This document shows positions 1-64,000 of a DNA stretch of 64,000 nt, in pieces (the stretch's first letter is position 1; each line of letters starts with the position of its first letter). The notes beneath the pieces are model-generated. The model was not told the origin of the DNA, made no database searches, and was given only the letters and a program-made list of their open reading frames with translations. Source of the DNA: Chloroflexota bacterium (lineage in GTDB: Bacteria > Chloroflexota > Anaerolineae > Anaerolineales > Villigracilaceae); NCBI GenBank assembly GCA_016195815.1, contig JACPYX010000021.1, positions 62,001 through 126,000 of the forward strand. Reading direction: 5' to 3'. The position numbers were made by a program, and so were the translations under genes.

Positions 1-3000
1 CCTGCTGTTGCAAATTTCGCAACCGCGGCGCGCGGCGTGGACTTGCTGGCCTGCCCGCCGGTGTTGGAATAGACTTCGGTATCGAGCACCAGCACGTTGA
101 CGTTGCGTCCCGAAGCCAGCACGTGGTCGAGACCGCCGTATCCAATGTCGTAGGCCCAGCCGTCGCCGCCCATGATCCACACGGATTTTTTGACGAGGCT
201 GTCAGCCACGCTGATCAAATCTTTGGCGCGCGAATCTTTTGAGCCGCCAAGTTTTTTCTTGAGTTCTGCCACGCGCAGGCGTTGTTCTTCTATGCCGGCT
301 TCAGTGGATTGATCGGCGCGCAGGATGGCGTTCACCAATTCGGCGCTGAGTTCCGTTTCAAAGCTTGCAAGCAGTTCGCGCGCAAATTCGTTTTGCTTGT
401 CGAGCGTCAGGCGCATCCCCAGGCCAAACTCGGCGTTATCCTCGAACAGCGAGTTCGACCAGGCTGGGCCGCGTCCGTTATTATCCACTGCCCACGGCGT
501 AGTGGGCAGGTTGCCGCCATAAATGGACGAGCATCCGGTCGCATTGGCGATCACAGCCCGGTCGCCGAACAACTGCGAAACCAGTTTGACATAAGGCGTC
601 TCGCCGCATCCGGCGCACGCGCCACTGAATTCAAACAACGGGCGCAGGAGCTGTGAATTTTTGATGGTCGAAGGATTTACCAGTTTGCGATCCAGGTCTG
701 GGATGTTCATAAAGAAATCCCAATTCTTGCTTTCGGCTTCGCGCAGGGCGGGCTGTGGCGCCATGTTCAACGCCTTGCGTCCGGCCTGAGTCTTATCCTT
801 GGCCGGGCAGACATCCACGCACAACGTACAACCCGTGCAATCTTCCGGCGAAATCTGCACTGTGTACGCCATGCCGGGAAATTCCTTGAACTTGCTATCC
901 ATGTGTTTAAAAGTCGCGGGCGCGCCGTCCAGCAATTGCTTGTCATACACTTTATGTCGAATGACCGCGTGCGGGCAGACCATCACGCACTTGCCGCACT
1001 GAATGCACAAATCCGATTCCCAAACCGGGATGTCGAGCGCCAGGTTGCGTTTCTCCCATTGAGTCGTGCCAGACGGATATGTGCCATCTGCCGGAAGCGC
1101 ACTGACGGGGATATTGTCGCCGTCGAAGGCGATCATTTGTCCAAGCACATTACGGACAAAATCCGGCGCTTCATTCGGGACCGGGAGACGGCGCGCCACC
1201 TGCGAGTTGATCTCGGCTGGAACCTTGACCTCATGCAGATTCTCCAGAGTCCGATCCACCGCTTCGAAATTTTTCTTCACGACGGCCTCGCCGCGCTTGC
1301 CGTATGTTTTTTCGATGGCATGTTTAATTTCGGCAATGGCCTGCTCGCGCGGCAGGACGCCGCTGATGGCGAAGAAGGCGGTCTGCATGATGGTGTTCAT
1401 GCGCCCGCCCATGCCGGCCTTCTCGGCCACATCATAACCGTTGATGACGTGGAACTTTAATTTTTTCTCGATGATGGCCTGCTGTACTTCGCGCGGCAGA
1501 TGATCCCAAACTTCATCCGCACCGTACAAACTGTTGAGCAGGAACACGCCGCCCGGTTTGGCATACTTGAGCATGTCCACGCGCTCGAGGAACGAATATT
1601 GATGACATGCCACAAAGTTGGCCTGGTTCGCGCCGATCAAATACGGGGCCAGGATCGGCTTGGGTCCAAAGCGCAGATGCGAGAGAGTCACCGTGCCGGA
1701 TTTTTTGGAGTCGTAGTAAAAGTAGCCCTGTGCGTAATTCTCGGTCTCTTCGCCAATGATCTTGATCGAATTTTTGTTGGCACCGACCGTTCCGTCCGAG
1801 CCGAGGCCGAAGAAAACACAACGCACGGTTTCATCAGATTCAACAGAAAATGAAGGATCGAAGTCGAGGCTGGTGTGACTGAGATCATCATGGATGCCGA
1901 CGGTGAAGTGATTCTTTGGATCAGCCTTTTTCATCTCGTCCAAAACGGCTTTGACCATGGCCGGAGTAAATTCTTTTGATGAAAGGCCATAACGTCCGCC
2001 GATGACTTTGATCTCGGCGCGGCCAGCTTCAGAGAGAGCATTGACCACATCCAGATAAAGCGGTTCGCCGCCCGCGCCGGGTTCTTTGGTGCGGTCCAGC
2101 ACTGCAACGGATTTGACAGACTTTGGCAAAACCTTGACGAAGTCCTTGAATGAGAACGGACGATATAAACGCACGCGTATCGCGCCAATCTTTTCGCCTT
2201 TTGCAACCAGATAGTTAACCGTCTCTTCGGCGGTTTCGCCGCCTGAACCCATGATGATAAGCACGCGTTCGGCTTCGGGGTGTCCAACATAATCGAACAG
2301 GTGATACTGTCGGCCAGTGATCTGAGCGAACTTGTCCATCGCTTCTTGAAGGATGGCAGGCGTCGCCGCGTAGAACGGGTTGACCGTTTCGCGTGCCTGG
2401 AAGTAGACATCCGGATTCTGTGCTGTGCCGCGGATCATGGGCCGTTCTGGGGAGAGGGCGCGCGCTCGATGGGCGCGAATCAGGTCATCGTCCAGCAGGC
2501 TGCGAAGTTCTTCATCCGCTAGCGGAACGATCTTGGTTACTTCATGCGAGGTGCGGAAACCGTCGAAGAAATGCAGGAACGGGATGCGGCTTTTGAGTGT
2601 GGCGGCCTGCGCGATGGCGGCGAAATCCTGCGCTTCCTGCACTGACCCAGACGAGAGCAGTGCCCAACCCGTCTGGCGCACGGCCATCACATCCTGGTGA
2701 TCGCCATAGATGGAAAGCCCCTGCGCGGCGAGCGAGCGCGCCGCAACGTGGAAAACAGTGCTGGTGAGTTCGCCGGCGATCTTGTACATGTTGGGGATCA
2801 TCAACAGCAGGCCTTGCGAGGCGGTGAAGGTAGTGGTCAATGCGCCGGCTTGCAGCGCACCATGCACCGTGCCTGCCGCTCCGCCTTCGGATTGCATTTC
2901 GATGACGGTTGGCACAGTGCCCCACAAATTCTTTTTGCCTTTGGCAGACCATTCATCAGAGAACTCGCCCATGCCGGAAGATGGAGTGATGGGGTAAATG

Positions 3001-3077
3001 GCGATCACTTCGCTCAAGCGGTGAGCGACCGAAGCTGTGGCTTCGTTGCCGTCAATAGTAATTACTGTGCGTTTCAT
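1..3077 (-). CDS. nifJ: Pyruvate:ferredoxin (flavodoxin) oxidoreductase, 3' end outside window
   Basis: Oxidatively decarboxylates pyruvate to acetyl-CoA and CO2 and reduces ferredoxin in the cytoplasm. The frame stays open from the ATG at 3077 (MKRTVITIDG, an AAAGGAG site 11 bases upstream) to base 1, giving about 1025 codons of a protein that is usually near 1180 residues. The N-terminal pyruvate-binding region has AIYPITPSS. Two 4Fe-4S motifs are visible at about 810-1000 (CIQCGKCVMVCP and CTGCTLCVDVCP), followed by the CAGCGE cysteines and the start of the thiamine diphosphate domain (GDGWAYDIG, VYSNTGGQ). About 150 C-terminal residues lie outside. The single-chain fused architecture is typical of bacterial anaerobes. 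No ferredoxin gene adjoins it here. Confidence 0.96.
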   Translation of the reverse strand, partial: MKRTVITIDGNEATASVAHRLSEVIAIYPITPSSGMGEFSDEWSAKGKKNLWGTVPTVIEMQSEGGAAGTVHGALQAGALTTTFTASQGLLLMIPNMYKIAGELTSTVFHVAARSLAAQGLSIYGDHQDVMAVRQTGWALLSSGSVQEAQDFAAIAQAATLKSRIPFLHFFDGFRTSHEVTKIVPLADEELRSLLDDDLIRAHRARALSPERPMIRGTAQNPDVYFQARETVNPFYAATPAILQEAMDKFAQITGRQYHLFDYVGHPEAERVLIIMGSGGETAEETVNYLVAKGEKIGAIRVRLYRPFSFKDFVKVLPKSVKSVAVLDRTKEPGAGGEPLYLDVVNALSEAGRAEIKVIGGRYGLSSKEFTPAMVKAVLDEMKKADPKNHFTVGIHDDLSHTSLDFDPSFSVESDETVRCVFFGLGSDGTVGANKNSIKIIGEETENYAQGYFYYDSKKSGTVTLSHLRFGPKPILAPYLIGANQANFVACHQYSFLERVDMLKYAKPGGVFLLNSLYGADEVWDHLPREVQQAIIEKKLKFHVINGYDVAEKAGMGGRMNTIMQTAFFAISGVLPREQAIAEIKHAIEKTYGKRGEAVVKKNFEAVDRTLENLHEVKVPAEINSQVARRLPVPNEAPDFVRNVLGQMIAFDGDNIPVSALPADGTYPSGTTQWEKRNLALDIPVWESDLCIQCGKCVMVCPHAVIRHKVYDKQLLDGAPATFKHMDSKFKEFPGMAYTVQISPEDCTGCTLCVDVCPAKDKTQAGRKALNMAPQPALREAESKNWDFFMNIPDLDRKLVNPSTIKNSQLLRPLFEFSGACAGCGETPYVKLVSQLFGDRAVIANATGCSSIYGGNLPTTPWAVDNNGRGPAWSNSLFEDNAEFGLGMRLTLDKQNEFARELLASFETELSAELVNAILRADQSTEAGIEEQRLRVAELKKKLGGSKDSRAKDLISVADSLVKKSVWIMGGDGWAYDIGYGGLDHVLASGRNVNVLVLDTEVYSNTGGQASKSTPRAAVAKFATA

Positions 3078-3216
3078 TTGTATGCTGGCTCCTTTGATAG
3101 GCAAACGCCTGCTGCATTGAACATTGGCGATTGCCTTAGTATGATCTTTGAACTTCCAAGTGTATCCTCCATATTCCGATGATGTTAGTTATTAATGACC
3201 TGAATCCCCCTGCGAG

Positions 3217-3234
3217 TTGTCATATTTCGGACAA
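3217..3234. promoter_or_regulatory. Possible Rex-like inverted repeat upstream of nifJ
   Basis: TTGT and ACAA arms frame an 18-base site about 140 bases upstream of the nifJ start. The Rex redox-repressor consensus has the same outer arms and length (TTGTGA-N6-TCACAA), but the inner bases fit poorly. This is a pattern match only, and no rex gene is in the window. Confidence 0.2.
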
Positions 3235-3259
3235 GAATTGTACAAAATCATATCACCGG

Positions 3260-3796
3260 TTACAAATATTCTTTCAATTGGGGTCTTGCCAGAAACAGCG
3301 CCGCCAGTGACTTGGCGTCTGGCATTTGGCCGCGTTCCGCCATTTCAATCGCTTTTTTGATGGGGATTTTCTCGACTTGCAAAAATTCATCCTCATCGGC
3401 TTCGAGCGGATCGTGAATCAATTCTGTTGCGAGAAAGACGGCCATGAACTCGGTGGAATATCCGGGCGCGAGATAAAAATCTCCGATGTGTTCGAGTTTG
3501 CCGGCGGCCATGCCGGTCTCTTCACGCATCTCGCGCGCCGCGCAGACATCGTGCGGTTCGCCGCTATTGCGTGTTCCAGCCGGAAGTTCGAGCAGATCCA
3601 TACCTGCCGCGTGGCGATACTGACGCACAAAAAGCATGTTTCCATCAGCATCAATTGGGATAACGATGACCGAACCGCCATGCTCGACAATGTCAAACTT
3701 CGTTTCATTTCCGCCGGGTGTCTTGAGTGTGTCGCGGCGGATTTTGAAGGCGCGCCCCTGAAAAAGCGGTTCTGATTTCAAGAGTTCGAATGGCAT
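3260..3796 (-). CDS. NUDIX hydrolase, ADP-ribose pyrophosphatase type
   Basis: A 178-residue NUDIX protein. The Nudix box GX5EX7REUXEEXGU is complete at residues 74-96 (G74, E80, REMREETGM). The N-terminal layout, with ILKTPGG-like strands and VIVIPIDADGN before the box, is that of ADP-ribose or nucleoside-diphosphate-sugar pyrophosphatases (NudF/YffH group), which clear free ADP-ribose. The start at 3796 has AGGAGG upstream. It follows the terminator of the LysM gene, so it probably has its own promoter. Substrate preference cannot be read from the sequence. Confidence 0.9.
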   Translation of the reverse strand: MPFELLKSEPLFQGRAFKIRRDTLKTPGGNETKFDIVEHGGSVIVIPIDADGNMLFVRQYRHAAGMDLLELPAGTRNSGEPHDVCAAREMREETGMAAGKLEHIGDFYLAPGYSTEFMAVFLATELIHDPLEADEDEFLQVEKIPIKKAIEMAERGQMPDAKSLAALFLARPQLKEYL

Positions 3797-3810
3797 GGCT
3801 GCCTCCTAGA

Positions 3811-3840
3811 AAAAAGCCCAGGCAACAAGCCTGGGCTTTT
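3811..3840 (-). terminator. Rho-independent terminator of the LysM lipoprotein gene
   Basis: A 9-bp perfect stem (3815-3823 with 3829-3837, AGCCCAGGC arms) and a 5-base loop are flanked by A and T runs. It lies just past the stop of the 3855-4607 gene and before the NUDIX start. Confidence 0.85.
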
Positions 3841-3854
3841 CAATACTTCAGAGT

Positions 3855-4607
3855 TTACGGAATGCTTAATTTCTGGCCCACACTCAAAACCGCATTCAGC
3901 GGAAGATTATTTGCCTTGGCAATTGCTTCGGGGAAAACATCTCCATAATAACAGGCAATGCTGTTGAGTGTCTCAGTGGAGAAGTCAACTGTGTATGTGT
4001 CTGGATGCGCATGCCAGGCGCGCGCGCCGGGGAATGGGTTGCCCGATTGCGGCATTTGCAAAGTCAAACCCGGGTAGATGGTCTGGCTGTCAATGAGACC
4101 GTTGCGGGCAAGTATGTCATCGGGGTCAAGGTTATAGCGGCGCGCAATGCAATAGACGTACTCGCCTGATTGCAGCGTATAAGTTGCCGGGACGCCAGAC
4201 GGCACAACAATAGTAAGCGGGACTGCCGTAGTTGCGCCTGGAACAACCGTGATCGGCGCGGGAGTGGTGGCAACCGGAATACCAGGCGTGCCAAGAGTCG
4301 GTGTCAGCGAGGGACCGGTCAGCGGTGTGATGATAGTGCCTGGCGTCCCCGGAGTTGTGGGCGTGGATGGCGTCCCAGGTGTGCCGCCAACAGACTCAGC
4401 CGTCTTAGCCAGGGCGGTTTGAGTTCCAAGATCTGCCACAACTTTCATCGGATCCTGGCCGGATGGAAACGGTGATACAAACAGACCTGTTGGTATCAAA
4501 GTTGGCGTTGAGAGCGGCTGTTGGGAATAAACTTGATTACAAGCCGAAACCAGAAGCGCGCCAAAAAACAACAGGCTTACCAGTCTCACGCTGATTTTAT
4601 TTTTCAT
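3855..4607 (-). CDS. LysM-domain lipoprotein
   Basis: A 250-residue secreted protein. It has a lipoprotein signal peptide ending in the lipobox LVSAC (Cys23), so the mature protein should be lipid-anchored outside the membrane. Residues about 75-140 are a low-complexity Thr/Pro/Gly linker (repeated TPGTPG). Two C-terminal LysM-like modules follow, one from YTLQSGEYVYCIARRYNL and a second around TETLNSIACYYG, ending with the LysM strand VGQKLSIP. LysM domains bind peptidoglycan or chitin-like glycans. No catalytic domain is attached, so a structural or wall-binding role is inferred. The start has an AGGAG site. Confidence 0.85.
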   Translation of the reverse strand: MKNKISVRLVSLLFFGALLVSACNQVYSQQPLSTPTLIPTGLFVSPFPSGQDPMKVVADLGTQTALAKTAESVGGTPGTPSTPTTPGTPGTIITPLTGPSLTPTLGTPGIPVATTPAPITVVPGATTAVPLTIVVPSGVPATYTLQSGEYVYCIARRYNLDPDDILARNGLIDSQTIYPGLTLQMPQSGNPFPGARAWHAHPDTYTVDFSTETLNSIACYYGDVFPEAIAKANNLPLNAVLSVGQKLSIP

Positions 4608-4823
4608 ACGGTCTCCTCTAAATGTTTATCAAGGAGGGATGGTAGCATATCCCGTTTAAAGCGTCAAGCCGCGCATGTGGACTATTATGGCTTTGCCAAA
4701 GCCGCGCAGCTAACCGCAACATTGTACCTGCCTTGCGCTGTGTTCTATCGGCACTGGGCAAGCCGCGATTGACAAAGCCCCTTCAATCATTTATGCTCTA
4801 ATCAACCGAACAAAGGAGGCTCT

Positions 4824-5681
4824 ATGAAGAACTTCGAGATACCCCCGCAGGAACGCAGCCGATTCTTATGGTGGGCGATTCCAGCGCTGATCATCGGTGT
4901 GTTATTTTCTTTATTGATTCCCAAACCCGTGATCGGAGTCATTCGCCTGAATGATGCAATCTACGCTTCGACCGCCAAAGAACTCATTGCACAGATCGCG
5001 TATGCGCGCCAGCATCCCGAAATTCGCGCAGTGGTTTTGATCCTGGACAGCCCCGGCGGCACCGTCGTGGACACAGAAGCTGTTTATATGGAACTGGCGC
5101 GTCTTCGCATGGAAAAACCGGTCATCACCTGGGTCAGCGGGATGGCCGCCAGCGGCGCATATTATCTTTCGTCTGGAACAGATTATGTCGTGGCAGTGCC
5201 ATCGTCCGAAGTGGGCAACGTGGGCGTCATCGGCTACCTGCCGCCCTCCCCATTTATCTTTGAAGATATCATTTCAACCGGGCCTTACAAACTCTGGGGC
5301 TCGCCGCGCGATACCACCGTGCGCGAGATCGAAATGCTCAAACAGGGCTTTTACCAGGCCGTCAAACTCGGACGCGGTGACCGCTTGAAGATCGGCCCCG
5401 ATACGCTCTTGCGCGGCCAGATATGGCCGGGAAGCGAAGCCCTGCGTCTCGGCCTGGTTGATCAATTAGGTTCAGAAACAGACGCCTACAACCGGGCCGC
5501 CCGCATGGCCCGCATTTGGAATTTCGATACGAAAGACCTGTATAACGCGGCCATCTACGGATCAACTGCCAATGTTTATGGCTTCTTCCTGCAAACCAAA
5601 GAAGGCGTGACCCTGCCTTATCCATCCAGGCCAGGTTTATATATGCTTTATATCCCGCCGCTGCCCGTGGAACAAAAGTAG
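4824..5681 (+). CDS. Signal peptide peptidase SppA-like serine protease (S49)
   Basis: A 285-residue S49-family peptidase with one N-terminal membrane segment (about residues 14-33). Family features are LDSPGGT (75-80), the nucleophile in GMAASGAYYL (Ser110) and the general base in TGPYKLWGSP (Lys156), the Ser/Lys dyad of Bacillus-type SppA. These enzymes degrade cleaved signal peptides at the membrane. The start has AAAGGAGG upstream. The next gene begins 9 bases after the stop with its own AGGAG site, so the two are probably co-transcribed, which suggests a joint envelope function. Confidence 0.88.
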   Translation: MKNFEIPPQERSRFLWWAIPALIIGVLFSLLIPKPVIGVIRLNDAIYASTAKELIAQIAYARQHPEIRAVVLILDSPGGTVVDTEAVYMELARLRMEKPVITWVSGMAASGAYYLSSGTDYVVAVPSSEVGNVGVIGYLPPSPFIFEDIISTGPYKLWGSPRDTTVREIEMLKQGFYQAVKLGRGDRLKIGPDTLLRGQIWPGSEALRLGLVDQLGSETDAYNRAARMARIWNFDTKDLYNAAIYGSTANVYGFFLQTKEGVTLPYPSRPGLYMLYIPPLPVEQK

Positions 5682-5690
5682 GAGACCGAC

Positions 5691-7127
5691 ATGAATCGCA
5701 AAACTATTTTCATCCTGCTGGCATTGTTCCTTTTGCCGATCATCCTGCGCTTCGCCTGGTATTTTCCGGGCTTCTACCTGCCGCAAAAAATCGAAACGCC
5801 GGATTACGCCAACCTGAAAATGCCTCAAGCGCCCGTATCCACGCCGCAGCCGGAAGAGATCAAACAAACGGGCGGCATCGTTTTCGCGGACTATTCACAC
5901 GCCAATCAATTCCAGCCGGGCGAGATTCAAACTTTATCCGACGCGCTGGCCCGGCGCGGAGCAAGCCTCGAACTGAACACCGACTCAACCACTTTGGAAT
6001 CGCAATTGAAGCGCGCCAGCGCGTATGTGATTATTTCACCCTCCATCGGATTCACAGCCGACGAAACCCGCATCATTCTCGACTTTGAGCGGCGCGGCGG
6101 ACGATTGGCCGTTTTCACCGATGCGACGCGCGGCCTGATCTACAGCGATTCCTTTAGCGGCACAACGGCCAATTTTCCGGACTCGAACATCGTCAACCCG
6201 CTGCTCAAATCCTTTGACATCAGTTTCGATAACGACTATCTCTACAATCTCACCGACAACGAGGGCAACTTCCGCAACGTGTTCTTCGAACAGTTCGGAA
6301 AATCCGACCTGACCTGGGGACTGAAAAAGGTTGTGTTGTACGGCGCTCGTTCCGTGAAAACAGATTCGGGGCTGGGTCTTTTGGTTGGCGGCGACAAAAC
6401 TTTCTCGTCCCAGACCGACGCGGCGCCAAACAACGATTCCAAACAAGGGTGGGCCGCGTCCGCTTTGAGCGCAGATGGGAACGTATTAGCCGTTGGCGAT
6501 TTCACTTTTATGCAGACACCTTTCAACACCGTTGCAGACAACAACATACTGGTCAACAATATCGCCGACTTTTTGTTGAGCGGCAGGCGCAAGATCGCAT
6601 TGAGCGATTTTCCCTACGTGTTCAACGGTTCGACCGCCAGCCTGCTGATGACTGCCAATGTGCAAATGACCGCCGAGATGACCGGTGCACTGTCGCGCTT
6701 GCAATCCAAATTGAATACATTGAGCATTGACATGCAAGTCAGCCAGAGCGCGCCGGAGAGCGGCAACCTGGTTGTGCTTGGCACATTCTCGCCCAGCGAG
6801 GACCTGACAAAATATATCGAGTCCTACAACCTGACGCTGGACGATGCCAGCGAATTTATTGAAATTCCGCAATTTGGAAAATTAGGAAGAGCGGGCAACG
6901 GGCTTGTGTTATTCAAGGCCGGACAGAACGGCACGACACTTGTCCTGCTGGCCGACACGACCGACGATCTGGTCGTGCTGATGGACACACTCAGCGGCGG
7001 CAGTCTATCCGGCTGCGTTATACAAAACGATATTGCAATTTGCAGCATTGGTTTCGGCGGCAAATTCTCGACCGGTGAAACACCGACTCCGGACGGCACA
7101 CCGACGCCCGCCGCGGGCGCAGGATAA
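5691..7127 (+). CDS. DUF4350-type membrane-anchored protein
   Basis: A 478-residue protein with an N-terminal membrane anchor (residues 5-20), then a predicted extracytoplasmic domain. GGIVFADYSHANQF followed by FERRGGRLAVFTDAT resembles the DUF4350/GldG-like Rossmann-type fold found beside transport and gliding genes. The tail is short and Thr/Pro-rich (ETPTPDGTPTPAAG). The function is unknown. It sits tightly between the SppA-like gene and a dienelactone hydrolase (15 bases before the next start), so the three form one transcription unit closed by the terminator at 7817-7848. Confidence 0.6.
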   Translation: MNRKTIFILLALFLLPIILRFAWYFPGFYLPQKIETPDYANLKMPQAPVSTPQPEEIKQTGGIVFADYSHANQFQPGEIQTLSDALARRGASLELNTDSTTLESQLKRASAYVIISPSIGFTADETRIILDFERRGGRLAVFTDATRGLIYSDSFSGTTANFPDSNIVNPLLKSFDISFDNDYLYNLTDNEGNFRNVFFEQFGKSDLTWGLKKVVLYGARSVKTDSGLGLLVGGDKTFSSQTDAAPNNDSKQGWAASALSADGNVLAVGDFTFMQTPFNTVADNNILVNNIADFLLSGRRKIALSDFPYVFNGSTASLLMTANVQMTAEMTGALSRLQSKLNTLSIDMQVSQSAPESGNLVVLGTFSPSEDLTKYIESYNLTLDDASEFIEIPQFGKLGRAGNGLVLFKAGQNGTTLVLLADTTDDLVVLMDTLSGGSLSGCVIQNDIAICSIGFGGKFSTGETPTPDGTPTPAAGAG

Positions 7128-7142
7128 GAAAGAGAGAAAACT

Positions 7143-7811
7143 ATGAGCGAACTTACTCAACTCGGTTCTGTAAAAGGCCATCTCACCAGGCCAAATGGCA
7201 AAGGCCCATGGCCTGCGGTGATCGTCATCCAGGAGTGGTGGGGACTCGACGCCCAAACCAAATCCATTGCCGACCGCTTCGCGTCCATTGGCTATCTGGC
7301 CTTTGCCCCCGACCTGTATCACGGCGAACTGGCACAGCTTGGTGACGGCGATACTGCGATGAAGCTGGTGCAAAAATATGGCGCGACCGCGCTTACCGAC
7401 TTGCAAAGCCTTTACGACGCGCTCAAAAAACATCCCGATTGCAACGGCAGGATTGGAAGTGTCGGCTTCTGCTTCGGCGGACGCATGTCGTTATCGCTTG
7501 GCATCAATCGTTCACTGAATGCGATCTGCACCTTTTATGGCGGCGGTATGCAACAGATCTTCGATCAACTGCCTGCCATCAAAGCGCCGGTGCTCGGCCT
7601 GTTCGGCGACAAGGACCAATCCATCCCGGTTGGGACGGTTGAAGAGTTTGACAAACTGCTGGACAAAATTGGCGTTGAACATGAAGTGATTGTTTATCCA
7701 AATTCAGGCCACGCCTTTTTCAGGGACAGCGACCCAGGCGTCTACAAACCGGAAGCAGCCAAAGACGCATGGGAACGAGTGACAAAATTCTTCAATAAGA
7801 ATCTCAACTGA
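7143..7811 (+). CDS. Dienelactone hydrolase family protein
   Basis: A 222-residue alpha/beta hydrolase of the dienelactone hydrolase group. The triad fits the family: nucleophile Cys110 in GFCFGG, Asp158 in GDKDQ and His190 in NSGHAF. EWWGLD near residue 31 is the conserved oxyanion region of carboxymethylenebutenolidase-like proteins. Soluble and cytoplasmic. No chloroaromatic pathway gene is nearby, so the natural substrate is open. It is the last gene of the 4.8-7.8 kb unit. Confidence 0.92.
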   Translation: MSELTQLGSVKGHLTRPNGKGPWPAVIVIQEWWGLDAQTKSIADRFASIGYLAFAPDLYHGELAQLGDGDTAMKLVQKYGATALTDLQSLYDALKKHPDCNGRIGSVGFCFGGRMSLSLGINRSLNAICTFYGGGMQQIFDQLPAIKAPVLGLFGDKDQSIPVGTVEEFDKLLDKIGVEHEVIVYPNSGHAFFRDSDPGVYKPEAAKDAWERVTKFFNKNLN

Positions 7812-7816
7812 CTTGG

Positions 7817-7848
7817 ACAGGATGGCCCATAAAGCCATCCTGTTTTTT
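7817..7848 (+). terminator. Rho-independent terminator after the dienelactone hydrolase
   Basis: A perfect 10-bp stem (7817-7826 with 7834-7843, ACAGGATGGC arms), a 7-base loop and a T6 tract. It overlaps the in-frame TTG at 7813, which argues against that codon as the start of the next gene. Confidence 0.88.
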
Positions 7849-7884
7849 GTTGACAAATCCATTGCTCTCCTGTACCCTCGCTTC

Positions 7885-9993
7885 ATGCTGACCTCGAACC
7901 AGCTCGCCGTCATCGAAGCTCCGCTTACCTCCAAACTTTTTCTTCACGCCCCCGCAGGTACAGGCAAATCCACAGTCGGTGTTGAGCGCCTCAAATTTTT
8001 GCTGGCGAACGGCGTGACCGGCGATTCGATTCTTGTCATCACGCCGCAAAGAACTTTGCAGGAACCATATCTCGAAATCATCCGTTCGCCCGAAAGAATC
8101 GCGGGCGGCGAAGCGACTCCCGCCACAGTCGGCGGTTTGGCGCGCCGCATGGTGGATCTTTTTTGGCCGTTGGCCGCTGAAGCCGCGGGCTTCGCGCATC
8201 CTGAAAATCCGCCCGTGTTTTTAACGCTCGAGACATCGCAATACTATATGGCGCACCTCGTTCGCCCGCTGCTCGATGCCGGATATTTTGAATCTCTGAC
8301 GATTGACCGCAATCGCTTGTATTCCCAAATTCTGGACAATCTCAACAAATCCGCGGCGGTCGGATTCCCGCATACCGACATCGGCCCGCGTCTGGACTCC
8401 GCCTGGATCGGCGAGCCATCCCAACGCCGAATCTACGCTGACGCCCAGGACTGCGCCAACCGCTTCCGCGATTTTTGCCTGCAAAATAATCTGCTTGATT
8501 TCTCGCTTCAACTGGAAGTTTTCTGGAATCATCTATGGCCTGACCAGGCCGTCCGAAATTACCTGACGCAGACCTGTCGCCACTTGATCTACGACAACAT
8601 CGAAGAAGATATTCCGCGCGCGCACGATCTGATCCGCGATTGGCTGCCCGAATTTGATTCCGCGCTGATCATCTTCGACGAAGACGCGGGCTACCGCCGC
8701 TTCCTCGGCGCGGACACGGACACAGCTTTCGCCTTGCGCGAATTATGCGGTGAAGAAGTTTCCTTCGATGAAACTTTTGTGATGTCGGAAGAAATTCTCC
8801 AACTTGAAAATTCTCTGACAGAAGCCATCGCGCCCCTTCCTCACTTTTCGCTTTTCACGGAAAAGAAAGAAGAAAATCCCGAACCACTAAAATTAATTCT
8901 CTCTCGTTTCTACCCTGAATTAATCGATTCGATTGTTGATGAAATCCAAAGACTCATCACTGATGATGAATCTCAGCCTTCATCTTTCCGCCTTCATCCT
9001 TCTGATATCGTCATTCTCGCGCCTTATCTTTCGGACGCGTTGCGTTTTGCTGTCACGAGTCGACTCGAAGCGCGCGGCATTCCGGTTCGCACACATCGCC
9101 CATCGCGTTCCTTGCACGACGAACCCGCCTCGCAGGCTTTGTTCGCGCTGGCCGCGCTCGCTCATCCGCACTGGGATGTGCGCCCCTCCAAATTCGATGT
9201 GGCTTACGCGCTGCGCCTGGCGCTCGACACAGACCTTGTCCGCGCGCAATTGCTGACCGAGATCGTTTATCGCGCCAAGGATTTTTCGCTCTCGCCGTTC
9301 GACAAGATCAGCTCGGACAAACAGGAAAGAATCACATTTACTTTTGGAAATCGTTATTCGATGCTTCGAGATTGGATTTTGAATTATCGCGAAGGTCAAC
9401 CGCTTCCGCTCGATCATTTCCTGCGACGATTATTCGGCGAGGTTTTATCGCAGCCGGGCTTCGGTTTCCATCGCAACCTGGACGCGGCGCGCATCGCTGC
9501 AAGTTTAATTGAGTCGGTGCAGAAATTCCGTCAGGTCATGCAGCCGGTCGAAGGTCTGGCCGATATCGGACGTGAATACATCGCCATGTTGAACGATGGC
9601 GTCATCGCCGCGCAATATTTGGAGTCATGGAAATCTGAAACAGATGATGCCGTGTTAGTCTCGCCCGCTTATTCCTTCCTGATGATGAACCGGCCTGCCA
9701 GCGTACAGTTCTGGCTCGACCCCGGTTCGGGCGGCTGGTACGAGCGCCTCGACCAACCGCTGACGCATCCGCAGGTGCTCAGCCGCGCATGGCCTGCCGG
9801 CCGCCAGTGGACCTTCGCCGACGAAGAGCGCGCCAACGATGAAAGCATGGCGCGACTCGTCTCCGGTTTGTTGCATCGCTGCCGCCAGAGAATTTATCTC
9901 GGCATCAGCAATCTCGGCGAAAGCGGATTTGAAGGACGCGGCGCATTGTTGAAGGCATTTCAGAGAGTGTTGCAAGATGTGTCAAGCGAGTAA
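7885..9993 (+). CDS. UvrD/AddB-like superfamily 1 helicase subunit
   Basis: About 702 residues from the ATG at 7885. An upstream in-frame TTG at 7813 is rejected because a terminator stem covers it. Walker A is clear near the N terminus (APAGTGKST). The Walker B position is degenerate (LIYDNIEEDIP, then IIFDEDAG), and the C-terminal half is poorly conserved, as in the inactivated helicase arm of AddB. A second helicase (11793) and a RecB-type nuclease (14047) follow, so the three may form a split AddAB/RecBCD-like complex for double-strand break processing. The last 19 or so codons recur as a diverged copy at 10935-10992. The family is reasonably sure; the AddB assignment is inference. Confidence 0.72.
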   Translation: MLTSNQLAVIEAPLTSKLFLHAPAGTGKSTVGVERLKFLLANGVTGDSILVITPQRTLQEPYLEIIRSPERIAGGEATPATVGGLARRMVDLFWPLAAEAAGFAHPENPPVFLTLETSQYYMAHLVRPLLDAGYFESLTIDRNRLYSQILDNLNKSAAVGFPHTDIGPRLDSAWIGEPSQRRIYADAQDCANRFRDFCLQNNLLDFSLQLEVFWNHLWPDQAVRNYLTQTCRHLIYDNIEEDIPRAHDLIRDWLPEFDSALIIFDEDAGYRRFLGADTDTAFALRELCGEEVSFDETFVMSEEILQLENSLTEAIAPLPHFSLFTEKKEENPEPLKLILSRFYPELIDSIVDEIQRLITDDESQPSSFRLHPSDIVILAPYLSDALRFAVTSRLEARGIPVRTHRPSRSLHDEPASQALFALAALAHPHWDVRPSKFDVAYALRLALDTDLVRAQLLTEIVYRAKDFSLSPFDKISSDKQERITFTFGNRYSMLRDWILNYREGQPLPLDHFLRRLFGEVLSQPGFGFHRNLDAARIAASLIESVQKFRQVMQPVEGLADIGREYIAMLNDGVIAAQYLESWKSETDDAVLVSPAYSFLMMNRPASVQFWLDPGSGGWYERLDQPLTHPQVLSRAWPAGRQWTFADEERANDESMARLVSGLLHRCRQRIYLGISNLGESGFEGRGALLKAFQRVLQDVSSE

Positions 9994-10040
9994 CCGTCTC
10001 TTGCGCGAACAATGCCGCGCATTATGGTTATAATTAACAC

Positions 10041-10064
10041 ATCAAAATCATTCAAAATGATGGC
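10041..10064. promoter_or_regulatory. Inverted repeat upstream of the toxin-antitoxin pair, possible operator
   Basis: ATCATT-CAAA-ATGAT forms a short palindrome 55-80 bases before the antitoxin start, next to an A/T-rich TATAATTAAC stretch. Autoregulatory operators are common upstream of such pairs. This is a suggestion from position and symmetry only. Confidence 0.3.
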
Positions 10065-10117
10065 ATCAGCGATATTGCGGTATTTCTAAATTATGTAATA
10101 CAAGCAAGGAGAAACCC

Positions 10118-10399
10118 ATGTTGGAAACCCCACTGAATGTGCAAGTTCCAGGAAAACTTCTAAATCTGGGATTGAGTCAGGAAGAGATCCAGCACCGAAT
10201 ATCGGAATGGCTGGTATTCTCGCTTTTCTCGGAAGGAAAGATTTCATCAGGCAAAGCCGGAAAACTACTTGGTTTGACCCGGCTTGAGTTCATTGAGCTT
10301 TTGAGAGTGCGCGGCATTGCCTTTATCAACTACAGCGAGGATGAACTTAAAGAAGAACTTGAATCGGTCAAAAAGCTTGCTCCGAAATCCAAAAAATGA
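10118..10399 (+). CDS. UPF0175 family antitoxin
   Basis: A 93-residue protein matching the UPF0175 pattern: a short N-terminal strand, a central helical stretch (LSQEEIQHRISEWLVFSLF) and the helix-turn-helix-like EGKISSGKAGKLLGLTR with LRVRGIAFINYSEDEL near the end. UPF0175 proteins are DNA-binding antitoxins paired with DUF3368 toxins. The coding regions overlap by four bases (ATGA at 10396), showing translational coupling. It has a strong AAGGAG site. It lies in the segment that separates two helicase genes, and its base composition is closer to its neighbours than that of the HEPN-like gene downstream. Confidence 0.85.
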   Translation: MLETPLNVQVPGKLLNLGLSQEEIQHRISEWLVFSLFSEGKISSGKAGKLLGLTRLEFIELLRVRGIAFINYSEDELKEELESVKKLAPKSKK

Positions 10400-10881
10400 T
10401 CGTTGTCTCTGACACTACGCCGCTTATCGGGCTGGCATCCATTGGCAGGCTTGAACTTCTGCTTGCATTGTTTGGGGAGGTTTACATTCCACAAGCCGTT
10501 TATGATGAGACCGTCACATTTGGACGCAAGGAGGGAAATGCAAAGCAGGCCGTCGCCAGCGCAGGTTGGATTCGTGTCGTAGAAGTAAAAGACCGCCTTG
10601 CAGTGAACGTCCTGCTGGACGAGATGGATTTGGGCGAAGTTGAAACGATCATCCTCGCCGGGGAAATGAATGCAGATTGGGTTTTGATGGATGAGAAAAA
10701 GGGACGGCGCAAACTCACGCAACTCGACATTCCCAAAATTGGAACCATTGGCATTTTACTCAAAGCCAAACAACTTGGCCTGATTCCTGTCATCCGGCCT
10801 GAAATCGAAAGCCTGCAAAAATCGGGGTTTGGTATCGCCCGATCCGTAGTGGATGAAGTCTTGAGAATGGCCAATGAGTAA
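10396..10881 (+). CDS. DUF3368 PIN-like toxin
   Basis: A 161-residue protein of the DUF3368 (PIN-fold nuclease) family. The N-terminal motif VVSDTTPLIGLASIGRLELL carries the first catalytic Asp, MDLGEVETIILA the conserved Glu region, and WVLMDEKKGRRK the second acidic patch. PIN toxins cleave RNA. The upstream UPF0175 gene overlaps its start and should encode the neutralising partner. Chromosomal pairs of this type are common in Chloroflexi and cyanobacteria. Cognate RNA targets cannot be predicted. Confidence 0.87.
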   Translation: MIVVSDTTPLIGLASIGRLELLLALFGEVYIPQAVYDETVTFGRKEGNAKQAVASAGWIRVVEVKDRLAVNVLLDEMDLGEVETIILAGEMNADWVLMDEKKGRRKLTQLDIPKIGTIGILLKAKQLGLIPVIRPEIESLQKSGFGIARSVVDEVLRMANE

Positions 10882-10894
10882 AATTCGACGAAAT

Positions 10895-10932
10895 TTCCCT
10901 CTCCTTTTGCAGGAGAGGGGGTAGGGGTGATG
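10895..10932. repeat. Short G/C-rich palindrome (CCCTCTCC type)
   Basis: Arms CCCTCTCC and GGAGAGGG around a 7-base loop, followed by GGTAGGGGTGA. It lies between the toxin gene and the diverged helicase-tail copy. A related element is inserted in the ABC ATPase gene near 63283-63313. Confidence 0.6.
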
Positions 10933-10934
10933 TC

Positions 10935-10995
10935 CGAAAGCAGATTTGAACAACACGGCGACTTATTGAAGGTATTTCAAAGAGTGTTGCAATGA
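10935..10995 (+). pseudogene. Diverged copy of the 3' end of the helicase gene at 7885-9993
   Basis: Bases 10935-10992 align without gaps to 9918-9975, with about 49 of 58 positions identical. The reading frame is preserved (ESRFEQHGDLLKVFQRVLQ against ESGFEGRGALLKAFQRVLQ) and closes at once with TGA. There is no start codon or upstream helicase sequence, so it is a remnant: either the old gene end displaced by an insertion, or what is left of a deleted paralogue. It brackets the toxin-antitoxin pair together with the intact gene end. Confidence 0.8.
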
Positions 10996-11031
10996 TAAAA
11001 GAATGAGTATCCAAATTGAACTGAGGTCAAA

Positions 11032-11625
11032 ATGATTCTGGCTGATGAGCACAGAGCGCATGAAATTATTTGCTTTTTAGCAGGTCAATATGTAAAGGGC
11101 TGGAAAGCATTCTTGATAGCTGAACAGATTCACATCGCTGAGGTAAACCAAGTTTCTAAAATATCTAAAGAACTCGGCACAATTATTCGAATCTCTTGCC
11201 TAGAGACTTCTGTAATTGCTTTGGCAAATATTATCAGTTCTCAGAAAGATTCAATCCATTTAGATTATTTATTCGATTATGCAGCCAGAGTTCCTTCTGC
11301 TTTTCCACTTTCGCCAAAAGGAGAATCTTTAGCAAAAATCGTTGATGATTACAGACATTTATATAAGCAGTTTGGTCAAACGAGAACTAAGGTTTTTGAT
11401 CAACGGGATCAACTACTGGTTCACCTTGACAAAAAACTACTTGAGAATCCTCGTTTGCATATGAACAATCCGATTTCAGATGATGAACTCAAACATATTT
11501 ATTCTTTCTTGCATACTACAATTTATACTTTTGCCACTTATCTAAGCAACAAAGATAATCTGCCAACATTTGATAAAGTAAAGAGTAGAGAAATAAAGAA
11601 TGATTTTTCTATAATGCTTTCTTGA
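11032..11625 (+). CDS. Hypothetical protein, possible AbiU2-like HEPN domain
   Basis: A 197-residue, largely helical protein of unknown function. RDQLLVHLDKK contains R125-x5-H131, which fits the Rx4-6H catalytic signature of HEPN RNases, and the placement after a helical N-terminal half resembles AbiU2-type HEPN proteins of abortive-infection systems. The gene is visibly more A/T-rich than its neighbours and uses A/T-ending codons, which suggests recent acquisition. It lies beside a toxin-antitoxin pair inside a helicase-nuclease module. The start has only a weak GAGG site. The HEPN call rests on one motif and could be wrong. Confidence 0.45.
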   Translation: MILADEHRAHEIICFLAGQYVKGWKAFLIAEQIHIAEVNQVSKISKELGTIIRISCLETSVIALANIISSQKDSIHLDYLFDYAARVPSAFPLSPKGESLAKIVDDYRHLYKQFGQTRTKVFDQRDQLLVHLDKKLLENPRLHMNNPISDDELKHIYSFLHTTIYTFATYLSNKDNLPTFDKVKSREIKNDFSIMLS

Positions 11626-11685
11626 AATAACGCATAGTTTGATATAAAGTACATACCTAAATTTATTTATGCTATTCACTCCTCG

Positions 11686-11786
11686 CTCTTTGCGTGCTTC
11701 GCGGTAAAAAAAAACAAACCGTAAAGGCCGCTAAGGTCGCAAAGCAAAAATAAAAAGCTTGGCGCGCTTTGCACACTTCGCGGTTC
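11686..11786. repeat. A-rich intergenic repeat (CTTCGCGGT type)
   Basis: Inverted copies of CTTTGCG.../...CGCAAAG and a repeated CTTCGCGGT motif flank A-tracts just before the second helicase start. A related element sits at 26752-26825 between smc and rnc (GAACCGCAAAGGGCACGAAG). Part of it reads through the in-frame TTG at 11769, which is therefore an unlikely start codon. Confidence 0.5.
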
Positions 11787-11792
11787 AAAATT

Positions 11793-14024
11793 ATGACATC
11801 ATCTTTCACCCCTCGTCCCGCTCAAAAAAAGATACTCGCCTACAAGCGCGGCACGCTTGGCATTTCCGCCGTGCCCGGCTCTGGAAAAACGCACACACTT
11901 TCGGCCCTCGCCGCGCAAATTATTTCGAGTGGACAGCTTGAACCCGAGCAGGAAGTGCTGATCGTCACGCTGGTTAACTCGGCGGTTGACAATTTTTCCA
12001 GCCGCATCGGCGACTTCGTTCAGGCGCGCGGGCTCATCCCACAGCTCGGCTATCGCGTCCGCACCCTGCATGGGCTGGCGCACGATATCGTGCGCGAAAA
12101 TCCGCCGCTGGTCGGCCTCGACAAGAAATTTTCCATCGTTGATGAAACCGCATCTTCGTCCATGGTCCGCGAAGCCGCCGACGCCTGGGCGCGCATCCAT
12201 CCCGATTTTCTCAGCCAGTATATTTCGCCCACGCTCAGCGATTACGAAGTCCGCAATGTGGAAAATAAATATTGGGCCGATCAGGTCGAGGGACTGGCCG
12301 GAAGTTTTATCCGCTTCGCAAAAGATCGCAGACTCACGCCGGACAAATTGCGCCTCGCCCTCGAACGTCAGCCGGCCCCCCTTTCGCTGGCTCAAATGGG
12401 GCTGGATATTTATTCCGATTACCAGCGCGCCCTCACCTATCGCGGCGCGGTGGACTTCGATGATCTCATCCGTCTCTCGTACGACATGCTCGAACTTTCG
12501 CCCGAACTGCTCGAACGTCTGCAATATCGCTGGCCTTTTATTTTGGAAGACGAGTCGCAAGACTCAAGCAAATTGCAGGAAGATATTTTGCGGATGCTTG
12601 CGGGCGAAAATGGAAATTGGGTGCGCGTCGGCGACCCGAACCAGGCCATCTTCGAAACGTTCACCACCGCCGACCCGAACCTGCTGAGGCGCTTCAGGGA
12701 AACCGCCGGCCTCAGCCTTGATCTGCCAAATTCCGGGCGCAGTCAGCCTTCGATCATCCAACTCGCCAATCATTTAATAGAATGGGTGATGAATGAACAT
12801 GTCAATCTCGAAGCACGCGACGCGCTCTCGCCGCCCTATATTCAACCCGCGCCCGAAGGCGACCCGCAGCCGAATCCGCCGGACGACCCGGGCGGAATCA
12901 AAATCGTCGGCAAGAAAATGAATCCCGATCAGGAAGTGGAAGAGGTGGTCAAGTCCATCGAGAAATGGATTCCGAGTCACAAAGATCAAACGGTGGCAGT
13001 TTTGACTTCGACCAATGATCACGCCGCAAAAGTTGCTGAAGAATTAAAGAAACGCAAGATCGAATATCGTGAACTTCTGCGAAGCACCTCGCCGACGCGT
13101 GCCGCGGCAGGCGCGTTGAGCTACGTTCTCAGTTATCTGGCCGCGCCTGATTCCGCATCCAAGCTGGCGCAGACGTATCGAGTCTGGCGGCGTGATTGGC
13201 GCGAGGACGAAGAGCACGAACCGATGGTCGCACAGGTGGCTGGATTAATTCGCGGCTGCCGCGAAGTGGAATCGTTCCTCGCGCCGCGCCCGGATTCAGA
13301 TTGGCTGGCCGCTTTGAGTGAGTCCGAAGCGGAGGAAGTCATCACGGAGTTGAACACCTTCCGCGAAGTTGCCCGCCGCTGGCACGGCGCAACCGTCCTG
13401 CCCATTGATCAATTGGTGTTGACTTTATCTCGGGAAATTTTCAGCGCGCCGACCGACCTGGCGCTGGCGCATAAACTGGCGCTGGTGATGAGGCAGGTCG
13501 CGGACGAAAACCCGCAATGGCGTTTGCCCGAACTGACACCCAGCCTGCACGAGATCGCCCGCAACGAACGGCGCTTCATCGGCTTCTCGTCGGACGATGG
13601 CGGATTCAACCCGAACGAATATAAAGGCGTGGTGGTGATCTCGACTGTGCACAAGGCCAAGGGCTTGGAATGGGACCGCGTGTATTTGATGTCGGTCAAT
13701 AATTATGATTATCCGTCGAACCAGCCGAACGATCGTTTTATTTCGGAGCGCTGGTTTGTGCGCGATAGTTTGAATTTGGAAGCCGAAGCACTGGCGCAAT
13801 TGAAGGCGGCTACGTCAACAAGTGAATATGATTTTTACGAAGAAGGTTCAGCCACACGCAAAGCGCGGCTGGATTATGTGCGCGAACGATTGAGATTGTT
13901 CTATGTTGGCATTACGCGCGCCCGCAAAGAATTGATCATCACCTGGAATACCGGCCGCAAAGGAGATGCGACACCGTCGCTTCCGTTCGCGGCTATGCAG
14001 GGCTGGTGGGAACTGCGCTCGTAG
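11793..14024 (+). CDS. UvrD/PcrA-family ATP-dependent DNA helicase
   Basis: About 743 residues from the ATG at 11793. The in-frame TTG at 11769 lies within a repeat and is rejected. All superfamily 1A motifs are visible: Q-motif region FTPRPAQKKIL, Walker A AVPGSGKTHT, Walker B ILEDESQDSS, motif III GDPNQAIFETF, motif V STVHKAKGLEWDRVYL and motif VI RLRLFYVGITRARKEL. It should be an active 3'-5' translocase. The nuclease gene begins 23 bases after its stop, so the two are co-transcribed. It may be the motor (AddA-like) subunit of a split helicase-nuclease, which is inferred from the neighbours. Confidence 0.9.
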   Translation: MTSSFTPRPAQKKILAYKRGTLGISAVPGSGKTHTLSALAAQIISSGQLEPEQEVLIVTLVNSAVDNFSSRIGDFVQARGLIPQLGYRVRTLHGLAHDIVRENPPLVGLDKKFSIVDETASSSMVREAADAWARIHPDFLSQYISPTLSDYEVRNVENKYWADQVEGLAGSFIRFAKDRRLTPDKLRLALERQPAPLSLAQMGLDIYSDYQRALTYRGAVDFDDLIRLSYDMLELSPELLERLQYRWPFILEDESQDSSKLQEDILRMLAGENGNWVRVGDPNQAIFETFTTADPNLLRRFRETAGLSLDLPNSGRSQPSIIQLANHLIEWVMNEHVNLEARDALSPPYIQPAPEGDPQPNPPDDPGGIKIVGKKMNPDQEVEEVVKSIEKWIPSHKDQTVAVLTSTNDHAAKVAEELKKRKIEYRELLRSTSPTRAAAGALSYVLSYLAAPDSASKLAQTYRVWRRDWREDEEHEPMVAQVAGLIRGCREVESFLAPRPDSDWLAALSESEAEEVITELNTFREVARRWHGATVLPIDQLVLTLSREIFSAPTDLALAHKLALVMRQVADENPQWRLPELTPSLHEIARNERRFIGFSSDDGGFNPNEYKGVVVISTVHKAKGLEWDRVYLMSVNNYDYPSNQPNDRFISERWFVRDSLNLEAEALAQLKAATSTSEYDFYEEGSATRKARLDYVRERLRLFYVGITRARKELIITWNTGRKGDATPSLPFAAMQGWWELRS

Positions 14025-14046
14025 ATGCAAGGCAACAGGTTTATCA

Positions 14047-14859
14047 ATGACGAAACCATTTTCCTTCTCCCAATCCTCCCTGCAAGATTATGCGGATTGC
14101 CCGCGTCGTTTTCGACTGCGTTACATTGACCAACTCTCCTGGCCTGCGGTTGAATCTGAGCCTGTGGTCGAGAATGAGCGCCGACAGCAGGAAGGCCAGC
14201 TTTTTCATCGACTCGTCCAACAACATTTGTTGGGCTTGCCTGCGGATAAGGTGGCGAGATTGGCAAATACTCCAAACCTTGAACGGTGGTGGGAAAATTA
14301 CCTGGCGGCTGATTTGGGAATTTATGGCGACACAAAATTTACGGAACTCACACTTTCTGCCCCGCTCGGCGAACACCGGCTTTTGGCGAAGTACGATCTG
14401 GTTGCAATCGAACCCGGCGGAAAAGCCCTGATCATAGATTGGAAAACTTACGCCAAGCGCCCGCGCGACGAGTGGATGTCTGCGCGCTGGCAAACGCGGG
14501 TGTATCGCGCCTTGCTTGCCCAGGCCGGAAGCCATCTAAACGGCGGCAAACCATTTGCCGCGGAACAAATTGAAATGCTGTATTGGTACGCAGATTTTCC
14601 GTCCGAGCCTGCGCGCTTCAAATATACATCGGCGCAGTTCAAACGAGACTGGCCGGCAATCGAAAAAGCGGCGGGAGAGATTTCGTCTGCGAAGGATTTT
14701 CGCATGACCGAAGACGAAAAGATGTGCCGTTTCTGTGTCTATCGTTCCTATTGTGATCGTGGTACGCAGGCCGGCGCCATGGACGAAGCCGAGACCGAGA
14801 TGGAATCCGAAGCCGCGTTCGATGTCAACTTTGAGCAGGTGGGGGAGATAGAATTTTAA
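14047..14859 (+). CDS. RecB/AddB-type PD-(D/E)XK nuclease with Fe-S cluster cysteines
   Basis: About 270 residues from the ATG at 14047; an upstream in-frame codon at 13966 lies inside the helicase gene. Fold and catalytic motifs are those of the PDDEXK_1 family: FSFSQSSLQDYADCPRRFRLRY at the N terminus, a Glu/Gln-rich helix with LFHRLVQQH, and the core LIIDWKTYAKRP (Asp and Lys of the D-x-K motif), then QTRVYRALL. One Cys near residue 18 and three in CRFCVYRSYC near the C terminus match the four-Cys Fe-S arrangement of AddB and Cas4. With the two helicases it would supply the nuclease of an end-resection complex. Confidence 0.88.
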   Translation: MTKPFSFSQSSLQDYADCPRRFRLRYIDQLSWPAVESEPVVENERRQQEGQLFHRLVQQHLLGLPADKVARLANTPNLERWWENYLAADLGIYGDTKFTELTLSAPLGEHRLLAKYDLVAIEPGGKALIIDWKTYAKRPRDEWMSARWQTRVYRALLAQAGSHLNGGKPFAAEQIEMLYWYADFPSEPARFKYTSAQFKRDWPAIEKAAGEISSAKDFRMTEDEKMCRFCVYRSYCDRGTQAGAMDEAETEMESEAAFDVNFEQVGEIEF

Positions 14860-14887
14860 ATTGCCAGATGTGGCCCAGGTTGAAACC

Positions 14888-14921
14888 AACGATAAAGTCC
14901 CCGGTTGGGGACTTTATCGTT
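14888..14921. terminator. Bidirectional terminator hairpin between convergent genes
   Basis: A perfect 15-bp stem (14888-14902 with 14907-14921, AACGATAAAGTCCCC arms) with a GGTT loop. It serves the nuclease gene and also overlaps the last codon of the minus-strand DUF1385 gene. The flanking T-tract is short. Confidence 0.7.
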
Positions 14922-15822
14922 ATAAGGCGAGTTCCTGTTCGGCCTGACGCATCGTTTTGAACGATTCGATTGCCACTTCGAGCATGGGCATATCCGGTTC
15001 GCGCGTGGTTAATGACTGCAAAGCCAGGTTTGGTTTGATCAGCAAATGGACAATTGGATTGCCCAGATGATTTGCCGTCCAGCGGATATATTCGAGTGAG
15101 ACGCCCGCCAGCACCGGGATCAACAACACGCGGCTGACCAATCGCCACAGAATCGGCAATGGGCCGATCAGGGCAAAAGCCAGAATCGAGAACAACACCA
15201 GTGTCAGCAGGAAGGCCGTGCCACAACGCGGGTGTTGTAGTGAAAATTTAGCCACGGACTCCGGAGTCAACTCTGCGCCGGCTTCGAAGGCGTTGATGGT
15301 TTTATGTTCTGCGCCGTGATAGCCGAAGAGTCGCTTCACATCGGGCATGAAGCCAATCGCCCAGATGTAGCCGACCAATAATCCGAGGCGCAAAAGCCCT
15401 TCGAGCAGGTTGCCGGCCCAAAGTCCGAATGAAGAGGCGGACGCGGCAGGAGTCAATAAACGTTCCAGCCATCCGCCAACTAATGCGGGCAGCAGGAAGA
15501 ACAATCCGATCCCGATCGCGAGCGAGGTGCCGAGCGTCACATAAAGAGCCGGACCTTCGAGTTTTTCGTCTTCACCGGTTTGCATGTTGGCGGCAATGGT
15601 GAGGGCGCGCATACCAAGCCCAAGCGCGTCCCATAATAAAATGACGCCGCGCAAAAATGGGATCTTTGCAATTTTCGAACGATAAATCTCGCTGAGTTTT
15701 TCTGTGTGTAAAACGATCTTGCCGTCGGGCGCGCGCATGGCGATGGCAAATGCTTTTTGCCCGCGCATCATCACGCCTTCAATGACGGCCTGGCCGCCGT
15801 AAGTAATAATTCGATCTTCCAT
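14920..15822 (-). CDS. DUF1385 family membrane protein
   Basis: A 300-residue integral membrane protein of the DUF1385 (YqhQ) family. The signature YGGQAVIEGVMMRG opens the protein. Four to five hydrophobic segments follow, and YHGAEHKTINAFE and LQHPRCGTAFLL are family-specific conserved stretches in the second half. The biochemical role is unknown; in Firmicutes and Chloroflexi the gene often lies near prfA/rpmE or other translation genes, which is not so here. The start has an AGGAG site. The stem of the convergent terminator includes its stop codon. Confidence 0.9.
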   Translation of the reverse strand: MEDRIITYGGQAVIEGVMMRGQKAFAIAMRAPDGKIVLHTEKLSEIYRSKIAKIPFLRGVILLWDALGLGMRALTIAANMQTGEDEKLEGPALYVTLGTSLAIGIGLFFLLPALVGGWLERLLTPAASASSFGLWAGNLLEGLLRLGLLVGYIWAIGFMPDVKRLFGYHGAEHKTINAFEAGAELTPESVAKFSLQHPRCGTAFLLTLVLFSILAFALIGPLPILWRLVSRVLLIPVLAGVSLEYIRWTANHLGNPIVHLLIKPNLALQSLTTREPDMPMLEVAIESFKTMRQAEQELAL

Positions 15823-15831
15823 GATTCTCCT

Positions 15832-15859
15832 GTAGGGGCGACTTGCCAGTCGCCCCTAC
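15832..15859. repeat. Palindromic intergenic repeat, GTAGGGGCG type
   Basis: A perfect 12-bp inverted repeat (GTAGGGGCGACT arms, 15832-15843 with 15848-15859) fills most of the gap between two minus-strand genes. A second member with the same GTAGGGGCG end is at 41716-41743. Confidence 0.7.
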
Positions 15860-15861
15860 TG

Positions 15862-17226
15862 TTATTTTAGATTGTAAAAAAAGTGGATGAAGGCATCAAT
15901 GCCCTTTGTCCATGTGGGCAGATGCAGTTTCTCGTTCGGCGAATGTGCATCGCAATCGGGCAGGCCAAATCCTGAAAGAACGGAATCAACCCCCAGATGT
16001 TTTTGCAGTTGGACGACCACGCCGATTGAACCGCCTTCGCGCAGGAAATACGGTTTCCTGCCCCAGACTGATTGCATGGCTTTGGACAATGCGACGATGC
16101 CAATATTGTCGCTGCCGACCAAAGCTGCGCCCGCGCCGTGCAGATAGGTCAATTCCCATGTGATATCTTTCGGAGCGTTCTCCTTGAGATATTTTTTCAT
16201 CTGCTTGATGGTCTCTTCGGGCGTTTGATCTGGAACGAGACGGCAGGAAATTTTCGCCATGGCCCAGGCTGGTAACACGGTTTTTGAACCGGGGCCGGTA
16301 AAGCCCGAAAGCAACCCGTTGACTTCGAGTGTGGGCCGTGCGCCCAGACGTTCGGGCACTGTAAAATTCGGTTCGCCCCACAGCGCCGGGACGCCCGTCT
16401 GCTCGATGTACAATTTGTTTGGAAGCGGCAGGCGCGCAAAATCTTCGCGCTCTTTCTTGCTCAACTTGCGCACCTTGTCATAAAAACCGGGCAGCGTTAT
16501 TTTGCCGTTCTTGTCGTGCATGCCTGCGATCAACTCGGCCAAGGCCTGCGCCGGGTTGTGGACCGCTCCGCCGTACAGGCCGGAATGCAAATCTTTTTTC
16601 GGGCCATAAACTTTCAACTCGAAGTAAGCCAGTCCGCGCAGGCCGGTGGTGATGGACGGTTTATCGGGCGCGAGGATTCCAGCGTCGGCGTTCAAACAAA
16701 AATCGGCCTTGAGCAATTCCTTGTGATTCTTGATGAAGTTGTCGAGGTGTTCGGACCCAATTTCTTCCTCGCCTTCGATCAGCCATTTGAGATTGACTGG
16801 CATATCGCCCGCATACATAACGGACTCGGCCGCTTTCAACGAAGCAATCACTTGTCCCTTCATGTCGGCCGAACCGCGCGCAAAAAGATTCTCGCCGCGC
16901 ACGGTCGCTTCAAAGGGCGGTGTCTGCCACAGTTCCAGCGGATCGGCGGGCTGGACATCATAATGGCCGTAGATCATCACGGTTGGCGCAGATTTGCCGG
17001 CGTCCATCCAATCACCGTAAACCACCGGATGTCCGCCGGTGGGCATGATCTGCACGTTGTTCATGCCGATGGTACGCAATTGCGCCGCCATCCACTCGGC
17101 GGCCTTTTGCATGTCTGCCTTGTGTTCGGGGTCCGTCGAAATAGACGGGATCGCCAACACTTCCTTCAACTCGGCCAAAAACCGTTCGTTGTTTTGGCTG
17201 GCAAACTCAAGAGCTTTCTGAAGCAT
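15862..17226 (-). CDS. M20 family dipeptidase (ArgE/DapE/CNDP type)
   Basis: A 454-residue zinc metallopeptidase. The di-metal ligands stand in MIYGHYDVQPAD (His), RGSADMKG (bridging Asp), EGEEEIGSEH (catalytic and metal Glu) and LNADAG (Asp). DLHSGLYGGAVHNP identifies the dimerisation-domain His loop of CNDP-like dipeptidases. It should hydrolyse dipeptides in the cytoplasm. The start at 17226 has AGGAGG upstream. The gene upstream on the same strand encodes an extracytoplasmic peptide/solute-binding protein, consistent with peptide uptake followed by hydrolysis. Confidence 0.92.
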   Translation of the reverse strand: MLQKALEFASQNNERFLAELKEVLAIPSISTDPEHKADMQKAAEWMAAQLRTIGMNNVQIMPTGGHPVVYGDWMDAGKSAPTVMIYGHYDVQPADPLELWQTPPFEATVRGENLFARGSADMKGQVIASLKAAESVMYAGDMPVNLKWLIEGEEEIGSEHLDNFIKNHKELLKADFCLNADAGILAPDKPSITTGLRGLAYFELKVYGPKKDLHSGLYGGAVHNPAQALAELIAGMHDKNGKITLPGFYDKVRKLSKKEREDFARLPLPNKLYIEQTGVPALWGEPNFTVPERLGARPTLEVNGLLSGFTGPGSKTVLPAWAMAKISCRLVPDQTPEETIKQMKKYLKENAPKDITWELTYLHGAGAALVGSDNIGIVALSKAMQSVWGRKPYFLREGGSIGVVVQLQKHLGVDSVLSGFGLPDCDAHSPNEKLHLPTWTKGIDAFIHFFYNLK

Positions 17227-17250
17227 CGTGCCTCCTAATTTTCAAACAGG

Positions 17251-18936
17251 TTATGGGCCAATAGTGGGGACGGGCGTCTGTTCAAGCGAACGGCGCGTGA
17301 CCAGGAACCAATCTGCGATGAAAGCCAGGCGATCACTGGTGTCGTAAAGCGGGGCAACTTGCGCCCCGCGCACTTGCACATCCACGCCATATGAATAAAC
17401 CGGGTAATACAATGGCAGGGATGGAATCTCTTTAGAGAAGATAACCTGGAAGTTGCGATACAAGCGTGCGCGCGCCGTGAAATCGGTCTCGGTACGCGCC
17501 TGTTCGAGATACTCGCTGGCTGTACGATTATCCCATTGTGAATAATTCTGCCCGCCAACGGCTTCAGCCTGATGCCAAAACGGATAAGGATCGGGGTCGG
17601 GAGTGCGGGCCAGATTCATGTCCACCAGCGCGGCCTGATAGGAACGCGTTGAAAGATAAGACGGAACCATCTGATCGTACGGTACGGGCTGTAAATTTGC
17701 CTGCACCCCGATCTGCGCCCATTGCTGTTGAATGGCCTGGGCAATTTGTGTATGCAGCGTGTCGTCGGGATATATAAGCGTAAAGTTCAACGCGACGTTA
17801 TCCTTGGAACGAACCGTCCCGCCGCTGGCCGGGATCACATAGCCTTCGTCTTTGAGCAGTGAAATCGCCGCATCAGGATCATAGTTGATATGTTCAATGC
17901 CATCGTAATACGCCCATGAACCGGGCAGAATTGGGCTGTCTGCCACGATACCCTGGCCCTGCAGGAAAGCGGACACAATATAATCGCGATTCATGCCGAG
18001 CAAGAGCGCGCGGCGTACCTTGGCGTTCTGCAAGAATTGAACTTCATTGTTCTTGAGATTGAGCATGACCATACTCATCTGCGGCAGGCGGGCCGTATAA
18101 ACTGAGAGATTGGAATCGGTTAGCGCTTGCGCGAGAATATCGGGAGTGACCTGGCTGATGCCAAGTACTTCACCCTGCTTGTACGCGTCGAACGCAGATT
18201 TGGAATCGGCGTAATAGCGAAAGACCACCTGTAGAATAAATGGCTTCTTCCCGTAATAAGAATCATTAAGGGTCAACACTATGCCAGTGATCTTGCCGCC
18301 GCTTACCAGCAAACGATCAAATTTATACGGGCCGCTGCCGATAGGATTGATATTAAAATCCGCGTTGGCAAATTGATCGGCTGATACTGATCCCAGGATA
18401 TGCTGTGGAAGCACCCCGAATGTCACATAATCGAGAAAAGGCGCGAAGGGTTCAGGCAGGGTGAATTTAATATTGCGCCCGTCCAGCTTTTTGACCTCGA
18501 TCTGATTCCACAGATCTTTCACATCTTGCGGAAAAAATGAACTCGTCTTGATCAGGCCGATGGTAAAGATTACGTCATCACTTGTGACGGGTGTGCCATC
18601 CTGCCAGACCGCGTTGGCGCGGATTGTAAAATTGTAAACGGTGCCGTCAGGTGTTGTTCCCCACGCCTCGGCCAGGTCCGGTTGCGGCAAACCGCGCGAA
18701 TCAAATTTAATAAGACCGCTAAATAATAAGCGGTCAATATCGCGGTCGGCAGGGTTGTTCCAATCTAAAAGCGGATTGAGACGGCCCAGAGAGCCAATCA
18801 ATGCTTCGGTGTAGACGCCGCCGCTGGTAGGCTCTGGCGAGATGGGCGTCAGAACCGGTTGCTGACTCACCAACAACAAAGCCACAACCACCAGAGTCAC
18901 AACGACGACCAAAATCTGCCAGCGTAATCGTTTCAT
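17251..18936 (-). CDS. ABC transporter substrate-binding protein, family 5 (peptide/nickel type)
   Basis: About 561 residues from the ATG at 18936 (MKRLRWQ). The longer frame from TTG at 18966 runs into the hairpin after secG and is less likely. A single uncleaved-looking N-terminal membrane segment (LVVVVTLVVVALLLV) would tether it outside the cell. Family 5 features are RLLFSGLIKFDSRGLPQPDLAEAW, the internal KFTLPEPFAPFL and the C-terminal SLPLYYPVYSYGV. It binds oligopeptides or related solutes. No permease or ATPase gene adjoins, so its transporter lies elsewhere or it is an orphan. It precedes the M20 dipeptidase. Confidence 0.88.
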   Translation of the reverse strand: MKRLRWQILVVVVTLVVVALLLVSQQPVLTPISPEPTSGGVYTEALIGSLGRLNPLLDWNNPADRDIDRLLFSGLIKFDSRGLPQPDLAEAWGTTPDGTVYNFTIRANAVWQDGTPVTSDDVIFTIGLIKTSSFFPQDVKDLWNQIEVKKLDGRNIKFTLPEPFAPFLDYVTFGVLPQHILGSVSADQFANADFNINPIGSGPYKFDRLLVSGGKITGIVLTLNDSYYGKKPFILQVVFRYYADSKSAFDAYKQGEVLGISQVTPDILAQALTDSNLSVYTARLPQMSMVMLNLKNNEVQFLQNAKVRRALLLGMNRDYIVSAFLQGQGIVADSPILPGSWAYYDGIEHINYDPDAAISLLKDEGYVIPASGGTVRSKDNVALNFTLIYPDDTLHTQIAQAIQQQWAQIGVQANLQPVPYDQMVPSYLSTRSYQAALVDMNLARTPDPDPYPFWHQAEAVGGQNYSQWDNRTASEYLEQARTETDFTARARLYRNFQVIFSKEIPSLPLYYPVYSYGVDVQVRGAQVAPLYDTSDRLAFIADWFLVTRRSLEQTPVPTIGP

Positions 18937-18950
18937 GGATTCAAATAAAG

Positions 18951-19000
18951 AAAAGCCGCGTGCCAATCCTTGCCGTACCAGGCAGGGATAAGCGGCCTTT
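18951..19000 (-). terminator. Two-level hairpin after secG
   Basis: An outer arm pair (AAAAGCCGC with GCGGCCTTT, one mismatch) encloses an inner 7-bp stem (18968-18974 with 18981-18987). On the minus strand it ends in TTTTCTTT. It probably terminates or attenuates transcription between secG and the binding-protein gene. Confidence 0.55.
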
Positions 19001-19014
19001 CTATAAAGAGTTTG

Positions 19015-19239
19015 CTAGCGCCCGAGAACGACGACCAGGACCGCGAGGGTGAAAAAAGCCACGCTCAATACGATCGTGATCCAGAATAGAACGCGTTCGA
19101 TGCCGCGGCGCGCAGTAAATACACTGCTGGCGTCGGAACCGGTCAGGCCGCCCAGGCCCGCCCCCTTGCTCTGCAGAAGTACGCTGAGAATGAGTCCGAC
19201 CGAGGTTATAATCAGCGCGATATCCAAAAACTTTAACAT
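19015..19239 (-). CDS. secG: Preprotein translocase subunit SecG
   Basis: A 74-residue protein with two transmembrane helices. The first runs over LDIALIITSVGLILSVLLQS and the second over VLFWITIVLSVAFFTLAVLVVVL. The cytoplasmic loop KGAGLGGLTG is the conserved SecG signature. SecG assists SecYE/SecA in protein export. Length and topology are normal. It has an AGGAGG site. It appears monocistronic, or weakly linked to the downstream binding-protein gene through the hairpin at 18951-19000. Confidence 0.95.
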   Translation of the reverse strand: MLKFLDIALIITSVGLILSVLLQSKGAGLGGLTGSDASSVFTARRGIERVLFWITIVLSVAFFTLAVLVVVLGR

Positions 19240-19388
19240 GCGTGTGCCTCCTGAAATTTAGCGGGCAAATTATACCTGTTATCGAGGAAACTCGTCAACC
19301 AACCTTTGTTCAAGCGAAATCCAAAATCGCAAAAACCAATCCGCATAGAAAATAACCCATGATAAAAAATCTCCCCGGGATGAATTTC

Positions 19389-20450
19389 ATGGAAGAAATT
19401 ATCATCAATTTGCACATGCACACCCGCTATTCTGACGGCGGGGGAAGCCATCACGATATCGCAACCGCGGCGCTCCATTGCGGCCTTGACGCAGTTATCG
19501 TCACTGATCACAATGTGCTGGTCAAAGATTTTGAACGATATGTCTCAAACGGGCGGCGAAAAGTATTGATGCTGATCGGCGAGGAAGTCCATGATCAGGG
19601 CCGGAAACCGCAAAAGAACCACCTGCTGGTGTTCGGCGCAAACCAGGAACTGGCAACTTATTCCAGCGACCCGCAGGCCCTGATAAATGCCGCAAAAGAT
19701 TCTGGCGGACTTTCATTCATAGCGCATCCCAACGATCCGGCCGCGCCGACCTTCAATGAAACGGACATTTCATGGGAAGATTGGACTGTCACGAACTACA
19801 CTGGCATTGAACTTTGGAACGGTCTTAGCGAACTCAAGACCCTCGTACCCACAAAACTTCACGGGGTTTTCTACGCTTACTTTCCCGCGCTGGTCGCGCA
19901 TCACCCCATCCCAGACACGCTTCGCAAGTGGGACGAATTGCTAACAGGCGGCAGCCGTGTGGTCGCCATCGGTGGCTCGGACGCGCACGCTACCCGCCTG
20001 CGTCTTGGCTTGTTGAGCCGCATCATCTATCCTTACGATTTCCATTTCAAGGCTATCAACACGCATGTCATCCTTTCCAAACCTTTGACCGCGGATGTCA
20101 ACGCAGATAAACAGATGATCTATGAAGCCCTATCCGCCGGACATTGTTTTGTCGGATATGATCTTCCCGCTTCGACGCGCGGCTTCCGCTTCAGCGCCCA
20201 GGGACGTGAAAGGACCGCCATTATGGGAGATGAGATCTCTGCCCGCGGCGGGGTGACGTTGCAGGCGCATCTGCCGCACGCGGCTGAGATCAAATTTATC
20301 AAAGACGGACAGGTGATCCAAATAACAAAAGGCCAACAGGCTTCGACCTGCACTGTAACCGAGCCGGGCGTCTATCGGGTGGAGGCTTATCGGAACTATC
20401 TCGGGCTGAGACGAGGCTGGATTTTTAGCAACCCGATTTACGTCCGCTGA
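19389..20450 (+). CDS. PHP-domain metal-dependent phosphoesterase
   Basis: About 353 residues if translation starts at the ATG at 19389; ATGs at 19359 and 19380 are in frame and no good ribosome site separates them. The PHP motifs are clear: INLHMHTRYSDGG (two His, Asp), AVIVTDHNV (Asp-His) and FIAHPNDP, with GGSDAHATRLR near residue 215. These coordinate a multinuclear metal site as in histidinol phosphatase and the DNA polymerase PHP domain. The last ~90 residues form an extra beta-rich domain. The substrate is unknown; PHP phosphoesterases of this size act on small phosphates or nucleotides. Confidence 0.82.
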   Translation: MEEIIINLHMHTRYSDGGGSHHDIATAALHCGLDAVIVTDHNVLVKDFERYVSNGRRKVLMLIGEEVHDQGRKPQKNHLLVFGANQELATYSSDPQALINAAKDSGGLSFIAHPNDPAAPTFNETDISWEDWTVTNYTGIELWNGLSELKTLVPTKLHGVFYAYFPALVAHHPIPDTLRKWDELLTGGSRVVAIGGSDAHATRLRLGLLSRIIYPYDFHFKAINTHVILSKPLTADVNADKQMIYEALSAGHCFVGYDLPASTRGFRFSAQGRERTAIMGDEISARGGVTLQAHLPHAAEIKFIKDGQVIQITKGQQASTCTVTEPGVYRVEAYRNYLGLRRGWIFSNPIYVR

Positions 20451-20537
20451 GAGGCGGAATTCTCCCTCCCCAAATCCACGAACTTGGCGTACAATCAGCC
20501 CGCTTATAAAAAGGTACGTCTCACACAAACGTCCCTT

Positions 20538-20558
20538 CCGCTCCTGGCAGGCCCGCGG
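20538..20558 (+). promoter_or_regulatory. rpsF leader: Possible S6:S18-binding leader hairpin
   Basis: In the rpsF 5' leader CCGC (20538-20541) pairs with GCGG (20555-20558) and CCT with AGG, leaving a CCC bulge next to GCGG. The known S6:S18 autoregulatory motif is a hairpin with a bulged CCG in this position. The match is by eye and short. Confidence 0.35.
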
Positions 20559-20595
20559 CTTGAACAAGAGCAATCCCATGGAAAGGAGGCATCCC

Positions 20596-20880
20596 ATGCG
20601 TAATTACGAATTAGTTTGTATTATCCAGACTGACTTGGACGAACTTGCTTTTACCGGAGTCCTTGACCGTGTTAAAAACTGGGTGACCGAGTCTGGTGGA
20701 AGCGTAGACAAGGTGGATATCTGGGGCAAGCGTAAAATGGCTTACCAGATCAAGAAACAACGCGAAGGCAACTATGTGTTGTGGAACTTGTCCCTCGACC
20801 CCAAAGCCACCAGCGGACTGGAGCAGAACATTCGCTATACTGAAACCGTTCTGCGTCACATGCTGACGCTGGTCGGTTAA
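20596..20880 (+). CDS. rpsF: 30S ribosomal protein S6
   Basis: A 94-residue protein from the ATG at 20596, which is preceded by AAAGGAGG; the in-frame ATG at 20560 has no such site. MRNYELVCIIQTDL, the central VDIWGKRKMAYQIKKQREGNYVLW (broken here only by family variation) and the C-terminal TVLRHMLTLV are typical of S6, which binds 16S rRNA together with S18. It leads the operon rpsF-ssb-rpsR, the usual bacterial order. Confidence 0.97.
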   Translation: MRNYELVCIIQTDLDELAFTGVLDRVKNWVTESGGSVDKVDIWGKRKMAYQIKKQREGNYVLWNLSLDPKATSGLEQNIRYTETVLRHMLTLVG

Positions 20881-20916
20881 TTTATTGATATCTCGGTTTT
20901 TTTAAAGGAGAACGCC

Positions 20917-21327
20917 ATGAGCCGAGGCTTGAACAAAGTTATAATCATTGGGCATTTGGGCAAAGACCCGGAAATGCGCTATACGCCCTCTGGCCGCCCT
21001 GTCACCACTTTTACGGTTGCCGTGAGCCGTTCATGGAATAGCGCCGATGGTGAACGCCATAGCGAGACTGAATGGTTCAACATTGTGGCATGGGGTAATC
21101 TCGCAGAGATCTGCAAACAATATCTCACCAAGGGCCAGCAGGTTTACGTTGAAGGCCGCTTACAGACCCGCCGCTGGGACGATAAGGAAGGTCAGAAACA
21201 CACCAGTGTGGAGATTGTCGCCAATGAGATGATGATGCTTGAACGCCGCGATGCGAATCATGCACACGATGACCAATCCGCGCCCGCGGATGAGCCTGTT
21301 GCCAATGAAGATGAATTTCCCTTCTAG
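20917..21327 (+). CDS. ssb: Single-stranded DNA-binding protein
   Basis: A 136-residue OB-fold protein. LNKVIIIGHLGKDPEMRYTP and the strand WFNIVAWGNLAEICKQYL match bacterial SSB, and YVEGRLQTRRWDD follows. The disordered C-terminal tail ends in EDEFPF, the acidic tip that recruits repair and replication partners (usual form DDDIPF). It lies between rpsF and rpsR and carries a good AAAGGAG site. Confidence 0.97.
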   Translation: MSRGLNKVIIIGHLGKDPEMRYTPSGRPVTTFTVAVSRSWNSADGERHSETEWFNIVAWGNLAEICKQYLTKGQQVYVEGRLQTRRWDDKEGQKHTSVEIVANEMMMLERRDANHAHDDQSAPADEPVANEDEFPF

Positions 21328-21361
21328 CACCCTTGTGGCGCTGGAAAATATGGAGTAAAGA

Positions 21362-21664
21362 ATGGCTGAAGAACGAGAACGAAATTACAACTCATCGGGT
21401 TCGGAAGGCGGACCCGGCGGCGAACGCCGTTATTTCGCCCGCCCAAAGACCTGTCAGTTCTGTGCTGACAAAACCATCACCATTGACTATAAAAAGGTGG
21501 ATATGCTCAAACGCCTGGTCACTGATGAAGGCAAGATCCGTCCCCGCCGGCAAACCGGCACTTGCGCCAAACACCAGCGCGTGCTGGCTGGGGCCATCAA
21601 ACAAGCCCGCCAGATCGCCCTGCTGCCCTTCACCGGGGCGCGTTGGGAAGATATGAGCCGTTAG
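21362..21664 (+). CDS. rpsR: 30S ribosomal protein S18
   Basis: A 100-residue protein, slightly longer than usual because of a Gly/Ser/Arg-rich N-terminal extension. The S18 core is clear: [20 protein letters not shown], then [19 protein letters not shown] with IALLPFT at the end. S18 binds 16S rRNA with S6. It is the third gene of the rpsF operon. The Cys of the N-terminal zinc-binding type are partly kept (CQFC, then a later Cys). Confidence 0.96.
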
Positions 21665-21678
21665 CATCGAAACCCAGC

Positions 21679-21703
21679 GGGGCATGGACACCTTCCATGC
21701 CCC
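21679..21703 (+). terminator. Hairpin after rpsR
   Basis: A 10-bp perfect stem (GGGGCATGGA arms) with a 5-base loop lies 15 bases past the rpsR stop. The following T-tract is weak, so it may terminate only partly before the foldase gene. Confidence 0.55.
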
Positions 21704-21728
21704 GAATTTCTATTAGGAGTATAAACAC

Positions 21729-23048
21729 ATGGCTAACCCGCGGGACAATAAACCCGTGATCCATACAAAGAAGCATATCGCCCGCCTCGAGCGCGAGCGA
21801 AAGCAAACCCGCATTATTTTGTTTTCTTTCATCGGCATTGTTGTGCTCATCATCGGCCTGCTGGTTTACGGATATTTGGACGTCAAATATTTCCAGGCCC
21901 GCCGTGCGGTCGCGACAGTTGGCAATGTCAGCATTACCACCGGGGAATGGCAGGCGCGCGTCCGCATGGAGCGCGGGCGCTTGATCAATCAAATGGCAAC
22001 TTATCAACAATATGCCCAGGTCTTCGGCCTCGACACCACTCAACAGGTTCAGCAACTTGCATCGCAGTTAAGCGACTCGACCTCGCTCGGCCAGTCCATC
22101 CTTGACCGGATGATAAATGAAGAATTGATCCGTCAGGAAGCTGCAAAACGCGGCATCACTGCCAGCCCGGAAGAAATAGATAAGGCCATCCAGGAATCCT
22201 ATCGCTATTATGCTAACGGCACTCCTACACCCACCATCACGCCGACGCAAGTCATTTTCCCAACACTATCGGCAGATACCCTGAAGATCGTCACCATCAC
22301 CCCAACCCCAACACAATTCTTGACCCCAACCACGGCTCCCACCGCCACCCAGGATCCGCTGGCATCACCAACAGTTACTCCCACTTTCGAGCCGACGTTC
22401 ACCCCCGGCCCGACGGCTACTGTGACGCCAACATCCACTCCCGCGCCGACAGCCACGCCTTATACCTTGCAAGGCTTCCAGGATCAATATAAAAAAGGCG
22501 TTGATTCGCTGGTTCAATTTGGCCTGACATCCGATCAGGTGCGTAAGTTGTATCAAACCAATGTTTTGCGAGATAAACTTTTGGCGATCATCGCCGCAGA
22601 TACACCGCGTATTCAGGAACAGGTTTGGGCGCGACAAATCCTCGTCAAGGATGAGGCGGCCGCCAAACTGGTCGAGGATCGTCTTGCCAAAGGCGAAGAT
22701 TTCACCGCTGTCGCAAAAGAAGTATCCATAGACACTGGCTCCGCTCCGAAAGGCGGTGACCTGGGCTGGTTCGGCAAGGGCGTTATGATACCCGAATTTG
22801 AAACCGCGGCTTTCAGTCAGAAAGTCGGCGAGATCGGCGCACCCGTGAAATCCCAATTCGGATATCACATTATCCAAGTGCTTGCCCATACCAATATTCC
22901 GTTGGATGCAAACGGCTATGAACAGGCGCGCCAGCAGGCCTTTCTCGATTGGCTGAAGACTCTTCGCGATGAATATAAAGTGAAGACATACGACATCTGG
23001 CAGGCCATCGTTCCCACCGACCCGTCCATCCCGCTCACTAGCCAGTAA
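21729..23048 (+). CDS. Membrane-anchored parvulin-type peptidyl-prolyl isomerase (SurA/PrsA-like)
   Basis: A 439-residue protein. A basic cytoplasmic N terminus is followed by one membrane helix (about 28-48), a SurA-N-like helical chaperone region (about 60-160), a long Thr/Pro-rich tract (164-244, repeated TPTP), the rest of the chaperone helices, and a parvulin domain (about 297-390) with ARQILVKDEAAAK, GGDLGWFGKG and SQFGYHIIQVL. It should assist folding of exported proteins on the outer face of the membrane. The Pro/Thr tract interrupts the chaperone region rather than sitting at the end, which is unusual. A strong terminator follows. Confidence 0.9.
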   Translation: MANPRDNKPVIHTKKHIARLERERKQTRIILFSFIGIVVLIIGLLVYGYLDVKYFQARRAVATVGNVSITTGEWQARVRMERGRLINQMATYQQYAQVFGLDTTQQVQQLASQLSDSTSLGQSILDRMINEELIRQEAAKRGITASPEEIDKAIQESYRYYANGTPTPTITPTQVIFPTLSADTLKIVTITPTPTQFLTPTTAPTATQDPLASPTVTPTFEPTFTPGPTATVTPTSTPAPTATPYTLQGFQDQYKKGVDSLVQFGLTSDQVRKLYQTNVLRDKLLAIIAADTPRIQEQVWARQILVKDEAAAKLVEDRLAKGEDFTAVAKEVSIDTGSAPKGGDLGWFGKGVMIPEFETAAFSQKVGEIGAPVKSQFGYHIIQVLAHTNIPLDANGYEQARQQAFLDWLKTLRDEYKVKTYDIWQAIVPTDPSIPLTSQ

Positions 23049-23054
23049 GAAAAT

Positions 23055-23088
23055 AAAATCGCCGGCCTTGCAAAAGGCCGGCGATTTT
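23055..23088. terminator. Bidirectional terminator between the foldase gene and smc
   Basis: A perfect 15-bp stem (AAAATCGCCGGCCTT arms, 23055-23069 with 23074-23088) and a 4-base loop, with A-tract and T-tract on either side. It lies between two convergent genes. Confidence 0.92.
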
Positions 23089-23103
23089 TCATTTAGCGAG
23101 TAA

Positions 23104-26100
23104 TTATCCTCGACTATTCCCCAGCATCTCGTCACTGATCTCATCCAGTTTCAAACTGATGATCTGACTCGACGAGTCGCGTCCCATTGTCACACCGTAG
23201 ATGATATCCGCGGCCTGCACGGTGTTGCGGTTGTGCGTGATGATGATGAACTGCGTATCTTTGCTCAAATCCACCAGCAGGTCGCGGAAGCGGCCCACGT
23301 TGGCTTCGTCGAGCATGGCGTCCACTTCATCCATCACGCAGACCGGCGTGGGCGAAACCTTCAGCAAGGCGAAGACCAGCGCAATAGCCGTCAGACTGCG
23401 CTCACCGCCTGAAAGCAAAGACAAGCCCTGCTCGCGGCGCCCGGGCAGGCGCGCTTCGATCTCGATGCCGGTGTCCACTAAATTGTCGGGGTCGGTCAAT
23501 GCCAAGCGCGCCGAGCCCCCGCCAAACAGCCGGGTAAAGATGGCGCGGAATTGTTTATCCACGGCCTCATACGTTTTCGCGAATTCCTGCCGCGTCAACT
23601 CATCCAACTCAGCGATGACCTGGCGCAAATCCGTCTCGGCCTGGCGCAAATCATGGATCTGCGTGGACATGAACGAATAACGCTCGGACTCCGAATCGAA
23701 TTCCTTCTTCGCATCCGGGTTGATCGGCCCCATGCGCCGCAGGCGGGCGCGTTGCTGGGACATTTGTTCTTCGAGTTCCGGTGCGATCAGCGTCACCACC
23801 GGCAACTGTTCAACGATGCCCTCGAAGGGCAGCGGCACCGGGCCATCCACATTGGCGGCATACTCGAACGACACCAGGCCAAAATCATCTATGACTCTTT
23901 GCTGTAAAGAATCCAGCGCTCCCAGGCGGCGTGTCTGATCAAGCTGAATCTGTCCGAGTGTGCGCTCGGCGTTCGAGAAATTTCTCAGCGCGTTCGCTTC
24001 GATTTCCTGCAAACGTTTTTCTTCCTGCTCGGCAGTTTCCAAATCTTTTTCAGCCGGGTCAATGAGCGCGTGCAACTCTTCGATCTGGCTTTGCAACTCG
24101 CGCTCACGGGCTTGCAGGACGGTCCTTTCTTCTTCGAGCTCCCTCAACGAAGAATCGGCTTCGCCCAAACGCGCCTGCACCTCCTGCTGTTGACTCGCAA
24201 AACGATCAATCGTCTGCTGGCGTTCAGATTTGCGCGACTGCGCGCCGTTTGCAGATTGATCCATGACCGCCACGCGCGTATTCCAATATGACACCTGCTC
24301 CTGTACTTCATCGAGACTCAGATCGCTTAATTGACTCGATAAGAGTCGGATGTCATCCTGCGCCTGCGCGGATTTCGCTTCATTTTCCGAAGCCGAAGCG
24401 GACAGCCGTTCCCGGTCATTTTCCGCGTCTGAAATTTCTTTTTGCAAATCGGCGCTCTGGGATTTCTGCCAATCGAACTGACGGCGCGCCGCTTCGAGAT
24501 CGATCAAAGTTTTTTGTTCGGCAGATTGCGCCGCTTCAAAACTTGCGCGCGCTTTTCGCAGCGCATCTTCGCGCGCAGATTGTTCGCGTTGCGCGGCTGA
24601 AAATTCATTGGAAAGTTGTTCGACGGCCTGGTTCAAATCGTCGAGGCGGGTGTTGAGTCCGGCCAGGGTTTCGGTCAATTCTCTTTTTTGGCGCGGCCGG
24701 CTGAGGGTCGAAACTGAAGCGGATTTTCCGGCGATGATGAGTCCATCGCCGCGAAAAACTTCGCCGCGCAGAGTCGCCACGCGCGCATGAGTCGGAAGGC
24801 CGGTTAACAATCTTCGAGCCGACGAACGATCGCGCGCAATGAGCGTGTGTCCGAGCAGGAGATTCACAACAGCGCGCAATTCCTCTGGAGCTTTGACCAG
24901 TTCGGATGCCAGGCCGATGCAATCGGAATCATTGGATCGGTTGAGCGGGGTACTATCCCGCTGTGCGAGCGGAAGCAGCGCGGCGCGCCCGGCCTCATCG
25001 GATTCAAGCAGGAGCAGGGCTTCTTCAACTTGATTCGATTCGAGCAGGACGGCGTCGAGCGTATCGCCGAGCGCGGCGGCAATGGCGGTTTCAAGTTCGG
25101 CGGGAACGTCGAGCGCCGCGCTGAGCGCGCCGCGCGCAGTGAGGCGCGACTGGCGGGCGGCATCCAGCAGGTAGCGCGCGCCATCGGCGTAACCGGCCAG
25201 CGATTGTTCAGCCTGCGCCAGGATGTCGAGTTGTGCTTGCGCCCGCGAGTATTCAGCCTGACGGACGACGCGTTCTTCAAGTTTGGCGCGGCGTTCTGAA
25301 TCGATCCTGGCTGATTCTTTTTTCTTTGCTTCCAATTCAGCTTCGGCCTTGCGATGCGCCCCTTCAATTTCGATGCGGGTTTCAATGGCGGCGCGATAAT
25401 TTTGTTCCAGTTTCTTAACTTCAGATTCGGCAGATTGAATAGCCTGCTGAACCGATGCCAGTTTTTGTTTTTGGGTTTCAAGCCGCGCGGCTAGTTCGTC
25501 GAGACGGGCCTGTGTTTCTGCTTTTTGGGCGTGAAGCGCATTGATAACCGCGCGGGCAGATTGAAGTTTTTCTTCGGCAGTTGAACGGTCGGCCTGGCGC
25601 GATTGCAGCATTGCTTGTGCGTTTGCAAGTTGCGCTTTAGCTTCGTCATATTCAACCTGCAAACGAACAGCTTCCTGTTCCATTTCAGAGAAACGCTCAC
25701 GCGCCAATTTTTCTTCATTGGCAGCGCGCTCTTGTTCGGAGATCAGCGCGGCCTGCGAGTTGGTCAAGGCGCGGCGGCGTTCGTCCAACACCGCCAGATC
25801 GCGGCTGGAAGATTCGCGCTGGCTGTGCAATTCAGACGACTGGCGATGCCAGGCGTTGAGCTGGGCGCGCAGTCCGCTCAGGCGTTCGCGAAATACGCCG
25901 TATTCGGTTTGTGCCTTGAGATGGGCCGCGCGCGCTTCGTGAACTTTGCCCTCCTGCATCTGTGCGGTCTCGCGTGTGGCGTTTAATTCCTGCTGGGCAT
26001 GATGCCAGTGAAAGCCATACCATTCGCGTAAAAGCACACGCAGGTCGGCTTGCGCGGCGATGTATTCAATCGAACGGCGCGCCTGGCGTTCAAGACTCTT

Positions 26101-26712
26101 CAAGCGCGGTTCGAGTTCGGCCATGATGTCGAGCACGCGTTCCAGATTTCGTTGTGTATTTTCGAGACGTTTGAGCGCTTCTTCGCGGCGGACGCGATAC
26201 AGCCCAACGCCCGCGGCTTCTTCGAAGAGACGGCGGCGGTCATCGGCTTTGAGGGCCAACGACGCGTCCACAAGTCCTTGTCCGAGAATCGTATACGTCC
26301 GCTCAGACAAACCGGAGGCGGCCAGCAATTCGTTCATGTCGCGCAGGCGCACCTGCTGACTGTTCAACAAATATTCATTGTGGCCGTCGCGGTAGGCGCG
26401 GCGCGTCATGCCGACTTCGGCAAAGTCAACGGGCAGCCAGTTGGCGGTATTGTCAAAGACAATTTCTGCTGACGCCATGCCTGCCTTCGGGCGATGCTCC
26501 GAGCCGGAGAAAATCATATCTTCGGTCTTTTTGCCGCGCAACAAGGAATAGGATTGTTCGCCCAGCACCCAGCGCAGGGAATCAGCGATATTCGATTTGC
26601 CTGAGCCGTTCGGCCCGACAATCGCGGTAATACCGCTTGAGAACTCGAAGACAGTCCGCGTGGCGAAGGTTTTATATCCGTGCAGTTCGAGAGATTTCAG
26701 GCGAAGTGGCAT
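23104..26712 (-). CDS. smc: Chromosome partition protein SMC
   Basis: A 1202-residue SMC ATPase. The N-terminal head has LKSLELHGYKTFA and Walker A GPNGSGKSN. Two long coiled-coil arms (about 170-500 and 670-1020) flank a hinge near 520-650 with LAGYADGARYLLDAAR and GDTLDAVLLE. The C-terminal head carries the ABC signature LLSGGERSLTAIAL and Walker B VCVMDEVDAMLDEAN. SMC compacts and segregates chromosomes with ScpA/ScpB. It is downstream of rnc on the same strand, an arrangement frequent in many bacteria. Length is normal. Confidence 0.97.
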   Translation of the reverse strand: MPLRLKSLELHGYKTFATRTVFEFSSGITAIVGPNGSGKSNIADSLRWVLGEQSYSLLRGKKTEDMIFSGSEHRPKAGMASAEIVFDNTANWLPVDFAEVGMTRRAYRDGHNEYLLNSQQVRLRDMNELLAASGLSERTYTILGQGLVDASLALKADDRRRLFEEAAGVGLYRVRREEALKRLENTQRNLERVLDIMAELEPRLKSLERQARRSIEYIAAQADLRVLLREWYGFHWHHAQQELNATRETAQMQEGKVHEARAAHLKAQTEYGVFRERLSGLRAQLNAWHRQSSELHSQRESSSRDLAVLDERRRALTNSQAALISEQERAANEEKLARERFSEMEQEAVRLQVEYDEAKAQLANAQAMLQSRQADRSTAEEKLQSARAVINALHAQKAETQARLDELAARLETQKQKLASVQQAIQSAESEVKKLEQNYRAAIETRIEIEGAHRKAEAELEAKKKESARIDSERRAKLEERVVRQAEYSRAQAQLDILAQAEQSLAGYADGARYLLDAARQSRLTARGALSAALDVPAELETAIAAALGDTLDAVLLESNQVEEALLLLESDEAGRAALLPLAQRDSTPLNRSNDSDCIGLASELVKAPEELRAVVNLLLGHTLIARDRSSARRLLTGLPTHARVATLRGEVFRGDGLIIAGKSASVSTLSRPRQKRELTETLAGLNTRLDDLNQAVEQLSNEFSAAQREQSAREDALRKARASFEAAQSAEQKTLIDLEAARRQFDWQKSQSADLQKEISDAENDRERLSASASENEAKSAQAQDDIRLLSSQLSDLSLDEVQEQVSYWNTRVAVMDQSANGAQSRKSERQQTIDRFASQQQEVQARLGEADSSLRELEEERTVLQARERELQSQIEELHALIDPAEKDLETAEQEEKRLQEIEANALRNFSNAERTLGQIQLDQTRRLGALDSLQQRVIDDFGLVSFEYAANVDGPVPLPFEGIVEQLPVVTLIAPELEEQMSQQRARLRRMGPINPDAKKEFDSESERYSFMSTQIHDLRQAETDLRQVIAELDELTRQEFAKTYEAVDKQFRAIFTRLFGGGSARLALTDPDNLVDTGIEIEARLPGRREQGLSLLSGGERSLTAIALVFALLKVSPTPVCVMDEVDAMLDEANVGRFRDLLVDLSKDTQFIIITHNRNTVQAADIIYGVTMGRDSSSQIISLKLDEISDEMLGNSRG

Positions 26713-26751
26713 TGGTTATTGATGGCTCGTTATTCATGATGCGATTTTTTT

Positions 26752-26825
26752 GAACCGCAAAGGGCACGAAGAATGCCAAGAGAAAACATTTTTCTTTGTG
26801 CCCATAGCGATCTTGGCGTTGCAAA
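26752..26825. repeat. Intergenic repeat between rnc and smc
   Basis: GAACCGCAAAGGGCACGAAG at the left, then interleaved inverted arms (GGGCAC with GTGCCC, GCCAAGA with TCTTGGC). The same style of CGCAAAG/CTTCG repeat occurs at 11686-11786. Confidence 0.5.
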
Positions 26826-26830
26826 TTTTC

Positions 26831-27550
26831 TTATTTATAAGATAACCCAAGTGTTTCCAGCGCGGTCTGCGCCGCGACTTGAGCAGCCACCTGTTTGCTC
26901 GGGCCGCTGCCCACGCCATAGGTCTGGTCTTTGATGCGGACTTCAACTTCAAATATTTTGGCATGGTCGGGTCCGTTCGATGAAACGGTCACGTATTTGG
27001 GTGTTCCCAGCTTCTCAGATTGCGCCCATTCCTGGAAGCGGCTTTTCGGATCGTAGATCTCTGCGCGCAAGATCACGCGATCACGCACGCTTTCAAGCAA
27101 TGGCTCCATAAAGTCCTGCGCGGCAGACAGGCCTTGATCCAGATACAAAGCGCCGATAACTGCCTCGAACAACGAACCAAGCAGGCCGTCGCGTCCGCGC
27201 CCGCCCGAAGCGGCCTCGCCGCGTCCCATGCGCATTGCCTGCCCAAGGTCCAGGCGACGAGCGAACTCTGCTAACTGTTCGTTGCGAACGAGAGCGGAGC
27301 GCATGCGGGTCAGATCACCTTCGGGCAATTCCGGGCAGTGATGATAGACCCACGCGCCCACGATAAAGTCCAGGACTGCATCGCCGAGAAATTCGAGCCG
27401 CTCATTATCTTCAAGCGCGCTCGGATTCTCATTGATGTAGGAACGATGCGTGAGAGCGCGTGCCAGCAGAGACAGATTTTTAAAAGACAGCCCCAGCCGT
27501 CCTGCCAATTCGGCAGGAGTCTCCGGCAGGCTCACATCATAGGTCGTCAA
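26831..27550 (-). CDS. rnc: Ribonuclease III
   Basis: A 239-residue double-strand-specific RNase that processes rRNA precursors and structured mRNAs. The catalytic signature NERLEFLGDAVLDFIV lies at about 45-60, with the second acidic cluster at LGSLFEAVIGALYLDQG. The double-stranded RNA-binding domain fills the last ~75 residues (SRFQEWAQSEKLGTPKYV to AAQVAAQTALETLG). Translation begins at a TTG (27550) five bases after GGAGG; no ATG fits. The rnc-smc order suggests co-transcription across the 118-base repeat-bearing gap. Confidence 0.96.
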   Translation of the reverse strand: MTTYDVSLPETPAELAGRLGLSFKNLSLLARALTHRSYINENPSALEDNERLEFLGDAVLDFIVGAWVYHHCPELPEGDLTRMRSALVRNEQLAEFARRLDLGQAMRMGRGEAASGGRGRDGLLGSLFEAVIGALYLDQGLSAAQDFMEPLLESVRDRVILRAEIYDPKSRFQEWAQSEKLGTPKYVTVSSNGPDHAKIFEVEVRIKDQTYGVGSGPSKQVAAQVAAQTALETLGLSYK

Positions 27551-27715
27551 GGGAACCTCCCTGGAACTCAGGGAGCGCCAGAGCCTTATCCTTAAGGCAC
27601 TTGCGGTCCATCAGTTCCAATAAAATTTGATTAGCGCACCTATTCTAACCTGAATTCCATAAGCGGGCAAAGATTTAAGATACAATCACTGAAATCTTTT
27701 TTGGAGGCCTTTTTG

Positions 27716-28654
27716 TTGAACGACGCCATTAGCAACGAAACACGTTTTTTACATGCCATCGAAATGGGATTGGGGGCCTGGGCTTGGGGCGATAGAGTGG
27801 TCTGGCAATATGGACGCGGCTATACTGATGAGGATATTCGCCAGGCGTTTCAGACTTCCATCGCAGAGGGAGTCCGTTTTATTGACACTGCCGAAGTCTA
27901 CGGCTCGGGCCGCTCCGAACGGCTGACGGGGCAGTTTGTTAAGGAGACCGATCAGCCTGTTTTGATCGCCACGAAATTCTTTCCCATGCCATGGCGCTTG
28001 ACAAAGAACTCCATCCGTGCGGCTCTCACGCGCAGCCTTGAGCGCCTCGGTGTTGAGACCGTTGACCTGTATCAAATTCACTGGCCGAGTCCGCTCTTAA
28101 GCCCTGAAACTGCAATGGAAGGGATGTCCATCTGCGTGGAAAAGGGCATGACGCGCACTGTGGGCATATCCAACTTCGATCAGTCGGCGATGTTGCGCGC
28201 CTACTCGACCTTGTCCCGGCACAACATCCCGCTGGCATCGAACCAGGTACATTTCAGCTTGCTTAATCGAACCGTTGAAAAGAACGGACTGCTGGCGCGC
28301 TGTAAAGAATTGGGGGTGCGGTTGATTGCTTATAGTCCGCTCGAGATGGGAATGCTGACCGGCAAATATACATCTGAAAATCCTCCCACAGGAACACGCG
28401 GCGCATCTTATGGAAACTTGCTCAAGAAAATCGTCCCCTTGCTCAAATTGATGACAGAGATCGGACAAGACCACGGCGGTAAAAGCAACTCGCAAGTTGC
28501 ATTGAACTGGTGTATTTGCAAGGAAACAATGCCCATTCCGGGCGCAAAAAACGCAGCGCAGGCCTATCAAAATGCAGGCGCGCTGGGTTGGAAATTAACA
28601 GCGGACGAAGTTGCAAAACTTGACGAAGCAAGCGACGAAGTTGTAAAACAATAG
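27716..28654 (+). CDS. Aldo/keto reductase
   Basis: About 312 residues. The start is placed at a TTG at 27716 (27713 is also TTG) because GGAGG lies at 27703-27707. AKR features: the substrate/cofactor region GVRFIDTAEVYGSGRSE with catalytic Asp and Tyr, the Lys in VLIATKFFP, the His in DLYQIHWP, and NADPH-binding SNFDQSAMLRA and IPGAKNAAQA near the end. It belongs to the large bacterial AKR group that resembles pyridoxal or plant-type reductases. The physiological substrate is unknown. It appears to be a single-gene unit. Confidence 0.9.
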   Translation: MNDAISNETRFLHAIEMGLGAWAWGDRVVWQYGRGYTDEDIRQAFQTSIAEGVRFIDTAEVYGSGRSERLTGQFVKETDQPVLIATKFFPMPWRLTKNSIRAALTRSLERLGVETVDLYQIHWPSPLLSPETAMEGMSICVEKGMTRTVGISNFDQSAMLRAYSTLSRHNIPLASNQVHFSLLNRTVEKNGLLARCKELGVRLIAYSPLEMGMLTGKYTSENPPTGTRGASYGNLLKKIVPLLKLMTEIGQDHGGKSNSQVALNWCICKETMPIPGAKNAAQAYQNAGALGWKLTADEVAKLDEASDEVVKQ

Positions 28655-28659
28655 ATATA

Positions 28660-29511
28660 TCAGCCAAGATTTCCGTGCTCGGATTCAAACACATGCGATT
28701 GCATGTTGGCAATCCATTGCTTGCCCTCCTGAGTCAGGCGCAGGTAAGCCAGCGCATCTTGAATATACGGGCTGACCTGTTCCCAGTAAAAACGGGAGTA
28801 TTTCGCGCGAATATCTTCCGGACTCTTGTACCCATATTTTTCATTTGCGCCGATCTCCTGGAATTCATAAAACAAGGCGGGAGCTTTACGAAGCTGGCCG
28901 GGATCTCCAAGCTGGCCGATGAAATCCGCGGCCCGCACCAAACCGCCGTAGCTCTTAGTATCTTTATATAAATCCCCGTCGGGTGACGGAAACCGTGTGA
29001 CTTCAATAAAAGATGCGATCAGGTCGGCATCTAAAGCCTTGTTCATTTCTTTGAGCAACGAGCCGCCAAAACGTTCGCGGACATAGAGTTTGCTGCGATC
29101 TACATGATAAGGTGTGAGGACGATATCTGTTCCGCCGGGCGGAAGCACTGCAACTTCCGTGCCGATGCCTGTTGCAAAAACATCCCTGGTATCGTTTTTA
29201 CACACGCCTTTGACATAGCCAATATCATGACACAATAGCGCAATCACAAAATGCATCCAATCGCGCGGCGAGACGCCTCCCTCCCGCAGGTGTTTTCCGT
29301 CAATAATAGCCAATCCCGCCAGGGTAACCATGATCGTATGTTCGACATCATGATATAGCGCATCGGAGTTACTGATATTCTCCAATACCAGCCTGCCAGA
29401 CCAGGAGACGATATCGCCAAACTCCCGATCCAGATTGGTGTACATTTTCTGGTATGCCTTCTGGAGTTGCTCCACAAAGGTTTCGATCATGATCTGCCGC
29501 CAATTCAACAT
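28660..29511 (-). CDS. HD-domain metal-dependent phosphohydrolase
   Basis: A 283-residue protein. The HD motifs are HDVEHTIMVTLAGL (His, with upstream YH) and ALLCHDIGYVKG (His-Asp), and a downstream Asp/His in TPYHVDRSKLYV. Proteins of this sort hydrolyse nucleotides or cyclic nucleotides. No signal peptide or membrane segment was seen. The start at 29511 has GAGGAA upstream; an internal ATG at 29490 is less well placed. It converges with the aldo/keto reductase, whose stop is 6 bases away. Confidence 0.75.
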   Translation of the reverse strand: MLNWRQIMIETFVEQLQKAYQKMYTNLDREFGDIVSWSGRLVLENISNSDALYHDVEHTIMVTLAGLAIIDGKHLREGGVSPRDWMHFVIALLCHDIGYVKGVCKNDTRDVFATGIGTEVAVLPPGGTDIVLTPYHVDRSKLYVRERFGGSLLKEMNKALDADLIASFIEVTRFPSPDGDLYKDTKSYGGLVRAADFIGQLGDPGQLRKAPALFYEFQEIGANEKYGYKSPEDIRAKYSRFYWEQVSPYIQDALAYLRLTQEGKQWIANMQSHVFESEHGNLG

Positions 29512-29885
29512 CGGTAAATTCCTCAGCTTTGAAAGATAACCATAAATTCAGATTATCTTGAGTTTAGCAGATGTCCTCATTTGAGGCAACCACACGAAAG
29601 ACATACTCATTGAGCGGACGCCCGTATCGGAAAGGCGCAGCCCATTTGGCCGCCGCGTTGCTGGCGTGGTTTTACACACAACAAAACGCCTTATTGGCGG
29701 ATCAGTCGGAATGAGTTTTCCAACACTTCCGAAGTTTTTGAAAGTCTGATAGAATACTAACGTAAGCCGAAATCCTTCGACCAAATCAGGACAAGCCTCG
29801 GCCACCCACGGTCGGGGTTTTATATCGCAACAATGCCGCCCTTGCTTGATGAAGGGCGGCTCTTTATGAAAAGAAAAGGTAAGTA
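29512..29885 (+). promoter_or_regulatory. Long typA leader region with two consecutive hairpins
   Basis: This 374-base gap holds no convincing gene. Near its end are two stems: 29796-29803 with 29810-29817 (CCTCGGCC arm, followed by TTTT) and a perfect 9-bp stem 29835-29843 with 29852-29860 (GCCGCCCTT arm). The first resembles an attenuator; the second lies 25 bases before the typA start. The left two thirds show nothing recognisable. Confidence 0.45.
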
Positions 29886-31742
29886 ATGCAAATCGAACGA
29901 ACCGATCTCCGCAACATCGCCATTATCGCTCACGTTGATCACGGCAAGACCACCCTGGTGGATGGCCTGCTGCGCCAGGCTCACACCTTCCGCGACAACC
30001 AACATGTCGAAGAGCGCGTCATGGATTCCAACGATCTCGAACGCGAGCGCGGCATTACCATTCTCGCCAAGAACACCGCCATTGTCGTCCCCGATTCTCG
30101 TACCGGTAAGCAAGTCAAGATTAACATTGTTGACACCCCCGGCCATGCCGATTTCGGCGGCGAAGTTGAGCGCGTCATGAACATGGTGGATGGCGTGCTC
30201 CTGCTCGTGGACGCCGCCGAGGGTCCCATGCCGCAGACCCGTTTTGTGCTCAAGAAAGCGCTTCAAATGGGACACAAGGCGGTCGTCGTCATCAATAAGG
30301 TTGACCGTAAGGACGCCGAGCCATCGCGTGTGCTGAACGAAACTTTTGACTTATTCATCGAACTCGGCGCAAGCGAGGAGCAGGCCGACTTCCCCGTTGT
30401 TTACGCCCAGGCGACAGCCGCCAAAGCGGGTCTCACTCCAGACCTGAGTCCGAATCTCCAGCCTCTGTTCGACGTGATCCTCCAACACATTCCCGCGCCG
30501 AAAGTTGATCCTGATGCGCCCCTGCAAGTCCTCATCACCACCCTCGGCTATGATGATTACCGCGGCGTGACCGCTGTTGGGCGCGTCTTTGCCGGGACAA
30601 TCAAGGTCGGGCAAAAATTAGCGCGCCTTAAACTGGATGGCGAGAACCTGCCCGAAACCGCGCGTTATCTTTATGTTCATCAAGGTTTGAACAAGGTTGA
30701 AGCCGCGGAAGTCCGGGCTGGCGAAATCATCGCCCTGGCCGGGCTTGAAGGAATCGCCATCGGCGAGACTCTGGCCGACCCGGCCAACCCGCTTGCATTG
30801 CCGACCATCAAGGTCGAAGAGCCGACCGTCCGCATGACGTTTGGTGTCAATACTTCGCCCTTCTCTGGCAAAGAGGGCAAGTGGGGCACATCCCGCAAGT
30901 TGAGAGAACGCCTATATGACGAACTCCGCACCAATGTCGCGTTAAGAGTCGAAGACACTCCGTCCGCTGAAACGTTCCTCGTTTCCGGTCGCGGTGAATT
31001 GCATCTCGGCATCCTGATCGAGACCATGCGCCGCGAAGGCTATGAGTTTATGGTCTCGCGTCCAGAAGTGATCTATCGTAAAGCCGAAGATGGCTCCCTG
31101 CTCGAACCTTTTGAAGAGGTTCACATCGAGACCAGTTCCGAGACGGTCGGGCGCGTGGTCGAAATGTTGGGATCGCGGCGCGGCAAAATGATGAATATGG
31201 AAGATACAGGCGATGGACATATGCGCCTGACCTATGTGGCCCCGACGCGCGGCCTGCTCGGTTTTCGTTATCAATTCTTGACAGCGACGCGCGGTGCGGG
31301 CGTCATGCATTCGATCTTTCACGGCTATGATGAAATGGCCGGGGCGATGGCCGTTCGTTCGAATGGCTCGCTGGTGGCAATGGAAGCGGGCGATACCACC
31401 GCGTACGCTTTGAAGAATGCCGAAGAACGCGGCACGTTATTTCTTGGTCCGGGCGTGGCCGTTTATGAGGGCATGGTCATCGGCGAGAATGCGCGCCCCG
31501 GCGACATGCCGATCAATGTCTGCAAGAAAAAACATCTGACCAATATTCGTTCCGCCGGCGCCGACATGGAAATCCGCCTCACGCCGCCCAGACAAATGAG
31601 TCTCGACGAGGCAGTTGAATACCTCGCTGAGGACGAACTGCTCGAAGTCACTCCCGAGTCATACCGCATCCGCAAACGCATTCTTAATACAGATGAACGC
31701 GGAAAGCAGTCGAAGAAGGCAAAAGAAGCGCTGGAAGAATAA
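29886..31742 (+). CDS. typA: Ribosome-associated GTPase TypA/BipA
   Basis: A 618-residue translational GTPase. The G motifs are G1 [10 protein letters not shown] (residues 15-24), G2 region ERGITI, G3 [12 protein letters not shown] and G4 [12 protein letters not shown]-like domains II, III and V follow, and the BipA-specific C-terminal domain includes [19 protein letters not shown] and [11 protein letters not shown]. TypA binds the 70S ribosome and aids 50S assembly and stress adaptation. The start follows a two-hairpin leader, and a strong terminator follows the stop. Confidence 0.97.
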
Positions 31743-31746
31743 AAGC

Positions 31747-31779
31747 AAAAGGTCTCGCAGAAAAACTGCGAGACCTTTT
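31747..31779 (+). terminator. Rho-independent terminator of typA
   Basis: A 14-bp perfect stem (AAAAGGTCTCGCAG with CTGCGAGACCTTTT) and a 5-base A loop, followed by a T-rich end. Confidence 0.93.
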
Positions 31780-31788
31780 TGTGACATC

Positions 31789-31877
31789 TTATTGCGAGGG
31801 ATTCTTTTCCCGAAGCAATCTTCGCATTCGATCAATGGGAGATTGCTTCGACAGTAGAGCGCCGTCGCGCAATGACG
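31789..31877. repeat. Dispersed palindromic element, copy A (ATTGCGAG...CGCAATGAC)
   Basis: It shares end motifs and the internal GAAGCAATCT/AGATTGCTTC inverted pair with the copies at 50569-50687, 52220-52302 and 52975-53079. It lies between the typA terminator and a convergent lipoprotein gene. No ORF is present within it. Confidence 0.75.
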
Positions 31878-31884
31878 TTTGTTC

Positions 31885-32634
31885 TTACTGGCATGAGAAA
31901 CTGGCGGTTCGCCTCTGCGATACGCCCGCCGTATTGTAGGCTTCGATGTAGTAGGTCAGTGTGCTGCCATAAGTGATATTTGTGATGTCGGTATAAGCGC
32001 TCGAATTGGCCGGCAGGTCGGCGATCATCGTATCGAAGCGATATACGCGATAACCGTTTTCATTATTTGCGGTATCGCTCCAGGATAAATTGGTTGTTAC
32101 GCTTGTGCCGCCATTTGTGCACGTGAAGTTGTAAAATAAACTTCCAGGCCGCGATGGCACATCTGCTTTCGCCGCTTCCGGCGTGACTTCCGGCAGGTCT
32201 GCATAACTCCCGCTGGCTGTCGCAGATTGGCCTGAAATCCAGCAAGTCCCGTTGCCATTTGGAGTTTTAATCAGCCAATAGTTATCCGCTGTATCTTTTC
32301 CGACAATCTCCGCCTTCACCCCGGCTGATGCAGACGTAATAATCTCATAATCTATGCCCGGACCGCTGCGGCAATTCGCCGCTTCGTTTACGACGAGCAT
32401 CGGCGTGGCAAATGTCGGCGTAACCGCCGCGGGAGATGCAAAAACAGCGGTGGCGGTGTTTGCGATCAAACCTTCGGAAGTGGGCAGTCCCTGCGCCGAT
32501 AACGTTTGCGCCACAATGGTCGCTGCGGCATCGCGCGGGCTTAATGGCAACGGCGCTTGAGCGCCGATATTACAGGCCAGGCTGATCATAAGTAACGCAG
32601 TAAAAAAGATCCAAATCGCTTTCCGTGATTTCAT
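31885..32634 (-). CDS. Lipoprotein with SH3-like and fibronectin type III-like domains
   Basis: A 249-residue exported protein. The signal peptide ends in the lipobox ISLAC (Cys21). A Pro/Ala/Thr-rich linker runs to about residue 75. A bacterial SH3 domain spans about 80-145 (ANCRSGPGIDYEIITSASAG, then WISGQ), a module that often binds wall peptides. The last ~90 residues (TNLSWSDTANNENGYRVYRFD... TLTYYIEAYNTAG) look like a fibronectin type III domain. The start overlaps the stop of the flavin reductase gene by four bases, so they are translationally coupled. Confidence 0.82.
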   Translation of the reverse strand: MKSRKAIWIFFTALLMISLACNIGAQAPLPLSPRDAAATIVAQTLSAQGLPTSEGLIANTATAVFASPAAVTPTFATPMLVVNEAANCRSGPGIDYEIITSASAGVKAEIVGKDTADNYWLIKTPNGNGTCWISGQSATASGSYADLPEVTPEAAKADVPSRPGSLFYNFTCTNGGTSVTTNLSWSDTANNENGYRVYRFDTMIADLPANSSAYTDITNITYGSTLTYYIEAYNTAGVSQRRTASFSCQ

Positions 32635-33266
32635 TTCTCTCTCTCCTGAATTTCCGGCTTTGGTCGTTCCATCTCGAACAAGTCAGTCACTCTCGTATAA
32701 TAGTTGCCCACCAGCCTGCCAACGGGTCTCAACGCAGACAAATTGATCTTATCCGCGCCTTGCAAAACTTTTTCGTCCACATGAATATGGATGACCGTGC
32801 CGATGACGACGAATCCGCCGCCCGGCTCGCGGTTGATCTCCACGATCTGATTCAACTTGCACTCGAAATGTATCGGCGCCTTCCGGACCCTCGGCGGGCT
32901 GACCGTTAAACTGGGCGCGGTCTCCAGCCCGGTGATTTCAAACTCGTTCCACTCTGGTGGCGCTTCCACCGATGTGGCATTCATTTCGTTGACCAATTCC
33001 TCGCCGAAGATGTTGACTACGAATTCGCCGGTCGCACGCACATTGTTCAGCGAATCTTTTGGCTCTGCGTTGATCGAGCGGATCATTGGACAGAATAACA
33101 CCGTCGGCGGGTTGGCGCACACCACGTTGAAAAATGAAAACGGTGCAAGGTTTGGCCTGCCGTCCATGTTCAGAGTTGATATCCAACCGATGGGACGCGG
33201 TAATACGGAACCGGTCAGGATTTTGTAGATGGATTTCCAGGGAAGCGATGAGGGTGTTATTTCCAT
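32631..33266 (-). CDS. Flavin reductase domain protein (flavoredoxin-like)
   Basis: A 211-residue FMN-binding split-barrel protein. The N-terminal YKILTGSVLPRPIGWIST and the central LAPFSFFNVVCANPPTVLFCP match the flavin reductase-like family, as does GEFVVNIFGEELVNEMNATS. It probably binds FMN and transfers electrons or reduces a small substrate. The gene shares an ATGA overlap with the downstream SH3 lipoprotein, an odd partner. It lies downstream of an HD-GYP gene in the same orientation. Confidence 0.88.
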   Translation of the reverse strand: MEITPSSLPWKSIYKILTGSVLPRPIGWISTLNMDGRPNLAPFSFFNVVCANPPTVLFCPMIRSINAEPKDSLNNVRATGEFVVNIFGEELVNEMNATSVEAPPEWNEFEITGLETAPSLTVSPPRVRKAPIHFECKLNQIVEINREPGGGFVVIGTVIHIHVDEKVLQGADKINLSALRPVGRLVGNYYTRVTDLFEMERPKPEIQEREK

Positions 33267-33278
33267 TTTTTATTGTAT

Positions 33279-33836
33279 TCAAATCCGGGCAGGATTCATT
33301 TTGAAGAAAACCTTGAGAAAATCCGAATCGAATTTTTGCTCTTCTTCATACATGAGCCTGCGGGCTTCTTCGTGCGTGAAGGCAGGACGGTAAACGCGGT
33401 CAGTAATCAATGCATCATACGTGTCGGAGATTCGCAGGACGCGCGCTTCGAACGGAATTTGACCGCCTTTGATTTTGTGCGGATATCCGGTTCCATCAAA
33501 GTTTTCATGATGATGCAGGATCGCAAGATGGATGACTGGATCGAGCGCCAGGTTCTTTATTAAGTCCGAGCCGAGGGTCGTATGTTGTTGAACCATGCCA
33601 TATTCGGCTTCGGTGTAGCGGCCAGGCTTGTTCACAATGAAATCATTGATGGCGATCTTGCCAATGTCGTGAATTTTGGCCGCAAACTCCAGCGTTTCCA
33701 CCTGCTTTGCGGGCAGGCCGATTTTCCGCGCCAAAGCAGTAGCCAAAACGGCCACGTGATTCGAGTGTCCCCTGGCATGTGGATCATGCAGGCCAAGCAG
33801 ATGAGTGAAAAAAAGCGTGAGGTTATTATTCTCCAT
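33279..33836 (-). CDS. Stand-alone HD-GYP phosphodiesterase domain protein
   Basis: A 185-residue protein that is essentially one HD-GYP domain. Visible motifs are HDIGKIAI (HD), HHENFDGTGYPH (the GYP motif as HHE-x2-DGTGYP), GGQIPFEARVLRISDTYDAL and TDRVYR. The family hydrolyses cyclic di-GMP. No sensor domain is attached, so it may act with a partner. The start overlaps the end of hmgA by 11 bases, placing it at the end of the tyrosine-catabolism transcript. Confidence 0.88.
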   Translation of the reverse strand: MENNNLTLFFTHLLGLHDPHARGHSNHVAVLATALARKIGLPAKQVETLEFAAKIHDIGKIAINDFIVNKPGRYTEAEYGMVQQHTTLGSDLIKNLALDPVIHLAILHHHENFDGTGYPHKIKGGQIPFEARVLRISDTYDALITDRVYRPAFTHEEARRLMYEEEQKFDSDFLKVFFKMNPARI

Positions 33837-34992
33837 TGCCTTCCAGCCAGCTTGCCATATATTCTTTCTTCTCCATCTCCACTGCCTGCTTCGTGAGATT
33901 CAATGGATAAAACGTATCCACCATCACGGCTAATTCAGTGGTTTCCTTTTTGCCGATGCTGGCTTCCGTCATGCCGGGCTGCGGACCATGCGGCAGGCCG
34001 TATGGATGCAGGCTGATGTCATATTTATCAATTCCCTTGCGCGACATGAAATTCCCCTCGGCGTAATAAATGACTTCATCCGAATTAACGTTGGAATGAT
34101 TATACGGCGCGGGAATGGCTTCGGGATGATAGTCGAACAGGCGAGGCACAAAGGAACACACTACAAAGTTGTGCGCCTGGAATGTTTGATGGGCGGGCGG
34201 CGGCTGATGCACCCGGCCTGTGATCGGCTCGAAATCTTCGATGTTGAATATCCACGGATACAAGTAACCGTCCCATCCGACCACATCAAATGGATGGTGA
34301 TCCAGCAGGTGACGCGACAATCTGTCCCGCACCTTTACGCGGACCTCGAACTGGCCGCGCTCGGTATGCGTCTCCAACTCTGACGGCAGGCGGATATCGC
34401 GCTCGGAATAAGGCGCGTGTTCCAGCAATTGACCATAGTCGTTGCGATAGCGTTTCGGCGCCTCGATCTGTGACGGGCATTCGATGGTGAAGAAGCGCGC
34501 CTCTTTGCCTTCGATCAGCATCTGCCAGGTTGTGCCAAACGGAATGACAATATAATCACCCGCCCGAAATGCCAGATTGCCGAACTGGCTTTTCAACATT
34601 CCTTTGCCCTCATGAACGTACCATGTTTCGTACGCCTGTGCGTTGCGGTAAAAATAGTCCATGCTTTTCGAAGGCCGCGCCACGCCCAGGATCACGTCGT
34701 TATTGCCGAGCAGTGGAATGCGCGCCGAAACGGGATCCGCTCCGAGCGGGGTTTGAAGCGTTTTGAAGGCGCGGTGACGAATGGGGCCGAAGTCCGCATA
34801 TTCTGGTTTGGCGGAACCCAGGTCTTCGGTCTGCGTCACGCGCGGCGGCAGGAAGTGATGGTAGAGAATGGATTGGATGGATGAAAATCCCTCCAGCCCC
34901 ATCAGTTCTTCACGATAAAGTTTGCCATCCTGTTTTTTGAATTGAGTATGACGTTTGTGGGGGATTGCGCCGAGTTTGTGATAAAAGGGCAT
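33826..34992 (-). CDS. hmgA: Homogentisate 1,2-dioxygenase
   Basis: A 388-residue non-haem iron dioxygenase that opens the homogentisate ring to maleylacetoacetate. The Fe ligands fit the C-terminal cupin: NHSNVNSDEVIYYAEGNF with SLHPYGLPHGPQPG, and DHHPFDVVGWDGYLYPWIFN is highly characteristic. The protein is shorter than the ~430 residues of eukaryotic and proteobacterial enzymes, as usual for this bacterial subgroup. It lies downstream of hppD and a FAH-family gene, so the set would degrade tyrosine through homogentisate. Molecular oxygen is required, noteworthy beside anaerobic nifJ. Confidence 0.9.
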   Translation of the reverse strand: MPFYHKLGAIPHKRHTQFKKQDGKLYREELMGLEGFSSIQSILYHHFLPPRVTQTEDLGSAKPEYADFGPIRHRAFKTLQTPLGADPVSARIPLLGNNDVILGVARPSKSMDYFYRNAQAYETWYVHEGKGMLKSQFGNLAFRAGDYIVIPFGTTWQMLIEGKEARFFTIECPSQIEAPKRYRNDYGQLLEHAPYSERDIRLPSELETHTERGQFEVRVKVRDRLSRHLLDHHPFDVVGWDGYLYPWIFNIEDFEPITGRVHQPPPAHQTFQAHNFVVCSFVPRLFDYHPEAIPAPYNHSNVNSDEVIYYAEGNFMSRKGIDKYDISLHPYGLPHGPQPGMTEASIGKKETTELAVMVDTFYPLNLTKQAVEMEKKEYMASWLEGNGE

Positions 34993-35015
34993 TTGTTCCT
35001 CCGTTGTTCGGTCTG

Positions 35016-35510
35016 CTATTGAATATCAGAATAAGCCGCGTAAGCGGGAATGTTCTGCTGGCGCGTATGATTAAGAGCGGATGCGGCCTGCTGAACGAGA
35101 ATGTCTCCAGATAGATCCGGCCCTCCGTGATGTGAAGCAAGCCCAATATACGCGGCGAGATTAAAGGCGAGACCCATTTCTTCGCTTGGCAGGTTCTTAA
35201 ATATGAAGAGCAAACGCGCGCAAACCGAGCGGCCGCCTTTTTCGTCGGTAGTGGGCAAAAGAATAAGGTATTGATCGCCCTTCCTGGCGGGAATATCGGC
35301 TGAGCGCAAATGCGAATTGAGCATGGATGCCACCGCAGAATCCATGGCTTGCCGGAGTTCGGGAGTCTGCCCGGGCGGGGGAATGATGAAAATATCAAGC
35401 AGTGTGAGCGGACTCGGATAACGCTGAGAACGGTTGATCTCGTAATCCAGCAGAATCTGGAATACATCGTACGAATACAATTCCGCGCCTTGCGACTGAT
35501 CTCTCTTCAT
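35016..35510 (-). CDS. Degenerate GGDEF-like domain protein
   Basis: About 164 residues. The fold pattern of a diguanylate cyclase domain is visible (LLDYEINRSQRYPSPLTLLDIFI... IPARKGDQYLILLPTTDEKGG), but the active-site GGDEF is replaced by KGDQY, so it should not make cyclic di-GMP. Such relics can bind nucleotides or act structurally. There is no sensor or membrane segment. The start at 35510 is 5 bases after GGAGG. It sits between hmgA and the cupin gene, not far from an HD-GYP protein, so a link to cyclic di-GMP signalling is possible but unproven. Confidence 0.55.
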   Translation of the reverse strand: MKRDQSQGAELYSYDVFQILLDYEINRSQRYPSPLTLLDIFIIPPPGQTPELRQAMDSAVASMLNSHLRSADIPARKGDQYLILLPTTDEKGGRSVCARLLFIFKNLPSEEMGLAFNLAAYIGLASHHGGPDLSGDILVQQAASALNHTRQQNIPAYAAYSDIQ

Positions 35511-35604
35511 CATGCCCTCCGTTCATTCATAAATCAACACCACGGATCTGGCCATAGAGATTGTATCATTTCGCCGAACGCCGCAAGCGAAACTTGAAAC
35601 TCTC

Positions 35605-36003
35605 TTATTGTTGAGGCGCTTTATATATAACGACACTTTCCTGTTCGTTCGGGTCGTTGCGCGCCACGACCGCGATCACTTCTTCGGTCGCGCTCAAATT
35701 GACGGGTTGATGCGGAACATTCGGCGGAATAAAGAGAAAGTCACCGGCTTGGTTAATGCTGGACTGTTCGAGGTTCTCGCCATATTTTGTCTCAGCGCGG
35801 CCTTTGACGATGTAGATGGCCGTCTCGTATCCATTATGATAATGAGCGACTGCCTTGCCGCCGGCCGGGATGACGACGATGTGCATACATAAATGTTTCG
35901 AACCCGCAGTGTTGGCGGAAATGCCCTCAAAGTTTGGCAATTGCTGTTTGGTGAGGGTTGTGCTTGTCGTGCGAACAGTGACGATGGGACGATTTTCCAT
36001 CAT
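35605..36003 (-). CDS. Cupin-domain protein
   Basis: A 132-residue single-domain cupin. The motif-1 region is AGGKAVAHYHNGYETAIYIVKGRAE (shortened here) and motif 2 is PPNVPHQPVNLS, giving the usual two His and a Glu for a metal. It shares an ATGA overlap with the upstream FAH-family gene, so they are co-translated. It could be an isomerase or dioxygenase accessory in the tyrosine pathway. No maleylacetoacetate isomerase of the usual GST-like type is present, so a role at that step is worth testing but is speculation. Confidence 0.8.
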   Translation of the reverse strand: MMENRPIVTVRTTSTTLTKQQLPNFEGISANTAGSKHLCMHIVVIPAGGKAVAHYHNGYETAIYIVKGRAETKYGENLEQSSINQAGDFLFIPPNVPHQPVNLSATEEVIAVVARNDPNEQESVVIYKAPQQ

Positions 36004-36881
36004 GATTGATTTCCTATCTTATTTCTGAGAATGCCGATCTCTTCGATTTCCAATTCAACCACATCGCCATGTTTCAGCCAGGGGCCTCGTGTCTTGGTCA
36101 ATTCGAGCAGACAGCCTGTGCCAACCGTCCCGGAGCCGATCACATCGCCCGCTTTCAATTCGGCATTGTCAGAAGCCCGGGCGATGATTTCGCCGAACGA
36201 CCAGAATATATCTTTTAAATTTCCGCGCGACATTTCCACACCGTTGACTCTGGCCGTCATCGTCAGATCGTACACGCCCGCGCGCCCCGCCGATTTATGG
36301 GCCAGCGCTTCGCGCGTGACGATCAGCGGCCCCAGCGACGAGGCAAAATCCTTCCCTTTGGCTGGGCCCAACCCGACCTTCATTTCTTCGCGTTGAATGT
36401 CGCGGGCCGACCAATCGTTGAATATTGTATAGCCAAAAATATATTCAGGGGCTTCTTCAGGCCGGATATTGATTCCGGCCTTGCCGATGACGACCGCGAT
36501 TTCCAATTCGTAATCCAGCGCGGTCGTATAGGGCGGATATGGAATCGTTTCGTCCGGCCCGAAGATGGAATTATGATTAGTGTAGTAAAAGACCGGAAAT
36601 TTGTACCATTCTTCCGGCACTTCACGCCCGCGATTGTTGTTGGCGGTTTTGACGTGCTGCTCGAACGCATAGGCATCCCGCAAGGTCGTCGGCCGTAATG
36701 GCGCCTGTAGTTTAACCTGGCCGATGTCAAACGATTCTTTCGCTGCCTGGCGCGCGGCTTCGTCCGCTCCGGCTTCGATGACAGCCAGCATATCGGCGAA
36801 AGGCAGAGGGTGGATGCGGCCATCTTTAACGAGGGCCGGTTGAGGGGCGGAATGAGGCGTGGAGAAGGTCGCGAATTTCAT
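36000..36881 (-). CDS. Fumarylacetoacetate hydrolase family protein
   Basis: A 293-residue FAH-fold enzyme. The catalytic metal-site motifs are visible: YPPYTTALDYELEIAVVIG (with DYE), IFGYTIFNDWSARDIQ and KGKDFASSLGPLIVT. GDVIGSGTVGTGCLLEL at the end is typical of small FAHD-type hydrolases and also of short fumarylacetoacetases. The context beside hppD and hmgA argues for cleavage of fumarylacetoacetate to fumarate and acetoacetate. Family is certain, exact substrate inferred. Confidence 0.87.
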   Translation of the reverse strand: MKFATFSTPHSAPQPALVKDGRIHPLPFADMLAVIEAGADEAARQAAKESFDIGQVKLQAPLRPTTLRDAYAFEQHVKTANNNRGREVPEEWYKFPVFYYTNHNSIFGPDETIPYPPYTTALDYELEIAVVIGKAGINIRPEEAPEYIFGYTIFNDWSARDIQREEMKVGLGPAKGKDFASSLGPLIVTREALAHKSAGRAGVYDLTMTARVNGVEMSRGNLKDIFWSFGEIIARASDNAELKAGDVIGSGTVGTGCLLELTKTRGPWLKHGDVVELEIEEIGILRNKIGNQS

Positions 36882-36920
36882 GTGCTTGTTTGCAGGTTGA
36901 AAGTCGAAACTTGCGAACGC

Positions 36921-38051
36921 TTAGAGATTGCCGCGCTTCTCCTGCTCGGCTTCGATTGACTCGAAGAGCGCCCTGAAATTGCCTTTGCCGAATCCTTTTG
37001 CGCCGCGCCGCTGAATGACTTCGATGAACATGGTCGGACGATCCTGGATGGGCTTGGAAAATATTTGCAGCAGATAGCCTTCATCGTCGCGGTCAACCAG
37101 TATGCCGAGATCGTGGATGGCCTGCAAATCTTCCTTGATCGCGCCGACGCGATCTGGAAGCGCCTCGTAATACGTATCGGGCACGCGCAGAAATTCGATG
37201 CCGCGCCGTTTGAGTTCCTCGACTGTGCCGATGATATCGCCGGTTGCCATGGCAATGTGTTGGACGCCGGGCGTCAGATAATAATCGAGATATTCTTCGA
37301 TCTGGCTTTTCTTTTTGCCCTCGGCCGGTTCGTTGATCGGGAATTTTACGCGGCCGTTGCCGTTTTGCATCACTTTCGACATGAGCGCCGAATATTCGGT
37401 GGAGATGTCCTTATCGTCGAAGGCCAGCAACTGGCGGAAGCCCATCACTTGATGATAGAAATTAACCCACTGATTCATTTTGCCGAGCTGCACATTGCCC
37501 ACCATGTGATCCACTGCGGCCAGGCCGGCAGACTCGGCCTGGCGTTCCATGGATTTGTAACCGGGCGCGAACGGGCCGTTGTAGTCGGAACGATCCACGA
37601 ACATGTGGATGGTCTCGCCGTAGGTGTAGATGGCGGATGTTCGATAGATGCCATGCTCATCTTTTTCTTCGCGCGGACTCCAGGCCGATTTGCCGCCGCG
37701 CTCCGTTGTGGCTTTCCAGGCTTTCTCAACGTCGTCCACTTCCATGGCGATGATCTTGACGCCGTCGCCGTGCACCATGTGATGCGCGGCCAGCTCGCTG
37801 GTCGGTCCGTAAGGTGCGGATACGACAAAACGTATCTGCCCGGACTTTAGAACGTACGAGGCGAAATCGCGGTTCTTCGTTTCAAGCCCTGCGTACGCTA
37901 CCGGCTGGAAGCCGAAACCCTTCCACCAGTAATACATGGCATGTTTGGCATTGCCCACATAAAAGTGGACGTGGTCAATGGATTTGATCTGGAGGAAATC
38001 TGCTTCCTCGGTGATAGGGCGGGCATCACTAACGGGCGCGGTCTTTGTCAT
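36921..38051 (-). CDS. hppD: 4-Hydroxyphenylpyruvate dioxygenase
   Basis: About 376 residues from the ATG at 38051, which has AAAGGAG upstream; a longer in-frame start at 38135 lacks one and overlaps the next gene. Two vicinal-oxygen-chelate modules: IKSIDHVHFYVGNAKH at the N terminus and VDHMVGNVQLGKMNQWVNFY centrally, with the second Fe ligand region GVQHIAMATGDI and the C-terminal RDDEGYLLQIFSKPIQDRPTMFIEVIQR containing the final Glu. It converts 4-hydroxyphenylpyruvate to homogentisate, the first committed step feeding hmgA. It starts the tyrosine-catabolism cluster. Confidence 0.95.
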   Translation of the reverse strand: MTKTAPVSDARPITEEADFLQIKSIDHVHFYVGNAKHAMYYWWKGFGFQPVAYAGLETKNRDFASYVLKSGQIRFVVSAPYGPTSELAAHHMVHGDGVKIIAMEVDDVEKAWKATTERGGKSAWSPREEKDEHGIYRTSAIYTYGETIHMFVDRSDYNGPFAPGYKSMERQAESAGLAAVDHMVGNVQLGKMNQWVNFYHQVMGFRQLLAFDDKDISTEYSALMSKVMQNGNGRVKFPINEPAEGKKKSQIEEYLDYYLTPGVQHIAMATGDIIGTVEELKRRGIEFLRVPDTYYEALPDRVGAIKEDLQAIHDLGILVDRDDEGYLLQIFSKPIQDRPTMFIEVIQRRGAKGFGKGNFRALFESIEAEQEKRGNL

Positions 38052-38115
38052 TTCTATCTCCTTTGGGATGGTGGGAGAGATTCTACGACAAAGATTGTCC
38101 GATTGCAAATAAGAA

Positions 38116-38592
38116 TTATGGTTTGACTCGCACAACCCTTCCGCCCGTCATCTTTTGCAGATCGTCCGGAGCCAATTCAAAGATCGCATTCGGTGTGCCT
38201 GCCGCGGCCCAGACGGTTTTATATTGAAGCAGGTCTTCATCGAGATATGTCTCCATCTTTTGCGCGTGACCAAGCGGAGGCACGCCTCCAATCGCGAAGC
38301 CCGTCACGGCGCGCACAAAATCTGCGTCGGCGCGGCCGATGGCTTCGCCCGCGTATTCGCTGACGCGTTTCTCGTCAACGCGGTTCGAGCCGCTGGTCAG
38401 CACAAGAATTGGCTTGTGGCTCGTCTTGCCCTTGAAGATCAAAGACTTGGTGATCTGTCCGAGCGTGCAACCGGCGCGGTCGGCGGCCTCCTGCGCGGTG
38501 CGCGTGCTTTCAGTAAACTCGATCACACTGCAATCGAATCCGCGCGAGGTCAAAATGTCCTGGACTTTTTGAGCGGTGGGGGAGAGTGGCAT
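38116..38592 (-). CDS. YbaK/EbsC-family aminoacyl-tRNA editing protein
   Basis: About 158 residues from the ATG at 38592 (MPLSPTAQKVQ). The frame extends further upstream but without initiation signals. Conserved YbaK traits are ALGQITKSLIFK-like CTLGQITKSLIFK with the key Lys, LTSGSNRVDEKR, and GFAIGGVPPLGH. YbaK deacylates mischarged Cys-tRNA(Pro) in trans; related proteins edit other tRNAs. It stands between hppD and a divergent methyltransferase gene, with no functional link evident. Confidence 0.9.
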   Translation of the reverse strand: MPLSPTAQKVQDILTSRGFDCSVIEFTESTRTAQEAADRAGCTLGQITKSLIFKGKTSHKPILVLTSGSNRVDEKRVSEYAGEAIGRADADFVRAVTGFAIGGVPPLGHAQKMETYLDEDLLQYKTVWAAAGTPNAIFELAPDDLQKMTGGRVVRVKP

Positions 38593-38634
38593 AAAAATTT
38601 TCCGATGATAGAATTGCGCCGGAGTATAACGCAA

Positions 38635-39327
38635 ATGCCGACTGAAAAAGAAGTGTATGCAAGCCATGCCGTTGAATATGAAGCGCTCGTCTCGCGCGAG
38701 GATTATCAGGGAAATATTTTAAAAGCCATCCAGGAAATTATTCCGCTCGATGGGCTGGATGCGCTCGATCTCGGCGCGGGCACGGGACGATTGGCCTGTC
38801 TGCTTGCTCCATTCGTACGGACGATGCTGGCCTTTGACCTTTCGCCGCACATGCTTGGCATTGCGCGTGATAGACTCCGCCGCTTCTCGCGGCGCAACTG
38901 GCTGGCCGCGGCCTGCGACCACCGCCTGCTTCCGCTGACAACTCACAGCGCAGACCTGATCGTCTCCGGCTGGAGCGTGAGTTATGTCACGGTCTGGAAT
39001 CCGCTTCGGTGGCGGGCAGAAGCGGATTCCTGGCTGGCTGAAGCGCGCCGCGTCTTGCGCGCCAATGGACAGGTCATCCTGTTTGAATCGCTTGGCACGG
39101 GGAACGAATCGCCGCAGCGATTGGCGCATCTTGAAAATTTTTATGGCTGGCTCGATGAAGTTGGATTTAAGAACAAATGGATCCGCACCGACTACAAATT
39201 CGAATCCCCTGAAACTGCCGGCGAAATTGCCGGGTTTTTCTTCGGCGATGAAATGAAGGCGAAGATCGCGCGCGAACAAATGACGATTTTGCCCGAATGT
39301 ACTGGTGTGTGGTGGATAAAGGTTTAG
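38635..39327 (+). CDS. SAM-dependent class I methyltransferase
   Basis: About 230 residues from the ATG at 38635; an in-frame ATG at 38605 is possible. SAM-binding motif I is ALDLGAGTGRLACLLA, followed by LAFDLSPHMLGIARDRL and HSADLIVSGWSVSYV, with RRVLRANGQVILFESLG as the post-motif strand. The acceptor substrate is not predictable. It diverges from the YbaK gene (43 bases between starts) and ends at a hairpin terminator shared with a convergent glycosyltransferase gene. Confidence 0.85.
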   Translation: MPTEKEVYASHAVEYEALVSREDYQGNILKAIQEIIPLDGLDALDLGAGTGRLACLLAPFVRTMLAFDLSPHMLGIARDRLRRFSRRNWLAAACDHRLLPLTTHSADLIVSGWSVSYVTVWNPLRWRAEADSWLAEARRVLRANGQVILFESLGTGNESPQRLAHLENFYGWLDEVGFKNKWIRTDYKFESPETAGEIAGFFFGDEMKAKIAREQMTILPECTGVWWIKV

Positions 39328-39355
39328 GATTCTATATCTGGTGTATTGCTTCGGG

Positions 39356-39385
39356 AAAAAGCCTGCGCAATGCCGCAGGCTTTTT
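39356..39385. terminator. Bidirectional terminator after the methyltransferase gene
   Basis: A 12-bp stem with A- and T-tracts (AAAAAGCCTGCG with CGCAGGCTTTTT) and a 6-base loop. It reaches the stop codon of the convergent gene at 39384. Confidence 0.9.
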
Positions 39386-40457
39386 ATTGCGCCAGCGAAT
39401 CGATCAGCGGCAGGATCGTATTCGTCGCTTCCTGGTTGGTGCATCGGTAGTTCTCGACGCTTTGTTTTTTGTCTCTCAACATTTCGGGAGACGCGCTCAG
39501 TTGTTTTAATAGACCGCCTTGTTCAGAAGTAAGCAAAGCCACCCAGCCCAGCCCGTGCCGCTGAATGAACTCAAGGTTCACTTCTTCCTGTCCGGGGATA
39601 TATGCTGTGGCGATGAAAGGCTTGCCGAGCGCAATGGATTCAAATAACATGTTTGGTCCGGCTTTGCCCATGACCACGTCCGATGCGGCGATGTATGGCG
39701 CGATCTCGCGCGTGAAGGGCAGGGCGTGAATGTTGTCGCGCTCCTGAAATTGACGGAATAGTCTGTGGTTCGTGCCGGTGGCGAGAATGACCTGGACGCC
39801 GTCAATGTCGAGCAGGTTTTCCACGGTGTGCGAAAAACGGGCGGCGCCTTCGCCGCCGCCCTGCAGGAAAACGGTGAACCGCTCCGGGTTCAGGTTGAGG
39901 CGTGAAAGCGGAATCGGCATGGCATGATAGAATTGCCCGCGCACCGGCCAGCCCGTGAAGTGAGTCCGCGCCGGGTCGAAGCCTGAAGCGAGAGCCTGCT
40001 CATACGTCTCACGCGTCGGGGCGAAAGTTGCGTGAGCGCGTTTCTCGGTCAGCCAGGCGCGATGGACGCCGTTTGGGTCTGAGAACAGCATTGCAAACGG
40101 ACGCTGGATGCGAAAGATACGCATGGCAAATAGAACTTCGCTGGTGAGGAACGGGTATGTGGAGATGATGAGATCGGGGCGCGCATGGCGGATGGCGCGC
40201 GCGATGGGAATGACGAGCGTGTTCTTCGCCACTTCATGCGCCACGCGGGCGCGTTTGGTTCCATCGCTCAGTTTGAACTCTGCTTCCCACAACCATAGAG
40301 CATGGCGGCTGACAGTTCGATAATGCAAGTGAACAATGCCCGGCTGCGGGTCAATAATTTCCACCTCGTATTTTTTTTGCGCCTGGTCGCGGATGGCCTC
40401 TGCCAGGCTGATATGTCCGCCGCCGGTGCGGGATGCAAAGATCAGGATTTTTTTCAT
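39384..40457 (-). CDS. MGDG synthase/UDP-glycosyltransferase-like protein
   Basis: A 357-residue GT-B glycosyltransferase of the monogalactosyl/glucosyl-diacylglycerol synthase family (GT28-like). The N-terminal ILIFASRTGGGHISLAEAI is the MGDG synthase N-domain signature, and the C-terminal donor-binding half carries VFLQGGGEGAARFS, YIAASDVVMGKAGPNMLFESIALGKPFI and IPGQEEVN. It would make membrane glycolipids or a related glycoconjugate. Its start codon overlaps, by two bases, the start of the divergent hydrolase gene. Confidence 0.85.
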   Translation of the reverse strand: MKKILIFASRTGGGHISLAEAIRDQAQKKYEVEIIDPQPGIVHLHYRTVSRHALWLWEAEFKLSDGTKRARVAHEVAKNTLVIPIARAIRHARPDLIISTYPFLTSEVLFAMRIFRIQRPFAMLFSDPNGVHRAWLTEKRAHATFAPTRETYEQALASGFDPARTHFTGWPVRGQFYHAMPIPLSRLNLNPERFTVFLQGGGEGAARFSHTVENLLDIDGVQVILATGTNHRLFRQFQERDNIHALPFTREIAPYIAASDVVMGKAGPNMLFESIALGKPFIATAYIPGQEEVNLEFIQRHGLGWVALLTSEQGGLLKQLSASPEMLRDKKQSVENYRCTNQEATNTILPLIDSLAQ

Positions 40458-41208
40458 GGATGAAATTTTTTTGAATTATAAGTTGATCGGAGATGGACCG
40501 CCCCTTTTGCTTGTGCATGGACTTGGCATCTCATTCGGCATCTGGCAGAATTTGGCTTCACTCTTACGGCCACATTTTACCCTAGTCATGGTCGAACTGC
40601 CGGGAATTGGAAAATCTCCAATGCCGCGCGGTTCGTATTTATCTTCGTCTGTGGACGCGCTCGAAAGACTGCGCCTTGAACTTGGGTTTGAAAAATGGCA
40701 TGTGTTCGGATATTCGACCGGTTCGCGCATCGCGGAAACCTACGTGCGGATGCACGCTCCGCATGTGGGCCGCGCCATCTTTCTATGCCCGATATTTGTG
40801 GATCTTCCCAAGTTTCTTTTTTTGCGCTTTGGCTTCTGGATTGACGGATTCTTTCCGGCGGCTGGAACCTGGCTCCTGCGTGGATGGCGGCTTCGATTCT
40901 TCATCTCGCTCTTTGGTTTCAATCTAACCCCCAATCCCCACACAGACGAATGGTACGTCCAGATCAGCAAAGTGCCTGCGAACGTTTTGAAAGAGACCGT
41001 CAAGATTGTATCTGCTTTGGGTTTGCGGCCATTTGATCTCCCGGTTCCTTTCTCGATGATCTGGGGCGACGCGGATATTATCCCGGCCATGCCGCGCAAA
41101 CGCCAGCCGCACGATTATTTTGTGAAGAGTAATCATGCCGCGCCCATTGTCGCGCCAGATCAAGTCGCGCAAACGATACTACTGATTTTAGAAGAGCCGT
41201 TCCATTGA
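40456..41208 (+). CDS. Alpha/beta hydrolase
   Basis: About 250 residues from the ATG at 40456. The oxyanion region is LLLVHGLGISFG, the nucleophile elbow VFGYSTGSR gives the catalytic Ser, Asp lies in SMIWGDADIIP, and a late His in KSNHAAPIV completes the triad. A basic, aromatic cap (WIDGFFPAAGTWLLRGWRLRFFI) precedes the Asp. The substrate is unknown. The start codon shares the CATG tetranucleotide with the divergent glycosyltransferase gene; a hairpin at the stop codon terminates it. Confidence 0.85.
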   Translation: MDEIFLNYKLIGDGPPLLLVHGLGISFGIWQNLASLLRPHFTLVMVELPGIGKSPMPRGSYLSSSVDALERLRLELGFEKWHVFGYSTGSRIAETYVRMHAPHVGRAIFLCPIFVDLPKFLFLRFGFWIDGFFPAAGTWLLRGWRLRFFISLFGFNLTPNPHTDEWYVQISKVPANVLKETVKIVSALGLRPFDLPVPFSMIWGDADIIPAMPRKRQPHDYFVKSNHAAPIVAPDQVAQTILLILEEPFH

Positions 41209-41220
41209 ACGGCTCTTCTT
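41191..41220. terminator. Bidirectional terminator at the hydrolase stop codon
   Basis: A 12-bp perfect stem (GAAGAGCCGTTC arms) and CATT loop, 41191-41202 with 41207-41218. It includes the TGA of the hydrolase gene and serves the convergent NUDIX gene too. Confidence 0.88.
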
Positions 41221-41228
41221 TGAAAATT

Positions 41229-41696
41229 TTATTGAACAACTGGGGATTGGCGCACCTCGAGCGCGTCCAAAATGCGCTCTTTGTGGCGTCCGTGCATGGG
41301 CATTTGTTCGATTTCGGTTAGAGCATAGAACCCGGCTTCGGTCGTTTCGTCACTCAGGCCGAGCTTGCCGCCGGTAATCTTTGCTTCAAAACTCAGGACA
41401 ACGATCTGAACTTTTTTGCCATCGGGATAAACGACCAGCAGATCATGATTGCTGTAAACGCCGATCAAGCGCCTCGTACGGACCTCGAGGCCGGTCTCCT
41501 CGAATACCTCGCGGGCGCAACACTCTTCGACCGATTCGCCCGATTCCATCTTGCCGCCGGGCAGACACCATAAGCCGTTGTCCATTCGTTTGGTGAGCAA
41601 AACTTTTGTGCGGGTTTCATCGAAAATAACGGCGCACGAACCAATGCGGAGTTCCGCGCCTTTGCCAATTCGGTCGCCGTAGAAAACTTGAGTCAT
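41229..41696 (-). CDS. NUDIX hydrolase
   Basis: About 155 residues from the ATG at 41696 (MTQVFYGDRIGKGAEL), which follows GGAGG. The Nudix box lies at residues 48-70 (G48, E54, REVFEETGL). This is distinct from the NUDIX gene at 3260 and lacks the ADP-ribose-type N-terminal domain. It resembles MutT-like housecleaning or mRNA-decapping type enzymes; the substrate is unassigned. Confidence 0.88.
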   Translation of the reverse strand: MTQVFYGDRIGKGAELRIGSCAVIFDETRTKVLLTKRMDNGLWCLPGGKMESGESVEECCAREVFEETGLEVRTRRLIGVYSNHDLLVVYPDGKKVQIVVLSFEAKITGGKLGLSDETTEAGFYALTEIEQMPMHGRHKERILDALEVRQSPVVQ

Positions 41697-41715
41697 GTTG
41701 CCTCCCATAAAATGC

Positions 41716-41743
41716 GTAGGGGCGGATCGCGATCCGCCCTTAC
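41716..41743. repeat. Palindromic intergenic repeat, GTAGGGGCG type, second copy
   Basis: A 13-bp stem with one G-U pair around CGCG (GTAGGGGCGGATC with GATCCGCCCTTAC). It reads into the TAA of the pirin gene and shares its ends with the palindrome at 15832-15859. Confidence 0.65.
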
Positions 41744-42582
41744 TTGATGAACGTGCCGTTACGCAATTCGATCAATGTTTGTTGAATCTCTTCCATCGTG
41801 TTCATTACGAATGGGCCATAAGGCGCGATGGGTTCTTTGAAGGGTGCGCCCGCAATCAGCATAAAGCGCACCGAACTATTTTCGGTCTTGACGCGAACAG
41901 AATCACCTTCGCCGAATTTGAGCAGTTTTACCGATTCGACGGGTTGGTCTGCGAACACGCCTTCGCCTTCGAAAACATAGGCCAGGGCGGTGTGTCCTTC
42001 CGGGACGGGCTGAATGAATTCGGTATCGGGAGCCAGCTCAACGTCCGCGTAAAGAGGCGAGGCCGCGATTTCGGTGACTGGCCCGGTTATGCCGTGAATC
42101 GTCCCGGCCACCACGCGGATCTTCATCCCGTCTCTTTCAAAAGTTGGAATGGTTGAGGCGCTCACTTCCTGATAGCGCGGCGTGGTCATCTTAAGTTTGG
42201 CGGGCAGGTTGACCCACAGTTGAAAGCCGTAAATATTTCCGCTTGGGCCGCGGCGCGGCATTTCTTCGTGCAGAATGCCGCGCCCGCTGGTCATCCATTG
42301 CACATCGCCGGGGCCGATCAATCCGCTGTTGCCGAGGCTGTCGCGGTGGGTTGTGGCGCCGTCGAGCATGTAGGTGACGGTTTCTATGCCGCGGTGCGGG
42401 TGCATGGGAAAGCCGCGCAGGGGACCTTCGATGGGATCGTTGAAGGCGAAATGGTCGAAGAGCAGGAAGGGATCGAATTCGTTTGATTTTTTAGGCGCGA
42501 TGGATCGCTGTAAAAGTACGCCCGCGCCTTCGATGACGTATTCTGGTTTAATAATTTGGGAGACAGATCGGATTTTATTCAT
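41740..42582 (-). CDS. Pirin family protein
   Basis: A 280-residue bicupin. The N-terminal cupin carries the pirin metal signature FPMHPHRGIETVTYML with DVQWMTSGRGILHEE (His, His, Glu), and the C-terminal cupin ends in APFKEPIAPYGPFVMNT. Pirins are iron-binding; some oxidise quercetin, others are redox-linked co-regulators. No partner is suggested by the neighbours. The stop codon comes from a palindromic repeat at 41716-41743. Confidence 0.93.
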   Translation of the reverse strand: MNKIRSVSQIIKPEYVIEGAGVLLQRSIAPKKSNEFDPFLLFDHFAFNDPIEGPLRGFPMHPHRGIETVTYMLDGATTHRDSLGNSGLIGPGDVQWMTSGRGILHEEMPRRGPSGNIYGFQLWVNLPAKLKMTTPRYQEVSASTIPTFERDGMKIRVVAGTIHGITGPVTEIAASPLYADVELAPDTEFIQPVPEGHTALAYVFEGEGVFADQPVESVKLLKFGEGDSVRVKTENSSVRFMLIAGAPFKEPIAPYGPFVMNTMEEIQQTLIELRNGTFIK

Positions 42583-42691
42583 GTCAGTATGACGATATGA
42601 GAGCGGGTAGTATTACAAGCCTGTTATCCCGTTGCGGCCCAGGTATCTGCGGAATAATTTTATTCCGAGAGGCCGTGCGCGTTATGAAGGC

Positions 42692-43486
42692 TTAAGATTG
42701 GGATGCGGTCAGTTTTAACCCGACGCGTTGGGAATTTGAATACACGTTGAAGCGATGCGTTCTTGCGTAACCGATCAAGGTAATGCCATAACGCTCGGCC
42801 ATTTCAATCGAAAGCGAACTCGGCGAAGTGCGCGAGATCAGGATCGGCGCCTGCAGGCGGGCGGCTTTTTGCAGCATCTCGGAACTGATGCGGCCGGTTG
42901 TAATCAGGATGCGCGTTTCAGGCCAGACGTTTTTCATCAAGCAAAGCCCGGCGATCTTATCGAGCGTGTTATGCCTGCCGATATCTTCAGCGGACAAGAG
43001 CATTTTTTCGCCATCACATAATGCCGATGTGTGGACTCCGCCCGTCTCGCGATAAAGTTCCTGCGACTCGAATAACATCTCGATCAAATGACCAATCGCC
43101 TCGGGCGGGACTTTGGGCTGGTCGCCGTTAAATGAGATATCCGGCTTCGCCAGCAGATCCACTGCGGTCACGCCGCCGGTGCATCCAGATGTGCGCCTCC
43201 ATGAGGCGGGCTGTTGCGCGGCGCGATTCAGCCATACATCCACGTTATCGCCGTGCTCGCAGACGCGCACATCCGCGACTTCATCCATGCTTTGAATGAT
43301 GCCCTCGTTGAATAAAAATCCCACCGCCAGCGCTTCCAAATTGACCGGCGTGCACATGAACGTGATCCAGGCTTCGCCGTTGACGGTCAGCGAAACGGGT
43401 GTTTCGACGATCGTTTCCGCATCATGGGATTCCCATTTTTTGAATTCATATCTTTCATAACGGATTGCTTTTTGTGGGGCAATCAT
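42692..43486 (-). CDS. fdhD: Formate dehydrogenase accessory sulfurtransferase FdhD
   Basis: A 264-residue FdhD family protein that passes sulfur to the molybdenum/tungsten bis-MGD cofactor of formate dehydrogenase. Visible: the N-terminal PVSLTVNGEAWITFMCTP, the loop SGCTGGVT, which carries a single Cys (some FdhD have CxxC), and LLSAEDIGRHNTLDKIAG with ILITTGRISSEM, which are diagnostic. No formate dehydrogenase gene is in the window, so it supplies enzymes encoded elsewhere. Confidence 0.93.
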   Translation of the reverse strand: MIAPQKAIRYERYEFKKWESHDAETIVETPVSLTVNGEAWITFMCTPVNLEALAVGFLFNEGIIQSMDEVADVRVCEHGDNVDVWLNRAAQQPASWRRTSGCTGGVTAVDLLAKPDISFNGDQPKVPPEAIGHLIEMLFESQELYRETGGVHTSALCDGEKMLLSAEDIGRHNTLDKIAGLCLMKNVWPETRILITTGRISSEMLQKAARLQAPILISRTSPSSLSIEMAERYGITLIGYARTHRFNVYSNSQRVGLKLTASQS

Positions 43487-43525
43487 ATTTTCTCCAAGCC
43501 GATAAGGTTTACGTGTTCGAATGAT

Positions 43526-43765
43526 TCAACGCTTAAACCTGTCTGCTTTCCAACCGTTTTTCTTCTCTGAGTTCCGGTGCGTTTTATAAAACACGTCCGG
43601 GTCAGCCAGAAACGCGTTGAGACAGGCTTCGGTGCAAAGATAAATCGTCCGGCCGCGATACTCGGCGCGTGGAAAATAGCGCGGGTCGGTGTCGTTAAAA
43701 ATCCGTCCGCACAGGGTGACGAAGCGCTGATGCCGGGTTTTTCTGAGACTGTCTTTCTTCAACAT
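43526..43765 (-). CDS. Small YHS/TRASH-like protein
   Basis: About 79 residues from the ATG at 43765; the frame opens earlier at a TTG (43801) that overlaps the upstream gene. FVTLCGRIFNDTDPRYFPRAEYRGRTIYLC (pattern: Cys, aromatic, Cys near residues 20 and 43) followed by CTEACLNAFLADPDVFY resembles the YHS or TRASH metal-binding module. It begins five bases after the cytochrome b5-like stop, implying co-transcription. The likely role is metal or haem handling, which is inference. Confidence 0.6.
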   Translation of the reverse strand: MLKKDSLRKTRHQRFVTLCGRIFNDTDPRYFPRAEYRGRTIYLCTEACLNAFLADPDVFYKTHRNSEKKNGWKADRFKR

Positions 43766-43769
43766 GGAT

Positions 43770-44033
43770 TTATTGGACCTGGTTGCTTTCAAGTCTTCCA
43801 ACGATCTTTACGCAATCGTGATTGAAGACTTCTTCCTTGTGCGGCGCATCCGGCAATTCAGATGTCAAATCCTGGCCGGGGAAATGGAGCAGTTCGTGCA
43901 TGTCGTTTTTCCATTTCGGGCAATCGGTTACATCATAAACGATGCCTTTGTAAGCGATGAACTTACGAGCGCCGCGTTCGCCCATATTGCGGCGAAGTTC
44001 GAGTTCGGTGATGATTCGGTCGGGAATGGGCAT
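43770..44033 (-). CDS. Cytochrome b5-like haem/steroid-binding domain protein
   Basis: About 87 residues from the ATG at 44033. The motif KFIAYKGIVYDVTDCPKW with HELLHFPGQDLTSEL and APH is the cytochrome b5-like fold; His in HELLHF and APH sit where the axial haem ligands occur in cytochrome b5 (HPGG and HS), although the first is changed. It has no signal peptide. A YHS-type gene follows immediately. It may bind haem, and the change at the first ligand leaves that open. Confidence 0.7.
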   Translation of the reverse strand: MPIPDRIITELELRRNMGERGARKFIAYKGIVYDVTDCPKWKNDMHELLHFPGQDLTSELPDAPHKEEVFNHDCVKIVGRLESNQVQ

Positions 44034-44195
44034 GCTCAGATTATACAAGACCCCGCACGCTAATGGTTTCTTCGAACGGCCGCGGCGCAATGAGCGGGAC
44101 AGATAATTTTACGGCTGATGCACAGCTTCAACGCCTTTCGGGATGCCCCCGGCATTGTTCCAGGATATTGACACGGCGCGGCACAGGAGAAAAAA

Positions 44196-44861
44196 CTATT
44201 TGACTGCCAGCAGTTCTCTCAACCGCGGGTGCTGGGCGTACACGCCGCGATATTTTTCAGGGACCAGGGCCGCAATGCGGCACATAATCTCATCGGTGAA
44301 TCGCTTTAGCTCGGCATCTCGCTCTTTCGTGGGCAGGGGTGGGAGCGTAAACGGTTTACCAGCGGTCACAACAATATGCGAACGGCGGAAGTGTTTGATG
44401 TTACTCAGAATGACGTTGTCTTCCGTCCCGGCCAGGCCGACCGGGATGATGGGGCGATTCAATTTCGCCGCCAGATAACTGACGCCCGGCCGGCCCTCAA
44501 TCATCGAGCCAGCGCGCGAGCGCGTCCCTTCGGGCGCGATGACAAGGATGTTGCCGGATTCCATCAGGCCGATGATCTTTCGCATGGCTTTCAGGTCCGG
44601 GTTGAAGCGGTCAATGAAAATGAAGTTTGCATACCGGCCGGCCCATCTTAGGAAGGCGTTCTTTTCCCACTTTTCAGCGACCGGGATGAAAACATCCCAG
44701 CGATTGAGGGCATAGAATAACATTCCTGCATCCAACATGCCGAGATGGTTGGTGGCGATGACGAATGCCCCCGATTCTGGAACATTTTCATATCCATGAA
44801 TTTCGACTTTTGCAATCAAGTTGACGATGATGCGGAGCAGCCAGCGGAGAAAGTTACGCAT
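44196..44861 (-). CDS. plsC: 1-Acyl-sn-glycerol-3-phosphate acyltransferase family protein
   Basis: A 221-residue PlsC-type acyltransferase. A short hydrophobic N terminus (LRWLLRIIVNLIA) likely associates with the membrane. Motif I HX4D is NHLGMLD, motif III APEGTRSR and motif IV IIPVGLAG are present; FIDRFNPDLKAMRK is motif II. It acylates lysophosphatidic acid or related lysolipids in phospholipid synthesis. The exact acceptor is inferred from family. Confidence 0.87.
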   Translation of the reverse strand: MRNFLRWLLRIIVNLIAKVEIHGYENVPESGAFVIATNHLGMLDAGMLFYALNRWDVFIPVAEKWEKNAFLRWAGRYANFIFIDRFNPDLKAMRKIIGLMESGNILVIAPEGTRSRAGSMIEGRPGVSYLAAKLNRPIIPVGLAGTEDNVILSNIKHFRRSHIVVTAGKPFTLPPLPTKERDAELKRFTDEIMCRIAALVPEKYRGVYAQHPRLRELLAVK

Positions 44862-44892
44862 GGGACAATTTTACACGAATCGCCCTGATATT

Positions 44893-44929
44893 AAAAGTAC
44901 GTTCCGCCAAAGAAGTGGAACGTACTTTT
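44893..44929 (-). terminator. Terminator of the PilZ gene
   Basis: A 13-bp perfect stem (AAAAGTACGTTCC with GGAACGTACTTTT) around an 11-base loop, in the gap downstream of the PilZ gene and upstream of plsC. Confidence 0.8.
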
Positions 44930-44960
44930 ATGCTTTTATAAGCGTAATTTTATGTTTGCG

Positions 44961-45344
44961 TTATTTCCACAAGTAATCTGTGGATTTCTTTTCGTTATTG
45001 TTCTGCGTTCCATACATTTCAAACATGCGGCTGAAGATTTCGAGATCGCCTGGAGTGATATTGATGATCTGAAAGCCGACATTATAAGATGTCGGGTCAA
45101 TACGGTCGTGTTCGCACCAGCGGCTGCGGGCGCTGAAAACCATGAAGGTCTTATTGGCAACCTCATTTGGCAACTCGATGCGAAAATTGAAATCGTGATT
45201 TGCCGGGATTGGTTTTTGGCTGTCGAGTTTGAAGCCTCCGGTGCTGATATCGGTTAAGTGACCGACCAGGGCACCGGTCCTGTCGTCCATCATCCGCATG
45301 TAGGAGGAAAAATTTCGTCGGTTCAATTTTCTTCGTTCTGGCAT
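44961..45344 (-). CDS. PilZ domain protein
   Basis: About 127 residues from the ATG at 45344, which follows AAAGGAA. Cyclic di-GMP binding signatures are present: an N-terminal Arg-rich switch (MPERRKLNRRNF, RxxxR) and HLTDISTGGFKL (D-x-S-x2-GG). It is a single-domain receptor with no effector attached. An HD-GYP protein and a degenerate GGDEF protein in this window suggest the cell uses the signal. Confidence 0.85.
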   Translation of the reverse strand: MPERRKLNRRNFSSYMRMMDDRTGALVGHLTDISTGGFKLDSQKPIPANHDFNFRIELPNEVANKTFMVFSARSRWCEHDRIDPTSYNVGFQIINITPGDLEIFSRMFEMYGTQNNNEKKSTDYLWK

Positions 45345-45416
45345 GTTGAATTCCTTTCTGCCATTCATGATTAGTATAGAGCAAAGGCGCGCAAGATTCA
45401 ATACCCGCTGTCGGGC

Positions 45417-46574
45417 TTAGTCCGCCTTTAAGATGTGCGTAATAATGCTGGCTCCGCTTCCGCCGATGTTTTGCGCCATGCCGATCTTTGCGCCGTCTAC
45501 TTGTGTCTCGCCGCATTCGCCGCGCAATTGCTGGACGACCTCCACGATCTGATATATGCCTGTCGCGCCCACCGGATGGCCGCGCGCTTTGAGGCCGCCG
45601 CGCGTGCAGATCGGTATCTGACCCTTGACGGTGATCGCGTTATCGAGGCCGAGTCTTGGCCCCTGGCCGCGGTCGGCAAACCCGCAGGCTTCGAGTGAAA
45701 GCGCAGACATGATCGAAAACGCGTCGTGCAATTCGAAGACATCAATATCTTTTATTCCAACTCCAGCCATTTCATAACATCGTTTGGCCGATTCATACGC
45801 AGCCGATAAAAACAAAGGGTCTTTTCGTGAGTGCACCGCGAGCGTATCCGTTGAAAATGCAGAGGCCGCGATCACCACGCGCGGACGCCCGGCCAGCGAA
45901 GCGACTTTCTCTGCCGGAACGATGACGACCGCGGCCGCGCCATCGCCGATGGGGGAGGCGTCCAGCAGATTAATGGGCGTCGCCACCATTGAAGATTTTT
46001 CAAACTTATCCAGGGTGATCTTTTCATGCAAACGCGCGAATGGGTTGTGAATGGCGTTTGCGTGCGAATTGATTGAGAAGGGCGCAAAATCGGAGTGTTT
46101 CCAGCCAAATTCATGCATGTAACGGCGCATGACCAGCGCGTTGATGCCAACAAATGACACGCCTTGTTCGACCTCGTAATCGGCATCTGCCGCGCTGGCG
46201 AGCGCGGCGGTGATATCATGGCCTGCCTTGTCGGTCATTTTTTCGACCCCGACCACCAGCGCAGATTCGATGTCGCCAGACGCGACCGCCATCAGTCCCG
46301 CGCGAAGCGCCGCCGCACCCGACCCGCAAGCGGCCTCTATTTTGACGGCTTCCTTATTCCAGAGTCCGATCCAGTCTGCCAGGAATGTCCCCAACTGGTT
46401 TTGCCCGTCAATTAATGGGGAGAGCATGTTGCCCACGAACAACGCGTCGACCTTGTCCACGCCCGCATCTTGCATGGCTGCAAAAGCTGCCTCGCCCCCG
46501 ATCTCGCGCAGGGACTTGTCCCATTGCTCGTCAATTTTCGTTTGACCGATTCCAAGGATGGCGACTTTTCTCAT
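45417..46574 (-). CDS. Thiolase, acetyl-CoA C-acetyltransferase of archaeal/SCP type
   Basis: A 385-residue thiolase. The nucleophile loop is IEAACGSGAAALRAG, with the C-terminal ELHDAFSIMSAL and GGLKARGHPVGATG carrying His and the second Cys region. These features match the archaeal-type enzyme, which in many Archaea and Chloroflexota works with a DUF35 OB-fold protein in the mevalonate route. No DUF35 gene adjoins here. It condenses two acetyl-CoA or cleaves acetoacetyl-CoA, so it could in principle receive acetoacetate derived from homogentisate; that link is inference. Confidence 0.82.
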   Translation of the reverse strand: MRKVAILGIGQTKIDEQWDKSLREIGGEAAFAAMQDAGVDKVDALFVGNMLSPLIDGQNQLGTFLADWIGLWNKEAVKIEAACGSGAAALRAGLMAVASGDIESALVVGVEKMTDKAGHDITAALASAADADYEVEQGVSFVGINALVMRRYMHEFGWKHSDFAPFSINSHANAIHNPFARLHEKITLDKFEKSSMVATPINLLDASPIGDGAAAVVIVPAEKVASLAGRPRVVIAASAFSTDTLAVHSRKDPLFLSAAYESAKRCYEMAGVGIKDIDVFELHDAFSIMSALSLEACGFADRGQGPRLGLDNAITVKGQIPICTRGGLKARGHPVGATGIYQIVEVVQQLRGECGETQVDGAKIGMAQNIGGSGASIITHILKAD

Positions 46575-46685
46575 GGCTTAATTTTACCAGCCGTGACTAT
46601 CAGCGTCTATCAGGATTAAAAAGGGGAACAGAACTTATTAGGATTCGTCTTTGTAAGTGTATACTTTGAATGAGAGGAGAAAACG

Positions 46686-47180
46686 ATGAAGAATATATTG
46701 CTTTGGTGTGTTTTGCTTTTCTCGATTTTGCTTGCGGCTTGCGGAAAGGCAGCGCCAACTCAACAATCTTTGCCAAGCCCAGCGCCACTTCCAACCTTGC
46801 AGCAGATTTCAAGCCTAACAGGTAAATGGACGGTCAGCATGAGACTTTCAGGCGGTATTGCCGGGCTTAGTCGTTCCATTGAAATTTCCAGCGATGGGGC
46901 AGTGGTTGCCAAAGATGAACGCAACGGTAAAACGGCGAAACGTCAATTGACTTCTGATGAACTCACACAATTCGCAGACCTGGTCAAGTCGGCTTCTTTT
47001 AAATCACAGGGTGGCGGCCTGACCGGCTGCGCTGATTGTTTTAATTACAATATCGAGATCAGTTCGAACAGTGGAAAATTCACAACTCAATTCGATGATA
47101 CAAATTTATCCGACTCCGGCATGGGACCTGTGGCTGAATATTTAAGAAAGCTCATGAGTCAAATGCTCGCCAGCGGATAA
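46686..47180 (+). CDS. Hypothetical lipoprotein
   Basis: A 164-residue protein of unknown function. Signal peptide with lipobox LLAACG (Cys19-20), then a short Pro/Ser/Gln-rich linker. The remaining ~120 residues have a small beta-rich pattern (WTVSMRLSGGIAG, LTSDELTQFADLVKS, CADCFNYNIEIS) reminiscent of emfourin-type metalloprotease inhibitors, with two close Cys. The comparison is loose. Alone on the plus strand between a thiolase and a noncoding region. Confidence 0.6.
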   Translation: MKNILLWCVLLFSILLAACGKAAPTQQSLPSPAPLPTLQQISSLTGKWTVSMRLSGGIAGLSRSIEISSDGAVVAKDERNGKTAKRQLTSDELTQFADLVKSASFKSQGGGLTGCADCFNYNIEISSNSGKFTTQFDDTNLSDSGMGPVAEYLRKLMSQMLASG

Positions 47181-47240
47181 GCGCTTTATTGCCGCCCCTT
47201 TACTGATGAATGGGTGGTTGTTTCGTTTTGATAATCAACC

Positions 47241-47499
47241 ACAGAATTGATAATTTATTTTAATGTAAAGTTTATGATTCTATTGTATGCTTGTTGCAGT
47301 AGAAAGGAGGTACCAAATAGAGACACCGCCTGAACTGCAAACCGAAGGAAAGGCCGAGACGCCCTAAGCTGGACACAGCCCCATAGTTCATAGATCCAGA
47401 CGTTCTCCAAACGAAAAGAAGGTAGCAATCTGCTCTTTCCTTCCACATAACGAAAAATTTAAAAAGCTGCCGGATGGGTTTTCCCATCCGGCTTTTGTT
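47241..47499 (+). ncRNA. Candidate structured noncoding RNA with terminator
   Basis: No sensible ORF exists in 47181-47554. A long-range 9-bp stem (GAAGGAAAG 47344-47352 with CTTTCCTTC 47435-47443) encloses GAGACG (47356-47361) facing CGTTCTC (47401-47407) and CTGGA (47369-47373) with TCCAG (47395-47399), giving an extended rod with internal loops. It is preceded by an A/T-rich promoter-like stretch and followed by a strong terminator. Rod-like RNAs such as 6S have this general form, but the sequence was not recognised. The 5' end is uncertain. Confidence 0.45.
47460..47499 (+). terminator. Strong terminator of the candidate RNA
   Basis: A perfect 10-bp stem (GCCGGATGGG 47469-47478 with CCCATCCGGC 47483-47492), TTTT loop and TTTTG tail, with an A-run before it. 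It lies downstream of a region with no plus-strand ORF. Confidence 0.9.
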
Positions 47500-47554
47500 A
47501 TACATTTATTCTCCTAAAAAACATCACGATTTAATACAAATGCTGATTTCCCGC

Positions 47555-47899
47555 CTACTTCATTGCTGAGACCACTTTTGTGATAACCGCATCCAGCAAC
47601 ACAGAGTCAACCTGTCCATCCAGCCGCGCCAATACGGCAGCCTTGACTTTTGCGATCACTTCCGCATCTGAGACCGATGGTGTCCGTTCAATCGGTTTCG
47701 ACGCGTATGTGTTTACAGACGGGCTAAACGAAGCTTTTGGCGGAGCGTTATGCTCAACGCGGTTAATTTTTATATCATGCCTGAAGGCGCGTTCAATAGC
47801 AAGATCGGTCATCACAACGTTATTGCTTACATCAATGCTGGTGATGCCGCGCGCTTTGAGGTCGTCAACGTCGCGTTCGGTGATAAATGTCTTTGGCAT
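47555..47899 (-). CDS. Small microcompartment-associated protein, EutQ N-terminus-like
   Basis: About 114 residues (ATG at 47899; another at 47905). The first 45 residues (TFITERDVDDLKARGITSID, then VVMTDLAIERAFRHDIKINRV) resemble the N-terminal segment of EutQ encoded at 49527. A Ser/Pro/Thr linker follows, then two amphipathic helices (EVIAKVKAAVLARL and LLDAVITKVVSAM) of the sort used as encapsulation peptides. It is the last gene of the eut cluster and has no assigned function. It could tether cargo to the shell. Confidence 0.6.
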   Translation of the reverse strand: MPKTFITERDVDDLKARGITSIDVSNNVVMTDLAIERAFRHDIKINRVEHNAPPKASFSPSVNTYASKPIERTPSVSDAEVIAKVKAAVLARLDGQVDSVLLDAVITKVVSAMK

Positions 47900-47959
47900 A
47901 AGCATCTGCTTTCATTGTCATTGCCTGCACTGGGCCACAGGCACGCGTGCGAAACGGTG

Positions 47960-48022
47960 TTCTGTCGTTGAAGCAATCTCATCATGGTAAAGACTGCTTC
48001 CCTGAAAGAACGCCTCGCGTGA
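47960..48022. repeat. Dispersed palindromic element, degenerate copy E
   Basis: GAAGCAATCTCATCAT followed by AAGACTGCTTCCCTG and CTCGCGTGAC, partly matching the conserved copies in this operon. It lies between the BMC-T gene and the small EutQ-N-like gene. Confidence 0.5.
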
Positions 48023-48027
48023 CATGA

Positions 48028-48660
48028 CTATTTCTCGGGACGGCCTTCCAACTCTTCCAGCGCTTTGACCGCCGCGTTGCGCGCTGTCAGGATTTCAGCT
48101 TCTGAGCCAGAGAGCCACATGCGGCCAAAACGTCCGACCGATGAAACGTGCAGGATTTTGATGTTGGCGCCTTTTTCGGCCTCATTGACCGCATAGTTGA
48201 TGTACGCCGCAGGCGCGCATTCCAGCACCAGCATGGTCTCGCCAGGAACCAGCATCGAGCCGCGGCGGAATCGGTTGAGTAACTGCGATTGATACGGGTC
48301 CACATTGGTAATGATCTGCACCGAAGCGATCATGGGTTTGATCCGTTCCGCTGGTTTCAGCCCAAGCCGTTCGAGAACGATGCGGCCTGCCTCCAAAACT
48401 TCGGCTTGCGAATGGGAGTGCACTTCGAACATACCGAACTCGCGCTCAACAATCTGCGCGCCCGGTTTGGCCTCGGTGGCTTTAACCGCAATATCCACCA
48501 GGCGAAATACTTCATTTCCCGGCGCGACCTCAATATATAAAGAGGCCATGCCTTCGGTGGGCAGGTCGCCTTGTGTGATCGTGCCTACAAAGGCCGCGTA
48601 TTGCGGCTGCATGCGGTCGAGATAGGAATAAACGCGTAACGAAAATTGATTTTCGGCCAT
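48028..48660 (-). CDS. Trimeric BMC-domain shell protein (BMC-T), not EutL
   Basis: A 210-residue protein with two tandem BMC folds. First half: GTITQGDLPTEGMASLYIEV to AGRIVLERLG; second half: SMLVPGETMLVLECAPAAYINYAVNEAEKG to ARNAAVKALEEL. It differs from EutL (52306) in sequence and has the long RIKPMIASVQIITNVDP segment between the folds. Such BMC-T proteins occur in several microcompartment types, including those of Planctomycetes and Mycobacteria, as facet trimers with a gated pore. Its presence beside EutL is unusual for a plain ethanolamine operon. Confidence 0.82.
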   Translation of the reverse strand: MAENQFSLRVYSYLDRMQPQYAAFVGTITQGDLPTEGMASLYIEVAPGNEVFRLVDIAVKATEAKPGAQIVEREFGMFEVHSHSQAEVLEAGRIVLERLGLKPAERIKPMIASVQIITNVDPYQSQLLNRFRRGSMLVPGETMLVLECAPAAYINYAVNEAEKGANIKILHVSSVGRFGRMWLSGSEAEILTARNAAVKALEELEGRPEK

Positions 48661-48674
48661 ATATGTAGCTCCGG

Positions 48675-49523
48675 TTAATTGTTATGCATTGCAATGCCCA
48701 GTGGTGTGATAAACAACGGATTGCCGGGCAGGATCGTTTCAATACCTGTCATCTCTTCGATGACCTTATCCATGCCGGGATAGGCGCACGTGCCGCCTAC
48801 CAGATACAACTTGTCAACTCGAAAACCTTCAATGTGGCGATTGACAATGGATGCGACTTTTTCCATCACCGGGCGGATCACAGGAAACAGCCGGGTCTGT
48901 TCTTCAGGATTTTTCTTGAGCGCCTCAGCCTGCTCGAAAGTGGATCCCGTTGAACCGGCGATCACCAGCGAGAAATGGGTCCCACCTGTCGCCTCGTCGG
49001 CAGTATACACAACCCTGCCGTTTTCGAAAATTGCGACACCGGTTGTTCCACCGCCGACGTCAACAATGACGCCATCTTTAACCCGCAGGATATTATTTGC
49101 AGCGGTTGGCTCATCTATCAAACCCGTGCAATCCAGCCCCGCGCCGTAGAGAACATTCGCCGTCGCGCGGACCTCCGCTTGCGGCACGCCCGGCGGAAAA
49201 CCCGTCGCGGCAGATGTCAGCTTAAAGCCGAGTTTTTCTTCGACCCTCGTCTTCATTTTTTTGAGCAAGTCCACCGCGCCGACAAAATCCACCACGAGGC
49301 CATCGCGTGTAACTTGAGCGAATTGATATTCGCCCGCAATGGGCGTGAAGTTCTCATTGAGCACAACCAGAACAGTGTACGCGGTACCCAAATCAACCCC
49401 GACGTGAATCTTTCCTCGATAAATGCCGGAGGCGGACACCAAGTCAGGATCGGGATGCCAGCCATTGGCTCCGGCCATGATCGCGTCGGTGCGAGCCAGA
49501 AGATCAGAGAGATTTGGATTCAT
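48675..49523 (-). CDS. eutJ: Ethanolamine utilisation chaperone-like protein EutJ
   Basis: About 282 residues from the ATG at 49523 (an in-frame TTG at 49526 abuts it). The actin/Hsp70 ATPase fold shows phosphate-1 IHVGVDLGTAYTVLVVL, phosphate-2 VDVGGGTTGVAIFENG and adenosine motif LVGGTCAYPGM. EutJ is found in ethanolamine microcompartment operons and is thought to act as a chaperone for shell or enzyme assembly, but its precise job is unsettled. It starts three bases downstream of eutQ's stop. Confidence 0.93.
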   Translation of the reverse strand: MNPNLSDLLARTDAIMAGANGWHPDPDLVSASGIYRGKIHVGVDLGTAYTVLVVLNENFTPIAGEYQFAQVTRDGLVVDFVGAVDLLKKMKTRVEEKLGFKLTSAATGFPPGVPQAEVRATANVLYGAGLDCTGLIDEPTAANNILRVKDGVIVDVGGGTTGVAIFENGRVVYTADEATGGTHFSLVIAGSTGSTFEQAEALKKNPEEQTRLFPVIRPVMEKVASIVNRHIEGFRVDKLYLVGGTCAYPGMDKVIEEMTGIETILPGNPLFITPLGIAMHNN

Positions 49524-49526
49524 CAA

Positions 49527-50081
49527 CTACTTCAACTCACTCCAGTTGACTGGGAACGCAACGTACACAAAGCGCGCGTGGCTGGGCGTTCCAAAGGTAA
49601 TGCTGGAACCTTTGGGGATGAAGATTACATCCCCGGCCAGCCCTCGCACCTGGTCTCTGCCGCGCGTAATCACCAGTTCGCCTTCGAGCACGACATCTAC
49701 TTCATCGTAAGTCAGCGTCCAGGGGAACTCGCCTTTGTCGAGCGTCATGTAACCCGCCGCCATCGGCGATTTATCATCTGCAGTGACTACGTCCTTCAAC
49801 CGGACATTTGTGCCCGGTGCGGCCAGGCCTTCACCGAATGATTCCAGGGCCACGCCTCCGCCGCGTATGACTTTCAGCGGCGGCAGACTCGGAATCATAA
49901 TGGGCGCTTCTTTTCCGGACCCCAAGCCGGATTCCGCGCCGCGAATCACTTTTACGCCCAGAGCGTACGCGACATCGGTCGCCTCGGGCGTGATGATATC
50001 TCCTTGTCCTAGAACGAGCGTTTCAGAACGCTCTCGGGCGAGGCGGCGAATATCTTCAGCAGTGAATAATTGACGCGGCAT
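49527..50081 (-). CDS. eutQ: Ethanolamine utilisation protein EutQ
   Basis: About 184 residues from the ATG at 50081 (MPRQLFTAEDI). The N-terminal segment LFTAEDIRRLARERSETLVL with ITPEATDVAYALGVKVI is typical of EutQ. The C-terminal cupin domain (about 95-184) holds GEFPWTLTYDEVDVVLEGEL and FIPKGSSITFGTPSHARFVYV. EutQ has been reported to have acetate kinase activity, which would fit conversion of acetyl phosphate, although no phosphotransacylase is seen here. Weak initiation context. Confidence 0.93.
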   Translation of the reverse strand: MPRQLFTAEDIRRLARERSETLVLGQGDIITPEATDVAYALGVKVIRGAESGLGSGKEAPIMIPSLPPLKVIRGGGVALESFGEGLAAPGTNVRLKDVVTADDKSPMAAGYMTLDKGEFPWTLTYDEVDVVLEGELVITRGRDQVRGLAGDVIFIPKGSSITFGTPSHARFVYVAFPVNWSELK

Positions 50082-50147
50082 GGCAAATATACGCAATACG
50101 TAACACGTATTACGAAACAAGCGATTGGCTAAGTATCAGCCAATAGG

Positions 50148-50471
50148 CTATTTTTCTTTGCCGCGGCCGCCGAAGGCGCCCTTGCTATTCTGCGGCAGGA
50201 TCATTTCGACATCCGCGTGAGGGCGGGGAATCACGTGCACCGAGGCAAGTTCGCCGACGCGTTTGGCGGCGGCCGCGCCTGCGTCTGTGGCGGCTTTGAC
50301 CGCACCGACATCACCGCGCACCATCACAGTCACATACCCGCCGCCGACATATTCACTGCCGATCAGCGTAACGTTGGCGGCCTTGACCATTGCATCGGCG
50401 GCTTCGATTGCGCCAACCAAGCCTTTGGTCTCAACCATTCCAAGGGCAATCATGGAAACATCTACTGGCAT
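50148..50471 (-). CDS. eutM: Hexameric BMC shell protein, EutM/PduA/CcmK type
   Basis: About 107 residues from the ATG at 50471 with AAAGGAG upstream. The BMC fold is complete: [20 protein letters not shown], the pore loop [20 protein letters not shown] and [17 protein letters not shown]. The interface Lys (K30 in DAMVKAANV) is kept. It should form the hexamer facets of the shell. It is the only single-domain hexamer in the cluster. A short basic tail (GGRGKEK) ends the protein. Confidence 0.95.
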
Positions 50472-50568
50472 AGTCGTACTCTCCTTTAGAAATGTTTTTT
50501 TCCGATTAGACATCGGATGTCAGGACTGGAATTTTTCAAGCCCTGAAATCTGAGTTCTAAACGCACCT

Positions 50569-50687
50569 GTCATTGCGAGCCGCCAGGGGCGGCGCGGCAA
50601 TCTCCTGATTAGTAAAGGGATTGCTTCGCTTGGTCTCGATATGTATGAAGGAAGAACACCGTCTACTCGACCAGCGCTCGCAATGAC
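50569..50687. repeat. Dispersed palindromic element, copy B
   Basis: The cleanest copy: perfect 11-bp terminal inverted repeats (GTCATTGCGAG with CTCGCAATGAC) and internal GGCAATCTCC/GGGATTGCTTCG arms. It lies between the EutM-like gene and the aldehyde dehydrogenase gene within one operon. Confidence 0.8.
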
Positions 50688-50690
50688 ATA

Positions 50691-52205
50691 CTATTTCTTC
50701 AACTCCATCAACACTCTCTTCACGATCTCTTCGACTTGTGTGTCAATGTTGCTTGCCGCAATCGCCGCAGGCGCGGAATAAACAGAGCCGCCAGAGAACG
50801 CGCGTCTTTGCTCGGGATTATCCGTCGAACCGGGAGCAAAGGCCGCATCCGGCGCAGTGCGGATTTCGTACGCAAGCCGTTTGATGTTGTACAAATGATG
50901 CACACTGATATTATCGCCGGTGATCGCGCCGCCCACGCCGCCCGAACCGAGGGTCATCGAAGGCGCAACGCCGGTTGTGAATCCCGTCGCGCCGAGCGTG
51001 CCCCAGGTATTGACGAGAATGCGAAAGACCGGTTTTTCCAAACCGAATTGCATGATCACGTTCTGGTCCTGCGCATGGATGACCAGCGAGTGGCCGCGTC
51101 CGCCGTAGTCAATCAACTGAAGACATCGCTCGCATCCTTCTTCCCAGCCGTCTGCTTCATACCAGCCAAGAACAGTTGTGAGCTTTTCGCCCGAAAGCGG
51201 ATCTTCCGGCCCGACCGCCTTCAGCTTGCACACAATGATACGCGCCCAATCCGGCACGCTGAAGCCATACATCTGTGCCAATTGCTGCGGACTTTTGCCG
51301 ACCGCTTTTGGATTCGGCAAATGCCCGACGAACAGATTCTTTGCAAGAACTTTTGACATAGCCTCGTCGGCGAAGTATGCGCCTTCGGCCTTCATCAGTT
51401 CTTCGAGTTGCGCGGCAATCGGTTTATCGGCCACAACAGATTGTTCGGTGGCGCAGATCACGGAATGATCGAAGGCTTTTGACGCCACAATATATTTCGC
51501 GGCGCGCTGAATATCTGCCGAGCGATCCACATAAACCGGCACGTTGCCCGGCCCCACACCGTAGGCTGGTTTGCCAACCGAGTGCGCGGCACGCACCATA
51601 TCCGAACCGCCGGTGGCGAGAATAAGCGCCACATATTTATGCTTCATCAATTCCTGTGTGCCGGGCAGCGTGATGCGCGCCATGCACGAAACCAGGCCTT
51701 TCGGCATACCGGCGCGTTCGCCCGCCTCTGCCATGACACGAATGGTCTCGATCGAACACTTTACAGCGAAAGGATGCGGTGCAACGATAATTGCATTGCG
51801 GGCTTTGACCGCGATCAGGGTTTTGAACATGGCGGTCGAAGTAGGATTCGTGGACGGAGTCAGTGCGGCAACCACGCCCATCGGCCAGGCAATATCGTAT
51901 GTGCCTCGTTCAGGATTATTTCTGATCACGCCGACCGTGGGCGTGTTCTTGATTTCATCCCATAACATTTTCGATGACAGAAGATTTTTGAGAACTTTGT
52001 GTTCGGGAACGCCATAACCGGTTTCTTCGGCGGCCATGCGCGCCAAATTCTGCGAAGCATCCGCGGCGGCCTGTGCCATCGCTTCGCAGATTCTGTCCAC
52101 TTCCGCTTGCGAAGCGTGCAGGAATTTCTTCTGCGCATCACGCGCTTGCGTGGCGAGTGTACGGGCTTCCTGAATGGAAAGCAGGTCGTTATCGAGTTCG
52201 GCCAT
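50691..52205 (-). CDS. CoA-acylating acetaldehyde dehydrogenase of the microcompartment
   Basis: A 504-residue aldehyde dehydrogenase that converts acetaldehyde, CoA and NAD+ to acetyl-CoA. The catalytic Cys251 stands in SVICATEQSVV, closer to the AdhE/ETU type (GxICASEQ) than to the EutE/PduP type (LPCIxEK). Cofactor and CoA-binding features include ALTPSTNPTSTAMFKTL, ALILATGGSDMVRAAHS and YGVGPGNVPVYV. A Ser/Ala/Gly linker leads to a C-terminal helix (VEEIVKRVLMELKK) that looks like an encapsulation peptide. It occupies the place of eutE. Confidence 0.88.
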   Translation of the reverse strand: MAELDNDLLSIQEARTLATQARDAQKKFLHASQAEVDRICEAMAQAAADASQNLARMAAEETGYGVPEHKVLKNLLSSKMLWDEIKNTPTVGVIRNNPERGTYDIAWPMGVVAALTPSTNPTSTAMFKTLIAVKARNAIIVAPHPFAVKCSIETIRVMAEAGERAGMPKGLVSCMARITLPGTQELMKHKYVALILATGGSDMVRAAHSVGKPAYGVGPGNVPVYVDRSADIQRAAKYIVASKAFDHSVICATEQSVVADKPIAAQLEELMKAEGAYFADEAMSKVLAKNLFVGHLPNPKAVGKSPQQLAQMYGFSVPDWARIIVCKLKAVGPEDPLSGEKLTTVLGWYEADGWEEGCERCLQLIDYGGRGHSLVIHAQDQNVIMQFGLEKPVFRILVNTWGTLGATGFTTGVAPSMTLGSGGVGGAITGDNISVHHLYNIKRLAYEIRTAPDAAFAPGSTDNPEQRRAFSGGSVYSAPAAIAASNIDTQVEEIVKRVLMELKK

Positions 52206-52219
52206 AGTTATATCCTAAT

Positions 52220-52302
52220 GTCTTTGCGAGGAGGGTGTTCTTTCCGACGAAGCAATCTCTTTCATTGATCGAGATTGCTTCGGGCTACGCCCTCGCAATG
52301 AC
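52220..52302. repeat. Dispersed palindromic element, copy C
   Basis: TCTTTGCGAG at the left and CTCGCAATGAC at the right, with GAAGCAATCTC/GAGATTGCTTC inner arms, in the gap between the aldehyde dehydrogenase and eutL genes. Confidence 0.78.
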
Positions 52303-52305
52303 AGA

Positions 52306-52962
52306 TTAATAATTGAACGGATTGCCCGCTACTTCCAAAACTTTATTTTGGAACGCGGCGACCGCGGCTTTGCAGGCGGGTTGATCGCCGGTGAGCATCA
52401 CGCCCATGTAGTTCGTTTCTGATGGCGGCATGGTCAGTGTGGCGATTTGAACATCGGCAGCTTTAAGTGCCGCATCCAGCGCGACCAAACCTTCATTCGG
52501 CGGCGCAACCAGATAAGCAATCGGAGAGCCGACCGGAAGATTGCAAACTTTTGAAAGATACGTTCCTGTGCGTGAGATCAAATGCGGAAAGAACGCAATG
52601 GACGCATCATCGTTGGCCGAATACCAGATGGCTTTTGTTTTGATGTAATCCACCGCGGCAGCCAGGCCGGCTCGGACTTCGGCGGGATTGGGTCCCGCTA
52701 AAATTGCCATGATCTCGCCTGATAACAATCCTGATGTATGCTTCGCGCCCGCATAGAATGAACGCGCATACACGACTTCAACATCCGCCATCTTGGTGGC
52801 TTCATCAATTGCGGTATAAGTCGCATCGTCGTTGTCAACGCTGAGCAAACCGATGGAACGCTGTTCGGGAGTCAACTTGAGTTGCTCCGCGAAGTTGCGA
52901 TCCACTTGCGGGATCAATTGGACGCAGGTGGGCGTTCCGTAAATTGGGTCGAGGATTGCCAT
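52306..52962 (-). CDS. eutL: Ethanolamine microcompartment shell protein EutL
   Basis: About 218 residues from the ATG at 52962, seven bases after AAGGA. Strong match to EutL: LKLTPEQRSIGLLSVDNDDATY, DEATKMADVEVVYARSFYAGA, GPNPAEVRAGLAAA, HLISRTGTYLSKV, IAYLVAPPNEG and PPSETNYMGVMLTG. EutL forms a gated trimer of permuted BMC folds that may admit larger molecules. An upstream ATG at 52968 is in frame. Confidence 0.97.
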   Translation of the reverse strand: MAILDPIYGTPTCVQLIPQVDRNFAEQLKLTPEQRSIGLLSVDNDDATYTAIDEATKMADVEVVYARSFYAGAKHTSGLLSGEIMAILAGPNPAEVRAGLAAAVDYIKTKAIWYSANDDASIAFFPHLISRTGTYLSKVCNLPVGSPIAYLVAPPNEGLVALDAALKAADVQIATLTMPPSETNYMGVMLTGDQPACKAAVAAFQNKVLEVAGNPFNY

Positions 52963-52974
52963 AGTCATGTCCTT

Positions 52975-53079
52975 CGTTATTGCGAGTGGTCGTAGGGAGC
53001 GAAGCAATCTCATCATCGCGCTGGGATTGCTTCCCTGGCCTATCCGCCAGGACAGGCGGGCTACCGCCCTCGCAATGAC
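52975..53079. repeat. Dispersed palindromic element, copy D with nested palindrome
   Basis: TTATTGCGAG at the left, CTCGCAATGAC at the right, with GAAGCAATCTC/GGGATTGCTTC inner arms and a nested CCCGCCTGTCC-type palindrome near 53041-53062. In the gap between eutL and eutC. Confidence 0.75.
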
Positions 53080-53088
53080 GGAATGGGA

Positions 53089-54045
53089 TTACTTTGCCAT
53101 TTTGAGTTTCACGCCAGAGGCCTGGTGCTGGCGCATCTTTTGCGCGATCTGCACAACGAACGCGCCCGCTTCGAGCGGATTTGTTCCGCCGTTCTCGAAG
53201 ATATTGCAGACTACATCGCGGTCGGCGTCGGTGTCGCCGTATTTCGGTTTATAGCCCATATAGGCACTCATGGATTCTGCGCGGCCAAGCCCGGGACGTT
53301 CGCCGATCAACAGGATTACCACATCCGGCTTGATCAACTCGCCGACATCGTTCATCACGCCGACGCGCGCGTGTTTGATGAAGAACGGCGTGCCGAATGT
53401 CAGATTGGCAGATTGCACGCCTTGCTTGATGACCGGGAACATCTGGCGCAGGTTGGATTCTACCGCCTGTGAAGAAAGCCCATCCCCAACCACAACTTGA
53501 ATATTGACGTTCTTCTGGCATTTCTCGTTGATGATGCGTTTTGCTTCGTCATTCAATAAACGTCCAAGGTCGGGGCGCAGAAGATATTCCTGTTTGCCGC
53601 CGGTGACTTTTGTTTCGACGGTGAATAAATTGAATTCATTCAAAAGTTTTTGATCTACATCGCGATAGAGTGCATCTTGTGTCACAGCATGATCGCCCTG
53701 GAAGAGAAGCAGGGAGGCGGTGCTGTAGCGCGGTCCGGCGCGCCCGACGCCGATGCGGGCGGTGGTGGACGCAACCAGGGCATTCAAGCCGCTGGCATCT
53801 TTTGGATTCTTGACCAGCGGCCTGTAACGCAGTTCGGGCGTGACCGGGTCTGGCAGGTCAATGGTGAGGCCGCCGCTAAAGGCCGCAGTGTGAGGTTTAA
53901 TGGGAACAGTCGAGGCCGGAGAAGATGTTTGTAAAACGGGAGCAGGCGGGGTGTCCGATGAAGAAGCGAACGGTTTGACAGCGCCCGCGGCTTTCAGTTC
54001 GCGCACAACGGCTTCTACAATCGCGGCAAGTTTGGCGTCATCCAT
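53089..54045 (-). CDS. eutC: Ethanolamine ammonia-lyase small subunit
   Basis: A 318-residue EutC that binds the adenosylcobalamin cofactor with EutB. The N-terminal ~20 residues (LAAIVEAVVRELKAAG) form a predicted amphipathic targeting helix, followed by a Ser/Pro linker. The core has ARIGVGRAGPRYSTASLLLFQ and ERPGLGRAESMSAYM, plus VGDGLSSQAVESNL, all typical. The start at 54045 has AAAGGAG upstream. It follows eutB directly, the normal order. Confidence 0.97.
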   Translation of the reverse strand: MDDAKLAAIVEAVVRELKAAGAVKPFASSSDTPPAPVLQTSSPASTVPIKPHTAAFSGGLTIDLPDPVTPELRYRPLVKNPKDASGLNALVASTTARIGVGRAGPRYSTASLLLFQGDHAVTQDALYRDVDQKLLNEFNLFTVETKVTGGKQEYLLRPDLGRLLNDEAKRIINEKCQKNVNIQVVVGDGLSSQAVESNLRQMFPVIKQGVQSANLTFGTPFFIKHARVGVMNDVGELIKPDVVILLIGERPGLGRAESMSAYMGYKPKYGDTDADRDVVCNIFENGGTNPLEAGAFVVQIAQKMRQHQASGVKLKMAK

Positions 54046-54058
54046 TTTATCGTCTCCT

Positions 54059-55426
54059 TTACCGCTTCAAGAAAAATGACGCGTCGCCCGCCTTTTCAGT
54101 GAGCGCGCCGTTCTTCATGATGCCGATGCTTTCGAGCCATTTTTCAAATTCAGCCGCGGGGCGCAGGTTGAAGAGCTGGCGCAGGCTGGCTGTATCGTGA
54201 TAGGAAGTGGATTGATACGAAAGCATCGAGTCGTCGCCCATCGGCAGGCCCATGAAGTAGTTGCAGCCTCCGGCGGTAAGCATGACAGCCAGATTTTCAA
54301 TGGCGTTTTGATCTGCGCGGGCGTGGTTGGTGTAGCAGGCGTCAACGCCCATCGGGATGCCTGTGAGTTTGCCCATGAAATGATCTTCAAGCCCGGCGCG
54401 TTGAATTTGGCGCGCATCGTAAAGATATTCGGGGCCGATGAAGCCAACCACGGTGTTGACCTGGAACGGGCTATAGCGTTTTGCAAAACCATAGTTGCGG
54501 GCTTCGAGGGTGAGTTGATCCCAGCCGTTATGGGCATCCGCTGAAAGAGCCGATCCCTGCCCGGTTTCAAAGTACATGAAGTTCGGGCCTTTGGGAAAAC
54601 AATGTTTCCTGGCCAGGGCGTAGGCCTCATCCAATAAGCCAACGGAGATGCCGAAAGAGTCGTTGCCTTTTTGTGAACCGGCGATGGATTGGAATACCAG
54701 GCCGACCGGCGAGCCGGATTCCAAACATTTCATTTGAGTTGTAACGTGCGCCAGCACGCAGTTTTGCGTGGGGATATTCCAGGTTTTGATGACATCGTAG
54801 GTCATGTCGAGCAGGCGCGCGACGGAGCCGTAAGAGTCGTCAACGGGATTGATGCCGATGACCGAGTCGCCGGAGCCGAAGGCGAGACCTTCATAAATTT
54901 CGGCGCGGATGCCCTCGGGCGAGTCGGTGGGGTGGTTTGGCTGCAGGCGGCTGGATAACGTGCCGGGCGCGCCGATGGTGTTGTTGCAATACGCGATGAC
55001 CGGGATTTTTTTTGCGGCGTACATCAAATCCATGTTAGACATGAGTTTGGTGACGCCTGCGATCATTTCGGCGGTCAGGCCGTTGGATGCGCGGCGGATC
55101 ATGTCTGGCGTGGTGGTGTCGGCCAGAATCCATTCGCGGAATTCGCCGACGGTTTTATCTTTGAGTTCGTTGTAAATATTATCGTCCACGGCGTCCTGGA
55201 TGACGCGCGTGATCTCATCTTGATCATACGGAATGGCCGGAGTCTCACGCAAAACTTTCAGCGGAACTTCAGCCAGCACGAGACGCGCGGCGACGCGCTC
55301 GGCGACGGTATCCGCCGCGACGCCGGCAAGATGATCGCCGGATTTTTCCTCGTTGGCTTTGCCCATGAGGATTCGAATATCTGGAAATTCGTAGGTCTTG
55401 CCGTGCAGTTTGGTACGGAGAAGCAT
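54059..55426 (-). CDS. eutB: Ethanolamine ammonia-lyase large subunit
   Basis: A 455-residue catalytic subunit of the adenosylcobalamin-dependent enzyme that splits ethanolamine to acetaldehyde and ammonia. Identifying stretches include LRETPAIPYDQDEITRVI, LSSRLQPNHPTDSPEGI, IGINPVDDSYGSVARL, ESGSPVGLVFQSIAGSQ and GFIGPEYLYDARQIQRAGLE. Length is normal. It has AAGGAG upstream and is followed 14 bases after its stop by eutC. Confidence 0.98.
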   Translation of the reverse strand: MLLRTKLHGKTYEFPDIRILMGKANEEKSGDHLAGVAADTVAERVAARLVLAEVPLKVLRETPAIPYDQDEITRVIQDAVDDNIYNELKDKTVGEFREWILADTTTPDMIRRASNGLTAEMIAGVTKLMSNMDLMYAAKKIPVIAYCNNTIGAPGTLSSRLQPNHPTDSPEGIRAEIYEGLAFGSGDSVIGINPVDDSYGSVARLLDMTYDVIKTWNIPTQNCVLAHVTTQMKCLESGSPVGLVFQSIAGSQKGNDSFGISVGLLDEAYALARKHCFPKGPNFMYFETGQGSALSADAHNGWDQLTLEARNYGFAKRYSPFQVNTVVGFIGPEYLYDARQIQRAGLEDHFMGKLTGIPMGVDACYTNHARADQNAIENLAVMLTAGGCNYFMGLPMGDDSMLSYQSTSYHDTASLRQLFNLRPAAEFEKWLESIGIMKNGALTEKAGDASFFLKR

Positions 55427-55516
55427 ACTTGCTCCTTAGACCTGGGTTATCCACCGATTGCGCCGATATCACAGATTTCTTTTTTAATCTGCGTAACCTG
55501 CGACATCTGTGGATGG

Positions 55517-56962
55517 TTAATGATAAAAAATTAAAGTCTTTACGCTCAATGGAACCACGCGTCCATCCATGAGCGGCGTGCCGACATCAATATAATCGCC
55601 TTCGGTTAAACCAACTTGATCAATTACCAGTAAAGAGCGTTCGGGAGCGAGGCCTTTCACAGTCTGTCCCAATGCTTGAGCATAATCTCTTTCAATAATT
55701 ACAACCAACGGACGTTCGCGCGGCATTGTGCTGGCGAATTCGCGCAAGCCGCTTGCGAGTTGTGAGAGTGAAGTATAGTCTAAAGGCTTATTCAGTTCAA
55801 GCGCAACCGCAAATGGATCGGTGGTGATGTTCACGTCCCAGCGGCGGGTGGCGTCGGCAATCGCCGTCGAAACGGCGGTCGGATGAAGGTCCGATTGAAG
55901 CGCGGGGCGGATGACCGGCACGTTTTTCATCGGCAGGATTTCCTGTTCCGCCCAAATCGTCGAGCCTGAAAGAGTCACGGTTTGCGTGCTGGCGCCCAAA
56001 ACAGTCGCGCGCAAGGTTTCGGAGGGCGGCGCAACTTCGTATGAATTCAAGACCGGATGCTGCCGCAAAGATTCGGCCAGCAGTGGCCCGACATCGTCGT
56101 GAAGAGTTGCGTCGGCCACCGAATTGATTTGAAGCGGCTTGTAATAATAATGACCGATGCCGCCGGAGAACATCAGGATAGTGCCTTTGCCCGAAACGGG
56201 CGTGGGCGGCGTGAGATAAATTTTTTGCGCGAGCGGCGAGGATGTACCTTCGATGAGTTCAACGGTGAGATCGGCCATGCGATTTGTAAAGCGCCGCAGA
56301 TCTTCGAGCGTGGGGGACGAACCGACTTCAAGATCAATCTTGCAGTCATTCAGGATTTCTTTGGCAGGCCCGGCAATGTGACGAATAACACCGCTTCCGT
56401 GCTCGACCTCGAGGATTCGCCCGCCATAATTCATGGCCGCTGCGCCGATAATGTTTCCGCTTCGAAAGATCACACTGTTGGCGCTTCCGCCGCCGATGTC
56501 AATGTTGGTGACGGATGTGTAATGTTCCTGCGAATATTTTGCCGCGCCCGCGCCGCGTCCCGCGATGAGACTCTCGACATTTGGCCCCGCCACGCTGACT
56601 ACAAATTCGCCCGCCAGGCCCGAAAGCACGCGCAGGATTTCATCGGCATTTTTTTTCTTGGCGGTTTCGCCCGTGATGATGACTGCGCCGGTCTCGACAT
56701 CTTTTGCATTAACGCCAGCGGCAGCGTATTCGCGGCGGACGATTTCATTGAGTTTGTCGGCGTCAACCGTTTCGTAATCTTTGAGCGGCGTGAAAACGAT
56801 CGGGCTTTGATAAATGACTTCGCGCCCGGTGATGTTGATGCGCGGAATTTGTCCGGGCCGGGCTACGTCGGTCAGGCTCAGGCGTGAAAAGACGATTTGC
56901 GTGGTGGTGGTTCCCACGTCAATGCCAACGGAGAGGAGTTTGCGCGCGTCGCTGGTTGACAT
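55517..56962 (-). CDS. eutA: Ethanolamine ammonia-lyase reactivase EutA
   Basis: About 481 residues from the ATG at 56962. The N terminus SVGIDVGTTTTQIVFSRL is the acetate/sugar kinase-Hsp70-actin phosphate-binding loop, with VTNIDIGGGSANSVIF as the second. EutA exchanges damaged cobalamin in EutBC for fresh adenosylcobalamin using ATP. It stands just upstream of eutB, the usual order. Confidence 0.96.
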   Translation of the reverse strand: MSTSDARKLLSVGIDVGTTTTQIVFSRLSLTDVARPGQIPRINITGREVIYQSPIVFTPLKDYETVDADKLNEIVRREYAAAGVNAKDVETGAVIITGETAKKKNADEILRVLSGLAGEFVVSVAGPNVESLIAGRGAGAAKYSQEHYTSVTNIDIGGGSANSVIFRSGNIIGAAAMNYGGRILEVEHGSGVIRHIAGPAKEILNDCKIDLEVGSSPTLEDLRRFTNRMADLTVELIEGTSSPLAQKIYLTPPTPVSGKGTILMFSGGIGHYYYKPLQINSVADATLHDDVGPLLAESLRQHPVLNSYEVAPPSETLRATVLGASTQTVTLSGSTIWAEQEILPMKNVPVIRPALQSDLHPTAVSTAIADATRRWDVNITTDPFAVALELNKPLDYTSLSQLASGLREFASTMPRERPLVVIIERDYAQALGQTVKGLAPERSLLVIDQVGLTEGDYIDVGTPLMDGRVVPLSVKTLIFYH

Positions 56963-57011
56963 AATCAATGACAAGTCCTAAAGGTTTTTTAAACCCTTAG
57001 GATTTAAGTAA

Positions 57012-57299
57012 TTATTTCTTGTATGTGAATTTTCCGTCTGCTTCGAGGGAGTCGATCACGCCGACGATGACGGCGTCGAGCGGGGAGTCTTTGGTGATGC
57101 CGGTCTGTCGGGCAGACGAGCCTTCGGTAACGAGCACCAGATCCCCCGTCCCGGCGCTGACCGTATCAACGGCTACGTAAGGTTCGCCGGTGGGTTTGCC
57201 CGCTGTGTCCGCGGCGCGCACGATCAATAGTTTGCGTCCATGCAGTGCGGCGTCTTTGATGGTCGAAACGGTTGAACCAACAACCAGAGCGATTTTCAT
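57012..57299 (-). CDS. eutN: Pentameric vertex shell protein EutN/CcmL
   Basis: About 95 residues from the ATG at 57299 (MKIALVVGSTVSTIKD), with GGAGGG upstream. Pattern of the EutN/CcmL/PduN fold: GRKLLIVRAADTAGKPTGEPYVAVDTV, then GAGTGDLVLVTEGSSAR-like TGDLVLVTEGSSAR and DAVIVGVIDSLE. It should cap the vertices of the shell. It is the first gene after the permease. Confidence 0.95.
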   Translation of the reverse strand: MKIALVVGSTVSTIKDAALHGRKLLIVRAADTAGKPTGEPYVAVDTVSAGTGDLVLVTEGSSARQTGITKDSPLDAVIVGVIDSLEADGKFTYKK

Positions 57300-57341
57300 G
57301 TGCCCTCCGGGATGAGTAAATATGTTTCCATTATAGCAAAG

Positions 57342-57382
57342 ATTACCGTGCGGCATTTATTTAGGGAATGCCGCACGGTAAT
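57342..57382. terminator. Perfect hairpin between the permease gene and eutN
   Basis: A 15-bp perfect stem (ATTACCGTGCGGCAT with ATGCCGCACGGTAAT) and an 11-base loop lie between the permease stop and the eutN start. The flanking T-tract is weak, so it may reduce rather than block read-through, or protect the RNA. Confidence 0.6.
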
Positions 57383-57397
57383 TATGTGATCGAAATA

Positions 57398-59023
57398 CTA
57401 ATCGTCCCCGGATTTGGCGGACATCTCCGCCTCGATTTTGCGAAGTTCCGCTTCGGCGCTTGGCTTCGGGCCGCTAAAGCGATGTTTGGCATCCACCTGC
57501 CAGTAGATGAACATGAAGATCACAAGCAGGATGATGGACCAGCCCGCCAGTTCGTTCGGCGGGATGGAGAACAAAACCGTGATGAACACAATCCACAATA
57601 CTGCGATCAAATTGATGACAATGCCGAAGTTTTTCAGGCTCCATGGCGCGGTCTTTGCGGTCGTGAATTCGCCCTTCTTTTGGAGTTTGTTGCGTAAATT
57701 CAAGAAGATTGGCAGGCCATACGCCAGGTAGAGCGCTGTCGTACTGACGGCCACGATCACGGAATAAATTGCCGAGTATACGGTCAGAAGCACTGCCAGG
57801 ACGGAAGTGATGACGATGGACCATATCGGTGTGCGCCATTTGGGATGGATCTGCTTGATCAGGCTATGGCCCGGCATGCCTCCATCGCGTGCGAATGCGA
57901 ACCACATGCGGCTCATGCTGGTGATGGATGAAAGCCCGGCCAACCACATGGCTACTCCGATGATGACGGCAATGATATGGCCGAAGAGTATATTGTCGAA
58001 GTTGGAGTAAACGATGTACAGCACCGCCGGCGAGTTTGCCGGGTCCACTGTAGCCGCAATGTCGGGGATGTGAAGAGTGAGGATGATCAGCATCACATAG
58101 CCGACCACGAATGATACTGCCACTGAAAGGAATACGCCCCACGCGCTGTTAAGGCGGGCCATGACTGTTTCCTCGGCCACATGCGCCGATGCGTCGTAAC
58201 CCGTATAAGTCCATTGCGCCTGCAACAAGCCGAGGACGAACGCCAGCGCGATGCCGCCGCCTGCATATAACCCAACCATGCCTGGGATCTTCATCATCAA
58301 TGAGTTGAATGTGAAACTTCCGGCGGCAAAGGTGGACGTCAAATCATTGGGGTTTATTGTGACTATGCCCTTGAACAGGAAGCTGAGCGGCTGAGACACT
58401 TTGCCAAATACGGTCAATAACACAGCCATGACAACCACGCCGCCAATGTGCCAGTATACGCTGAAGTCATTCAGCAATGCCGTCAACTTAATGCCGAAAA
58501 TGTTGATTAGCACTTGCGGGATCATGATGATTATCATAGTAATCACCATTGCAAATGTATTGGTGGTGTCAATGGATGTGCCAAAGATGCGGTTGATGGC
58601 GCCCGCGATGTAGATGGCGGCGGCGTAGTTAATGCCCGCGGTGATCATAATTTGGCCGAGCATGTTGAACCAGGCAGTCACCCAGGCCCATTTGTATCCA
58701 CCCAGCCGATGTGCCCAAAAATAAAGACCTCCGGCTGTGGGATAGGCAGAGGCCAGTTCTGCCATGGATGCGGCAACGGTCAATACGAAAATGGTCACCA
58801 GCGGCCAGCCAAAGGTATTAATGATGGGGCCTGCAAATCCGAGGCCGTAACCAAAGAGCAGGATTGCGCCTGTTAGGATCGAGATGATCGAGAAAGAAAT
58901 CGCGAAATTCGAAAACCCTCCCATTTCGCGAAACAGTTGCTGGGCATATCCAAGTTTATGCAGGTCTTTCATATCCTCCTGGATTTGCTCGTCGCGCGTC
59001 TTTTGCTTGCTTTTTTCTGCCAT
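57398..59023 (-). CDS. APC-superfamily permease, probable ethanolamine transporter
   Basis: About 541 residues from the ATG at 59023 (AAAGGAG upstream). Twelve or so membrane helices are visible. The N-terminal LGYAQQLFREMGGFSNFAISFSIIS and AELASAYPTAGGLYFWAHRLG match the amino acid/choline/GABA transporter group of the APC superfamily. The position at the head of the ethanolamine operon suggests it imports ethanolamine; EutH, the classic transporter, is absent. The substrate is inferred from position only. Confidence 0.82.
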   Translation of the reverse strand: MAEKSKQKTRDEQIQEDMKDLHKLGYAQQLFREMGGFSNFAISFSIISILTGAILLFGYGLGFAGPIINTFGWPLVTIFVLTVAASMAELASAYPTAGGLYFWAHRLGGYKWAWVTAWFNMLGQIMITAGINYAAAIYIAGAINRIFGTSIDTTNTFAMVITMIIIMIPQVLINIFGIKLTALLNDFSVYWHIGGVVVMAVLLTVFGKVSQPLSFLFKGIVTINPNDLTSTFAAGSFTFNSLMMKIPGMVGLYAGGGIALAFVLGLLQAQWTYTGYDASAHVAEETVMARLNSAWGVFLSVAVSFVVGYVMLIILTLHIPDIAATVDPANSPAVLYIVYSNFDNILFGHIIAVIIGVAMWLAGLSSITSMSRMWFAFARDGGMPGHSLIKQIHPKWRTPIWSIVITSVLAVLLTVYSAIYSVIVAVSTTALYLAYGLPIFLNLRNKLQKKGEFTTAKTAPWSLKNFGIVINLIAVLWIVFITVLFSIPPNELAGWSIILLVIFMFIYWQVDAKHRFSGPKPSAEAELRKIEAEMSAKSGDD

Positions 59024-59065
59024 ACGGGTTCTCCTTTGATTTTTGATGGGTTGCAGGTTAAGGTT

Positions 59066-59094
59066 GGTATACCGATTCAAAAACGGATTTCCAA
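59066..59094 (-). promoter_or_regulatory. Candidate sigma-70 type promoter for the eut cluster
   Basis: Reading the minus strand, TTGGAA (59089-59094) and TATACC (59066-59071) are separated by 17 bases, placed about 45 bases before the permease start. Spacing is ideal and hexamers are fair matches. No known eut regulator site was recognised nearby. Confidence 0.45.
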
Positions 59095-59550
59095 ATTATT
59101 TCGAGACACCTCCATGATTTTGTTGTAATAGCACAATCGGAATTTTGATCAGTACGCTTTGCCGCCACTAAATTTGTCACAGACCAATCCAATGATCGTA
59201 TCTGGGATACATATTTCGTTGACAATAAAACCCACGGTTTGGAAATTAGTTCCGCATTTTTGATCGAGGAAAAGTCAAATCATAACTGCATACATGTCAA
59301 GCAGTATATTACCGCATACGGGAAACAGGGCAAACTTTTGCAGGGCAAAACAAAACAAAAAAGACAGCCTTTGTCTCTTATTCCCGCGTCTGAATGACAC
59401 GGCATGTGTGCCGATAATCATCCCCTGAGATGTTTCCCGTTCCGTGCATTGGATAGATCATATTGGGTTCGCGAAGACTCCGGAACGATGAGAGACGTCC
59501 CAACGGGATTTGCAATTGAAGCGTTTCTCTAAAGTCAGGTAGTTTTGCTC
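59095..59550. other. Noncoding stretch between the eut promoter and the tetR promoter
   Basis: About 450 bases without a convincing gene on either strand; short ORFs here lack initiation signals. It contains the two divergent promoter regions at its ends, several A-tracts, and small imperfect palindromes, none of which I can assign. Confidence 0.5.
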
Positions 59551-59594
59551 TTGACAGGCTCGAGAAAATACATAAAATAACCGAACGTTCGTTC
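59551..59594 (+). promoter_or_regulatory. Promoter and TetR-type operator upstream of tetR
   Basis: TTGACA (59551-59556), 17-base spacer, AAAATA (59574-59579). Directly after it the palindrome CGAACGTTCG (59582-59591), extended by GTTC, resembles operators of AcrR-like regulators. The overlap with the transcription start region suggests autorepression. Confidence 0.55.
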
Positions 59595-59615
59595 ATTTTT
59601 AAGGCCAGGAAAAAC

Positions 59616-60224
59616 ATGAAGGAAGAAACCATCACCAAAGGCGGGCGCACGCGGCAGGCAATTGAAGACGCGGCGCTGATCCTTTTTCTCGAGCATGGCT
59701 ATCACGCCACCTCCATGCGCCAGATCGCCGACCAGGCCGGGCTGGCGCTGGGCGGCATTTACAATCATTTTTCCAATAAAGAGGAAATCTTCAGCGGCAT
59801 CATCATGGATAAGCATCCATACAAGCGGGTGCTTCCAGCCATTCTTGCGGCGGAAGGGGAAACTGCTGAGGATTTTATCCGCAGTGCGGCCAGCGCTCTG
59901 GTCTCAGAATTGGGCAACCAGCCGGATTTTATAAAGTTGATGTTTATTGAGATTATTGAATTTAATGGAAAACACGCCTCCCTGATGTTGCGCGAGATCG
60001 GACCTAAACTTTTGCCGGTCTTCGAGCGCCTGGTGAAAGTTCGTAAAAATTTGCGGAAGATCCATCCCGCTGTTTTGATGCGTTCCTTCATCGGAATGTT
60101 TTTCTCTTTTTATGTGACCGAATTATTTATTGCAGATACCCCCCTTAAAAAAGTAATGCCCAAAGATAGTTTCGATCTTTTTGTGGATATTTACCTGCAC
60201 GGCATCTTAAAGCCAGAGGAATAA
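59616..60224 (+). CDS. TetR/AcrR family transcriptional regulator
   Basis: A 202-residue regulator. The N-terminal helix-turn-helix is clear (IEDAALILFLEHGYHATSMRQIADQAGLALGGIYNHF, split by family variation), followed by a helical ligand-binding domain with FSNKEEIFSGIIMDKHP. The last gene feature is a hydrophobic stretch near residue 150. It most likely represses itself and the exporter genes that start 5 bases downstream, through the palindrome at 59582-59591. The inducer is unknown. Confidence 0.93.
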   Translation: MKEETITKGGRTRQAIEDAALILFLEHGYHATSMRQIADQAGLALGGIYNHFSNKEEIFSGIIMDKHPYKRVLPAILAAEGETAEDFIRSAASALVSELGNQPDFIKLMFIEIIEFNGKHASLMLREIGPKLLPVFERLVKVRKNLRKIHPAVLMRSFIGMFFSFYVTELFIADTPLKKVMPKDSFDLFVDIYLHGILKPEE

Positions 60225-60229
60225 ACAGT

Positions 60230-61360
60230 ATGCTCAATTCACGAATTTTCTCCATCATCCGAAAAGAGTTCGTCCAAATATTGCGCGACCCGCGTACGTT
60301 GATCCTGGTCATCGTGATGCCGATCATGCAATTGTTTCTGTTGGGATATGCCGCCACGACCGATGTGAGAAATATCCCGATGGCGGTCTGGGACCAAAGC
60401 CAGACGCCGCAATCGCGCGCTTTGTTGGACGCCTTCCGCGCCGCCAATTATTTCAAGATCAGCTACAGCGTGGGTTCAACCCGGGACTACCAGTCGCTGA
60501 TCGAGTCGGGAAAAATCCGCGTGGTGCTGGTCATCCCGCCCGATTATGACCGCCGTCTGCTCGAAGGCAGCGCGCAGGTGCTGATGGTTCTGGACGGTTC
60601 GGATGCCAGCATCGGTTCGACAGCCTTGTCCACGGCGCGGCTGGTCGGGCAATCGTACGCCACGAAAATTTCCATCGAGCGCGCGGCATTGACCGGGCGA
60701 CCGCTCTCAGCCGCACCGCCGCTGGATGTCCGCACCCAGGTCTGGTACAACCCCGATTTTGACTCGGCCTATTTCATGATTCCGGGCGTGATCGGCATGA
60801 TCCTGTCTTTCATCACGACCATCCTGACCGCCACCACCATCGTCCGCGAGCGCGAGCGCGGCACCATCGAGCAATTGATCGTTACGCCGATCCGCTCGTG
60901 GGAACTGGTGTTGGGAAAACTTCTGCCATACGTGATTTTGGCTTTTGTTGAGACTTTCGAAATCATCATCATCGGACACATGTGGTTCAAAGTTCCGGTG
61001 CGCGGCAGTTTGACCCTGATCATCATTACGTCCGGCTTATTCCTCATGTCGAGTCTCGGAATTGGCTTGTTCGCGTCCACGATGGCAAATACGCAGCAGG
61101 AAGCCATGTTGACCGTGATGATGTTCAACCTGCCGAGCATTTTTCTTTCCGGCTTCTTTTTCCCATTGGAAGCCATGCCGCCGTTTCTTCAACTCGTTTC
61201 GCTGGCTATTCCTCTGCGTTACTATCTCGTCGTTATTCGCGCTCTCATGCTAAAAGGCGTTGGCTACGAGGCCATCCAGAGTCAGATCGTGGCGCTCATT
61301 ATTTTCGGTGTAGTCATCATGGGCGCCGCCGCTCTCCGTTTCCGCAAGAGACTTGATTAA
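60230..61360 (+). CDS. ABC-2 type transporter permease
   Basis: A 376-residue membrane protein with an N-terminal membrane helix, a large extracytoplasmic domain (about 45-170) and five to six helices in the second half. The ABC-2 signature LTATTIVRERERGTIEQLIVTPIRSWEL and FLSGFFFPLEAMP identify it (YhhJ/YbhR-like). It should form the membrane channel of a drug or lipid exporter with the HlyD-type and ATPase proteins that follow. Start is five bases after tetR. Confidence 0.92.
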   Translation: MLNSRIFSIIRKEFVQILRDPRTLILVIVMPIMQLFLLGYAATTDVRNIPMAVWDQSQTPQSRALLDAFRAANYFKISYSVGSTRDYQSLIESGKIRVVLVIPPDYDRRLLEGSAQVLMVLDGSDASIGSTALSTARLVGQSYATKISIERAALTGRPLSAAPPLDVRTQVWYNPDFDSAYFMIPGVIGMILSFITTILTATTIVRERERGTIEQLIVTPIRSWELVLGKLLPYVILAFVETFEIIIIGHMWFKVPVRGSLTLIIITSGLFLMSSLGIGLFASTMANTQQEAMLTVMMFNLPSIFLSGFFFPLEAMPPFLQLVSLAIPLRYYLVVIRALMLKGVGYEAIQSQIVALIIFGVVIMGAAALRFRKRLD

Positions 61361-61391
61361 TAAAGTTACATTTAAATAAAAGGAGTTCATC

Positions 61392-62696
61392 ATGAATCAT
61401 AAACTTCCACGCCCCGCAATCGCAGGCATCGTTCTTTTGCTCGCGCTCGTCGCTTATTTTGGCTTCCAAACCTTTGCCGGCGCTGGCAATGGCCGGCTCG
61501 TTGCATCTGGAACGATCGAAGCAGTGACGGTTAATGTCGCGCCGGAAATATCCGGCAAAGTTACGGAGGTTCTGACCGATGAGGGCCAAACGGTTAAAAC
61601 AGGCGACCCGCTTCTTCGCCTGGACTCAAGCCTGCTGGCCGCGCAGCGAGCCGTCGCCGCCGCCCAGGTTGATTCCGCCAAAGCCGCCCTGGCGTCTGCC
61701 CAGAGCGGTTATGATCTTGCCCTGCAAAACGCGCTTAATGCCGAACAAGCCTCCACCGCAAAAACCTGGCGCTTCTCCGCTCCCGATGAATTCAATCAGC
61801 CGGCGTGGTATTTCGAAGCCTCGGCACAAATTCAAGCCGCGCAAGCTGAAGTCGAAGCCGCGCAAAAAGGCCTGACCGATGTGCAGGCCAATCTCGAAAA
61901 AGTCATCACAGATTTGAACAATGCGAATTTCGTAAGCGCCGAAAAACGCCTGCGCGATGCGCGCGCCGCGTTTTTGGTCGCGAAAGATGTCAAGACCGCC
62001 GCGGATAACGCCGTTGAAGGCGGCGGCCTGCAAAAGGCCGCCGACGAATCTTACAACACCGCGCTCGATGAATTGCGCGCCGCACAGAATGATTACAATG
62101 CGCTTCTTAATTCCAAATCCGCGGCCGATGTTGAAAATGCACGCGGACAGGTGATCGTCGCCCAGCAAAGAATTGATGCGGCCAACACGCGCTTGCTTGC
62201 CTTGCAGACTGGCGCGCAATCGCCCGCGGTTGTAACAGCCTCCAAAGCTCTTGATCAGGCCAGGACCGCGCTGGCGCAATCTGACTCCAACCTGGCTTTG
62301 CTTGATGCACAGCTTTCCAAGCTTGCGATTTCATCGCCCGCCGACGGAACGATTTTGACTCGCAATGTTGAGCCGGGCGAATTCGTCCAGCCGGGCGCTG
62401 TCGTTTTGACGCTGGCGAATCTCAACCAATTGACGATCACGGTTTATGTCCCTGAAAATCTTTACGGACAGATTTCATTGGGCCAAAAAGCCCGCGTTAC
62501 TGTTGATTCATTCCTCGCTCTCTCGTTCGATGCAACTGTCGTCCATATTTCTGACCAGGGTGAATTCACTCCGCGCAATGTGCAAACAGTGCAGGGCCGC
62601 AGCGGCGTGATGTATGCCATCAAGTTGCAGGTGGATGATCCACAAGGAAAACTAAAACCGGGTATGCCCGCCGATGTGAACTTTAGCGGCCAATGA
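61392..62696 (+). CDS. HlyD-family membrane fusion/periplasmic adaptor protein
   Basis: A 434-residue protein with an N-terminal membrane anchor (residues about 9-26). The biotinyl-lipoyl-like half GTIEAVTVNVAPEISGKVTEV with VKTGDPLLRLDSS precedes long Ala-rich coiled coils (about 80-270), and ILTRNVEPGEFVQPGAVVLTLANL begins the closing lipoyl and beta-barrel domains. A similar protein in Gram-negative YbhG/YhiI systems links the inner membrane pump to the outside. Here, with a monoderm-like envelope, it may act outside the membrane. Confidence 0.9.
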   Translation: MNHKLPRPAIAGIVLLLALVAYFGFQTFAGAGNGRLVASGTIEAVTVNVAPEISGKVTEVLTDEGQTVKTGDPLLRLDSSLLAAQRAVAAAQVDSAKAALASAQSGYDLALQNALNAEQASTAKTWRFSAPDEFNQPAWYFEASAQIQAAQAEVEAAQKGLTDVQANLEKVITDLNNANFVSAEKRLRDARAAFLVAKDVKTAADNAVEGGGLQKAADESYNTALDELRAAQNDYNALLNSKSAADVENARGQVIVAQQRIDAANTRLLALQTGAQSPAVVTASKALDQARTALAQSDSNLALLDAQLSKLAISSPADGTILTRNVEPGEFVQPGAVVLTLANLNQLTITVYVPENLYGQISLGQKARVTVDSFLALSFDATVVHISDQGEFTPRNVQTVQGRSGVMYAIKLQVDDPQGKLKPGMPADVNFSGQ

Positions 62697-62718
62697 TCGA
62701 TTTGTCAGTGAGGCCTTT

Positions 62719-63708
62719 GTGAGCGATTACCTGGTTCAAGCAATCGGTTTGCGAAAAAGCTTCGGCGCTGTTCATGCTGTCAACGGCGTTGACTTCAATA
62801 TTCCCGCCGGCGAAATTTATGGACTCGTCGGCTCGGACGGCGCGGGCAAAACAACGACCATGCGTTTGCTGGTGGGCGCGCTGTTACCAGATTCAGGCGA
62901 AGCCGCCGTTTGTGGATTCGATGTTCGAAAGCAAATCGAACAAGTCCGTTCACAGATCGGCTATCTTTCGCAGCGCTTTTCAATGTACGAAGATTTGACC
63001 GTCCTCGAGAACATCCGCTTCTTTGCCGAAGTGCGCGGACTCTCCTCCAAAGAGTGGCTGCCGCGCTCGCTGGATATTTTGGAATTCGTCGGCCTTGCCA
63101 ACTTCAAAGATCGCCGCGCCGGGCAACTCTCCGGCGGAATGAAGCAAAAACTTGGGCTGGCATCTGCACTGGTCACGCGTCCGCGCGTGTTGCTGTTGGA
63201 TGAACCGACCACCGGCGTGGACCCGGTCACGCGCCAGGATTTCTGGCAGTTGCTGATCAAGCTAGTTTCACCCCCCACCCAACTCCCCCCATCTTCGGGG
63301 AAAATGGGGGGAGAGCAAGAGGGGGGCCGCGTTTCTGTTTTGATCTCCACGCCATACATGGACGAAGCCGCGCGCTGTAATCGAATCGGTTTTATGCGCC
63401 ACGGACAGATCATCGCCGAGGGCGCGCCGTCCGAGTTGCGCGCGATACTCAATGAGCGCATCCTTGAATTGCGCGGCGATCCCATGCCGCTTTTGCGGCG
63501 CGTGGCCAGGCAGGATCAGGATGTCGAAGATGTGCGCGCATTCGGCGACCGGCTGCACTTAAGAGTCGGTGAGAAAAAGGCCGGGGATGTCCTCAGCCGT
63601 TTGCCGTCTGCGATAAGAAGCGAGCAGGGCCGGGTTGATGATCTGCGCGCCGTCCCGCCCGTCCTCGAGGATGTCTTCATTTCTTTAGCGGAGTCGGAAA
63701 ATGATTGA
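62719..63708 (+). CDS. ABC transporter ATPase with an in-frame palindrome insertion
   Basis: A 329-residue ATPase starting at GTG. Walker A is [11 protein letters not shown] (K44), signature [12 protein letters not shown], Walker [14 protein letters not shown]. Just after the D-loop, about 20 residues of low complexity (from [12 protein letters not shown] to GEQEGGR) encode a palindromic repeat not found in relatives. The expected H-loop His is replaced by Pro in [11 protein letters not shown], as in the first half of YbhF-like fused ATPases. The stop overlaps the next gene by eight bases. Confidence 0.9.
63269..63328. repeat. G/C-rich palindrome inside the ABC ATPase gene
   Basis: A 10-bp perfect stem (CTCCCCCCAT 63283-63292 with ATGGGGGGAG 63304-63313) flanked by further C-runs and G-runs. 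It keeps the reading frame. A relative of the CCCTCTCC-type palindrome occurs at 10895-10932. Confidence 0.75.
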
Positions 63709-64000
63709 GCCTGTGATCAAGGTCGAAAACCTAACCCGCCTCTTCGGAGATTTTGTGGCGGTGGATCACGTCAACTTTGATGTGAAGCCCGGCGAAATCG
63801 TCGGCTATCTCGGCCCGAACGGTTCGGGAAAAACAACGACCATTCGTATGTTGCTCGGCCTGCTCGAACCGAACGAAGGCAAAGCCACGGTGCTCGGTTA
63901 CGACGCGTTTCGCCAGAGCGAAGAAGTGCGCGCGCGCGCCGGATACATGTCGCAAAAATTTGCGTTATACGACGATTTGACGGTTTGGGAAAATTTGGAA
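63701..64000 (+). CDS. ABC transporter ATPase, second subunit, cut by window end
   Basis: The first 100 codons of a second ATPase in the exporter operon. [21 protein letters not shown] leads to Walker [11 protein letters not shown] and [20 protein letters not shown], where the Q-loop lies. Here the cofactor motifs are normal, unlike the first ATPase. It overlaps that gene by eight bases, so the two are translationally coupled. Together they correspond to the fused two-domain YbhF ATPase. Its C-terminal two thirds are outside. Confidence 0.93.

Follow-up and report, generated by a model that had tools for sequence, protein, structure and literature searches.

An in-frame palindromic repeat in an ABC ATPase gene of an Anaerolineales bacterium, and exchange of repeats at the same loop among its relatives

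The DNA described here (the window) is a stretch of 64,000 nucleotides from a Chloroflexota bacterium of the order Anaerolineales (family Villigracilaceae; assembly GCA_016195815.1, contig JACPYX010000021.1, positions 62,001 to 126,000). Close to its end lies a gene for an ABC transporter ATP-binding protein which carries a short palindrome within its reading frame. The features of the locus, in positions of the window, are the following.

61392–62696, plus strand: HlyD-like gene upstream of the ATPase gene (named by eye)
62719–63708, plus strand: ABC transporter ATP-binding protein, DrrA/YbhF-like, 329 amino acids, intact apart from the insert (profile search and model)
63268–63333, plus strand: recurrent-insertion loop of the ATPase, from a Ser codon to a Val codon; in relatives, repeats are exchanged here
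63271–63327, plus strand: imperfect palindrome of 57 bp (C6...G6), 19 codons in frame
63283–63313, no strand assigned: inner hairpin of the palindrome, CTCCCCCC-N15-GGGGGGAG
63701–64000, plus strand: first part of another frame which, by eye, resembles an ABC ATPase and continues past the end of the window

The ATPase matched the Pfam domain ABC_tran with an E value of 2.4e-32 and showed the features of DrrA/YbhF-like proteins, namely this domain, a Walker A motif, the signature LSGGMKQKL and a Walker B motif. A DrrA-type C-terminal domain scored slightly below its Pfam cut-off, and the top NCBIfam models, DrrA and RbbA, each stayed below their own cut-offs. A previous sequence-only reading had reported a C-run/G-run palindrome in frame in an otherwise intact ABC ATPase gene; the element was found where this reading had placed it, its exact extent being 63271–63327, and the frame is kept throughout the 329 residues. 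The insert is flanked by a Ser codon on one side and an Arg codon on the other. Its outer arms are runs of six C (63271–63276) and six G (63321–63326), and its inner arms (63283–63296 and 63300–63313) comprise 14 nucleotides each with 93% complementarity. A pattern for the core of 25 nucleotides, with up to three mismatches, matched once in the window and never in 100 shuffled windows. The RNA hairpin predicted for the palindrome has a free energy of -34.4 kcal/mol (z score -2.41), which was equalled by three of 200 shuffles. Besides this element, the window gave a single repeat match, at 10893–10930; it is weak (E about 1e-3), of a CTCTCCC type, and lies in a minus-strand frame of 158 amino acids.

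The insert is situated after the D-loop helix and before the strand which precedes the H-loop position. An AlphaFold model, calculated from the window protein and 34 homologues, had a mean pLDDT of 91.6; the insert appeared as a loop of low confidence joining helix 169–183 to strand 206–211, and residues 193–199, inside the insert, were the only run of three or more residues with a pLDDT below 50. For an alignment (A1), 34 of 80 named loci were used, 15 of them homologues from other phyla, and none of these 15 possessed residues at the place of the insert. The position of the H-loop histidine was occupied by Pro or Ala in all 35 aligned sequences, whether they carried an insert or not.

A homologue of the ATPase was present in 34 of 41 genomes of a first search (E 1e-90) and in 124 of 152 genomes of the family (E 1e-85); the genomes were MAGs, one per species. 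Altogether 147 ABC ATPase loci were retrieved, including outgroups that belong to other families within the order, and the loop could be read in 139; the remaining eight (L157, L161–L167) were dropped. In 85 of the 139 homologues, the stretch from window residue 185 to 201 held five or more additional residues, the longest insert having 57, and the total length of the loop ranged from 3 to 63 amino acids. Elsewhere in the protein, extra residues occurred at two places, in one of 139 sequences each. Insertion recurs, then, at one loop. Its contents were short in 53 sequences, belonged to 12 pattern classes in 78, and were unassigned in eight. Classes were assigned by pattern and by eye, and some may be related: C-run palindromes (26), CTCTCCC/GGGAGAG palindromes (26), a TCGA type (6), and nine smaller classes with 20 members together. 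The earlier statement that homologues have a short turn at this place is correct for those from other phyla; close homologues, however, often hold another repeat. A repeat-free homologue sharing the insert residues was not encountered among the 139 loops and alignment A1.

Such a distribution could perhaps indicate that the loop is a fast-changing interaction surface under selection, for which repeats supply the raw material. The restriction of high turnover to one loop would suit this idea, as would the presence of ribosome-associated RbbA among the best NCBIfam matches, although below the cut-off. Yet nothing but a short loop is present in 53 of the 139 rows (outgroups included), the insert classes differ in sequence, the stretch is of low confidence in the model, and the same kind of element is present in unrelated enzymes (see below). 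A function of the inserts is thus considered improbable.

Dispersal was examined by joining 21 inserts as one query against their 21 genomes, where 15 of 45–290 first-look candidates per genome were scored. Each genome yielded 8–38 matches, a number which includes the loop itself and matches to other inserts. Among the matches listed, copies outside the loop occurred in one genome or another for nine of the 12 classes, so that dispersal is established for most classes; those without such a copy were ACGCAAC, AATTACC and CGAAT, the last of which was absent from the query. Further copies of the genome's own insert were present, among the matches listed, in nine of 21 genomes, with identities of 78–98% over 39–116 bp. 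In two other genomes, 20 sites with a repeat were inspected by eye, of which four were in frame in long genes; most of the CTCTCCC copies were not. Two observations concern the structure of individual inserts. Loci L155, L158 and L160 contain composite inserts of 46–63 amino acids with several repeat types in series (GTAGACA and AATTACC units), as if multiple insertions had accumulated. L089 and L105 share the same CTCTCCC insert (43 of 45 aligned bases), L089 having 18 extra internal bases, possibly a repeat within a repeat.

A loop free of sequence constraint could also grow by slippage or local duplication, in which case the likeness to repeats would be compositional. The range of loop lengths, from 3 to 63 residues, and the tandem units within some inserts (L155, L160) would be in accordance with this. 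The explanation is nevertheless highly improbable, in view of the further copies of their own inserts in nine of 21 genomes among the matches listed, the inverted-repeat architecture of many inserts, and the different inserts of sister species.

In the genome of the window itself, the sequence-only reading had suggested that copies of the palindrome be mapped in other genes, and related copies are indeed in frame in two genes of sugar transfer. One (contig C22, 91121–91173; 81% identity) lies in a methyltransferase-glycosyltransferase fusion, the other (C11, 216324) in a GT4 glycosyltransferase. A five-run palindrome (C4, 35517) is located between two long frames. No rate was derived from the sample of about 449 kb of this genome, some of its contigs having been picked for known copies. 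Repeat matches of other kinds were noted as well. The alanyl-tRNA synthetase (C6, 165739–168546; L252/L253) has a CTCTCCC-type match at residues 538–557 approximately and, on visual inspection, another stretch resembling a repeat, LSTFNLQISNVQTVQN, towards the C-terminal part. In a group of shikimate-pathway neighbours (C6, 210714–214999; L255), prephenate dehydrogenase, EPSP synthase and chorismate synthase all have repeat matches. True length insertions are those of seven residues in EPSP synthase and six residues in prephenate dehydrogenase. A second match in EPSP synthase (C6, 212307) was rejected as an insert and not counted, since the loop of solved homologues has nearly equal length; the match in chorismate synthase (C6, 214632) was rejected likewise, its loop being near normal in length compared with solved homologues, and is regarded as repeat-like DNA only.

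For the history of the loop, a maximum-likelihood tree of 139 proteins was constructed from which the loop columns had been removed; it was the result of a quick search, and 56 of 135 inner branches were weak. On this tree, the classes of 131 rows required a minimum of 57 changes, and short-loop rows occurred within insert-bearing clades. Close pairs support exchange without reliance on the tree. L117 and L136 are identical in 488 of 498 positions upstream (98%) and 255 of 280 downstream of the loop, and they contain a C-run and a CTCTCCC insert, respectively. L128 and L129 (452 of 498 upstream) contain CTCTCCC and CGGTTAAC, respectively. With 447 of 498 identical positions between L058 and L064 and 441 of 498 between L064 and L070, these three loci hold three different classes. 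Thus, different repeats in close relatives are a matter of observation. For 24 hand-picked pairs with inserts of the same class, the similarity of the inserts exceeded that of the flanks in 18 cases, fell below it in five and equalled it in one; frequent arrival of fresh copies would lead to such a result. Comparison of L054 with L098 showed the element in the place of the short loop residues.

These data could be explained by recombination (gene conversion) between repeats, the old insert serving as a seed for the exchange and being overwritten, without new transposition. Replacement is visible in close pairs, and the greater likeness of same-class inserts than of flanks (18 of 24 pairs) would be expected from such a process as well. 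Exchanges took place, however, between classes which have no evident sequence in common (L128/L129, L122/L158), and short-loop rows are found inside insert-bearing clades. Gene conversion in place of new transposition would appear possible, but less likely.

The C-run/G-run element was also investigated as a family of its own. A relaxed palindrome pattern was found in 49 of 60 family genomes, with 253 forward matches versus 16 for the reversed control. From 48 sampled palindrome loci, one was without the core where it was expected, and the other 47 comprised 20 of a six-run and 27 of a five-run type. Choice of the six-run loci was left to the search tool or followed palindrome length, without regard to coding state; the loci are not all independent (two valyl-tRNA synthetase copies are from one genus). 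In 17 of the 20 six-run cases, the palindrome kept the frame of a confirmed gene and lay within a Pfam domain or between domains. The host genes code for valyl-tRNA synthetase (twice), TlyA (twice), RlmN, UvrD, alanyl-tRNA synthetase, HemD, a CbiQ-type transporter protein, a GMC oxidase, an amine oxidase, a cytochrome, a protein of the amino-acid-kinase fold, three xanthine dehydrogenase-like proteins and an ABC ATPase; the latter is the ATPase of this study in another genome, which was already met in the survey of homologue loops. Of the remaining six-run loci, one had a domain downstream only, and two were other repeats without support. Nine of the 27 five-run palindromes were scanned with Pfam: three were inside a domain, one just past the end of a domain, and five without support. 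Of another nine canonical family loci, six were situated inside a domain; the other three were, respectively, in a long frame but beyond its domain, in a frame to which Pfam gave no match, and outside any long frame. In a sample of 400 Chloroflexota genomes, the canonical pattern was detected in ten, i.e., in nine of 24 sampled family genomes and one of 376 others; the single match outside the family had a different core by eye.

A palindrome with a strong predicted hairpin could act as a regulatory element of the mRNA, such as a terminator, a pause site or a stability element, and its coding position could be incidental. Two palindromic classes account for 52 of the 78 classed inserts, and of the nine five-run palindromes tested, only three were within a Pfam domain. 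Against this stand the 26 classed inserts from other classes and the position of the six-run type in the middle of genes, in frame in 17 of 20 cases; a regulatory role is thus highly improbable.

Among 33 unique full elements, 16 were 66 bp long, 13 were 57 bp and four were 58–60 bp, the window element being counted here as 58 bp because the preceding A was included. Lengths divisible by three may merely reflect survivorship in genes. All six frames were open in 21 of the 33; in dinucleotide shuffles of five elements, all six frames were open in 31–55%. Stop-free reading was therefore rejected as proof of adaptation, the openness of the elements being largely a consequence of base composition.

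Insert-bearing loops recur in other genes. In prephenate dehydrogenase (29 of 30 loci read), one loop had at least four extra residues in nine of 29 family members, and four other places had extra residues in one of 29 each; six of the nine long loops were CTCTCCC-like and three not repeat-like (by eye). The loop of valyl-tRNA synthetase was readable in 22 of 30 loci, which were the best-scoring of 97 genomes and are biased to insert-bearing genes; judged by eye from the peptides, three contained C-run inserts, six CTCTCCC-type and three TSEV-type inserts, and ten were short or unclear. In many other genomes, including that of the window, the flanks of the valyl-tRNA synthetase loop abut without an insert. 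On these smaller samples, both loops behave like the loop of the ATPase. Three further proteins hold different variants of the element at the same loop: TlyA (L366, L388), xanthine dehydrogenase-like proteins in their iron-sulphur part (L381, L390, L391), and the GT4 glycosyltransferase, here in two genera (L394, L266). For alanyl-tRNA synthetase, the repeat match in the genome of the window and the element in genome G053 (L378) appear, by profile coordinates, to be in the same region.

Presence of the same kind of element in housekeeping enzymes bears on a further part of the sequence-only reading, which had proposed that the insertion may be tolerated in a surface loop of a degenerate ATPase half. 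In-frame insertion into a tolerant loop is supported by the dispersed copies, the repeat-free homologues without residues at the site and the low-confidence loop of the AlphaFold model; alignment and model had both been suggested there as checks. The degenerate half, by contrast, is not what permits the insert, since the H-loop position is altered with or without an insert and housekeeping enzymes accept such elements too.

Probably, several repeat classes seed the genomes of the family, and in-frame copies persist in a few tolerant loops, where they are repeatedly replaced. According to this proposal, genomes of this Anaerolineales family would carry several classes of short interspersed repeats, which would land at random, or be copied between repeats, in reading frames and intergenic DNA. 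Copies which break proteins would be lost, and frame-keeping copies in very tolerant surface loops would be retained by selection. The loop after the D-loop helix may be so tolerant that it is often occupied, most lineages of the family holding some repeat there and one repeat often replacing another. The C-run/G-run palindrome would be one such repeat, whose forms of 57 and 66 bp, being multiples of three and nearly stop-free, should suit an intragenic life. Neutrality of the inserts, movement of the repeats and an enzyme responsible for it are what we infer from these comparisons. A more far-reaching version, which must be called doubtful, holds that the palindromes are a lineage-specific class specialised for reading frames and swap, together with other repeats, through a fixed set of loops, to which valyl- and alanyl-tRNA synthetase would contribute. 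If so, these loops would be standing exchange sites which diversify conserved proteins.

Concerning the mode of movement, neither a target-site duplication nor a clean empty site was seen by eye in the pairs compared. Inverted C6/G6 ends are present; MITEs have the terminal inverted repeats of a parent transposon together with a target-site duplication. REP-associated transposases (RAYTs) were considered as mobilising enzymes and rejected, since none of 28 Y1_Tnp loci from seven genomes (25 of them above the cut-off) had a C-run palindrome within 1.5 kb; three of the 28 had another repeat class within this distance. L273 and five similar loci are frames of 536–567 amino acids with a Y1_Tnp match, one per genome in six of the seven family genomes. 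These frames are larger than REP-associated transposases are known to be.

Several known systems invite comparison. The Rickettsia palindromic elements (RPE) comprise several families of about 150 bp which are in frame in unrelated protein genes and yield a peptide insert (PMC10969869). The C-run element is likewise palindromic, dispersed and in frame within protein genes. RPE are about 150 bp long and from Rickettsia (PMC10969869), whereas the elements described here have 57 or 66 bp and are from Anaerolineales, and the Anaerolineales loop also exchanges further repeat classes. Short palindromes inside open reading frames, including those of UvrD-type helicases and tRNA synthetases, have been described for GTAG/CGTC REPs, which are mostly intergenic and tagged at their ends; different REPs near the same recB site were reported for two Xanthomonas species in one case (both PMC3733652). 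In contrast, most of the six-run elements sampled here are intragenic, and the recurrence at the loop is family-wide. No element had a GTAG or CGTC tag at its end, the ends being set at the C6/G6 runs; internally, with both strands counted, GTAG was present in two of 33 and CGTC in 20 of 33 elements. REPs seldom overlap coding regions, as stated in PMC12306157, unlike the six-run palindromes, which are in frame in confirmed genes in 17 of 20 cases. A difference from the REPIN/RAYT system is the absence of a repeat-flanked Y1 transposase among the 28 Y1_Tnp loci of seven genomes. The small dispersed repeats of cyanobacteria are very short and possibly mobile, and short in-frame variable segments inside genes have been noted in E. 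coli and Staphylococcus aureus (PMC2884548). The latter segments vary between strains of one species, whereas those of Anaerolineales are dispersed repeats which differ between species. To our knowledge, exchange in protein loops is no part of the account of cyanobacterial small dispersed repeats.

In-frame palindromes as such are already known, as scattered cases, from the RPE and from intragenic REPs; what is new is that a single loop repeatedly exchanges different repeats, and that a family of palindromes is found mostly within genes. In the open-licence literature, as far as its accessible text goes, a report of such repeats in Anaerolineales, or of one loop exchanging many classes, was not found. 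In a single transporter loop, a minimum of 57 changes of repeat can be traced through a bacterial family, and close sister pairs differ in the repeat. Two questions become testable with this material, namely how short repeats move without a known enzyme, and how much insertion is tolerated in a conserved enzyme, and where. Peptides derived from repeats can mimic homology in databases. The insert-bearing loops of housekeeping enzymes form a natural record of where insertions are permitted, which is usable for protein tagging.
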